A stretch of 37,115 bases of DNA, taken from Apilactobacillus ozensis DSM 23829 = JCM 17196. Its GTDB lineage: Bacteria; Bacillota; Bacilli; Lactobacillales; Lactobacillaceae. The stretch covers positions 1-37,115 of the forward strand of contig NZ_AYYQ01000033.1 of NCBI RefSeq assembly GCF_001435995.1, read 5' to 3'. Position 1 is the stretch's first letter. Every line of letters begins with the position of its first letter. Under the pieces are notes generated by a model. It saw only the letters and a list, made by a program, of their open reading frames with translations, had not been told where the DNA came from and made no database searches. This document shows, piece by piece, positions 1 to 37,115 of the stretch. The position numbers were made by a program, and so were the translations under genes.

Positions 1-55
1 AATATTTGGAATTAATATCCTAGTAAAAGTTGTCTAACTTTTGGGGTTCACATCA
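1..55. mobile_element. Terminal end of an IS3/IS150-type element (element lies left of window)
   Basis: Positions 31-55 read as an outward-facing IS150-group terminal inverted repeat. They contain TGTCTAACTTTTGGGG and end in CA. The first 13 bases differ at one position from the complement of the inverted repeat at 35958-35982, but the rest diverges, so this is probably a different element of the same family. Only the tip of the element is in the window, and no transposase sequence is visible in 1-55. Confidence 0.5.
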
Positions 56-69
56 AGAGAGCTTTTTTG

Positions 70-933
70 TTAATATTCCACTTTATTATTAGCCATCCAT
101 TTAATCATATCAGGATTATGATGATCAAAGAATTGACTTTCTTTTCTATCTAACGTCGCAATTTCTTTCATGTCTTCTTTAGATAATTCAAAATCTAATA
201 CATCTATATTTTGTTCCATTCTTTCAGCTTTTACTGATTTAGACAATGGAATAATATCTCTTTGGTATAACCATCGTAAAATAACTTGCGCAATTGATTT
301 ATTATACTTGTCGCCAATTTTTTGTAGTAACTTGTTTTTGAACAAGTCATGTTTACCTTCAGCAAACGGAGCCCACGCTTCTACTTGAACTCCATACTCG
401 TTTAAGTAATTAACTGCGTCAATGTTTTGATTAAATGGACTTACTTCAATTTGATTAACCATAGGTTTAATATTACTAAATTCAGATAAATTCGTAATTT
501 GTGCAATATCAAAATTTGAAACTCCAATTGATTTAAGTAAACCATTATAATATGCATCTTCCATTGCTCTCCAAGCACCAAAAACATCGCTATATGGTTG
601 ATGAATTAGTAATAAATCCAAATAGTCTAATTGTAAACGGTTTAATGAGTCTTTAATTGCTTGTGGTGTTTTTTTAGCTGATACGCCATCTACCCATAAT
701 TTTGAAGTAATAAACAAATCTTCTCTGGTTACAATGCCTTGTGAAATAGCTTCTTGAATTGCTTCTCCTACTTCACCTTCATTGCCATAACTAGCTGCAG
801 TGTCAATTAAACGATAGCCTGATTTAATTGCATCTAATACAGCTTGTTTAGTAGCACCTTCTTCACTGATCTGGAATACTCCAAAGCCCAAGCTTGGAAT
901 TTTAACTTGATTTGATAAATCTCGATAATTCAT
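70..933 (-). CDS. Aldo/keto reductase, 2,5-diketo-gluconate reductase type
   Basis: A 287-residue cytosolic NADPH-dependent carbonyl reductase with the full AKR barrel. The catalytic tetrad is visible as Asp44, Tyr49, Lys78 and His111 (RLIDTAASYGNE, ITSKLW, LLLIHQPY). The C-terminal part carries the cofactor-phosphate motif (PLSKSVKAERMEQN). The start ATG is preceded by AAAGGAG, which lies inside the end of the MerR gene. The MerR stop is 3 nt upstream, so the two are translated together. It is the last gene of the operon SDR-MerR-AKR. The likely role is detoxification of aldehydes or ketones in a stress response controlled by the adjacent MerR protein. The substrate cannot be read from sequence. 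Confidence 0.93.
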   Translation of the reverse strand: MNYRDLSNQVKIPSLGFGVFQISEEGATKQAVLDAIKSGYRLIDTAASYGNEGEVGEAIQEAISQGIVTREDLFITSKLWVDGVSAKKTPQAIKDSLNRLQLDYLDLLLIHQPYSDVFGAWRAMEDAYYNGLLKSIGVSNFDIAQITNLSEFSNIKPMVNQIEVSPFNQNIDAVNYLNEYGVQVEAWAPFAEGKHDLFKNKLLQKIGDKYNKSIAQVILRWLYQRDIIPLSKSVKAERMEQNIDVLDFELSKEDMKEIATLDRKESQFFDHHNPDMIKWMANNKVEY

Positions 934-936
934 AGT

Positions 937-1341
937 TTATTGCTCCTTTTCATTATTTAATTTAGATTCATAAGCTAATTTTTCATTTTCATAATTTAAC
1001 GTATGGTCTTCAAAATGGTCAATTTTAAATGATAAATAATTTAAAGTCTTTTTTCTGGCTTCAATTTCATCAATTAATGTTTGCTTTTGTTCGATCAACA
1101 ATTCTTTTCTACCTTCAGGATTGTTATTGCGGTAAGACTCAACAAAATCAATTAATAGTTCAATTGACATACCAGCTTTTCTTAAAACTTTAATGTAGAA
1201 TACCCAATTCATATCCAGTTCTGAATAATCACGGTAACCACTTTCATTTCTCGAAATATGAGGTAAGAGCCCTATTCTTTCCCAATATCTTAAAGTATCT
1301 TTAGAAACATCAAATTTATTACTAACTCCATTAATATTCAA
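937..1341 (-). CDS. MerR-family transcriptional regulator
   Basis: A 134-residue regulator with an N-terminal winged helix-turn-helix: FDVSKDTLRYWERIGLL, then RDYSELDMNWVFYIKVLRKAG. A long dimerisation helix of about 40 residues (ca. 85-125) follows. There is no cysteine-rich metal site at the C-terminus, so it belongs to the stress/small-molecule branch rather than the metal branch. The start is TTG with GGAAGG about 9 nt upstream. It sits between an SDR gene (19-nt gap) and the AKR gene (3-nt gap). The promoter of this operon and that of the neighbouring flavoprotein gene both have the 19-bp spacer that MerR proteins act on, so it most likely controls itself, its operon partners and the flavoprotein (inference). 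Confidence 0.9.
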   Translation of the reverse strand: MNINGVSNKFDVSKDTLRYWERIGLLPHISRNESGYRDYSELDMNWVFYIKVLRKAGMSIELLIDFVESYRNNNPEGRKELLIEQKQTLIDEIEARKKTLNYLSFKIDHFEDHTLNYENEKLAYESKLNNEKEQ

Positions 1342-1360
1342 GTATTTACACCTTCCTCAT

Positions 1361-2092
1361 TTACTCATTGGCAGGTCCAACAATCATTTCATTAATATTA
1401 GTGTCTGCAGGTAAATTAATTATTTCTAAAATACCGTTTGCAATACGATTTGGTGAAATAGCAGTTTGATTATATATAGATTTGATAAACTTATGGGTAT
1501 CTTTATCATGTATACTCTTCAAAAGTTCTGTATTGACTGCGCCAGGAGAAACAACACTAACTCTTACATTACTTTTTGCAATAATTTCTTCTTGTCTAAG
1601 AGCATCACTAATCATTAATATAGCAGCCTTTGTTGCACTGTAGACACCACCACTAGGATGAGATTCATGTCCCGCCTTTGATGAAATATTTATAATATGA
1701 CCATAAGACTGTCTCCTCATTATTGGTAGTACACTTTTTATTCCATACAATGTACCACGTATATTAACATCAATCATATTATCCCATTCTGTAGATTTTC
1801 CATCTATAAAATTAGATAAGGGCATTATTCCGGCACAATTAATCCATACATCGATACGACCGAATTTATCTAAAGCTAAAGATGCCAAATCTTCGACACT
1901 TTTTATGCTTGTAACATCAGTTTTTGTAACAATAACATCATCAGAATTAGAATTATTTTCCAAAAAAATATTGTCTAGCTTATCTTTTCTTCTAGCTGCT
2001 AAAACTACTTTATTTTTATTACTAATTAATAAATTGGCGGTTGCTTTACCAATACCTGAAGATGCTCCTGTTATCACAACTACTTTTTGCAC
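1361..2092 (-). CDS. Short-chain dehydrogenase/reductase (SDR)
   Basis: A 243-residue classical SDR of the YdfG-like type. It has the Rossmann glycine motif TGASSGIG at 8-15, the NCAG motif at 85-88, the catalytic asparagine in DVNIRG, and the serine/tyrosine/lysine set (SSK near 137, YSATK at 151-155). It is cytosolic and NAD(P)(H)-dependent, with unknown substrate. The start is GTG with AAGGGGG about 10 nt upstream. It is the first gene of the operon with the MerR regulator and the AKR. Its promoter has a 19-bp spacer with a dyad, so it is probably switched on by the MerR protein encoded next to it. Confidence 0.93.
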   Translation of the reverse strand: MQKVVVITGASSGIGKATANLLISNKNKVVLAARRKDKLDNIFLENNSNSDDVIVTKTDVTSIKSVEDLASLALDKFGRIDVWINCAGIMPLSNFIDGKSTEWDNMIDVNIRGTLYGIKSVLPIMRRQSYGHIINISSKAGHESHPSGGVYSATKAAILMISDALRQEEIIAKSNVRVSVVSPGAVNTELLKSIHDKDTHKFIKSIYNQTAISPNRIANGILEIINLPADTNINEMIVGPANE

Positions 2093-2126
2093 TATAATTT
2101 TTCCCCCTTGATTATTAACATTTCAT

Positions 2127-2157
2127 ATAATAAACCTTGGAGTTCAGTTCAACGCAA
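2127..2157 (-). promoter_or_regulatory. MerR-type promoter/operator of the SDR-MerR-AKR operon
   Basis: On the minus strand, TTGCGT (2152-2157) and TATTAT (2127-2132) are separated by exactly 19 bp. The spacer holds a dyad whose outer arms are CTTG and CAAG. Overlong spacers with a dyad are the established hallmark of MerR-activated promoters. Confidence 0.75.
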
Positions 2158-2160
2158 GCA

Positions 2161-2577
2161 TTAATTACTTACTGATTTCACTAATTGCATATTGAACCTT
2201 TTAGATATTTTCTCCCAAACATGTTTAATATGGGGAAAAGCATCTTCGGGAGCAGTACCGCAAACTACTAAAAACAATTTCTTGTTGTTAAATGGATTTT
2301 CTTCCATAACTTCAGTCATTCTATCTATAAATATTTTCATATATGAAGACATTGAAGACCAATATATAGGTGTTCCAATTATAATATTATCTGTTTTAGA
2401 TATTTCATTGCATATTTCTTTAAATTCATCATCATCATAAAATTTTTGGCCTAATGGGTTTATCTTATAGTTAACTAAATTAATTGTCTTAATATTATTA
2501 AAATTAAATGACTTATGAGCTAAGGATGCAGTTAAACCATTAGTATTTTTACTAAAATTTAAGAATAAAGTTTTCAT
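2161..2577 (-). CDS. Flavodoxin-like NAD(P)H-dependent FMN oxidoreductase
   Basis: A 138-residue protein of the NADPH-dependent FMN reductase / flavodoxin-like fold. It starts with the beta-strand and phosphate-binding loop LFLNFSKNTNGLT. IIIGTPIYWSSMSSYMKIFIDR is the usual flavin-contact segment. It is shorter than many relatives (about 150-190 residues), ending shortly after a region that normally precedes the last strand, so a slightly truncated C-terminus is possible. The start ATG has GGAG about 8 nt upstream. It is transcribed alone from a promoter almost identical in design to that of the downstream SDR operon. It probably supplies quinone or nitro-compound reduction in the same stress response (inference). 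Confidence 0.8.
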   Translation of the reverse strand: MKTLFLNFSKNTNGLTASLAHKSFNFNNIKTINLVNYKINPLGQKFYDDDEFKEICNEISKTDNIIIGTPIYWSSMSSYMKIFIDRMTEVMEENPFNNKKLFLVVCGTAPEDAFPHIKHVWEKISKRFNMQLVKSVSN

Positions 2578-2607
2578 CTTATCAACTCCAATATTTATTA
2601 TGTTTAT

Positions 2608-2638
2608 ATAATAAACTTTTGAGTTGGGTCCAACGCAA
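2608..2638 (-). promoter_or_regulatory. MerR-type promoter/operator of the flavoprotein gene
   Basis: On the minus strand, TTGCGT (2633-2638) and TATTAT (2608-2613) lie 19 bp apart. The -35, the -10, the spacer length and much of the spacer match the promoter at 2127-2157. The two promoters therefore probably answer to the same MerR regulator. Confidence 0.75.
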
Positions 2639-2645
2639 GCTAAAT

Positions 2646-3650
2646 TTACTCATTCATTAAATTTAAAGTTACTATTTTCAAGTTTTTGGCATTATTAAAA
2701 GAGGCCTGCTTTTTACTTTTTTCATTTTTAATATTTACTAATTGTCCACTCATTGTTACTTTTTTATTTTCAATATTTGTAACAATCATTTTGGTTCCAG
2801 GATTAAGTAAAAATTCTTGCTCATTTTTATGTTTTGAGAAAGGCGCTATGTAAGCACCATGATTTCCTAACGGCATATTGATTTTTAATAATACATTCCC
2901 AAATCCTTCACCAATACTTCTACTTAAACTGGTAGATGAAAATCCTTTATCAAAATATTTAGCGCCCACCGTAAGTGGTTGATTATTTAACGATGCTTTC
3001 AACCCTTCTTCCGAAATTCCGCGATATAGAGTTAAATTATCAGGTGAATTAAATTTGAATGTAGCGGTAGTTATATTTTCAGCTTCTTTTTTAACTTTAT
3101 CACTAGTTTTATTATCTGGATTTCTCAAATATTTATTTACATCTTGATATCCATCAGAAGTGTAATGGCCCACTGCTTTGACTTCATCTTTATTTAAAGT
3201 TTTATGCCATTTTTTGGAAAGGTTCTTTAATTTATCTTTAGCTGATTTTGAAAATTTATAAGTATCATTACTATATACATTATTTTTAAAATTATTGACA
3301 GATAATATTTTATTATCAGATGTAGAAATTAAATCTCCATCTTTATATTGACCCAAATATTTAATTGAAGTATTAATAGGTATCGTAATTTGTTGATTGT
3401 TTTCCAAACTGACCCCTTGAACGTTTTTGCTAGTAACAAATTGATTACTGCTTTGACTAGTAACGTTGGTATCTTGCATAATCATTGCTAGTTTGCCATT
3501 AGTTTTAGACAACTTTTGCATAAATTTCATGGTACTTTTATCGCTAGGATCGAAATTCATATTGGCTTTAGCATTGGTATTTGCCGTAAATAATCCAACT
3601 CCAAATACTCCAGTTAATAATAAGCTTAAAGATAATCTACTTTTTCTCAT
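2646..3650 (-). CDS. Secreted mono-ADP-ribosyltransferase (exoenzyme toxin-like)
   Basis: A 334-residue protein with a typical Sec signal peptide (basic MRKSR, hydrophobic 7-21, likely cleavage after the NAKA at 26-29). The C-terminal half matches the ADP-ribosyltransferase exoenzyme fold (clostridial C2/iota-like and VIP2-like R-S-E class). It has Arg210 in LTLYRGI, the Ser-Thr-Ser motif at 239-241 (GFSSTSLS), and the bi-glutamate motif Glu277-Gln278-Glu279 in NEQEFLLNPGT. An ExE motif is typical of arginine-specific transferases. Residues 30-130 match no domain I recognise and could serve binding or delivery. No LPXTG anchor is seen. A good promoter and an AAAGGAG ribosome site precede it. 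No antitoxin or immunity gene is adjacent, as expected for an exported enzyme aimed at a host or competitor. The target is unknown. Confidence 0.8.
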   Translation of the reverse strand: MRKSRLSLSLLLTGVFGVGLFTANTNAKANMNFDPSDKSTMKFMQKLSKTNGKLAMIMQDTNVTSQSSNQFVTSKNVQGVSLENNQQITIPINTSIKYLGQYKDGDLISTSDNKILSVNNFKNNVYSNDTYKFSKSAKDKLKNLSKKWHKTLNKDEVKAVGHYTSDGYQDVNKYLRNPDNKTSDKVKKEAENITTATFKFNSPDNLTLYRGISEEGLKASLNNQPLTVGAKYFDKGFSSTSLSRSIGEGFGNVLLKINMPLGNHGAYIAPFSKHKNEQEFLLNPGTKMIVTNIENKKVTMSGQLVNIKNEKSKKQASFNNAKNLKIVTLNLMNE

Positions 3651-3679
3651 AATAAACTCCTTTGAAAATGTTTTAGTTA

Positions 3680-3707
3680 ATTATATAACTAGCTAACCAA
3701 ATAACAA
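3680..3707 (-). promoter_or_regulatory. Sigma-A promoter of the ADP-ribosyltransferase gene
   Basis: On the minus strand, TTGTTA (3702-3707), a 16-bp spacer and a perfect TATAAT (3680-3685) lie about 30 nt upstream of the start codon. No other gene shares it. Confidence 0.65.
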
Positions 3708-3747
3708 CCCTTATTCTTATATAGAATTGATTTCTTTAAAAATAATT

Positions 3748-3780
3748 AAAAAATATAGCTTTAAAAAAGCTATATTTTTT
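3748..3780. terminator. Rho-independent terminator
   Basis: The hairpin AATATAGCTTT/AAAGCTATATT has A- and T-runs on either side, so it can work in both directions. It lies just downstream of the YczE-like gene on the minus strand and ends its transcript. Confidence 0.75.
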
Positions 3781-3782
3781 AG

Positions 3783-4712
3783 TTAATTATTTAAATTCCG
3801 ACGTTTAATTTCTCCTTTTATCGAACTAATTCTAGAAATTAAATCTTTTCTCAAATATTCATTACGGTTTAGAGATTCTTCTGAATGTTTAAGTACGTCG
3901 AATAATTCTTGGTCAGAGTATCCAGACAAATGCTGTTTTACATAAGTGGTTTGTTCATAGGCACGTGTAATAACCATTAAACTAACTTTACCTAATCCCA
4001 CAATCCCTGAACCAGCATTTTTAGCAGTTGGATGGGTACTAAAGTGCTTAATGTGATATACAAGCTGTTGACTAATGTGCGTATTCCAATAGTTTATTAA
4101 AGGACCAGCAAAAAACGCTACTACTATCGTGATAATTCCAACTGCTCCATGTCCCATTAAAGCAATTACCATAAAAACAATATCTTGCAAGCTTCTAATA
4201 TATTTATATTTTAAATTCACATGACTCGAAATAATTGGCGCAATTGCATCGTATGGAGCTGAACCTAAAGAAAGCGACATATATAGAGATGTTCCTAAAC
4301 TAAATAGTAATAATCCAGCTACAACATCTACAATCATTACAAATGGATTTAGATTAATATGGATAAGTATGTCATATATATTAGAAAACCATTGAATTTC
4401 ATATCCAACCAATACCATATTTAAAATAGTTCCAATTCCAATCTGCTTACGATCAAAAATAAAAATTATGATAAATAAAACTGCATTCATCATTAATTGA
4501 AAAGTTCCTAGTGGCATATGCAATGAATTAGAAAATCCAATATTCATCGCGGTAAATGGATCCATACCTAAGCCAGCCTTTTGTAAAAAAACCGCTCCCA
4601 TTGATAAAACAGCGATTCCGACAAATGACATTGCAGAACGAAGTAAAATATTTATAAAATTATATGATTTATTTTCTGTATTTTTATCTTCATTATTCAT
4701 ATTGTTAATCAA
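3783..4712 (-). CDS. YczE/YitT-type integral membrane protein
   Basis: An approximately 309-residue membrane protein of the YczE/YyaS/YitT group, whose function is not established. About five or six hydrophobic helices run from about residue 20 to 210, with the family hallmarks GLGMDPFTAMNIG and LGSAPYDAI. A hydrophilic C-terminal tail of about 90 residues follows, rich in charged residues. The start is uncertain. The ribosome site AAGGAG lies 11 nt before a TTG at 4712, which I prefer. A GTG at 4724 overlaps the ribosome site and the ATG at 4700 is too far away. It is monocistronic, with its own terminator. Confidence 0.8.
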   Translation of the reverse strand: MINNMNNEDKNTENKSYNFINILLRSAMSFVGIAVLSMGAVFLQKAGLGMDPFTAMNIGFSNSLHMPLGTFQLMMNAVLFIIIFIFDRKQIGIGTILNMVLVGYEIQWFSNIYDILIHINLNPFVMIVDVVAGLLLFSLGTSLYMSLSLGSAPYDAIAPIISSHVNLKYKYIRSLQDIVFMVIALMGHGAVGIITIVVAFFAGPLINYWNTHISQQLVYHIKHFSTHPTAKNAGSGIVGLGKVSLMVITRAYEQTTYVKQHLSGYSDQELFDVLKHSEESLNRNEYLRKDLISRISSIKGEIKRRNLNN

Positions 4713-4778
4713 AAATAAAATCACTCCTTACACATATTTTATTGCATTAGATATTAAAATAATAATAATCTGCTTTAT

Positions 4779-4813
4779 AAAAAAAGTGTTCAGTCGAAAT
4801 GACTAGAACACTC
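4779..4813. terminator. Terminator after pepN
   Basis: Read on the minus strand, a GAGTGTTC-TAGTC stem pairs with GACTGAACACT and is followed by a T7 run. It lies 8 nt beyond the pepN stop codon. Confidence 0.85.
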
Positions 4814-4820
4814 ATTTATT

Positions 4821-7349
4821 TTACTTGGCTAACTCTCTATTAACTGCATCGCGTTCTGATTCAATTAAATCAACACGACCACTTAATGCTTTAATATCCA
4901 TTTTAATTTCACGTGTTAGACCAGGAGTATTAATTTTAGGTTCAAAGAACGCTTTGAATTCAGCTAATCGTTTACTCGTGTGGAAAACACTAGCTGTGAC
5001 TGTGATAAATGTAGCAAACTCCATATCACCACCAACCGTATCTTCTAACCACTGCCATTCATTACGAACCCAATCCCAAGCTAATTGTTCACCTTTAGGA
5101 TTAGCTAAAATATCGCGATACCAGCCACGCAAATCCTGCGGTTTAATGGTTTCACTATCTTTAAATTTATCAACAAGTTTAGCTAATAATGTTTCGTCTT
5201 TAGTATCAGTTAAAGCCGCAGATAAATTGCCCTTATAACTAGCATCTGAAGTTTCACGATAGCTATCTAAGAATTTGTTAAATAATTCTTCATTATTGAA
5301 ATTTTTAATTTCATTACGTAAAACTAGTGAACGAATGTCAGCTGGTAATGAAATCAATGATGATTTGTGACTTTCAAAAATCTCATGGGCGGTGTTAACA
5401 AAGTCTTTATCTTTAGCATATAACATCCCACCTAATGCATAACGACGAGTAACTTGGTCATCTTTTGAATCATTAGCCTTAGGTTCAAATCCTAATCGGT
5501 TCGCTTGTTTATCACTTAAATTACCAATAAATTTACGTAAGTTGATTTCTTCTTCCGATTCAGGTTCTGTAAAGTCTTCTAAATCATATGCTAAATCATA
5601 AATCATTGAATTAACAACTACTGAATTGCCACCAGCGAATTTTTTCAAGAATGGAATTACTTGAGCATAGATGATTTGTTTTCCAGCAGCCAACAATTTC
5701 AAGTCTTGCAAAATTTGCATTTTAGACATGTTATCTAATTGATCATTATGTTCTAAAATATCTGATAACAATGCATCATCATATTTAACGATAAAGTGAG
5801 AATTATTACCCACATTTAAACGGAATGGTTGATTATTATTTTCGGCCTTCAATTCTGCATAGTTGCCAAGTGATATTTCACTATCTTTAAAGATGGCTGG
5901 TACATTTTGATAGTTACTATTTAATGGAATATGCCATTCTCTACCTTTGTCCTCACCATCACCAATAAAGAATTGTTGTTGGGTTAATTTTAATTCACCA
6001 GCTTCTACTTTAGCAGTAACTACTGGATAACCAGGTTGTTCTAGCCATGAATTCATAACAGCTTTAACGTCCATCCCAGCAGCGGTGCCTAGTGCATTCC
6101 ATAAGTCTGCCCCAGTTGCATTATTATATTGATGAGCTGCAAAGTAGTTCTTAAGACCTTTACGTAAAGCATCGTCACCGACTAACGCTCTAGCCATCAC
6201 AAGCATTCGAGCTCCCTTAGCATAAACGATTGCTGCATCAAATAATGAGTCAATTTCAGCTGGATGGTTAACTTGAACATGGACTGATTGAACGCCATCG
6301 GTTGCATCACGTTTCAAAGCTGCTTGCACATCGGAAGTTTGGAAGTTTTCCCAAATGCGCCATTCTGGTTCAATAGCATCAATCGCAACAAATTCCATCA
6401 TGTTCGCAAAGCTTTCGTTTAACCATAAATCATCCCACCACTTCATAGTTACTAAATCACCAAACCATTGGTGAGCTAATTCATGGGCAATGACAGTTGC
6501 TACTAATTGTTTAGTTGTTAGTGAAGTATTATCTGGATCTAAAACTAAGTAAGCTTCTCGATATGTTACTAATCCCCAGTTTTCCATAGCTCCAGCTGAA
6601 AAGTCTGGCAAGGCTAATTGCCATGAATGAGGAAGTGGATATGGTGTTTGGTAGAAATCTTCATAAAATTCAATCGAACGTTTAGCAATATCCAAAGCAA
6701 AATCTAATTCGTTAGCTTTATGTGCTTTAGTAGCAAACACACCTACTTTAACGCCACTCTTAGTGGTAGTAGTTTTACCTTGTAAATCGCCAAAAGCAAA
6801 AGCGATTAAATAAGTAGACATTTTAACGGTTGTATCAAAGTAATGCACACTATTTTCAGATTTAACTTCTGGCATGTTACTTAAAATGGTTTCGCCAGGT
6901 TTTTCATCAAACTTAATTGCCAAATCAAACTTAGCCTTCGCTTCAGGTTCGTCCACACAAGGAAAGGCTTGGCGAGCAAAGTTAGTTTCAAATTGCGTTC
7001 CAATTACTTGCTTTTTAACGCCATCAACTTCGTAATAAGATGGGTAAATGCCCATCATCATGTCTGTTAATGGTGCAGTATATTCAATATTGAGTTCAAC
7101 TTTACCAGCTTTAGGTAGTTGAATATTAATTGCATCATTTTTATCATCTAATTCAAAAGATAGCGGTTCATCAATTAATTTTATAGATGAAACTTTTAAA
7201 GCCTTTTGATGAATGGAAATATGGTCTTGGTCAGCTAAACCAGTAATCTTAGTTTTACCAGCAATAGTTTTATTTGAACGGTCAATATCTAGATAGATAT
7301 TGTAATGTTCAGGTTTAAATGTATCGTAAAAGCGTTTAAATTCAGACAT
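4821..7349 (-). CDS. pepN: Aminopeptidase N (M1 family)
   Basis: An 842-residue cytosolic zinc metallopeptidase that removes N-terminal residues from peptides in the proteolytic system of lactic acid bacteria. The length is that of lactobacillal PepN. The exopeptidase motif GAMENWG is at 253-259. The zinc site HELAH is at 289-293 with the third ligand Glu312 in LWLNESFA. The transition-state tyrosine lies in DAAIVYAKGA. The C-terminal ERAP1-like helical domain is complete. The start ATG follows AGGAGG-like sequence (cctcct on the plus strand at 7353-7358). It is monocistronic, ended by the hairpin at 4779-4813. There are no signs of decay. Confidence 0.98.
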   Translation of the reverse strand: MSEFKRFYDTFKPEHYNIYLDIDRSNKTIAGKTKITGLADQDHISIHQKALKVSSIKLIDEPLSFELDDKNDAINIQLPKAGKVELNIEYTAPLTDMMMGIYPSYYEVDGVKKQVIGTQFETNFARQAFPCVDEPEAKAKFDLAIKFDEKPGETILSNMPEVKSENSVHYFDTTVKMSTYLIAFAFGDLQGKTTTTKSGVKVGVFATKAHKANELDFALDIAKRSIEFYEDFYQTPYPLPHSWQLALPDFSAGAMENWGLVTYREAYLVLDPDNTSLTTKQLVATVIAHELAHQWFGDLVTMKWWDDLWLNESFANMMEFVAIDAIEPEWRIWENFQTSDVQAALKRDATDGVQSVHVQVNHPAEIDSLFDAAIVYAKGARMLVMARALVGDDALRKGLKNYFAAHQYNNATGADLWNALGTAAGMDVKAVMNSWLEQPGYPVVTAKVEAGELKLTQQQFFIGDGEDKGREWHIPLNSNYQNVPAIFKDSEISLGNYAELKAENNNQPFRLNVGNNSHFIVKYDDALLSDILEHNDQLDNMSKMQILQDLKLLAAGKQIIYAQVIPFLKKFAGGNSVVVNSMIYDLAYDLEDFTEPESEEEINLRKFIGNLSDKQANRLGFEPKANDSKDDQVTRRYALGGMLYAKDKDFVNTAHEIFESHKSSLISLPADIRSLVLRNEIKNFNNEELFNKFLDSYRETSDASYKGNLSAALTDTKDETLLAKLVDKFKDSETIKPQDLRGWYRDILANPKGEQLAWDWVRNEWQWLEDTVGGDMEFATFITVTASVFHTSKRLAEFKAFFEPKINTPGLTREIKMDIKALSGRVDLIESERDAVNRELAK

Positions 7350-7543
7350 AAAATCCTCCTGTAACAGTTAGAAAAATTTAATGAAATTAACAGTAAAATT
7401 TCATTTTAAGTTGAATTAATTATATACTTATTGAATTTAATTCGCTAGTTTTAGGCTTATATACAATAACGACAATTTTAGAAAAATAAAAAGATGTAGA
7501 GTAAACTTAAATGGTAGTTTATTTTTATGAAAGGATTGGTTTT

Positions 7544-9499
7544 TTGGAAATATTTTATACGGTTATGCTATTGATAATCGCAACGGTGGTAGCTAATATG
7601 GTTTATCCACATTTCCCACTAGTTCCACAAGCGTTTTATCAAATCTTTGCTGGAATGATTTTATCATTGCTACCTATATATAGTCATTTCACATTAGAGC
7701 CTGAGATGTTTATGCTCATTATCATTGCACCTTTAATGTTTCATGACGGACAAAACATTGATACGCATGAATTAAGAAAACACATGTCTTCAACCCTATC
7801 AATGTCAGTCCTATTAGCTATTATTACAGTTATTATTATGGGATACATTAGTCATGCAATTATTCCTAGCATTCCACTTGCTTTAACATTCGCATTAGCT
7901 GCTATCGTTACACCTACCGACAACGTTGCAGTATCTTCAATTACTAGCAATGTTGAGATGCCCCACAATGTAATGGGAATGTTAGAAAGAGAATCACTAT
8001 TCAATGATGCATCTGGACTAGTTGCCTTTAGTTTAGCTTTAAATGCATTTACTACTGGGGAATTTTCAGTCGGTACCGGAATTAAAAGTTTCCTATTTGT
8101 GTTCCTTGGTGGATTAATCATTGGTCTAATGCTTGGGACTATTTTAATTTGGTCACGGATTCGATTGGTCCGCAATGGTATGGATTCAACTAGTGTGATT
8201 GTCCCATTCGATATTATTTCTCCGTTCGCTATTTACTTAATTGCTGAACATTTTGGTTTTTCTGGAATCTTAGCAGTCGTAGCGGCCGGAGTTTTAAGAA
8301 GTGCGTTTAGTAAGCAAATTAGATTATCAAACACCAGTTTACAATTAGTATCAAAATCAACTTGGAACATTGTGACTGATATTTTAAATGGCTTTGTATT
8401 TGTCTTACTTGGGGTTTCAATTCCGACTGTATGGCATGACATTCAAAAAGAAAGTATGGCTGCACTACCAAAATACTTAGTGTTATCGATAATTTTGTAT
8501 GTAGTTATGGTAGTTTTACGCTATCTTTGGGTTAAATTTAGTTTCGCTAATATTCAATCAAAAGCTAATGACCATAACAAGAATGCCATCATTAGCGCCC
8601 TATCAGGAATCCATGGAACCATTACCTTATCAATGGCTTTTTCAATTCCATTTACATTAGGTAATGCCCCCTTCCCATATCGGACTATCATTGTTTTTAT
8701 GGCTACAGTTATCATAATATTGAGTCTGTTAGTTCCAGCAATTGTTTTACCAATGATGTTGCCTAGTAATAAGGCTGACATTGACCCTAATGCTATTAAG
8801 GATCAAAAGCGTAAAACGGTAAACTATGCTACGAAAAAGGTTATTGATAATAATCCACAACAAAAAACTGACGCCCATATTGTAGCCGCAACTTTAAGTA
8901 GTCAATATAGTAGTGGCCGCCCTAGTGATAAGAGATTTCGCAAGATTATGAAAGCTGCTAATGAAGTCGAAATTAATAGTATTCAAACCTTAGTAGACAC
9001 AAATAAAATCAACGCTAAAATAGCTAACTACTATATCAGAAGATTAGTGTGGCAAGCTCAACGTAACCGCCAATTTTCGTTCTATATTATTGTATTTGCC
9101 ATTAAACATTTTAATCACTTAATTATTCGCAAATTCAAAAAACAACCTCACAAGAAAGTTCAATATGATAATCAACGAAAACTATTTAAACAAATGGAAA
9201 GCTATGGTTACGAAAATGTTATGCAATTTTTGTCCAAAGACCATAATGCAGAAGACCAGGCTGCTGTTAACGCCGCTAGACATTCATATAATTTTAGACA
9301 TAAGCGTTTAAATGAAAATGGATCTAGTGAAAGACAAAATGAACTTTTTATTCAAGCTTTTCAATACGAATACAACTATATTCAAGAAAAAAGTACTTTA
9401 GGAAATATGTCACAACTCATTGCTGAGGAACTGTATAAACAAGTATCAATTGATCAACTAATCTATATGCAACAAAGTAATGATGGTCGTGAAAAATAA
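7544..9499 (+). CDS. Na+/H+ antiporter, CPA1/NhaP type
   Basis: An approximately 651-residue membrane antiporter. About 12 membrane segments fill residues 1-400, with the CPA1 hallmarks TPTDNVAV (normally TDPVAV; here an unusual Asn follows the Asp) and ERESLFNDASG. A hydrophilic cytoplasmic tail of about 250 residues follows, basic at its start and probably regulatory. It exports Na+ in exchange for H+ for pH and salt balance. I chose the TTG at 7544 because AAAGGA lies 8 nt before it. The ATG at 7511 has no clear ribosome site and adds an unlikely soluble stretch. It is monocistronic, with a terminator immediately after the stop. Confidence 0.9.
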   Translation: MEIFYTVMLLIIATVVANMVYPHFPLVPQAFYQIFAGMILSLLPIYSHFTLEPEMFMLIIIAPLMFHDGQNIDTHELRKHMSSTLSMSVLLAIITVIIMGYISHAIIPSIPLALTFALAAIVTPTDNVAVSSITSNVEMPHNVMGMLERESLFNDASGLVAFSLALNAFTTGEFSVGTGIKSFLFVFLGGLIIGLMLGTILIWSRIRLVRNGMDSTSVIVPFDIISPFAIYLIAEHFGFSGILAVVAAGVLRSAFSKQIRLSNTSLQLVSKSTWNIVTDILNGFVFVLLGVSIPTVWHDIQKESMAALPKYLVLSIILYVVMVVLRYLWVKFSFANIQSKANDHNKNAIISALSGIHGTITLSMAFSIPFTLGNAPFPYRTIIVFMATVIIILSLLVPAIVLPMMLPSNKADIDPNAIKDQKRKTVNYATKKVIDNNPQQKTDAHIVAATLSSQYSSGRPSDKRFRKIMKAANEVEINSIQTLVDTNKINAKIANYYIRRLVWQAQRNRQFSFYIIVFAIKHFNHLIIRKFKKQPHKKVQYDNQRKLFKQMESYGYENVMQFLSKDHNAEDQAAVNAARHSYNFRHKRLNENGSSERQNELFIQAFQYEYNYIQEKSTLGNMSQLIAEELYKQVSIDQLIYMQQSNDGREK

Positions 9500-9534
9500 A
9501 AAAACAAGCTGACATAAAAGTTAGCTTGTTTTTT
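9499..9534. terminator. Bidirectional terminator between antiporter and alcohol dehydrogenase
   Basis: AACAAGCTGAC and GTTAGCTTGTT form a stem flanked by A-runs on the left and T-runs on the right. The two genes converge on it, so it serves both. Confidence 0.85.
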
Positions 9535-9544
9535 GTTTACTTTG

Positions 9545-10585
9545 TTAGTCCATCACGATAATTGATTTAATAGTTTTACGGTCAGCCATCGCTTTATAAG
9601 CATCATTAATTTCAGATAACTTAAATTTCTTGGTGAAAACTTTTCCAGGATGAATATCACCATCTAGCACTGCTTTTAATAAAACTGCTTTGTCATAAGT
9701 AGTAACTGAAGCTGGGCCACCAGCTAAAGCAACATTCTTACCAAATGGAGCCGATACGTCCATCTTAGGCACGTGAGGTAAACCAACACGGCCAACAGTT
9801 GCACCTGGACGAGCAACTTTTAGGGCTGTGTCAGTGGATAATTCAGTCCCCACACATTCTAAAACTGAGTCTGCACCTTGATTATGAGTTAATTCCATAA
9901 CCTTTTTAACTGCATCTTCACCACGTTCAGCAACGATTTCAGTTGCACCAAATTCAGTTGCTAACTTTTGACGGTCTTCATGACGACTCATCGCAATAAT
10001 TTGTTTAGCTCCACGCATCTTAGCTGCAATAACTCCACACAATCCAACGGCACCATCACCAACAACTACAGTAGTGTCACCGTTTTTGACATTAGCAGTT
10101 CTAGCTGCATGATATCCAGTAGCCATAACATCTGATAAAGAAAGTAATGAATTCAACATTTCTTCACTATAATCTTCGGGTTGACCTGGAACTTTAACTA
10201 ATGCCCATTCAGCATGTTGGAAACGTACATATTCACCCTGACAGCCTGAACTAAAATTATCTTTATGAGCAAGACAACTTCCTTCATATCCGGCTAAACA
10301 AGCAGCACATTTACCACAACCATGCGTGAATGGTGCAATTACAAAATCACCTGGTTTAACAGTAGTTATATCATCGCCTACTGAATCAACAATACCCAGT
10401 GCTTCGTGTCCACCATTTAGTGAATTGCTTGGTTTATGTTCTAACCCACGATATGCCCACAAATCAGATCCACAAACACAAGCTCTGACTACTCTAATTA
10501 CCACATCGTCAGCTTTTTCAATAACTGGTTTTTCTAAATCACGTAATTCAACTTTACCGGGTTCCATAAATACGGTTGTTTTCAT
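9545..10585 (-). CDS. Zinc-dependent alcohol dehydrogenase (MDR family)
   Basis: A 346-residue medium-chain dehydrogenase. The catalytic zinc ligands are the Cys of CVCGSD and the His of GGHEALG. The structural zinc loop is CGKCAACLAGYEGSC. The Rossmann motif is VVGDGAVGLCG. It is close to the Tdh/sorbitol-dehydrogenase-like 'zinc-dependent alcohol dehydrogenase' group of lactobacilli. The substrate is not deducible, though a short alcohol, aldehyde or polyol is likely. The start is the ATG at 10585, because AGGAGGT stands 8-9 nt before it. An in-frame ATG at 10633 lacks a ribosome site. It is monocistronic. Confidence 0.93.
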   Translation of the reverse strand: MKTTVFMEPGKVELRDLEKPVIEKADDVVIRVVRACVCGSDLWAYRGLEHKPSNSLNGGHEALGIVDSVGDDITTVKPGDFVIAPFTHGCGKCAACLAGYEGSCLAHKDNFSSGCQGEYVRFQHAEWALVKVPGQPEDYSEEMLNSLLSLSDVMATGYHAARTANVKNGDTTVVVGDGAVGLCGVIAAKMRGAKQIIAMSRHEDRQKLATEFGATEIVAERGEDAVKKVMELTHNQGADSVLECVGTELSTDTALKVARPGATVGRVGLPHVPKMDVSAPFGKNVALAGGPASVTTYDKAVLLKAVLDGDIHPGKVFTKKFKLSEINDAYKAMADRKTIKSIIVMD

Positions 10586-10719
10586 AATATAATGACCTCC
10601 TGAATACTTTTTAAATCTAACATCATTTTCCAATTTTTCATTGAATAATACAAATAATGTGTCTGATTAAATTAATCCTACTCCTTTGAGTTAACTGGAA
10701 GTCAAATAAATAACTGATA

Positions 10720-11244
10720 TTATTTTTCTTGATAAATTTTTCTTTTCATAACAATGTACATAAATATAACAAATATTAACGCTTCAATTAATTGAATAAC
10801 ATTATCTTTTGGTGAAACGATTCTATCAAGTAACGTTATATCGGCTGGGCTAAATAATGATAATATTCTGGTTACAAAGAAAAAACCAATTCCACTAATA
10901 ATAGCAGATTTACGAAACTTAGCTAATCTTTTTTTATAATTAGGCTTATCGTCAACTGATATCTCGTCTAATTTAAGTTTAGAAACTGCAATTAAGATAT
11001 AGGCTAATAGTGCCATTAAAACCAAAAAGTTAGTTGCGGTGTATATGATTAAAATATTATAAAGCGATACATTCCAAGACATCATTAAAGTAACCACAAA
11101 CGATGATATTAAGGTATAAACTGCCATAATCATAAAAGAAACATTACCAATTGAATTAATTTTTTGTAACTTATATTCATCCAAAACTCCGTTGGTTCCA
11201 TATAAACGCTTAATTAGTTTAGTATAAAAATTATTTTTCTTCAT
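10720..11244 (-). CDS. DUF6773-like membrane protein, paired with Xre regulator
   Basis: A 174-residue protein with four likely membrane segments (about 35-60, 66-90, 120-140, 150-168). A conserved-looking N-terminus YGTNGVLDEYKLQKINSIG recalls the DUF6773 group. The start ATG has GGGAGG 9 nt upstream and lies inside the 3' end of the Xre gene (14-nt overlap), so the two are translationally coupled. Small helix-turn-helix plus membrane-protein pairs of this sort are common in Firmicutes and their role is mostly unknown. I assign no function. Confidence 0.75.
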   Translation of the reverse strand: MKKNNFYTKLIKRLYGTNGVLDEYKLQKINSIGNVSFMIMAVYTLISSFVVTLMMSWNVSLYNILIIYTATNFLVLMALLAYILIAVSKLKLDEISVDDKPNYKKRLAKFRKSAIISGIGFFFVTRILSLFSPADITLLDRIVSPKDNVIQLIEALIFVIFMYIVMKRKIYQEK

Positions 11245-11437
11245 AATCACTGTCCTCCCAGAATAATGTATTGAGATCACTTCCTAAAACTTTAGCTATG
11301 CGAATACATAGATGTAAAGAAGGATTATATTTATGATTCTCAATTAAATTAATTGTTTGGCGAGATACTTCAACAAGGTTTGCTAGCTTAGCTTGTGAAA
11401 GTCCTGCCTGCTTACGATAAAAATGTAGTTTACTCAT
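11231..11437 (-). CDS. Small Xre/Cro-type transcriptional regulator
   Basis: A 68-residue protein that is almost only a helix-turn-helix: YRKQAGLSQAKLANLVEVSRQTINLIE, then NPSLHLCIRIAKVLG. This is the compact YozG-like class of regulators that sit before a membrane protein gene. It overlaps the downstream membrane gene by 14 nt. A 22-bp palindrome lies between it and its probable promoter, so it likely represses itself. Confidence 0.88.
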   Translation of the reverse strand: MSKLHFYRKQAGLSQAKLANLVEVSRQTINLIENHKYNPSLHLCIRIAKVLGSDLNTLFWEDSDYEEK

Positions 11438-11458
11438 ATCTCAGTCTCCAATAAATAA

Positions 11459-11480
11459 AATGTCATATATATAAGACATT
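11459..11480. promoter_or_regulatory. Probable operator of the Xre regulator
   Basis: A 22-bp near-perfect palindrome, AATGTC-N10-GACATT, lies 22 nt upstream of the Xre start codon. A second half, TGTCATATATA in the opposite orientation, is at 11513-11523. Candidate promoter boxes on the minus strand are TTGATA (11507-11512) and TATAAA (11486-11491), spacing only 15 bp, so the palindrome would cover the transcription start. Confidence 0.55.
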
Positions 11481-11523
11481 TACACTTTATAACATCATGA
11501 GTTAAATATCAAATATATATGAC

Positions 11524-11561
11524 AAAAAAGCTCTACCTTAATTTCTTAAAGTAGAGCTTTT
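11524..11561. terminator. Terminator of the larABCDE operon
   Basis: On the minus strand, AAAAGCTCTACTTTAAG pairs with CTTAAGGTAGAGCTTTTTT-like sequence. This gives a long stem with a T-run, 14 nt beyond the larE stop. Confidence 0.88.
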
Positions 11562-11575
11562 ATAAAAAATATTAA

Positions 11576-12412
11576 TTATGCGTTCATTAATCTTTGTTTT
11601 TGATCATCAGTTAATGCTTCATTCATACGACCACTCTTGAAACCAGCTAAGTCTAAAGTTATAAATTCAAAGCCATATTCATTTAAGTTATCATTAATAG
11701 CTTGTCTATTTTTGAGGAAATCACTAATTTGGTTTTCAGGAATTTCTAATCGAGCAATATTATCATGACAGCGAACTCGAACTGTTAAAAATCCTAAACT
11801 TCTTAAGTATTTTTCAGATAACATTACTTTTTTAATGCTATCCAAAGTCAACTTAGTATTGTATGGAAAACGAGATGAAACTGAACAACTAGCAACCTTA
11901 TTCCAGTTGCTTAGGTCCAATTCTTTAGCTAATTGTCTAACATCGGCTTTATAAAAGTTAGCTAATTGTAGAACACTCTTAGCATTAGCTTCATCTCTAG
12001 CTTTTAAACCAGGTCTGAAGTCAGAATTATCATCCATAATCATTCCATCAACAACATATTCAAAACCATTACGTTGAGCTAAATCATTTAATGAATTATA
12101 GAACATTTTCTTGCTGTAGTACCATGATTCGGGAGTATTGTTAGCGATATGTTCGTCAGACAAATAATTTAGATTCATAGTATCAACATTAACATCTAAA
12201 TCTTTAGCTAAAGCAACAGCTTTATTAAACTCTTCGTCTGTAAAAAGTTCTGAATTAGCAACTACTGCCAAAACATTTTCTTTTCCTAAAGTGTTTAAAG
12301 CCATTTTTAAAACTAAAGTACTGTCAATTCCACCTGAAAAGGCTACTACAACTTTACCCATAGTTTTTAGTTCTTTAATTAAATTTACTTTTTTTAGATT
12401 TAAATCTTGCAT
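11576..12412 (-). CDS. larE: LarE, ATP-dependent sacrificial sulfur transferase
   Basis: LarE adenylates the nicotinate-derived P2CMN intermediate and donates sulfur to make the dithiolated precursor of the nickel-pincer cofactor. The PP-loop SGGIDST lies near the N-terminus. The sulfur-donating cysteine is in VASCSVSSRFP. I chose the ATG at 12412 because GAAAGAAG lies about 8 nt before it, while the ATG at 12430 has no ribosome site. With this start the protein is 278 residues and the cysteine is residue 176, the same number as in L. plantarum LarE, where Cys176 is converted to dehydroalanine. The gene is the last of the lar operon, 42 nt after larD. Confidence 0.95.
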   Translation of the reverse strand: MQDLNLKKVNLIKELKTMGKVVVAFSGGIDSTLVLKMALNTLGKENVLAVVANSELFTDEEFNKAVALAKDLDVNVDTMNLNYLSDEHIANNTPESWYYSKKMFYNSLNDLAQRNGFEYVVDGMIMDDNSDFRPGLKARDEANAKSVLQLANFYKADVRQLAKELDLSNWNKVASCSVSSRFPYNTKLTLDSIKKVMLSEKYLRSLGFLTVRVRCHDNIARLEIPENQISDFLKNRQAINDNLNEYGFEFITLDLAGFKSGRMNEALTDDQKQRLMNA

Positions 12413-12454
12413 AATTATATCTTCTTTCATTTATTGAATATTTTAAAACTTAAA

Positions 12455-13168
12455 TTACATACCGAAAAAGCTACGCATGAACAAGGCAGCACATAAACCG
12501 CCTAAAAATGGAGCAATTCCAGGAACTAAGATACCGTATTTCCAATCTGAATCAGCTTTATTCTTAATTGGCAAAATTGCATGTGCAATTCTTGGACCCA
12601 TATCACGAGCTAAGTTCATTGCGAAACCTGTTGGACCACCTAGTCCCATACCAATAGCCCAAACTAATAGTCCTACTTCCATTGGAGTCATTACGGCTAC
12701 TTTATATTCAGAAATAGCTAAAATAGCTGCTATGAAAATGAAGGTAGCAATAAATTCAACAAAGAAGTTTCTTGGTAAATTACGAATACCAGGTGCTGTT
12801 GAGAAAATGTTACGAATAGCATCCGGTTCAACTTTACCTTGTGACATCTTAAATTGATCTGCATACATAATGTAAACGATTATGGAACCAATGATTCCGC
12901 CTAAAACTTCTGCAATAGAATATGGTATAAACATAGACCATGCAATATTTCCTAATACACATTGGGCTAAAACCATTGCGGGGTTAATGCAAACATTTCC
13001 AAATATAAATAAGGAAACAGCAATCCCAAATCCCCAAGTTGTAATTGAAAACATGTGGCCAGAACCTCGATATTTAGACCCCTTTAAAACTTCATCACAA
13101 TGAACTCCTACCCCAAAAATTATCATTAGGGCAGTCGCCATAAACTCTGCTAGTAATTGGTGTAACAC
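12455..13168 (-). CDS. larD: LarD, lactic-acid channel (aquaglyceroporin)
   Basis: A 237-residue GlpF-type channel with six membrane segments and two half-helices. The first NPA motif is in NVCINPAMV. The second is replaced by NLA in NLARDMGPR, a variant that I recall from lactobacillal relatives but did not verify. In L. plantarum LarD moves undissociated lactic acid across the membrane so the internal racemase can act on external lactate. The start is GTG with GGAGG 9 nt upstream. It lies 17 nt after larC2 and 42 nt before larE. Confidence 0.92.
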   Translation of the reverse strand: MLHQLLAEFMATALMIIFGVGVHCDEVLKGSKYRGSGHMFSITTWGFGIAVSLFIFGNVCINPAMVLAQCVLGNIAWSMFIPYSIAEVLGGIIGSIIVYIMYADQFKMSQGKVEPDAIRNIFSTAPGIRNLPRNFFVEFIATFIFIAAILAISEYKVAVMTPMEVGLLVWAIGMGLGGPTGFAMNLARDMGPRIAHAILPIKNKADSDWKYGILVPGIAPFLGGLCAALFMRSFFGM

Positions 13169-13185
13169 AATAAGAATCCTCCAAA

Positions 13186-13647
13186 TTAATTATTTTTTAG
13201 TTGTTGATATACCATTTGATATACGTTATCTATTGATAGATTGTACTTTTTTGATATAGCTAAACAATCATCAAATTCAGGAGTTTGTTTAACAATATCT
13301 TTAAAAGTAGCAACCTTCACTGAAACTGCACCAAAGGGCGTCGTAACTTTAATAAAATGACGTGACATGACTTTTCTTTTGAAACTATGATAACGAAATC
13401 CAACTGTACTAGTATGTTTAAAAATCAAGTAAGTTATTGTTTCTAAATCTTGCTGATTAATAATTACACTTAGTTGTGTAGCAAAACGATTTTTCTTCAT
13501 TTGAATAGGTGTAAAAAATACATCATAAGCACCGGCATCAATAAGAATTGGTAAAATAGCCGCTAACCGTTCAGCACTTTGATCATCAATATTGGCTTCT
13601 AATAGTAAAGCTTCATCTTCGTTTTGTTTTACTATTTTATGGCTTAT
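13186..13647 (-). CDS. larC2: LarC2, C-terminal part of LarC, read by -1 frameshift
   Basis: This segment lies in the -1 frame relative to larC1 and is open from the slippery tract to the stop at 13186 (153 residues after the shift). It opens with LLLEANIDDQSAERLAA, the usual start of the LarC C-terminal domain, which is absent if one starts at the first ATG (13500). That ATG has no ribosome site and lies well inside the domain. The fused LarC would be about 414 residues. LarC is the CTP-dependent nickel insertase that completes the pincer cofactor. In L. plantarum it is likewise encoded as larC1/larC2 joined by frameshifting. Confidence 0.88.
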   Translation of the reverse strand: MSHKIVKQNEDEALLLEANIDDQSAERLAAILPILIDAGAYDVFFTPIQMKKNRFATQLSVIINQQDLETITYLIFKHTSTVGFRYHSFKRKVMSRHFIKVTTPFGAVSVKVATFKDIVKQTPEFDDCLAISKKYNLSIDNVYQMVYQQLKNN

Positions 13648-13658
13648 TTTTTTTTTTC
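13644..13658 (-). promoter_or_regulatory. Slippery A11 tract and stop codon joining larC1 to larC2
   Basis: On the minus strand the larC1 reading frame ends GAA-AAA-AAA-AAA-TAA, an uninterrupted run of 11 A (T run at 13647-13657 on the plus strand) abutting the stop. Slipping back one base lets decoding continue as ATA-AGC-CAT into larC2. The +1 frame meets a stop within three codons, so only -1 (or insertion of one A in the transcript) works. Confidence 0.85.
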
Positions 13659-14429
13659 AAATAAAACCGCTCTTAAAGCATTCAATTGCTCTGTTTTACG
13701 TTTGCCAAAACCATAGCCTACTTTAATGATGTTTTGATTACTTGGGATAGATGCAAAATCACTCACAATTGTTTTTACAATTCCTATCCCAGTAGGTGTT
13801 ATCAACTCAGTTTTTATATCAGTATTTTGATTAATTGGAATATTTGAATTAACACGCATTTCCATTACCGCTGGTACTGGCACTGGCATCATTCCATGTG
13901 CAACTTTGATAAAACCACTTCCATCAGTTAAAGGTGAAGCGACTACTTTATCGATGTTTAACATTTCTAATGCTACAAAAGCTCCAACGATATCGATAAT
14001 AGAATCTAAAGCACCAACCTCGTGAAAATGCACTTCTTCAATCGGCAAATTATGAACTTTAGCTTCTGCCTCAGCAATATACATAAAAACTTTTTTAGCG
14101 TTACTTTTTACATAGTCACTCAAGCTACTATCATCAATAATTTGATTTACTTCAGATAAATGTCGAGCATCATGATGATGGTGATGATGACTTCCATGGT
14201 GATGTTCAACAAATCCCATATCTTTTTGACCATGTTCTAAAACAACATCAAAATCCATTCCATAAATACTACTTTGCGCTACTTTTTTAATATCGATTGA
14301 ATATCCACTTACGTTTAAATTTGAAAGTTTATCAATGAATGCTTGCTTATCTATTACCAAATCTAACAAAGCACCGATAAACATATCACCACTTATACCA
14401 GAAAAAGCATCTAAATATAGAGTTCTCAA
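13644..14429 (-). CDS. larC1: LarC1, N-terminal part of the nickel insertase LarC
   Basis: 261 residues beginning with the family signature YLDAFSGISGDMFIGALLDL. A histidine-rich loop follows near 75-90 (HHGSHHHHHHDARH), as is common in this family and presumably for nickel handling. EVHFHEVGALDSIIDIVG and ELITPTGIGIVKTI are further family motifs. The start is TTG overlapping the larB stop (TTGA), with AAAGGAG about 9-10 nt upstream. The frame stops directly after an A11 tract. The short product may exist alone or be extended into LarC2 by a -1 shift. The activity (nickel insertion using CTP) is known from L. plantarum LarC. Confidence 0.93.
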   Translation of the reverse strand: MRTLYLDAFSGISGDMFIGALLDLVIDKQAFIDKLSNLNVSGYSIDIKKVAQSSIYGMDFDVVLEHGQKDMGFVEHHHGSHHHHHHDARHLSEVNQIIDDSSLSDYVKSNAKKVFMYIAEAEAKVHNLPIEEVHFHEVGALDSIIDIVGAFVALEMLNIDKVVASPLTDGSGFIKVAHGMMPVPVPAVMEMRVNSNIPINQNTDIKTELITPTGIGIVKTIVSDFASIPSNQNIIKVGYGFGKRKTEQLNALRAVLFEKKK

Positions 14430-15205
14430 TCTAAATTCTCCTTTGTTCCTAAATGATTCATCAAACTAGCTGAATATCCAGCGCCAAAGCCATTATCAAT
14501 GTTTACGACAGTTATTCCAGAAGCACAACTATTTAACATTGTCATTAAGGCAGTCACACCACCAAAATTAGTTCCATAACCAATACTCGTGGGAACGGCG
14601 ATTAATGGAGCATTAATTAATCCACCGACAACACTAACCAAAGCACCTTCCATGCCAGCAACTACAATGACTACCTTAGCTTTTCTAATTTCATCTAAAT
14701 GTTCAAATAAACGATGAATTCCAGCTACTCCCACATCATAAATACGTTTAACCTGATTGCCATACATTTGAGCAGTTGCAACTGCTTCTTCGGCAACCGA
14801 CATATCTGAAGTGCCAGCAGTAACCACAGCAATGTAGTCAGAAGTTAATTGAATTTCATGTTGAATTAATTGCACACACTGAGCTTCAGAAAAGTACTTA
14901 ACATTTGGTTCATCTAAAGCAATTTCGTGATATTTTTCAGGACTGACCCTGGTGCATAAGACATTTTCGCCCTGCTTTTTTAAAGTATGCATAATTTCAA
15001 TTATTTGTTCAGCTGTTTTACCAGCTCCATAAATAACTTCTGGGTAACCATTTCTTGCTTTACGACTTAAATCAACTTTTGCATAACCCAAGTCAGCACT
15101 TTGTAAATGTTGTAATTCATTAATGGCATCAGAAACACTTGTTTTATTTTGTGATACACAATCCAGCAATTTTTTGATTTCACTATTTATTTCCATGCCA
15201 GTCAT
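14426..15205 (-). CDS. larB: LarB, nicotinate adenine dinucleotide carboxylase/hydrolase
   Basis: LarB carries out the first step of nickel-pincer cofactor synthesis: it carboxylates the pyridinium ring of NaAD at C5 and cleaves the phosphoanhydride. It has 259 residues. The C-terminal half is PurE-like (VVTAGTSDMSVAEEA, VVAGMEGALVSVVGGL, VPTSIGYGTNFGG). The conserved cysteine of MLNSCASG is the residue family work identifies as binding the substrate ring. The start ATG at 15205 is very close to GGAAAG, so an ATG three codons later (15196) is an alternative. The gap to larA is 11 nt, and it overlaps larC1 by 4 nt. Confidence 0.95.
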   Translation of the reverse strand: MTGMEINSEIKKLLDCVSQNKTSVSDAINELQHLQSADLGYAKVDLSRKARNGYPEVIYGAGKTAEQIIEIMHTLKKQGENVLCTRVSPEKYHEIALDEPNVKYFSEAQCVQLIQHEIQLTSDYIAVVTAGTSDMSVAEEAVATAQMYGNQVKRIYDVGVAGIHRLFEHLDEIRKAKVVIVVAGMEGALVSVVGGLINAPLIAVPTSIGYGTNFGGVTALMTMLNSCASGITVVNIDNGFGAGYSASLMNHLGTKENLD

Positions 15206-15216
15206 TTCTTTCCGTT

Positions 15217-16491
15217 CTATTTAACAATTACACCTAATCCATCTGGAATAACTGTTACTTTTGAGTTTTGACCTTCAATTTCATAAGCTTTTTGAAGCGC
15301 TTCATCCAAAGTCTTAGCTAAATCCATATGCATACTTGTAATCAAATCAGGATCAACTAAGTCTGATACAAAAATGACATGGTGATGTACTAAAATTCTT
15401 GCTAAGATTTGAGAAGTCCATTGGTCTGGAACGGTCTTCAATCTTGGTGTATTTATAGCTGCATCTAAAAATTCTTTAGGGTCGTCTACGTCGGCAATAT
15501 TGTGGTAGAAACCTTCACCACCGTGCCCATCACGAGCTCCAGCAACCATAATAATAATACCGTTTTCTTTATTAGTTGCTTCAGCTGCAGTCATTCCCTT
15601 AACCGCTTGATAAATATTTTGGTCAAGTGGATATCCACCATTAGTAGAAATTGCAATATCACAATCAACTTTATCAACGTGCGATAGACTTTCTACAAAT
15701 TCGCAACCTTTTTTATGAGCGTCTTCTAAATCACCAGCAAATGAACCGATAATCTTTTTATCTTCATCTAAAACAACATTTAGGATAAACTTCAAACCAG
15801 CTGTTTTAGCTGCATACACCATATCTTTATGTACAGGATTGTGGTGCAAATTACCTGTTCTAGAATAGTGTGAATCAATAAATTCACCAGAATGATTAGC
15901 CATGATAGTTTTATATGAAGCGACTCCTGGTAAAACTGATTTTCGACCACCAGAAAATCCGGCAAAGAAATGAGATTCGATAAATCCTTCAGAAATTAGT
16001 AAATCAGCTTCCACAGCTACTTTATTAATAATGCAATCACCACCGGATGGTAATTGACCAATTTTAACAACCGAACTATCATCTCTTGAATCATGCATAA
16101 CAATTTCTTCGTTATTAACGATATCTTCGCCATACTTATTAACTAACTCTTCATGGGTAGAAGCACGATGAAACCCTGTAGCCACTAAAATTCGAATTCT
16201 GGCATCTGGAGCAACTGAACGAATACGACGTAATAAAATTGGTGTAATAATTTTTGAAGGTACTGGTCTAGTATGATCAGAACTAATTATTACTACATTC
16301 TTTTTACCCTTAGCAAGTTCTTCTAATTTAGGACTGCTAATCGTATTGTCTAAGGATTTTTCAACAACTTCTTTTTCTGATAATTCACTTTTATATGTAC
16401 CAGCTTTTGATGAAAGCACACCAGCAAAATTTTTATCATCGATATTTGCTGTAAGTGTTTTTTTATCATATGGTAACGAGATTGAAACCAA
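15217..16491 (-). CDS. larA: LarA, nickel-dependent lactate racemase
   Basis: A 424-residue cytosolic enzyme that interconverts D- and L-lactate by hydride transfer to the nickel-pincer nucleotide. All key residues sit at the same numbers as in L. plantarum LarA: Asp72/Arg75 in SSDHTRPVP, His108 in ATGFHRAS, His174 in ESHFFAGFSGG, the cofactor-binding Lys184 in GGRKSVLPG, and the nickel ligand His200 in IMANHSGEF. The start is TTG with a strong GGAAGGAAG site about 10 nt upstream. It is the first gene of larABCDE. A Crp/Fnr-type palindrome lies about 130 bp upstream. D-lactate made this way is used in cell-wall ends in L. plantarum, which is the usual rationale for the pathway. Confidence 0.97.
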   Translation of the reverse strand: MVSISLPYDKKTLTANIDDKNFAGVLSSKAGTYKSELSEKEVVEKSLDNTISSPKLEELAKGKKNVVIISSDHTRPVPSKIITPILLRRIRSVAPDARIRILVATGFHRASTHEELVNKYGEDIVNNEEIVMHDSRDDSSVVKIGQLPSGGDCIINKVAVEADLLISEGFIESHFFAGFSGGRKSVLPGVASYKTIMANHSGEFIDSHYSRTGNLHHNPVHKDMVYAAKTAGLKFILNVVLDEDKKIIGSFAGDLEDAHKKGCEFVESLSHVDKVDCDIAISTNGGYPLDQNIYQAVKGMTAAEATNKENGIIIMVAGARDGHGGEGFYHNIADVDDPKEFLDAAINTPRLKTVPDQWTSQILARILVHHHVIFVSDLVDPDLITSMHMDLAKTLDEALQKAYEIEGQNSKVTVIPDGLGVIVK

Positions 16492-16615
16492 GCTAAAAGA
16501 CTTCCTTCCGTATTACATTGATTATTATGCTTTAACGCAACATTTATAGTTATACGGATTTTATACAAAACGCGCCACGGCTTTTATAAACTACAAATAA
16601 AGTTCATAAATGAGT

Positions 16616-16629
16616 GTAACAAATGTTAA
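16616..16629. promoter_or_regulatory. Candidate LarR operator upstream of larA
   Basis: On the minus strand the site reads TTAACATTTGTTAC, a near-perfect palindrome (TTAACA-N2-TGTTAA with one mismatch). It shares TGTTAACATTTGT with the site at 17458-17471 in front of larMN. Both promoters are LarR targets in L. plantarum. The assignment is inference from position and shared sequence. Confidence 0.6.
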
Positions 16630-16690
16630 CAGCTCAAATGTACATAATGAATATACTTAATAATGTCATTTAAATGTAAAAAAAGGGCCA

Positions 16691-16718
16691 TTGTCGAAGC
16701 CTTTATAACGTGTATAAT
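16691..16718 (+). promoter_or_regulatory. Promoter of larR
   Basis: TTGTCG (16691-16696), a 16-bp spacer and TATAAT (16713-16718) are followed by a leader of about 60 nt. A hairpin-forming inverted repeat (16735-16761, arms around TTATTTTA/TAAAATAA) lies in that leader. Confidence 0.6.
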
Positions 16719-16787
16719 AAATTATTATTAATAAACGTTATTTTATATTTAAAATAAGCGTAATCTATTAAGAAAGGTCAGATTAAA

Positions 16788-17453
16788 TTGGTCTTAAGTG
16801 ATACTGAGTTTTTGGTAAATTTCTTGGAAGAAAAAAATGTACCCGTAATAACTAAAAAAAGGCATACTTACCTTACATATCACGGTTTAGAAGAACATTA
16901 TACTTACATCTTAAAAAATGGAATTATTAAAAATTCAATTATTTTACAGGATGGCCGTGAATTTAACCTTTCCTATATATCTAAACCCGACGTTATTTCT
17001 TTATTAAGGGATGAAGTTTCAAAATATACTGATCAACCATGTAACGTTAGAGTTGAATCAGAAAAAGCTCAATTCTATCAAATTGACCGTGTAACTTTTT
17101 GGAATTATGTTAACTCCACTCCAGAATTACAAAATTATGTAAAAAATTATTATCGTAAAAAACTATCTAAAAATATTTGTCGATTACAGCGCATGATGAT
17201 GAATGGTAAAAAAGGTAGTTTATGTTACTTTTTGTATAATTTAATCGATACTTTTGGAAAAAAATATAACGATGGTATTTTAATTGATTTCGTGATTACC
17301 AACGAAGACATTGCTGGATTTTGTGGCATTAGTTCCAGAAGTAGTGTTAATAGAATGCTTAACCAACTTAAAAAAGACAACGTCATTAAAATGGTTGATC
17401 ACAAGTTCGTTATTAAAGACATCAGCTATCTATTAGATAACATTGCTGACTAA
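16788..17453 (+). CDS. larR: LarR, Crp/Fnr-family regulator of lactate racemization
   Basis: A 221-residue regulator. Residues 1-130 form the cyclic-nucleotide-like beta-roll sensor (YTYILKNGIIKNSIILQDGREFNLSY). A C-terminal winged helix-turn-helix follows (NEDIAGFCGISSRSSVNRMLNQLKKDNVI). In L. plantarum LarR activates larA-E and larMNQO in response to L-lactate, opposed by D-lactate. The start is TTG with AGAAAGG about 8 nt upstream. The gene stands divergent to larA and just ahead of larMN, as in L. plantarum. Two copies of a palindrome flank it, one in front of each target operon. Confidence 0.92.
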   Translation: MVLSDTEFLVNFLEEKNVPVITKKRHTYLTYHGLEEHYTYILKNGIIKNSIILQDGREFNLSYISKPDVISLLRDEVSKYTDQPCNVRVESEKAQFYQIDRVTFWNYVNSTPELQNYVKNYYRKKLSKNICRLQRMMMNGKKGSLCYFLYNLIDTFGKKYNDGILIDFVITNEDIAGFCGISSRSSVNRMLNQLKKDNVIKMVDHKFVIKDISYLLDNIAD

Positions 17454-17457
17454 TTTG

Positions 17458-17471
17458 TTAACATTTGTCAA
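17458..17471. promoter_or_regulatory. Candidate LarR operator upstream of larMNQO
   Basis: TTAACATTTGTCAA is a palindrome with one mismatch, 5 nt after the larR stop and 80 nt before larMN. It shares 13 identical bases with the site upstream of larA. I could not place a convincing -35 and -10 pair next to it, which fits an activator-dependent promoter. Confidence 0.6.
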
Positions 17472-17551
17472 CGTTAAATGATAATGAAGCCTTATTTTAT
17501 ACGAGTATCCTTAGTTTTTGTAAGAGTACTTAAAAATGGAGGCTTTTTATT

Positions 17552-18538
17552 ATGCACATCCCTGACAATTATCTAAGTCCGCAAACCTGTGTAGCTCTTT
17601 TTGCAGCAGCTACACCCGTAATTGCCCTATCAATTAAAAAAGTTGAACTTCAAATAAAAGAAAAAAAAGAAACCATCCCTATGATTGGAATATCGGCTTC
17701 ACTAGCTTTTATCATTATGTTGTTTAACGTTCCCGTGCCTGGTGGTACTTCAGCGCATGCAGTTGGAGCAACTTTGCTGGCACTATTGATTGGACCATAT
17801 GCCGCTTGCATATCACTGACAATCGTTTTATTAATGCAAGCATTTTTGTTTGGTGATGGAGGAATACTAGCATTGGGTGCTAATATTTTAAACATGGCAA
17901 TTATAATGCCGTTTGTTGGATATTATTGTTTTAAATTATTTGATCACTTTAATTATAAAAAAGCTGGAGCGTTTATCGGAGCTTTTGTAGGAATCAATGT
18001 TGCCGCTTTAATGGCCGGTATTGAGTTAGGAATACAACCGATTATTGCCCATAACGCCAGCAATCAACCAATGTACTCACCTTATGGCTTAACAATTACG
18101 ATTCCTGCGATGTTATTTGCTCACTTGGCCGTAGCTGGTTGGATAGAAGCTGGATTTACTTTAGCTATTTATAAGTTTGTACTGAAAGTAGCTCCTGATG
18201 AACTATATATGAACCAAAAAACAGTAGAACATTCTGAATATAATATAACTAGCTTTTTCAAGAAACTATTAATCGTAATGATTATATTATCTCCATTAGG
18301 CCTTTTAACTAAAGCCACTGCATTTGGTGAATGGGACGCTCAAGAACTTAAAAGTATGTTACCTAATCACTTAGTTCCCAGCGGCATCAGTCATGGTTTT
18401 AGTTTTAATGCACTATTTAGTGACTATTCTGTAAAAGGCTTTTCAGACATTTCTGGGTACATTCTAAGTGCGTTAACTGCCGTGTTAATTATATTTTTAA
18501 TTAGTAAAATTATGAGGAATCATTACCATGCAAAATAA
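17552..18538 (+). CDS. larMN: LarMN, substrate-binding component of ECF nickel importer
   Basis: A 328-residue fusion of CbiM/NikM-type and CbiN/NikN-type parts. The protein begins MHIPDNYLSP; this N-terminus with His2 forms the metal site in NikM/CbiM proteins. Residues 1-210 hold six or seven membrane segments (GGTSAHAVGATLLALLIGP is typical). Residues 225-328 hold two membrane segments around an outside loop, as in the N subunit. Nickel rather than cobalt is inferred from the lar context. GGAGG precedes the ATG. It is the first gene of larMN-larQ-larO and overlaps larQ by 11 nt. Confidence 0.93.
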   Translation: MHIPDNYLSPQTCVALFAAATPVIALSIKKVELQIKEKKETIPMIGISASLAFIIMLFNVPVPGGTSAHAVGATLLALLIGPYAACISLTIVLLMQAFLFGDGGILALGANILNMAIIMPFVGYYCFKLFDHFNYKKAGAFIGAFVGINVAALMAGIELGIQPIIAHNASNQPMYSPYGLTITIPAMLFAHLAVAGWIEAGFTLAIYKFVLKVAPDELYMNQKTVEHSEYNITSFFKKLLIVMIILSPLGLLTKATAFGEWDAQELKSMLPNHLVPSGISHGFSFNALFSDYSVKGFSDISGYILSALTAVLIIFLISKIMRNHYHAK

Positions 18539-19334
18539 TGAATTACCTGATTGGTTAAAAGAACCAAATGTTAATAATCATAGTCAGACGTGTCAGAATA
18601 GCCGGCTTATTAGTATAAACTTAAGGATTATTAGTTTTTTTATAAAACATTTTCAAAATGAAGCTATTGTAACTGATAATAAACAATCAGCATGGCTCAA
18701 GTTAATCAGCATGCTTGTAAAGTTAATTTTAATTTTATGTAGTACTAATATTAAATTTCTTTGGATAGTTATTATAATTATTTTATTCAAAGTCTGCCAA
18801 CTACCATCCCAACAGGTCTCAAAGTTATCTAGCCGCTTTTTTAAAATGTTCCTATGCTCGGTAATTTTTGTTATGCCAAATTTCGTAATTGGAAATGTAC
18901 AAACAACATTTTTCTTTATTTTAAGACTGATGGCAATTGTTTTAGACGTTGCATATTTTCTACAAATTAATAGTTGGCAACAAGTTATTGTTGGATTAAG
19001 ACAGCTTCACTGTCCTAATCTAATTATTTTAATATTAGACATTAGCCTTAAGTATATACATACCCTAGCAATATTCTTGCGAGAAAGTTTGTGGGCTGTG
19101 CAATTACGAATGGTTGGAAAAACACTTAATAACCGTAATATTATTGGAAAAGTTTTTGGACAACTATATTTAAACTCTAAAAAATATACTAATGAAGTGT
19201 TCAATGCCATGTTACTGCGTGGATATAAAATAAATCCCAAACAAAAAAATTCAATTAAAATTAACAAATCAGATTATTCTTTAGTAATCATCAATTTAAT
19301 AATTATTGTATTTTTTGTAAATACAAGTATGTAA
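18528..19334 (+). CDS. larQ: LarQ, transmembrane T component of ECF nickel importer
   Basis: A 268-residue CbiQ-like membrane protein with about five hydrophobic segments between residues 55 and 160 and at the C-terminus (245-265). The coupling region WAVQLRMVGKTLNNR and EVFNAMLLRGYK corresponds to the two arginine-containing coupling helices that contact the ATPase. It starts within the larMN end (11-nt overlap) and is followed 12 nt later by larO, so the subunits are coupled in expression. Confidence 0.9.
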   Translation: MQNNELPDWLKEPNVNNHSQTCQNSRLISINLRIISFFIKHFQNEAIVTDNKQSAWLKLISMLVKLILILCSTNIKFLWIVIIIILFKVCQLPSQQVSKLSSRFFKMFLCSVIFVMPNFVIGNVQTTFFFILRLMAIVLDVAYFLQINSWQQVIVGLRQLHCPNLIILILDISLKYIHTLAIFLRESLWAVQLRMVGKTLNNRNIIGKVFGQLYLNSKKYTNEVFNAMLLRGYKINPKQKNSIKINKSDYSLVIINLIIIVFFVNTSM

Positions 19335-19346
19335 GAGGTCCTAAGA

Positions 19347-20069
19347 ATGTTTAAATTATCAGATATAACATTTTCATATCAAGACAAAATTGGATTAAAA
19401 AATCTAAATATTACAATAAAAAAAGGTGAAACCATTGGCATTATGGGACCAAACGGATGTGGTAAGTCTACATTATTTAAACTATTAACGGGATTAATTT
19501 CACCACAACATGGGACCTATGAGTTTGATAATAAATTAATAAGCTCTAAATCTCTAAGAAATCCTGTCATATCGAACTACTTACATAGCCACATCGGCTA
19601 CGTATTTCAAAATAGCGCTAGTCAATTATTTAATGAATCTGTCACTACTGAATTAGCTTTTGGACCTACCCAAATGGGACTATCCAATCAAGAAATAGAT
19701 ATTAGAGTACAAGATTGCCTAAAACTATTAGACATCGAACACCTAGCTAACCGTGTTCCCTACCAACTATCCGGTGGTGAACAAAAATTAGTCGCAATTG
19801 GTAGTATTTTAACTATGAATCCACCAGTTATTATTATGGATGAACCATTTAATGGCTTGTCACCTAAATATCAAAAACTAGTTAAACAGCTTTTACTTAA
19901 ACTAAAAGCTGTTAATAAAACTTTAATTATATCTAGTCATAATTATTATTACATCAACGATGTCATTGATCGATGCCTATTGTTTAATGAGCAACATACT
20001 TTAGAAAAAGATTTAACTCCTGATGTAATTGAAAATAATGCGGATTTAAAAAATTCATTGGAATATTAA
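19347..20069 (+). CDS. larO: LarO, ATPase of ECF nickel importer
   Basis: A 240-residue ABC ATPase of the CbiO/NikO type. It has Walker A GPNGCGKST, Q-loop YVFQNSASQLF, signature LSGGEQKL, Walker B VIIMDEPFNGL and H-loop ISSHNYY. It powers nickel import with LarMN and LarQ. GAGGT lies 8 nt before the ATG. It is the last gene of the unit, with a terminator at 20094-20131. Confidence 0.95.
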   Translation: MFKLSDITFSYQDKIGLKNLNITIKKGETIGIMGPNGCGKSTLFKLLTGLISPQHGTYEFDNKLISSKSLRNPVISNYLHSHIGYVFQNSASQLFNESVTTELAFGPTQMGLSNQEIDIRVQDCLKLLDIEHLANRVPYQLSGGEQKLVAIGSILTMNPPVIIMDEPFNGLSPKYQKLVKQLLLKLKAVNKTLIISSHNYYYINDVIDRCLLFNEQHTLEKDLTPDVIENNADLKNSLEY

Positions 20070-20093
20070 ATCGAACCGTAACAACAAATTATA

Positions 20094-20131
20094 AAAGGTA
20101 CTATCCAAAAAAATGGATAGTGCCTTTATTT
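20094..20131. terminator. Terminator after larO
   Basis: AAAGGTACTATCCA pairs with TGGATAGTGCCTTT across an A6 loop and is followed by ATTT. It can also serve the opposing small membrane gene that ends at 20138. Confidence 0.85.
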
Positions 20132-20137
20132 AGCATA

Positions 20138-20392
20138 TTAAAAATAATATCTCAAAAGTAGATTAAAGCTCATAACAACTATAATCAATATAATTGCTAT
20201 GCTATTAAACAGTAAATATAATTTTTTACTATCTTTCACATTAATATAAACTTTTTTAACAAAAATAATCGTAATAATAGATAAATACCCTAAAGCCATC
20301 ACTAAACCACTAAGGTGACTACTTAGTGAAGATAATGATACTAGTAAAATTAGTATTAAACTATTACTAACTTTGTTACTAGATAAGTCCAT
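20138..20392 (-). CDS. Small membrane protein, function unknown
   Basis: An 84-residue protein with three hydrophobic segments and a few basic residues between them. The ATG at 20392 is preferred because GGGGAG lies 5-6 nt before it; an in-frame ATG at 20407 lies ahead of that site. It follows the next small membrane gene by 14 nt, so they form one unit. It matches no family I recognise. Small membrane proteins in such clusters are sometimes bacteriocin immunity factors, but nothing here shows that. Confidence 0.6.
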   Translation of the reverse strand: MDLSSNKVSNSLILILLVSLSSLSSHLSGLVMALGYLSIITIIFVKKVYINVKDSKKLYLLFNSIAIILIIVVMSFNLLLRYYF

Positions 20393-20406
20393 ACGAACTC
20401 CCCTCA

Positions 20407-20673
20407 TTAAATAAAAAATACGATAGTATATGCAACTAATAATAGTGGTATTGCTGATATCATAATGTTTAGTTTTTTGTTCATTTTATGAAAGTCAGTT
20501 GTTTTTATTTCTTTTTTCCACTTAAAATTATTTGCAAACACGCAAAATAAAAGCATTGGCACTAAAAAAACTGGTGTTACATTATAAGGTTTCAAAAAAT
20601 AAAGTGCCAAAAAATATAACATTGCAATTATTTGCATAATCGAAATAAAATTAACTTTTTTGTATAGATTCAA
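20407..20673 (-). CDS. Small membrane protein, function unknown
   Basis: An 88-residue protein with three hydrophobic segments (about 10-27, 32-47, 68-88) and a short charged loop KWKKEIKTTDFHKMNKK. The start is TTG with GAAGG about 9 nt upstream. It lies between two other small membrane genes on the same strand and probably shares a transcript with the 84-residue protein after it. Its family is not recognised. Confidence 0.6.
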   Translation of the reverse strand: MNLYKKVNFISIMQIIAMLYFLALYFLKPYNVTPVFLVPMLLFCVFANNFKWKKEIKTTDFHKMNKKLNIMISAIPLLLVAYTIVFFI

Positions 20674-20726
20674 GATGAAGACCTTCTTTTTTAGGATAGA
20701 ATTTTAAATTAGTTTTTTAACGAGAA

Positions 20727-21086
20727 TTAAATTTTATTTTTTCTCTCAACATAGCAATCAATCAGAATTGAAATAATCATTGATATCATTACCACTAAGT
20801 ATATATTAACAAGAATTTCATTTTTTGCATAAATACCTATTGTGAAACAAAAAATACACCATATAAAAAGGAAATTTTTTATATTAAGAAATTTCAAATG
20901 TTTTTGATTTATTTTTAACCGACCAAGTTGAAACCTTCTATCTAACCAGAAAACAGTGAATATAAATAATATAATTAATGCTGAAATAATTAAATGCGAT
21001 TTTGCATTATTAATAAATAAGCTAAAAAATACCATTAGTAACCAATGCAAATTGCTCATAAATACATTTTTAGATTTTTCTAACAT
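20727..21086 (-). CDS. Small membrane protein, function unknown
   Basis: A 119-residue protein with four hydrophobic segments (about 10-24, 28-44, 70-85, 90-110) and basic loops. The ATG at 21086 has GGGAG 9 nt upstream and is preferred to the TTG at 21107. It lies just outside the left att repeat at 21119, so in a strain without the rlmH element it would be the gene next to rlmH. Its family is not recognised. Confidence 0.6.
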   Translation of the reverse strand: MLEKSKNVFMSNLHWLLMVFFSLFINNAKSHLIISALIILFIFTVFWLDRRFQLGRLKINQKHLKFLNIKNFLFIWCIFCFTIGIYAKNEILVNIYLVVMISMIISILIDCYVERKNKI

Positions 21087-21118
21087 AGATAATTTCTCCC
21101 ATATCAATTTGTTATTTC

Positions 21119-21139
21119 AAAACCGCATCACTTATGGTA
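21119..21139. repeat. Left attachment repeat of the rlmH element
   Basis: A 21-bp stretch containing CCGCATCACTTATGGTA is identical to 25819-25839 at the end of rlmH. Read on the minus strand, it and its flank encode Tyr-Gly-Ser-Pro-Tyr-His-Lys-stop, the same last residues as RlmH. It continues into a perfect 6-bp inverted repeat, TACGGA-CT-TCCGTA (21138-21151), which is degenerate in the right copy. Confidence 0.85.
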
Positions 21140-21249
21140 CGGACTTCCGTAACTAAATAAAATGAGGTTTTTAATCCCGTTATCCCGCTAATAATAACGG
21201 ATAAAGAAAAGAATCAATTTCATTAGATTATTTTTAATGATATTAAAAA

Positions 21250-22782
21250 TTAAATTTTATCGAAAAGAAAAAGAGTTAACTTAACAAAATTATTTAACTC
21301 ATTAATATTTATATCATCGTCATAAGTAGAATGATGATATTTACTTGTATATTTTAATAATGAATAAAAATCACTTATATATTCATATAATTTATAAAAT
21401 TTTTTATAATGATCGTTTGTCTTAGATTTCTCTATATATTTAATATATGTGGACAACCATGTCCCATCTAAAAAGAATTCAGGAAATTTAATTTTAAAAA
21501 TATCCTCTATTAGAGGTCTTAGCATTCTTAATATGTCAATTAAAGAATCATTATTTGGCCCACGCTTCAGAAATAAATTTAACTTTTCTACATTTTCAGC
21601 AATGCTATTACCTTTACTACGCTTTTGCAATTTTTTAAAAGAAACATTCTTACCACTGGGCATAATCTGAAGCATATTAAAATTACTTGATTCAATAAAC
21701 TTTGTATTTTCATAAAAATCAAAAAGAAAATCTTTATCATGAGTTAAAAGAACGATTTGACCAAATTTTTTTGCAATATTAGATAAAAGATTTATTGTCA
21801 TTTCTTTTCTACCAGTATCAAAGCTATTAAATGGATCGTCTATAATGATTGTTTTGTTCTTATCATCAGATGTACTGGATATATTTAACCTAGCAAAAAA
21901 AGAAGCAAGTGAAAGAGCACTTTTATCTCCGTCACTTAATGTGTAGTCAAATCCAACTGAATCTCTATCCTTAGGATTCTTATATCCTAATACATCTAAT
22001 GTAAATACCAATATAAATTTAATGTTATTATTAAAATTGATACTATGATTAACAACTAATTTAGCATCAGCTACAGATATATTTTCAGTAAATTTACTCA
22101 TGATTTTATTAGTGTATGAAATGAAACTAGGAATTGCTTTTTTAATAAGTTTTTCTATTTCACTATAGATACAGATAATTATTTCAGTGTTTTCATTTAT
22201 TCTAGAATTGTATTTTTTATAGATTTCGTTGTCCTTAATATGGCGATTAATATTATCAACATTAATATTCTTTTTCTTCATAAAATTATGTCTAAAATTA
22301 TGTCTATTTCTTTTAATGTTATGTATTTTTTTGTTTATAATATACATTTTGTCAAGCAAATGATCATATCGGCCATAATCTTCTTTCAACAAAAATTCTT
22401 TCAAAATAAAATTATCATCGTTCAAAGTAAACGTGTATACATTATTGTTAACATAATATGAATTAAATACCTTTATGTCAGGATATAATTTTTGACTTTG
22501 CCATGCCTTATTATTAAATGATTCTTTATACTCTTTATTATTTTCTTTCATAATTAATGAAATTTCTGGACTATTTTTTTCTAAAACACTATCCTTTTTT
22601 AATATAATGTTAGAATTTTTATTTGATAATGATTGAAATAATAAAGCCAAACTTGTTTTACCTGTTCCATTAGGTGCATAAATGCCATTAATTTTTTTTA
22701 AATGTCCATTATTAGGAATTCCTCCCATATTTTTAGTATTAAATCTAGAATAATTATTTATTTCTAGAATTTTATCAATCAT
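21250..22782 (-). CDS. AAA_13-type ATPase, probable defence protein
   Basis: A 510-residue SMC/ABC-like ATPase. Walker A is near the N-terminus (GIYAPNGTGKTSLA). A charged helical middle (about 150-230) follows. The signature-like segment is LSDGDKSALSLASFFA, Walker B is KTIIIDDPFNSFD, and the switch histidine is in VLLTHDKDFL. The C-terminal part has His-His in SKYHHSTYDDD. This order fits the AAA_13 group that includes RloC/PrrC-like and other standalone defence ATPases; no known nuclease motif is certain. I prefer the ATG at 22782 because AAGG is 9 nt before it. It lies alone in the rlmH element, so an anti-phage or anti-plasmid role is a reasonable inference. It is very AT-rich compared with pepN or the lar genes. 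Confidence 0.75.
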   Translation of the reverse strand: MIDKILEINNYSRFNTKNMGGIPNNGHLKKINGIYAPNGTGKTSLALLFQSLSNKNSNIILKKDSVLEKNSPEISLIMKENNKEYKESFNNKAWQSQKLYPDIKVFNSYYVNNNVYTFTLNDDNFILKEFLLKEDYGRYDHLLDKMYIINKKIHNIKRNRHNFRHNFMKKKNINVDNINRHIKDNEIYKKYNSRINENTEIIICIYSEIEKLIKKAIPSFISYTNKIMSKFTENISVADAKLVVNHSINFNNNIKFILVFTLDVLGYKNPKDRDSVGFDYTLSDGDKSALSLASFFARLNISSTSDDKNKTIIIDDPFNSFDTGRKEMTINLLSNIAKKFGQIVLLTHDKDFLFDFYENTKFIESSNFNMLQIMPSGKNVSFKKLQKRSKGNSIAENVEKLNLFLKRGPNNDSLIDILRMLRPLIEDIFKIKFPEFFLDGTWLSTYIKYIEKSKTNDHYKKFYKLYEYISDFYSLLKYTSKYHHSTYDDDININELNNFVKLTLFLFDKI

Positions 22783-22961
22783 AAAAATCATCCTTAATTA
22801 TAAATTTATTCATATAAACATAAATAACTGATGCAAATTTAACACTTATTATTATATAACAAATATTAATTACAAATAAAGCCTAACTACTAGTTAATGA
22901 GTCTCTAGTAATTAGACTTTAATTATATATAATATAAGTTTCGGTATCTTATTATTTTAGA

Positions 22962-23825
22962 TTATAAACCATTCAACTTAAAATTAAATGTTATTAATTT
23001 AGCTTTACTATTATATTCTATACTATTAAAAACAAGACTAGACAATTTTCTAAAGTAACTTTTATTTTGATTATAATATATAGATTTCATTGTCCTGTTA
23101 AAGTTAAATGATTTATAATTACCAAACATTGACATCAATTCATGATATTTATATTGGTAATTATCAATACTATCTTGACTTTCATTAATATTATCTTTTA
23201 ATATTTCAATTTCTTTTGATAACTCTTTACGTAAGAATTCATCATTGTTGGATGCTTTTTCTAAAAAATTTAATTGATTTTTATACCTGGCAATATTAGC
23301 ACTTTGATTTACAACAACTTCTTTAATTAGTGTATGATTTTTATCATAAAATTTTTTCATTAAAGAAAGTAATCTAGCTTTGATTGGTTTTGAATTTATC
23401 AATTTAATGAGTTGAAGTATAGCTTAATATTCTACAATTTCAGCATTTATTGAATTAGCATGACATCCACCAAGCACACCTTTTTTACATGAATAGTATC
23501 TTATGAGCTTGTTATTATTTTTGGTATAGCTAGTTCTTACCTCACCACCACATTGAGGACAACGAAGTACACCAATTAATGGTCTCATGATTTTATTATT
23601 GCAACAACTATCATGTAAAATTTTCTGAGCCTTATTCCAAGTATCCATATCAACTATTTTTTCATGATTACCTCTGACATCAATAATATTCTCGATATCT
23701 AAGCCTTTTCTTCCAAGTTGAGAATAATTGCGATACTTACCATATACTGACATACCAATATACAGTTTATTACTTAATATATTTTCTATAGCAGTATTAT
23801 GAAAATCTAACCCGTTTCGCACTTA
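22962..23825 (-). pseudogene. Large serine recombinase, C-terminal remnant with nonsense codon
   Basis: The reading frame continues from the recombinase domain (FHNTAIENILSNKLYIG), through the zinc ribbon (LRCPQCGGEV, then YYSCKKGVLGGCHANSI), into a C-terminal coiled coil (EKASNNDEFLRKELSKEIEILKD). It is broken by an in-frame TAA at 23424-23426 (AEIVEY, stop, AILQLIKLINSK). A stop also stands directly before the first codon at 23823. No resolvase catalytic domain with its serine is found upstream. Large serine recombinases with this zinc ribbon include the Ccr proteins that move SCC. It is therefore the former mobility gene of the rlmH element, now dead. Confidence 0.85.
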
Positions 23826-23952
23826 TGTAAGACTCACCCTATTGCATTACAAAATATCCAATGAATCAGCTCCTGGTTGAATTAGTCGTGATTAGTGTTT
23901 CAATTACTGATAAAACAGTAATATTATCACACTATTCAATGAAGGTTATTTT

Positions 23953-24036
23953 ATGCCAAATAAGGATGATTATTCTGAATCTGATATACGCAACAAATAC
24001 ATAGATCTAGCCATAGTTATGAAAATAAAAAAATAA
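23953..24036 (+). pseudogene. Possible N-terminal scrap of a type I restriction (HsdR-like) subunit
   Basis: A 27-codon frame starts at an ATG with GAAGG upstream and reads DDYSESDIRNKYIDLAIV before ending at TAA. The SESDIRNKYIDLAI stretch resembles the opening of type I restriction R subunits (S-E-x-D-x-R-x-K-x-I-x-P-A-L). Nothing further of such a protein follows. It may be only a chance resemblance. It sits in the 265-nt gap between the recombinase remnant and the ABC permease, which otherwise shows nothing I can name. Confidence 0.3.
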
Positions 24037-24087
24037 ATAAAATCATTGCAAAGGCTGTGAAGAGAACTGCTTTAAAATTAATTATTA

Positions 24088-24849
24088 CTAAATTCGTCTC
24101 CTAGAAAATAATATAGAACCTAATAAAATAAAAATTATTGTATAAAAAAAGTTACCAAACAACAACTGTGTATTAGATAAATGAGTAATAGAATAATAAG
24201 ACGGATTCCCTAATTGATTAGTAATATTCAACATATTAAATGGATTCCATTTTATACCATTAAATTGAAGATATAATTTACTAAGTGCAGAAGAAATTCC
24301 TTCACCTAAGAAGCAAAGCACAATTCCTAGAGCTATCGCTGAAGAACCATTATTAGTTACACATGCAATACAAAATACCGATGAAATGATTATTAAAGAA
24401 CCTACAAGATCTGTAAAAGAATTAAACATCAAATTTTTCCAAAGAGAAAGTCCATACAAATATTGTTCACTAAATTTAGGAATACCACCTAATACAAATA
24501 TTTTTATTAAAAAAGTATAAACAATTGATAATAAATGTAGATATATACTATACAAAAAAACAAAAATTAGTTTTGAAAAATATATAATATATCTATTGTT
24601 AACACTGTAAATTAAGTGCTTTATAGTTCCATACTGAAATTCTTCTGATATGCTAGTAGCACTTATAATAATTATTAAAATGGTAGTCCATTGAAAGCCA
24701 GCAAAAGCCGAAGAAATATAAAATTTTGCATCTGAACCTTTAGACATAAATGCCACGACTATCATTAAAACAAATAATATTATTGGTATATAAATGGTAG
24801 ACTTTTTTTTACTAATTTTAAACATTTCTTGTTTTAACAACATTAACAT
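24088..24849 (-). CDS. ABC-2 type transporter permease
   Basis: A 253-residue membrane protein with six hydrophobic segments and a short N-terminal cytoplasmic stretch (MLMLLKQEMFKISKKKS). The segment SEEFQYGTIKHLIYS is a hallmark of ABC-2 permeases of the bacitracin/lantibiotic-resistance (BcrB-like) group. AAGGAG lies 9 nt before the ATG. It is 15 nt downstream of its ATPase gene, so the two form one exporter. It is inside the rlmH element, so it is accessory cargo, perhaps for peptide-antibiotic resistance or immunity (inference). Confidence 0.85.
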   Translation of the reverse strand: MLMLLKQEMFKISKKKSTIYIPIILFVLMIVVAFMSKGSDAKFYISSAFAGFQWTTILIIIISATSISEEFQYGTIKHLIYSVNNRYIIYFSKLIFVFLYSIYLHLLSIVYTFLIKIFVLGGIPKFSEQYLYGLSLWKNLMFNSFTDLVGSLIIISSVFCIACVTNNGSSAIALGIVLCFLGEGISSALSKLYLQFNGIKWNPFNMLNITNQLGNPSYYSITHLSNTQLLFGNFFYTIIFILLGSILFSRRRI

Positions 24850-24864
24850 TTAAAAATCTCCTTT

Positions 24865-25764
24865 TTAATTATAAATTGCTTTTAACAGAGATGACTCCAG
24901 TGTTGAACCAGATTTATAAAAATCAATTATTTTAATATTATTTCTATACAGCAATTGAAATATCTGCTCTATAGAATGTTTATCTATCAATTTAATTTGA
25001 AAAGTACCATCTTCACTTGTAGTAGTTTTAAAATCTTTATTATTTAATAGGAGAATACTTTTACTGTTATTGCTTGTTTTTAAATTTAAGTATGTATTTC
25101 CTATACTTAATAAGTCATTTACATATGATTTGTTTATTATTTTTCCATGATTTATGATTACAACCCTATTCACTATTATTTCTAGCTCACTTAAAATGTG
25201 GCTAGAAATTAAAAACGAAACACCTTTTTTTGATAATGATAAAATTAAATTTCTGAGCTCCACATTAGATTTGGGATCTAGTCCATTCATTGGCTCATCT
25301 AAAATAACTAGTTTAGGATTATTTAAAAGTGCAATGAGTATGCCCATTTTTTGTTTCATTCCAAGAGAATACTTTTTAACTTTTAAATTAATAAATTTTC
25401 CCATATTTAATTCATTGATAATATGCATAGTTTCTTTACTGACATTTTTTCTTTTATGGGTATACATACGAACATGATCCATTCCTGTTAAATATGGGTA
25501 TAATGAAGGATTTTCAATTAAAGCTCCTATTTCATGCAAGCCATGATGGCTAGTATAATTTATATTTTGTCCATTTATGGATATTTCACCGCTATCTATT
25601 TTTAATAAACTCAAAATGGACTTCATAATAGTAGTTTTACCAGCGCCATTTGGTCCAATAAGTCCAACAATATCGCTACTATTGATAGAAAAACTAATAT
25701 TACTAAGTAATGATTTTTTACCAACTTTTTTATTTATATTGTTAACTTCTAAAATGGTTTTCAA
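24865..25764 (-). CDS. ABC transporter ATPase, BcrA-like
   Basis: A 299-residue ATPase with Walker A GPNGAGKTTI, Q-loop ALIENPSLYPYLTG, signature YSLGMKQKMGIL, Walker B LVILDEPMNGLDP and H-loop SSHILSEL. A C-terminal extension of about 80 residues is typical of bacitracin/lantibiotic-export ATPases. The start is probably the TTG at 25764 (AAGGAG about 12 nt upstream). The ATG at 25785 lies ahead of that site. It is the first gene in the element next to rlmH and is coupled to the permease after it. Confidence 0.88.
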   Translation of the reverse strand: MKTILEVNNINKKVGKKSLLSNISFSINSSDIVGLIGPNGAGKTTIMKSILSLLKIDSGEISINGQNINYTSHHGLHEIGALIENPSLYPYLTGMDHVRMYTHKRKNVSKETMHIINELNMGKFINLKVKKYSLGMKQKMGILIALLNNPKLVILDEPMNGLDPKSNVELRNLILSLSKKGVSFLISSHILSELEIIVNRVVIINHGKIINKSYVNDLLSIGNTYLNLKTSNNSKSILLLNNKDFKTTTSEDGTFQIKLIDKHSIEQIFQLLYRNNIKIIDFYKSGSTLESSLLKAIYN

Positions 25765-25818
25765 AATAATTTCACTCTCCTTCATTTTATTCTAATACTA
25801 ACTAAATAAGATACAATA

Positions 25819-25839
25819 AAAACCGCATCACTTATGGTA
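25819..25839. repeat. Right attachment repeat within the rlmH 3' end
   Basis: This copy is identical over 21 bp to 21119-21139 and overlaps the last codons and stop of rlmH. It marks the junction between chromosome and element. Confidence 0.85.
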
Positions 25840-26307
25840 TGGACTACCTTCATTAATCATAAAGGCACGATAAATTTGTTCCGTTAGTACCAAGCGCATC
25901 AACTGGTGTGGGAGCGTGAAACGTCCAAAAGAGATTTGGGTATCAGCACGTTTCAAAACTTTATCCGATAAGCCCAGTGAGCCACCAATAACAAACGTAA
26001 TATCCGAATGTCCATATGTAGTTAGTTGATCAATTTCTTTAGCGAACTCTTCTGAAGCCCTTTCTTTTCCCAAAATAGCCAGTGCATATACATATTCACG
26101 TTCACTAATTTTACTTAATATGCGCTCGCCTTCCTTATCCATTACGTTATCCATTTGTGCCGGACTTAAATTTTCGGGGGCTTTTTCATCTGGTACTTCT
26201 ATAATCCGAAAATTACAAAAACGTGATAAACGCTTACTATATTCACCAATCCCCGCTTTAAAGTATTTTTCTTTCAACTTACCAACTACGACTAACTTAA
26301 TATTCAT
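25828..26307 (-). CDS. rlmH: RlmH, 23S rRNA pseudouridine-1915 N3-methyltransferase
   Basis: A 159-residue SPOUT methyltransferase that methylates pseudouridine 1915 in helix 69 of 23S rRNA using S-adenosylmethionine. The family opening is [16 protein letters not shown]. The knot loop [18 protein letters not shown] binds the methyl donor. The C-terminus ends PYHK. The ATG at 26307 gives the usual length of 159; AGGAAGG lies about 12 nt upstream. The intact end shows that insertion of the adjacent element restores the coding sequence, as SCC does in staphylococci. Confidence 0.97.
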
Positions 26308-26412
26308 TTGTGAAATCATCCTTCCTATTATTCATTGATTACTACATTTAGTATTACTGATTTAAATTAAACACTATCAGTTGTATATGCAAATTATCCC
26401 CATTGTAAAAAG

Positions 26413-26436
26413 TTATCCACAGGTAGTTGTGGATAA
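26413..26436. promoter_or_regulatory. Inverted pair of DnaA boxes (pair 1)
   Basis: TTATCCACA (26413-26421, plus) and its complement TGTGGATAA (26428-26436) are both exact matches to the consensus DnaA box, 6 bp apart. Together with the flanks they form a long palindrome. The 446-nt gap between rlmH and the Dyp peroxidase gene holds this and a second pair, plus the peroxidase terminator, and no gene I can support. Confidence 0.8.
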
Positions 26437-26522
26437 CTCATGTTCGCTTTACATCTCATAAAAGCCTTCATGACAATAATTAAAAGGGGTACAAACACTT
26501 AAAAAATCATTAACACCAAAAG

Positions 26523-26544
26523 TTATCCACAGGTTTGTGGATAA
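26523..26544. promoter_or_regulatory. Inverted pair of DnaA boxes (pair 2)
   Basis: TTATCCACA (26523-26531) and TGTGGATAA (26536-26544) are 4 bp apart and extended by AAAAG/CTTTT to a 30-bp palindrome. The repeat AAAAGTTATCCACAGG is shared with pair 1, 110 bp away. The palindrome with its T-run could alternatively act as a terminator. Confidence 0.8.
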
Positions 26545-26714
26545 CTTTTAATTTCTTACACAGCAACGTTTATAACATTTTTAAACCTAAAATCATAAAT
26601 GAAAATTTTTCTCATTATAGTCAATAAAATCCATGATTATTTATTTTCACAAAGTTTAATTTAACAATGTTCGTATTTTATGACTAATTTGATTAACAAT
26701 GAATATTATTACAT

Positions 26715-26750
26715 AAAAAAACATCTACATAAATATAGTAGATGTTTTTT
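26715..26750. terminator. Terminator of the Dyp peroxidase gene
   Basis: AAAAAACATCTAC and GTAGATGTTTTTT form a stem 4 nt beyond the stop codon, with a T-run in the minus direction. Confidence 0.85.
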
Positions 26751-26753
26751 AAA

Positions 26754-27704
26754 TTATTTAGTTGGTAGTTCATCATCAACAATTTGTTGCAAAGTATTTT
26801 TAGAGGGAATAAAGAACATCGTTCCAGTTACTGGATCAGAAAAATCTAAGATTCGGTCTGACAGACTAAACATATTTTCTAGCATACGTTTAGTAACCGT
26901 CCAATGTCTGGAATATCCAATAAAGTAGGTTCCAGTACTACCAGCACTAGGATTAGAAAATGGTACATTCATACGAACAATTTTATGTTCGATACCATCA
27001 TCATTATCTTGTGAGGCAACGTTATGTGAGTTTGCTAATTTTTCTTCATCTTTTAATTCTAAGTCAGAATATTTTCTACGACCAACTGCTTTTTCTTGAT
27101 CTTCGGTACTTAAATTTTTCCAACTATCCATATCGTGCATATACTTTTGCGCAAAAGCATATGAACCATTTATATAGTCTTTGTCTTCATCACCAATGAT
27201 GGCATAATCAGCAGCTTCTGCGCCATCTGGGTTTTCAGTTCCGTCCACAAAACCAATAATCGAACGACCTTCAAAATATCTAAAGCCCTTAGTTTCGTCA
27301 ACTACCTTCGCAATGTCACGATAGTAAGTATGTAATTGATCCGCTATTTCGTAAACTACAGTTTCTTCATCAGCTCTAATATGGATGAAAATGTCACCAT
27401 CAGTGGCGGGGGCCGTGTATTTAGGTCCATGAATTGGCTTGAATGTTTCTAGTTCAGCTGGCTTTTTAGCGTTAGGGAATAAATAATCCCAAGCATTATT
27501 AGAAAATCCCATTGCTACTTTTAAATGATATTCTGGATATCTAATATTCATCGAACGAACAATCGCCTGTTCACGTGAACACAATTCTTGAACTTTACTT
27601 TTCTCATCAGCTTGATTGCGATGATTTAACTTTAAAGTTGTAAATAAAACATTTTTGCCGGCATCTTTATAAACATCTTGTGCATTCCCTGGATTAAATT
27701 CCAT
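26754..27704 (-). CDS. Dyp-type heme peroxidase
   Basis: A 316-residue dye-decolorizing peroxidase. The catalytic aspartate is Asp154 in GFVDGTENP. The proximal heme histidine is His227 in ANSHNVAS, and the distal arginine is Arg244 in HKIVRMNVPF. It has no Tat or Sec signal and is therefore cytoplasmic. The start ATG at 27704 has GAAAGAAG about 9-10 nt upstream. The longer frame up to 27785 has no matching family sequence. It is monocistronic. It uses peroxide to oxidise unknown substrates, so an oxidative-stress role is likely. Confidence 0.93.
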   Translation of the reverse strand: MEFNPGNAQDVYKDAGKNVLFTTLKLNHRNQADEKSKVQELCSREQAIVRSMNIRYPEYHLKVAMGFSNNAWDYLFPNAKKPAELETFKPIHGPKYTAPATDGDIFIHIRADEETVVYEIADQLHTYYRDIAKVVDETKGFRYFEGRSIIGFVDGTENPDGAEAADYAIIGDEDKDYINGSYAFAQKYMHDMDSWKNLSTEDQEKAVGRRKYSDLELKDEEKLANSHNVASQDNDDGIEHKIVRMNVPFSNPSAGSTGTYFIGYSRHWTVTKRMLENMFSLSDRILDFSDPVTGTMFFIPSKNTLQQIVDDELPTK

Positions 27705-28000
27705 ATTAAAACGCTTCTTTCTACTATTTATTAGATAATAATGATTATAATTTATCTTTACAACACCATTATAAGCCATTTTCACATAATTTCAATTTAT
27801 AAATTATATTTTTGAATTACGATAAGAATACCTTTATAACGGTCTTTCGCTTAAAAATGACTTATTTCTGTAACATTTCATAATATAAATGTAAAAAACC
27901 AATAACACTAATGATATATTGAGCAGTTATAGTATTGACTGTAATTAAGACGTACGACAAAATAATTTATTTATTTATAAAAAAGGAGCAAGATTTAATT

Positions 28001-28372
28001 TTGCAAAAAACTAAAAAAACATTCATTCAAGTATTCGTTACCATCGTAAGTGCAGTCGGTTTATTCTTTGCTTTTTCAGCTGCATCTAACAACCAAGTAA
28101 ACGTACAAGCTGCAAGCTGGCAAAAAGTTGCCGAAAGCGGATTGTCTAAACAAGATATTGCTGCAAGAAGATGGATTTCATTTCATGAATCAACCAACAG
28201 ATACCACGCTAGAAATGGTGTTTGTTACGGTAAGTTCCAATTAAGTATCAGTTACTTACACGGTGACTATTCTAAAAAGAACCAAGAATTAACTGCTAAC
28301 CGCTACGTTGCTAGTCGTTATGGATCTTGGACAAACGCTAAAAGCTTTTGGCAAGCTCACCACTGGTACTAA
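28001..28372 (+). CDS. Small secreted APF-like protein with lysozyme-like domain
   Basis: A 123-residue exported protein. The Sec signal peptide runs from about 1-37 (KTKK, a hydrophobic stretch, then NVQAAS). The mature part is almost only the C-terminal domain of aggregation-promoting factors: RWISFHESTNRYHARNGVCYGKFQ, NRYVASRYGSWTNAKSFWQAHHWY. The Glu in FHEST would be the catalytic residue of the lysozyme/transglycosylase-like fold. Unlike full APFs it lacks a LysM or other wall-binding domain. The start is TTG with AAAGGAGC about 12 nt upstream. It has its own terminator. Confidence 0.88.
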   Translation: MQKTKKTFIQVFVTIVSAVGLFFAFSAASNNQVNVQAASWQKVAESGLSKQDIAARRWISFHESTNRYHARNGVCYGKFQLSISYLHGDYSKKNQELTANRYVASRYGSWTNAKSFWQAHHWY

Positions 28373-28385
28373 AATTTAATAAACG

Positions 28386-28418
28386 AAAAGCCTTAAGAAT
28401 TTTTCTTAAGGCTTTTTT
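28386..28418. terminator. Bidirectional terminator after the APF-like gene
   Basis: AAAAGCCTTAAGAA pairs with TTCTTAAGGCTTTT and is followed by TT. It lies between converging genes and serves both. Confidence 0.88.
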
Positions 28419-28420
28419 AT

Positions 28421-29095
28421 TTACAAATTGATGTAAGAAGAAGGTGTTTCTTTAGCTATTAAGTTAGTAACCTTTTTCATGTGAATTTCAAATTCTTTCG
28501 ACAATTCAAATACTTTTGCATATTCGGGATGTTTTTCCAAGCGAAGCAATCTATTTTTAATTGCCTTACGTTCACGTCCCCGAAAGTAAATTCTTAACTG
28601 ACGACTTAATACTAAAATCTCAGTTAAGCAAAATACATTAATCGACATTGGTCTAGTCCCTAACATTTGACTTGAGATATTATCAATTATTTCAGCATTA
28701 GTCTTATGCTGTGGTACAAAAGTTCTTACTTTATGGATAATACCCTTTTTCTTTTCAATTACATTTCCGTCTTCAGTAAATTCTTCGCCAAGTGCTAGGT
28801 AGGTATGTTTAATGACACCTACATTTTGCAATATTTTAGCAATTACTGTATCTATATCGTCATCCTTATTACGAATAACAACGTCCATAAATGAATTTAA
28901 GAAGTATAAACTGTGCGGTAAAACTTCATTTATGATGATTCGATTATCCTTTAAAGAAATAACGTCAGCAGCTGCCAAATCTAATAAACAGCTATCTACT
29001 AAATAAGCTCGTGAATGAATATTGTTAATCATTGCACGACTATCTTTAGCTTTACTCGAAATTAAAAAATACATTTTAGCAGTTGTAAGTGCCAT
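28421..29095 (-). CDS. GPP34/GOLPH3-like domain protein
   Basis: An approximately 224-residue soluble, helical protein. The opening AKMYFLISSKAKDSRAMINN and the segment SRAYLVDSCLLDLAAADVISLKDNRIII resemble the bacterial GPP34 (GOLPH3) domain, where a small alpha-helical fold binds phosphoinositides in eukaryotes. Bacterial function is unknown. The ATG at 29095 lies 8 nt after GGAGG and is preferred to the upstream ATGs at 29101 and 29110. It is followed by the bidirectional terminator. The family call is moderate. Confidence 0.6.
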   Translation of the reverse strand: MALTTAKMYFLISSKAKDSRAMINNIHSRAYLVDSCLLDLAAADVISLKDNRIIINEVLPHSLYFLNSFMDVVIRNKDDDIDTVIAKILQNVGVIKHTYLALGEEFTEDGNVIEKKKGIIHKVRTFVPQHKTNAEIIDNISSQMLGTRPMSINVFCLTEILVLSRQLRIYFRGRERKAIKNRLLRLEKHPEYAKVFELSKEFEIHMKKVTNLIAKETPSSYINL

Positions 29096-29179
29096 TCTCA
29101 TAGCCTCCATAGAGCAGGTTGTAACTATTCTAACACCGAAACATCTTTTTTTGAACTTAATAATTTAAAAATATCTTTA

Positions 29180-29863
29180 CTAACTTATTATTTTTTTAAT
29201 TTTAGATGCTTTAGTAAAATTATTGGTAATAATTCCTGAAACGTTTTTACGCAACAAACTATACATTCTAAATGAACTATCGACGGTCCAAACTCGTTCA
29301 TTATTGACAATTGTGTTATCTGAGTAGCTTAAATGTAACGCACTTAAATCATTTTTTCGCATAAAAGCTACTGGATCTGATATTTTATGACTAGTAAGGT
29401 AACAACACTGTGCATTATGATTGACCAATTTTAAGTTTTTTAAAGATTTCAAACTAAATGACGAATAAATAATTGGATTAATGATATTAAAATTTCGGAC
29501 TAAATTAGTTACAATTTTTTCAATATTTTTATATTTTATTTTGTTAGTCTTTAACTCTAGATTAAGCAAGATTTCTTTATGCTCAACTACTTTTAACAAT
29601 TCAGCTAAAGTTGGAATTGTCTCACCGTTTCTCAACTTAAATTTTTTAACCTCTTTCAAAGTCATGTCTTTTATATATCCAACTCCATCGGTCGTCCTAG
29701 TGATTGTCTCATCATGGATTACAACTGGGACATTATCTTTTGTAAGATGTACATCAAATTCCAAGCCATCGATATTATTATCAATAGCATATTTAAATCC
29801 TTCTAATGAATTTTCGGGAAAACGAACTGGGTAACCCCTATGACCAAAAATCATAGTACTCAT
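29180..29863 (-). CDS. Glycerophosphodiester phosphodiesterase
   Basis: A 227-residue GDPD barrel. The general acid/base histidine is His8 in FGHRGYP and the other is His50 in VVIHDETI. The metal ligands are Glu35 and Asp37 (GLEFDVHLTKD), with PENS at 16-19. It splits glycerophosphodiesters to glycerol-3-phosphate and an alcohol. There is no signal peptide, so it is cytosolic. AGGAGG lies 7 nt before the ATG. No coupled neighbour is seen. Confidence 0.93.
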   Translation of the reverse strand: MSTMIFGHRGYPVRFPENSLEGFKYAIDNNIDGLEFDVHLTKDNVPVVIHDETITRTTDGVGYIKDMTLKEVKKFKLRNGETIPTLAELLKVVEHKEILLNLELKTNKIKYKNIEKIVTNLVRNFNIINPIIYSSFSLKSLKNLKLVNHNAQCCYLTSHKISDPVAFMRKNDLSALHLSYSDNTIVNNERVWTVDSSFRMYSLLRKNVSGIITNNFTKASKIKKIIS

Positions 29864-29982
29864 TTTAAATCCTCCTTACAATACATGAACTCTTTTAAAT
29901 TCACAGCAAAAACTGATACAATTCTCATATGAAGTTTAATGTGTTGTATATGATTTTACACTTTTTTAATAAATATATCTCA

Positions 29983-30011
29983 TTGGTATGTTTTCTATAT
30001 GAGGGTATAAT
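29983..30011 (+). promoter_or_regulatory. Sigma-A promoter of the 158-residue hypothetical gene
   Basis: TTGGTA (29983-29988), a 17-bp spacer and a perfect TATAAT (30006-30011), 82 nt upstream of the ATG at 30093. Confidence 0.75.
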
Positions 30012-30092
30012 TAATACATAGGTTTAATATTTAATTATAAAAATTACAGCAAAATTTCTTATTAAAACAAATAATGAGAACGGAGTATTAAT

Positions 30093-30569
30093 ATGAAAAA
30101 TATTGGTTTAGTATCTGAAATGTTTAACGAATATAATGACCCCGATTTAAGTTACGATGGTTCAAAAGACGGCAATACTGAATGGTTCAAATTAACTTTT
30201 TTAGTTGATAATGAATTTTTTACTGTCCGTGATGGTAAAAGACATTTTATTGAAAAATATAATGACCAGTTGAACATGGTTATGAGCGATTTCTTAAATA
30301 AATACCAAAAAGAATTTGAATCTTCCTTTATAGAAGAAAAGCGTTTTGAAGTTTTAGATCGTACTAAGGTTATCGTAAAAGACTTAAAAGAAACTTTAAC
30401 TAGAGAATTTTTAGTTTACAATAAAATCGCCTTGTTTAATATTGACCTAGTTGGTAGCTGGCAAGCATATAAAAGTGCTGGTGATTCAGATATTGAAAAG
30501 GCATTTTACAATGATATTTCTAAACATGTCAAACGGGTTCAAAATAACGAACACAGAGTTGATGACTAA
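30093..30569 (+). CDS. Hypothetical cytosolic protein
   Basis: A 158-residue acidic, charged protein with no signal peptide or membrane segment. It has recognisable beta-rich and helical blocks (WFKLTFLVDNEFFTVRDGKRHFIEKYNDQL, then VLDRTKVIVKDLKETLTREFLVYNKI). It matches no family I recognise. It has a strong promoter, a clear ribosome site (GGAG before the ATG) and its own terminator. It is therefore a genuine single gene of unknown role. Confidence 0.8.
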   Translation: MKNIGLVSEMFNEYNDPDLSYDGSKDGNTEWFKLTFLVDNEFFTVRDGKRHFIEKYNDQLNMVMSDFLNKYQKEFESSFIEEKRFEVLDRTKVIVKDLKETLTREFLVYNKIALFNIDLVGSWQAYKSAGDSDIEKAFYNDISKHVKRVQNNEHRVDD

Positions 30570-30588
30570 AGTCATCAACTCTTTTCTT
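30556..30588 (+). terminator. Terminator overlapping the stop codon of the hypothetical gene
   Basis: GAGTTGATGAC and GTCATCAACTC form an 11-bp perfect stem followed by TTTTCTTT. The stop TAA lies in the loop. Confidence 0.9.
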
Positions 30589-30597
30589 TATAAAAAT

Positions 30598-30627
30598 TTA
30601 ACATATTCATATACATAGTGTTAAAAT
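30598..30627 (+). promoter_or_regulatory. Candidate promoter of the zinc-ribbon membrane protein operon
   Basis: TTAACA (30598-30603), 18 bp, TAAAAT (30622-30627), 50 nt upstream of the start at 30677. Confidence 0.5.
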
Positions 30628-30676
30628 TATAAGGTTATTATTATAATTTTATATTTTTATGGAGGAATCATTTTTT

Positions 30677-31450
30677 ATGGATAATTCGCAGAAATTCTGT
30701 TCACATTGTGGACAAAAGATTCAAGGAAACGAAAAATTTTGTACTAATTGTGGTGCTGCTTTAACATCAGAAGCCAATACAAATACAAATGACAGCAATG
30801 TTGACGTTAACGAAACCGTTAACAAAGCTAAAAACTTTTCTAGTAACTATTTTGCTTGGTTCCTAAAAACTCTTAAACAACCTAGTGAAGTTGTTTCTGA
30901 TACTCACAAGTATTTTGGAATGGTGTCATTTATCATCGAAGGTATTATCACAGCTTGGATTATGAACATTTTTGCATCTCCCCTAGTTGATGGTATTAAT
31001 AATGCTTTAGGTGAGGCTGATAATGTAGCTGCTTGGAGTGGTTTTGCTAGAACTGATTATCTTAATCTATCATTTATAGTACTTTTAATTTTTGTTTTAG
31101 CCTTGACTGCTATCCGTGTTACTGCCGGATTTTTAAGTCGTCGCATTGAAGGTTCAAAAATAAGTTATTTGGACTACGCTAATGACTTAGCTGGTATTAC
31201 TAACATCACTTTAGTTATTGAACTTATTATATTATTATTTGCTCTAATTTCTAGCTATCCTAACGCAATTATTATGATGTTAGTTTCAATTAACTTCTTA
31301 TTCGCAAACGTTGGATATGTATTTTCACTAATTCGCGAAAATTCACATTTAAAATGCAATCGTGTTTATACAGTTGCACTTTCATTTGTTGGCTTAAGTG
31401 TTGTTTCATTTATCTTTTCAATGTTGTTTATGACCATAGTTTTTAGATAG
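30677..31450 (+). CDS. Zinc-ribbon membrane protein (DUF6574-like)
   Basis: A 257-residue protein. The N-terminal zinc ribbon is two CxxC pairs (FCSHCGQKI and FCTNCGAAL). A linker rich in Asn/Thr follows, then a segment FAWFLKTLKQPSEV and five membrane helices to the C-terminus. This design recalls the lactobacillal DUF6574 group found next to TcaA-like genes. GGAGG lies 9 nt before the ATG at 30677. It is followed 10 nt later by the TcaA-like gene, so they form a two-gene unit. Probably a cell-envelope role. Confidence 0.8.
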   Translation: MDNSQKFCSHCGQKIQGNEKFCTNCGAALTSEANTNTNDSNVDVNETVNKAKNFSSNYFAWFLKTLKQPSEVVSDTHKYFGMVSFIIEGIITAWIMNIFASPLVDGINNALGEADNVAAWSGFARTDYLNLSFIVLLIFVLALTAIRVTAGFLSRRIEGSKISYLDYANDLAGITNITLVIELIILLFALISSYPNAIIMMLVSINFLFANVGYVFSLIRENSHLKCNRVYTVALSFVGLSVVSFIFSMLFMTIVFR

Positions 31451-31460
31451 GAGTAGTAAA

Positions 31461-32858
31461 ATGAATAAATTTTTCTGTCCTAATTGTGGTAAGGAAATAA
31501 ATAAAGCCATTCAATTTTGTCCTAACTGTGGGTTTAATGTTGCTAAATATTTGCAAAAGAAGCCAAGTGCAAACCCCACTAAAAAAGTGGTTAATTCAGA
31601 TGTTTCTAATAATTTAAATGTTAGAAGAACTAGCAATCAACCTAAAAAAAGTATGAAAGCTTGGCCAATAATTACTAGTGTGATAGTAGTTATTTTACTT
31701 GCAGCAGCTTATATTTGGGGAAATCATTATTATTCAAAAGCTGAAACAATGAACCGAATTGTAACCAGCTTAAAAGATGATAACAATTTGCCAACTTATT
31801 TCTATACTAAAGATCCTAATCTTTCTATTTCATCAGATACTTTAGATCCATTGGCTAAATACATGAACGATAATAAACAAGAATTAAACGACTTTAATAA
31901 CCAGTTAAATTCTTATGAAGAAACTGATAACAAGTTATTTAAACTAGTTCAAACCGGTCATAATTTTTTAATTTTTCCTAAGTATCAAGTACAAGTTAAA
32001 TCGTTATATCCTCAAGTATCCACTAATCGTTCAAACGTTGTAATTAAAATTAATAATAAAAAAGTTGCAACTTCAGACAGCAGCGATTTTAACAAAACTG
32101 TCGGTCCATTAGTTCCTGGTGAATACACGTTCAATGCTACTGGAAAAGTTAATGGTAAGTCTTTAACTAACGAAAGTAAGCAAAAAGTAACTTCTAATGA
32201 TGATGCAATTGATTTGCAACTACAAACTATCGAATTTAAGGTGAATACTGCACCTAATTCTGATGTATACGTTAATGATAAAAAAGTTGGAACTGCTGGT
32301 AGCGATGGAATCTTATCTGTTCCAGAAATGCCATACTCTTCTAATATGGAAGTTCAAGCCGTATATCACGGTAAAAAAGGTAAAGTCACTTCAGATTCAA
32401 CTAAAGTTACATTAGCTGATAAAGATTCAGATGTTAATGTTTCATTCCCCGGGGCGATTTCTGAAGATGATGCAAACGACTTACTTAACGATTTATATGA
32501 AAGCATTTCAGACTTAAGTAATGATGAAGATTCGGACAGTAGCGACATGGCAGACTTTTACGAAAATGGAAGTAATAACTCATCATTTAATGATATGAGT
32601 AATTTATGTAAAACATTTGCTAAAAATAAAGATTTAAATAGTGTTAGCTATGAACCAAAACTTATTTCAACTACTCCTGATAGTGATAATACTTCTTTAA
32701 TTACTTATAAAGTTAAGTATGAATTCGATTCAGATGAAAAAGAACATTTTCAAACATTCGTATGGCGAGCTACCGTTAAAAAGATAGATAACGACTATAA
32801 GATTGTTAAAGCAATTGCTGATAAAAATCCTATCTCAGATACAGAAGAAAACAATTAA
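31461..32858 (+). CDS. TcaA-like zinc-ribbon membrane-anchored protein
   Basis: A 465-residue protein with an N-terminal zinc ribbon (FCPNCGKEI, FCPNCGFNV), a basic linker and one membrane helix (about 70-88). A long outside part has repeated beta domains; one of them is VNTAPNSDVYVNDKKVG, the phrase typical of TcaA and YvbJ-like proteins. An acidic serine-rich stretch follows (SDLSNDEDSDSSDMAD) and then an NTF2-like end domain. TcaA in staphylococci affects glycopeptide sensitivity and cell-wall attachment. The equivalent role here is inference. A terminator follows the stop. Confidence 0.85.
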   Translation: MNKFFCPNCGKEINKAIQFCPNCGFNVAKYLQKKPSANPTKKVVNSDVSNNLNVRRTSNQPKKSMKAWPIITSVIVVILLAAAYIWGNHYYSKAETMNRIVTSLKDDNNLPTYFYTKDPNLSISSDTLDPLAKYMNDNKQELNDFNNQLNSYEETDNKLFKLVQTGHNFLIFPKYQVQVKSLYPQVSTNRSNVVIKINNKKVATSDSSDFNKTVGPLVPGEYTFNATGKVNGKSLTNESKQKVTSNDDAIDLQLQTIEFKVNTAPNSDVYVNDKKVGTAGSDGILSVPEMPYSSNMEVQAVYHGKKGKVTSDSTKVTLADKDSDVNVSFPGAISEDDANDLLNDLYESISDLSNDEDSDSSDMADFYENGSNNSSFNDMSNLCKTFAKNKDLNSVSYEPKLISTTPDSDNTSLITYKVKYEFDSDEKEHFQTFVWRATVKKIDNDYKIVKAIADKNPISDTEENN

Positions 32859-32861
32859 AGC

Positions 32862-32896
32862 AAAAGCAGAATGAACTATTCATTCTGCTTTTTTAT
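32862..32896. terminator. Bidirectional terminator between TcaA-like and DUF1722 genes
   Basis: AAAAGCAGAATGAA and TTCATTCTGCTTTTTT form the stem. It overlaps the last codons of the converging DUF1722 gene. Confidence 0.88.
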
Positions 32897-33259
32897 TTCT
32901 TCAATTATTCTAGATTTTTTTAAATATTTAACATCATACTTATCAGTTAAATGTTCTAAATAAGGGCCTAAACTATCATTGTCTAATTTTAAATTAGATA
33001 AGTATTGCTTATATTTACCCTTTTCTTCATCTGTACATATTTTCTTGAAATATCCCCAGATATGCTGATATGCTGTTGATAAAGTCGCTATTGTAGGTTG
33101 CTTAACCTCTAACTCTTTAATTAAACTATCGAAATATTGTTGTTTTTCAATATTCCAATTATTGTTCGAAGCTAACTTTCTAACTCGATTATAGGCTTGT
33201 TGAGATTTAGACATAACCCAATATTTGTTGTAAGCCCATACTTCTTGCCAACTTTTAAT
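32876..33259 (-). CDS. DUF1722 (YbgA-type) protein with apparent ATT start
   Basis: A 127-residue cytosolic protein of the DUF1722/YbgA family, which has no settled function. Family sequence begins before the first ATG (33214). The 15 codons upstream read KSWQEVWAYNKYWV, which continues directly into MSKSQQAYNRVRKLASNN, the usual start of the domain. There is no ATG, GTG or TTG in frame ahead of it. AAGGAG stands 8 nt before an in-frame ATT (33259), ideal spacing for a start. So translation probably begins at ATT, a rare start that is known to lower and regulate yield (as in infC). An ATG with ribosome site is missing for the shorter form. Confidence 0.75.
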   Translation of the reverse strand: MKSWQEVWAYNKYWVMSKSQQAYNRVRKLASNNNWNIEKQQYFDSLIKELEVKQPTIATLSTAYQHIWGYFKKICTDEEKGKYKQYLSNLKLDNDSLGPYLEHLTDKYDVKYLKKSRIIEEIKKQNE

Positions 33260-33435
33260 AGAACCATCTCCTTAAAATTAAAAAAAGATTAGAAAGAACT
33301 TGCAAAATGATTATAAAATGATATTATATTAAATACAAACAGTAATTATTTCTAGCATTCCTAGAATCTTTTGCTTAGTTATTAAGTTTGTTAATAACTA
33401 AATTCAATTTTCCTTTCTTAAATTATTACACAAAT

Positions 33436-33467
33436 AAAAGAACTTATGCCAATGCATAAGTTCTTTT
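33436..33467. terminator. Terminator of the GH25 lysozyme gene
   Basis: AAAAGAACTTATGC and GCATAAGTTCTTTT form a 14-bp perfect stem with a CAAT loop, just beyond the stop codon of the minus-strand gene. Confidence 0.88.
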
Positions 33468-33475
33468 ATTTTAGT

Positions 33476-34642
33476 TTAAAAAGCTGATTGATAAATCCAA
33501 CCTAAATTTTTGCCATCATAATAACACTTGTAGTAATAACTGTTCCATCCATATTTTTTAGCTTTAGCAACTACTTTAACTTTCTTTTTGGAATAACTTT
33601 TACCATGATGTGTTAATTTGATGTTTGAAAAATGACTACCTGGAATGTGGTCATAAAAATTGTTTTTAGGATTATTTTTTATGTTTTTAAATTGATTTAC
33701 ATTTTGATAAGTGACGTAATCACTAAGGCTATCTGAATTGATCCAACCTAACAACTTATTACCATAGTAACAACGATAATAAGTTTTGCCATTAACCAAA
33801 GCCTTTTTATTAACAGTGACTGTTTTCCCACGATGATTAACGCTATAACTATTTAACGATAATTTACTTTTATATTTATTGTCATCATAAACATGGTTAT
33901 AAAAATTATTTTGCGAGGAACTCTTAATAGTAAATTTATGATGATAATTATAATATTTAGTATTTTCAATTATATTAGCACCTGTACTACCAATAAACCA
34001 GTCACTTTTTTTAGAAGTAAGCAAACTAGAATCAATATACTTACCCAAAGCAGGCGAGTAATAATGGTCTGTATACTGCCATAATACATGTTCCCTAGTA
34101 GGCTCGTTCGATTGATAAGCCGCTAGCCAATAACCATCATAAGCACTTATTGCTTTAGAAGCATGTTGTATCATAAAACTTTGGTATGAATAAAATAATA
34201 TCTTGCGTTTACCAACTAATGGACGTAATTCATTTAACCAAGCTAAGGTAGCTTCATTAGTGCCACCAGATTTAACAGTCTGGTCTTCATAGTCGTTTAC
34301 ATAAAATTTAGCATTAGGGGCGCGTTTATAAAAAACGCGTGCCTCATTCTTAGCATCGCTTACACTTTCATATTGACTAAAAGAATAAACCCCATAGGGA
34401 ACTTTATACTTGTCTAACATATTACGATTGTGATCAAACGTCTTATCATAATAAGCACTTCCATACTGAACCCTCAGGATTACAAAAGGCACTTCTTTTT
34501 TCAACTGCTGAACTTGACTATCAGTAAAATTACCTTGCCATTCAGACAAATCATATACATTATTCTGTGCTGCTTTCACATTAAAAGCTAGTATTAACAT
34601 TATGGATGCGATGAAACTAGCCAGCATTGTTCTTATTTTCAA
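33476..34642 (-). CDS. Secreted GH25 lysozyme with two C-terminal SH3/GW-like repeats
   Basis: A 388-residue exported muramidase. The signal peptide is at 1-24 (cleavage near VKAA). The GH25 domain (28-210) has Asp31 in YDLSEWQ and the Asp117/Glu119 pair of YVNDYEDQ, the catalytic acids. The barrel ends in WQYTDHYYSPAL. Residues 240-388 hold two repeats of about 75 residues ending LGWINSDSL and LGWIYQSAF, that is GW-type SH3-like wall-binding repeats. It probably cuts the cell's own or a competitor's peptidoglycan. It is monocistronic, with a terminator just after the stop. Confidence 0.93.
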   Translation of the reverse strand: MKIRTMLASFIASIMLILAFNVKAAQNNVYDLSEWQGNFTDSQVQQLKKEVPFVILRVQYGSAYYDKTFDHNRNMLDKYKVPYGVYSFSQYESVSDAKNEARVFYKRAPNAKFYVNDYEDQTVKSGGTNEATLAWLNELRPLVGKRKILFYSYQSFMIQHASKAISAYDGYWLAAYQSNEPTREHVLWQYTDHYYSPALGKYIDSSLLTSKKSDWFIGSTGANIIENTKYYNYHHKFTIKSSSQNNFYNHVYDDNKYKSKLSLNSYSVNHRGKTVTVNKKALVNGKTYYRCYYGNKLLGWINSDSLSDYVTYQNVNQFKNIKNNPKNNFYDHIPGSHFSNIKLTHHGKSYSKKKVKVVAKAKKYGWNSYYYKCYYDGKNLGWIYQSAF

Positions 34643-34806
34643 TAGAAACTCCCCTATGTATATTAATTGTAAACATTCTAACTGTTAAATATTTCGAGAG
34701 TAATATGTGTAAATTACAAATTATAACAAATAAGTCGTTATTTTTAACATCTGGCTAATAAATGTAATAATAGAATTGGTTATATAATTTGAAAGAGGTA
34801 ATCAAA

Positions 34807-35490
34807 TTGGTCAAGAAGTTGTCATACATATTGGTAAGTTTAACTTTAATAGAATTAGTATTTATTTTTTTCTCAAATAAGGTATCAGCAAATAGTGTTC
34901 AAAATAAAATATTACAAATAGCAAAAAGTAAAATTGGTACGCCCTATAATTACGGTGGAAATGGTCTTGACGGATATGACTGTTCAGGTTTTGTTAAGTA
35001 TGTGTATAAAATAGCAGCAAATAAAGATTTGCCTAGAACAACAGAAATGCAGTATCAAGCTACCAATAAGATTAATGATAGCCAGCTAAAATTAGGCGAT
35101 TTAATTTTCTTTGGTAAAAACGGGAATGAACATTCACATATCGGAATTTACATAGGTAATAGAGAAATGATTGATGCTCAATTAAATGGTGTTAAACAGG
35201 AAAGTATCGATGAACCATGGTGGCACATAAGTGGATATTCAAGACCCTTAGGCTTTCAAGATAAACATATCCAGTTCAATAAAAATAGTAATAAACACGT
35301 GTTTTTAGTAAAATCTAATCGTCTAAATGCATACAGAAATATTACGTTAAGGTCTAAGATTAATGGATTTCTAAGTAAAGGTCGCACCTTTGTAGCCAAA
35401 TTTGTTAAGTACGGTTCGTTGGAACGTTTAGAAACTGATCGCGGTAACTTTTATACTGCTAATAAAAAATTAGTAGTTAGAGTAAAATAA
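34807..35490 (+). CDS. Secreted NlpC/P60 peptidoglycan endopeptidase
   Basis: A 227-residue exported cysteine peptidase. The signal peptide is at 1-29 (hydrophobic core SYILVSLTLIELVFIFF, end VSANS). The NlpC/P60 domain (31-160) has catalytic Cys59 in YDCSGFVKYVY, His111 in NEHSHIGIYIG and a third polar residue near MIDAQ. A small SH3-like tail follows. The start is TTG at 34807 with AAAGAGG about 7 nt upstream, better than the TTG at 34789. It cleaves stem peptides in cell-wall remodelling. It is divergent to the GH25 lysozyme, which suggests a shared role. Confidence 0.9.
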   Translation: MVKKLSYILVSLTLIELVFIFFSNKVSANSVQNKILQIAKSKIGTPYNYGGNGLDGYDCSGFVKYVYKIAANKDLPRTTEMQYQATNKINDSQLKLGDLIFFGKNGNEHSHIGIYIGNREMIDAQLNGVKQESIDEPWWHISGYSRPLGFQDKHIQFNKNSNKHVFLVKSNRLNAYRNITLRSKINGFLSKGRTFVAKFVKYGSLERLETDRGNFYTANKKLVVRVK

Positions 35491-35568
35491 TTTAAGAAAA
35501 TCTTTACTTACGAAAAAAATATTTTGTAATAACCTTATCTAAAAGCTAAACAAAAAGGAGAAGTTATT

Positions 35569-35934
35569 ATGAGTAATAAAGAACTAGTAAAAAAATTTTA
35601 CGATGATATTTTTATCAAGGGTGACTTATCAAATTTAAATAGTGTGATGAAAGAGAATTATATTCAACATAACCCCGACTGTGAAGATGGTCGTAAAGGT
35701 TTCGTAAAATTTATAAATCACTTTTTATCACTTAAACCCACTTTTGATATTATAAACATTAGTGCTGACAGCAATATGGTATACGTATTTTTTAAATGTA
35801 CTGTAAACGAAAAACATATTAATAAAGTCTGTGACATTTACCGTATTGAAAATAATATGTTAGCTGAACATTGGGACATTATCGAACATAATGTTGAAAA
35901 TAAAACTTCAAATAACAGTAACGGACTATTCTAA
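35569..35934 (+). CDS. SnoaL-like (NTF2-fold) protein
   Basis: A 121-residue cytosolic protein of the SnoaL-like/NTF2 fold, with the usual opening ELVKKFYDDIFIKGDLSNLNSVMKENYIQHNP and end CDIYRIENNMLAEHWDIIE. AAAAGGAG lies about 8 nt before the ATG. The C-terminal 12 residues (SNNSNGLF) are non-family. Such proteins are small cyclases or of unknown role; no partner is seen. It is the last intact gene before the IS element. Confidence 0.85.
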   Translation: MSNKELVKKFYDDIFIKGDLSNLNSVMKENYIQHNPDCEDGRKGFVKFINHFLSLKPTFDIINISADSNMVYVFFKCTVNEKHINKVCDIYRIENNMLAEHWDIIEHNVENKTSNNSNGLF

Positions 35935-35957
35935 AATGAAAAACGCAGGTAATAATA

Positions 35958-35982
35958 TGTAGTTCCTTACAAAAGTTGGACA
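35958..35982. repeat. Terminal inverted repeat of the right-hand IS150-type element
   Basis: The 25 bp begin TGTAGTTCCTTACAAAAG and end GTTGGACA, the pattern of IS150-group ends. The element runs from here to beyond the end of the window. The sequence before 35958 shows no second copy from which a target duplication could be read. Confidence 0.7.
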
Positions 35983-35988
35983 TTTATA

Positions 35989-36878
35989 TTAAGTTAAATA
36001 ATTCTTTAGGGAATGATTTCGATATTCAATCGGAGTCATTCCTTTTGTTTTTAATGAAATTCTTTGATTATTAAAAAATTGTAGATATTCTTTAGTTAAC
36101 TTCGTTAACATTTTAATATTTCTGATTTCGAAATTATTCAGATATTCTCTTTTAAGCAAACTAAAAAAGATTTCTATAGGTGAGTTGTCCAAACAATTTC
36201 CTTTACGTGACATACTTTGTTTAATATTCATTCGCTTTAATTCAGAAATGTAATAAGGCAGTTGATAATGCCATCCTTGATCTGAATGCATAATTGGTTT
36301 AAATCCTGTGGGAATTTTGCTTTTCAATTCTTTTAATGTTCTATAAATCAAACGTTGATTAGGTGAATTACTTACTTGTATGGATAAAATTTCTTTAGTT
36401 CCTTCGTCAATGACTGCAGAAATATAACCATTAATATGATTTTTTAATTTGAGCTGAGTAATATCTGTATGCAGTATTTTGTATGGTTTGTCAGCTTTAA
36501 AATTTTGATGCAGAATGTTTGGAGAAATTTTTCCAATTTTCCCCTATATGAACTATATTTTTTATTAAAACGATTATTAAACATCGTTGGTTGTAATTTA
36601 ATCTTTTTCATTAATTTTCGGACTGTTTCTAAACAATAACTAAACCCAAGCTTATCTAACATGCATTTCATTCTACGATGGCCATAGGTCATCTTGCTTT
36701 GTTTAAATACAAGCTTTATCTATTCTTTCACTTTTGTATACTTATCTTTGTAAGTTCTAATCCTTTTTAGTCCATCATAATATGTTGACCTTTTAAGATT
36801 ATTTACTTTTAGTAAAGTGTTCAGTTTATAAGGACAATTATCTGTGGACCATGAATTATAAACAAATTTAGTTTTTAC
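35989..36878 (-). pseudogene. IS3-family transposase orfB, decayed
   Basis: All three catalytic acids of the DDE core are present (HTDIT, HSDQGWHY and the Glu of NSPIEIFFSLLK), so the C-terminal half is well preserved. A TAG at 36720-36722 interrupts the frame (KVKE, stop, IKLVFKQSK). A one-base loss near 36530-36541 breaks YRG from KIGKISPN. The region upstream of the ATG at 36692 continues family sequence to about 36878. The orfB frame is -1 relative to orfA, as usual in IS3 elements. Confidence 0.9.
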
Positions 36879-37114
36879 TTTGTTTGACAATCTTTCATCA
36901 CAGCCCGTAGGCCTTTTAAACAGTAATTAGATAGTTCTCAATCATATACTTTTTGTTCTAGTTCAGCTATTTTTGCTTCATATTTTTCTTTTTCAGACAA
37001 TGGCAATTTTGTATTTTTATTTAAATTAGTTTTTTTAATGGCTAATCTACCTTTCTTTCTAGGTAAAAGTCCAGTGATTCCTAATTCATTAAATGTTCTT
37101 GCCCAGGAATGAAC
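36875..37114 (-). pseudogene. IS3-family transposase orfA, partial with nonsense codon
   Basis: The frame reads SWARTFNELGITGLLPRKK, then the coiled-coil YEAKIAELEQKVYD and ELSNYCLKGLRAVMKD, with a TGA at 36938-36940 between them where relatives have Leu. The N-terminal helix-turn-helix lies outside the window. Confidence 0.85.
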
Positions 37115-37115
37115 T

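Follow-up and report, generated by a model that had tools for sequence, protein, structure and literature searches.

A probable decayed SCC-type cassette chromosome docked at rlmH in Apilactobacillus ozensis

The window, by which we mean the whole stretch of 37,115 nucleotides analysed here from Apilactobacillus ozensis DSM 23829, contains the host gene rlmH on the minus strand (25828..26319; PF02590, E 2.8e-57), whose orthologues are 87–97% identical in 14 of the 15 congeners searched. The 21-bp sequence AAAACCGCATCACTTATGGTA occurs there in two exact copies, at 21119-21139 and 25819-25839, which lie 4700 bp apart, bound a stretch of 4.7 kb and show similarity extending to 38 nt at 87%. A chance origin of the repeat is ruled out by the absence of any match in 100 dinucleotide shuffles, and its core 17-mer has two exact copies in the whole 1.48-Mb genome. 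The rlmH ORF has its 3' end, the docking site of the element, within the right copy, and the left copy reads GGA AGT CCG TAC CAT AAG TGA on the minus strand, that is, Gly-Ser-Pro-Tyr-His-Lys-stop. An earlier note, made from the letters of this DNA, had described the direct repeat and its extent, the right copy as the end of rlmH and the left copy as encoding the same final residues, and all of these statements held.

The bounded stretch has a GC content of 24.3%, compared with 31.1% for the remaining window; however, the 1 kb to its left is equally AT-rich (23.1% GC), so that the left border cannot be recognized from base composition. Outside this border lies a gene for a small hypothetical protein (20727..21107, minus strand) with a relative in the sister species G014 (27%, E 1.1e-10), where it is located between rlmH and cbiO. 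The sister species possesses one site, no such recombinase and different DNA after the site. A DNA search with the whole element among 16 genomes of the genus matched the window itself and found no second copy of the element; the other matches fell in the stretch of the ABC ATPase described below (query 3953-4610), except for four short ones with E-values of 5e-4 to 9e-4.

Both repeat copies can be described as att sites with a conserved core. The rlmH-side site (25819..25839, minus strand) comprises an rlmH arm, the core and an element arm, and the far-end site (21119..21139, minus strand) comprises the element arm GTTACGGAAGTCCG, the core and a chromosome arm. The arms were scored with an rlmH-side matrix of five arms and a non-rlmH matrix of eight att arms from five other genomes; the latter includes G240 and G255 arms located only ~60 bp from the rlmH-side site, not at the far end, and two G167 arms, one of them beyond the nearer G167 site. 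The G178 rlmH-side arm, both G153 sites and the G255 site at an rlmH fragment were left out of the matrices. The rlmH-side matrix gives the right-copy arm 16.2 bits and the other one gives it 6.5 bits; the left-copy arm scores 22.5 bits with the non-rlmH matrix versus 11.0 bits as an rlmH type, the former value being reached by one of 74,202 window positions, namely the left arm itself.

Between the repeats, the large serine recombinase remnant that had been proposed from the sequence is present as two pieces on the minus strand, in the same frame and separated by one in-frame stop. Piece 1 (23424..23822) contains the recombinase domain (PF07508, 4.4e-10) and a zinc ribbon (PF13408, 6.4e-8), and matches positions 214-353 of the CcrB model NF047343 (1.4e-18). 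CcrB is its best NCBIfam recombinase model (66.9 bits), followed by CcrC (44.2), XisF (43.2) and CcrA (20.8), all of these scores being far below the cut-offs, as expected of a 132-aa piece. Piece 2 (22962..23402), the C-terminal part, has no Pfam or NCBIfam match of its own; residues 216-509 of a Liquorilactobacillus CcrB were matched across both pieces (tblastn, E 2.6e-34), with piece 2 alone at E 3.7e-5. The N-terminal catalytic resolvase domain is absent, as the similarity starts at CcrB residue 216 and no PF00239 match was found. In a tree of 32 rows built from piece 1 and the matching region of other sequences, the remnant groups with CcrB, apart from three CcrA rows (89/89), on a long branch that the tree does not assign to any particular point within CcrB. 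Model scores and tree thus support a CcrB-like remnant, and its assignment as a CcrA relative was rejected. Among 72,556 plasmid records, piece 1 has four matches at 1e-8, three from Staphylococcus and one from Listeria. This truncated and interrupted ccrB is the only ccr gene in the 4.7-kb element, inside which we found no separate remnant of ccrA or cch. The element also has no Cch-type DUF927 helicase and no DUF960 or DUF1643 gene, and none of its annotated ORFs is of mec type.

The accessory cargo postulated in the earlier note could be identified as an ABC exporter and an AAA_13 ATPase, all encoded on the minus strand. The ATP-binding subunit (24865..25785; PF00005, 1.4e-29) is nearest to the lantibiotic-protection type (TIGR03740, 200 bits, under the cut-off of 309.75), and an ABC-2 type permease (24088..24849; PF12730, 2.1e-11) probably belongs to the same exporter. 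The AAA_13 family ATPase (21250..22791; PF13166, 4.8e-19) is a candidate defence protein (PADLOC candidate PDC-S06, 4.5e-24) with three full-length relatives on Lactococcus and Leuconostoc plasmids (31–34% identity). A scrap on the plus strand (23953-24036), which presumably resembles the beginning of a subunit of a type I restriction system, gave no Pfam match at E 1 and no plasmid match at E 10.

A search for fuller relatives, as the earlier note had advised, revealed strong CcrB-model matches in seven out of 397 Lactobacillaceae genomes (303–536 bits; next best 194). In each of the seven, ccrB is located ~5–12 kb downstream of rlmH on the same contig and strand and is adjoined by a ccrA-like gene; in two of them (G231 and G153) it is frame-broken. 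These seven genes are also the closest Lactobacillaceae relatives of piece 1 (38–46%), two weak relatives of which (26%; G041 and G145) lie in stretches without rlmH. The Cch (DUF927) helicase model matches six of the seven relatives and seven of the 397 genomes overall. A further att site downstream was recognized by pattern in five relatives and weakly in a sixth, the seventh ending with its contig. The fuller relatives resemble SCC in having the ccrA-ccrB pair after the DUF927 Cch helicase, the same genes in the same order as annotated on a S. epidermidis record, and, among the subset of their ORFs scanned, in having DUF960 in G156 and DUF1643 in G255, G167 and G153. They differ from SCC in their Lactobacillaceae host and in that all of their Ccr and Cch proteins score below the strict NCBIfam equivalog cut-offs.

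The 4.7-kb stretch at 21119-25839 is most plausibly explained as what decay has left of an SCC-type cassette chromosome, a reading to which we assign a probability of about 90%. It was directly observed that the sites are paired, that the left arm is common to other cassettes, that the remnant is of CcrB type and that fuller relatives exist at rlmH, and with these observations the SCC-like element at the rlmH stop codon suggested in the earlier note gains its support. In the proposed scenario, a circular cassette with ccrA and ccrB would have entered a Lactobacillaceae cell, where its Ccr serine recombinases would have joined the cassette attP to an attB formed by the last rlmH codons. Such an integration would keep rlmH whole and leave one att copy at either end. 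Later losses would have removed ccrA, the part of ccrB that encodes the catalytic half and, if there was one, a cch helicase, leaving over the ccrB tail and the cargo between two intact att sites. The integration event itself, and that this copy once contained ccrA and cch, are what we infer from this arrangement, in which the cassette would now be immobile unless a foreign Ccr acts in trans.

The same 4.7 kb could alternatively be a functional mini-cassette that is still mobile, with a different cassette supplying the Ccr proteins in trans. The two 21-bp sites are identical, and neither has lost the C of the TATCATAA core (TACCATAA in this element), which is named as the essential base of SCCmec sites in PMC6222049, citing Wang et al., and genomes with ccrA-ccrB elements exist in the same family. 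However, the genome to which the window belongs has no CcrB-model match at 1e-40, PF07508 was found in one of the 16 genus genomes, namely this one, where only the remnant matches, and no second copy of the element was detected in the genus, so that we consider current mobility unlikely. Large serine recombinases choose many sites, and weaker CcrB-model matches (139–194 bits) are present in another 13 Lactobacillaceae genomes; nevertheless, independent use of the rlmH site by a non-SCC, phage- or integrase-type enzyme is very improbable, given that CcrB is the best model for the remnant and that its seven closest family relatives are ccrB genes that lie downstream of rlmH and have a ccrA-like neighbour. 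Finally, the last six residues of RlmH are also encoded in the left repeat, and rlmH 3' fragments do occur, with a real second one (residues 129-160) in G255. Nevertheless, an origin of the left repeat from an rlmH duplication of which just the 3' end survived, named beforehand as the finding that would speak against the element, can practically be dismissed, since the repeat ceases to resemble the rlmH end within 38 nt and the arm before its core is of the non-rlmH att type of other cassettes, which identifies it as an att site.

Read as a decayed cassette chromosome, the window element shares with SCC/SCCmec the docking at the rlmH 3' end and the TA(T/C)CATAA core, and differs in lacking ccrA, cch, the catalytic half of ccrB and, among its annotated ORFs, a mec-type gene. 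The kind of element is not new, because cassette chromosomes at rlmH have been published for Enterococcus (ECC; PMC6222049), a genus of the same order as Lactobacillaceae. According to that paper, ECC likewise combine a Lactobacillales host with rlmH docking by ccrAB, possess att repeats of ~50 bp, of which attR contains an inverted repeat, and very variable cargo, and in one Enterococcus strain persist as a remnant with both att sites; they are reported from Enterococcus, whereas the window element is a broken copy of 4.7 kb. The PolA-SSB islands of other Bacillota, as presented in PMC10061031, are similar in rlmH docking and conflict-type cargo, and their second end was located by a repeat of the last rlmH bases, but they are defined by a polymerase-SSB pair. 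Neither of these two texts contains a word beginning with 'lactobacill', and PMC7581432 (terms absent) and passages of PMC2579912 and PMC1781477 yielded nothing about lactobacilli. No cassette chromosome in Lactobacillaceae was found among literature titles and abstract beginnings, with subscription literature thinly covered, in agreement with the earlier note, whose author knew of no SCC counterpart described in this family. With cassette chromosomes published for staphylococci and Enterococcus, the Lactobacillaceae represent an extension of a known kind.

The cassette chromosome, best known as a carrier of methicillin resistance, is thereby extended to Lactobacillaceae, and the window presents one caught in decay with its cargo left behind. 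The att sequences and the fuller relatives make the recognition code of the site testable in food bacteria that are harmless. Among 20 CcrB-positive Lactobacillales genomes from five other families, 17 have rlmH on the ccrB contig with ccrB downstream, which, judging from gene order alone, suggests that rlmH is a much-used docking site in this order. It is a tentative idea, somewhat less probable than its opposite, that throughout Lactobacillales, the lactobacilli of food and insects among them, the rlmH site generally hosts cassette chromosomes that use one shared docking code. If so, decayed copies with two intact att sites, like the present one, could be mobilized in trans, and lactobacilli, enterococci and staphylococci could exchange cassettes with one another.

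Separately, a scan of named genomes yielded three loci only, all of them in Liquorilactobacillus.

The 4.7-kb element at 21119–25839 is, with a probability of roughly 0.9, a decayed SCC-type cassette chromosome, as evidenced by its att sites, a cassette-type arm and a ccrB tail; the same three features uphold the earlier note, which had proposed an SCC-like element at rlmH in Lactobacillaceae. The rlmH gene (25828–26319, minus strand; PF02590, 2.8e-57) has its 3' end inside a 21-bp repeat, whose exact second copy lies at 21119–21139, as had been claimed from the sequence, and was matched in none of 100 shuffles. The 17-bp core of the repeat has two exact copies in the whole genome (1.48 Mb in 36 contigs), and the left copy does translate to Gly-Ser-Pro-Tyr-His-Lys-stop, like the end of rlmH. 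Between the copies, and in the direction of rlmH, lie genes for an ABC ATPase and an ABC-2 permease (24088–25785), a large serine recombinase in two pieces (22962–23822) and an AAA_13 ATPase (21250–22791). The GC content of the element is 24.3% versus 31.1% in the remaining window, and that of the 1 kb directly outside its left edge is 23.1%.

The recombinase remnant noticed earlier is, by sequence comparison, assigned to the tail of ccrB. Its first piece (23424–23822, minus strand) scores best with the NCBIfam model for CcrB (66.9 bits), followed by CcrC (44.2), XisF (43.2) and CcrA (20.8), and residues 216–509 of a 545-residue Liquorilactobacillus CcrB align to the element across one in-frame stop (E 2.6e-34), the catalytic domain being missing. 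CcrA matches the same stretch weakly (best 9.5e-6), as expected of paralogues. In a 32-row tree, piece 1 groups with CcrB, apart from three CcrA rows (89/89), on a long branch that is otherwise unplaced. Among 72,556 plasmid records, it has four matches at 1e-8, three staphylococcal and one from Listeria. A search of the element for Cch gave matches no better than chance; taken alone, the element falls short of a complete SCC-type element in both its recombinase and its Cch.

Fuller relatives were found within the family. At a threshold of 0.001, piece 1 matches ten of 397 Lactobacillaceae genomes: its own, seven at 38–46% identity and two weak ones at 26% (G041 and G145), where rlmH is absent from the stretches examined. 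The CcrB model finds 20 of the 397 genomes at 1e-40, and its top seven (G255, G240, G156, G178, G167, G231 and G153) are the same seven, at 303–536 bits with the next at 194; the scores of these relatives with the CcrB, CcrA and Cch models are all under the strict equivalog cut-offs. In all seven, ccrB follows rlmH downstream at a distance of roughly 5 to 12 kb, both genes on one contig and one strand, and a ccrA-like gene adjoins ccrB; its identity was checked against NCBIfam in two of them, CcrA being the best model, by a narrow margin in G167. The earlier note advised seeking intact relatives; the seven loci have ccrA-like and ccrB genes downstream of rlmH, but some are incomplete. The ccrB reading frame is broken in G231 and G153, only fragments of cch are left in G231, the cch of G153 contains two stops, and the ccrB match in G240 stops at position 476 of 542. 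The Cch model detects seven of the 397 genomes, six of them within the ccrB-bearing seven; for one Cch-like protein, the PDB entry 5dgk ('Active helicase') is a relative at 8.8e-62. The seventh, G093, encodes a Cch-like helicase (G093:C4:224223-225680; 1.0e-48) with rlmH on a different contig and zero CcrB-model matches at 1e-40. DUF960 was detected in Liquorilactobacillus capillatus (G156) and DUF1643 in G255, G167 and G153; an annotated S. epidermidis record has the gene order DUF927, two recombinases, SAUGI, DUF960, DUF1643.

Using a site pattern with at most two mismatches, we found an rlmH-side att site in six of the seven relatives and, past ccrB, another one in five (G255, G240, G167, G156 and G231); the contig of G178 runs out before any far site, and G153 has a divergent rlmH end with a weak att match about 11.6 kb further on. 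The non-rlmH arms are similar, not identical, with TACGG at the same place in five of eight, TACGC in G231 and two divergent arms in G167. A cassette-arm matrix was built from these eight arms of five genomes, the window excluded, and an rlmH-side matrix from five arms; two of the eight belong to sites that are not at the far end but some 60 bp away from the one at rlmH. The arm of the left copy (GTTACGGAAGTCCG) scores 22.5 bits with the former, a value attained by one of 74,202 window positions, the left copy itself, and 11.0 bits with the latter; the right copy behaves in the opposite way (6.5 and 16.2 bits). These scores favour the cassette type and mark the left copy as a cassette end, which rules out that it is a piece of rlmH left by an old duplication, the refutation envisaged earlier. 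The element works in the manner of an SCC-type element and most likely descends from one; it would have been integrated by CcrA and CcrB, and would at present be immobile.

Within the genus, rlmH was recovered from 14 of 15 congeners (all except G011), and a near-exact docking site past its stop occurs in three of these 14 loci (L018–L031), in G014, G009 and G012. In the others, the site has diverged further or the rlmH stop is followed by other DNA, so the docking site itself varies within the genus. PF07508 occurs in one of 16 genus genomes, the one bearing the element. The sister species G014 (RlmH 97% identical) has a single site at rlmH, zero recombinases of the element's kind by PF07508 search, and other genes after rlmH up to a common cbiO-cbiQ-cbiM block. 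One of these genes encodes a 116-aa protein related to the product of 20727–21107 (27%, E 1.1e-10), which suggests that the left flank is older chromosome; but the junction DNA differs between the two genomes, and the comparison as a whole hints at an empty site, short of proof.

Among 395 Lactobacillales genomes, CcrB-model matches at 1e-80 occur in 20, all outside Lactobacillaceae and all with rlmH. The two genes share a contig in 17 (they are separate in G674, G688 and G704), and in all of these an rlmH copy has ccrB downstream of it, no more than about 26 kb away, counting the nearer of two copies in G623, on the same strand in 14 and on the opposite one in G703 (L166), G511 (L163) and G661 (L164). 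Enterococcus cassette chromosomes have been published (PMC6222049), and polymerase-SSB islands at rlmH are known from other Bacillota (PMC10061031). The earlier note knew of no SCC counterpart in Lactobacillaceae, and likewise nothing describing such elements there appeared in the titles and abstract openings searched; within that literature, a cassette of this already known kind is new for the host family.

The accessory cargo also proved to be present. The exporter ATPase is closest to the lantibiotic-protection type (TIGR03740, 200 bits, under the cut-off), and the AAA_13 ATPase matches the PADLOC candidate family PDC-S06 (4.5e-24) and has three relatives of full length encoded by plasmids of Lactococcus and Leuconostoc, one of these plasmids also bearing a ToxN/AbiQ gene. 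Bacteriocin immunity and phage defence are likely, though putative, cargo roles. A short stretch of open frame (23953–24036, plus strand), flanked by the ccrB remnant and the ABC genes, gave zero matches in database searches; by eye, we take it to resemble the start of a restriction subunit. Separately, the G255 locus (L124, G255:C32:66500-83500; positions 67304–67417, 70548, 81438 and 81499) has four att-like sites in a single orientation and, downstream of the full rlmH, a further 3' piece of this gene (residues 129–160). The arrangement resembles tandem (composite) cassettes, of which one may carry its own rlmH end.
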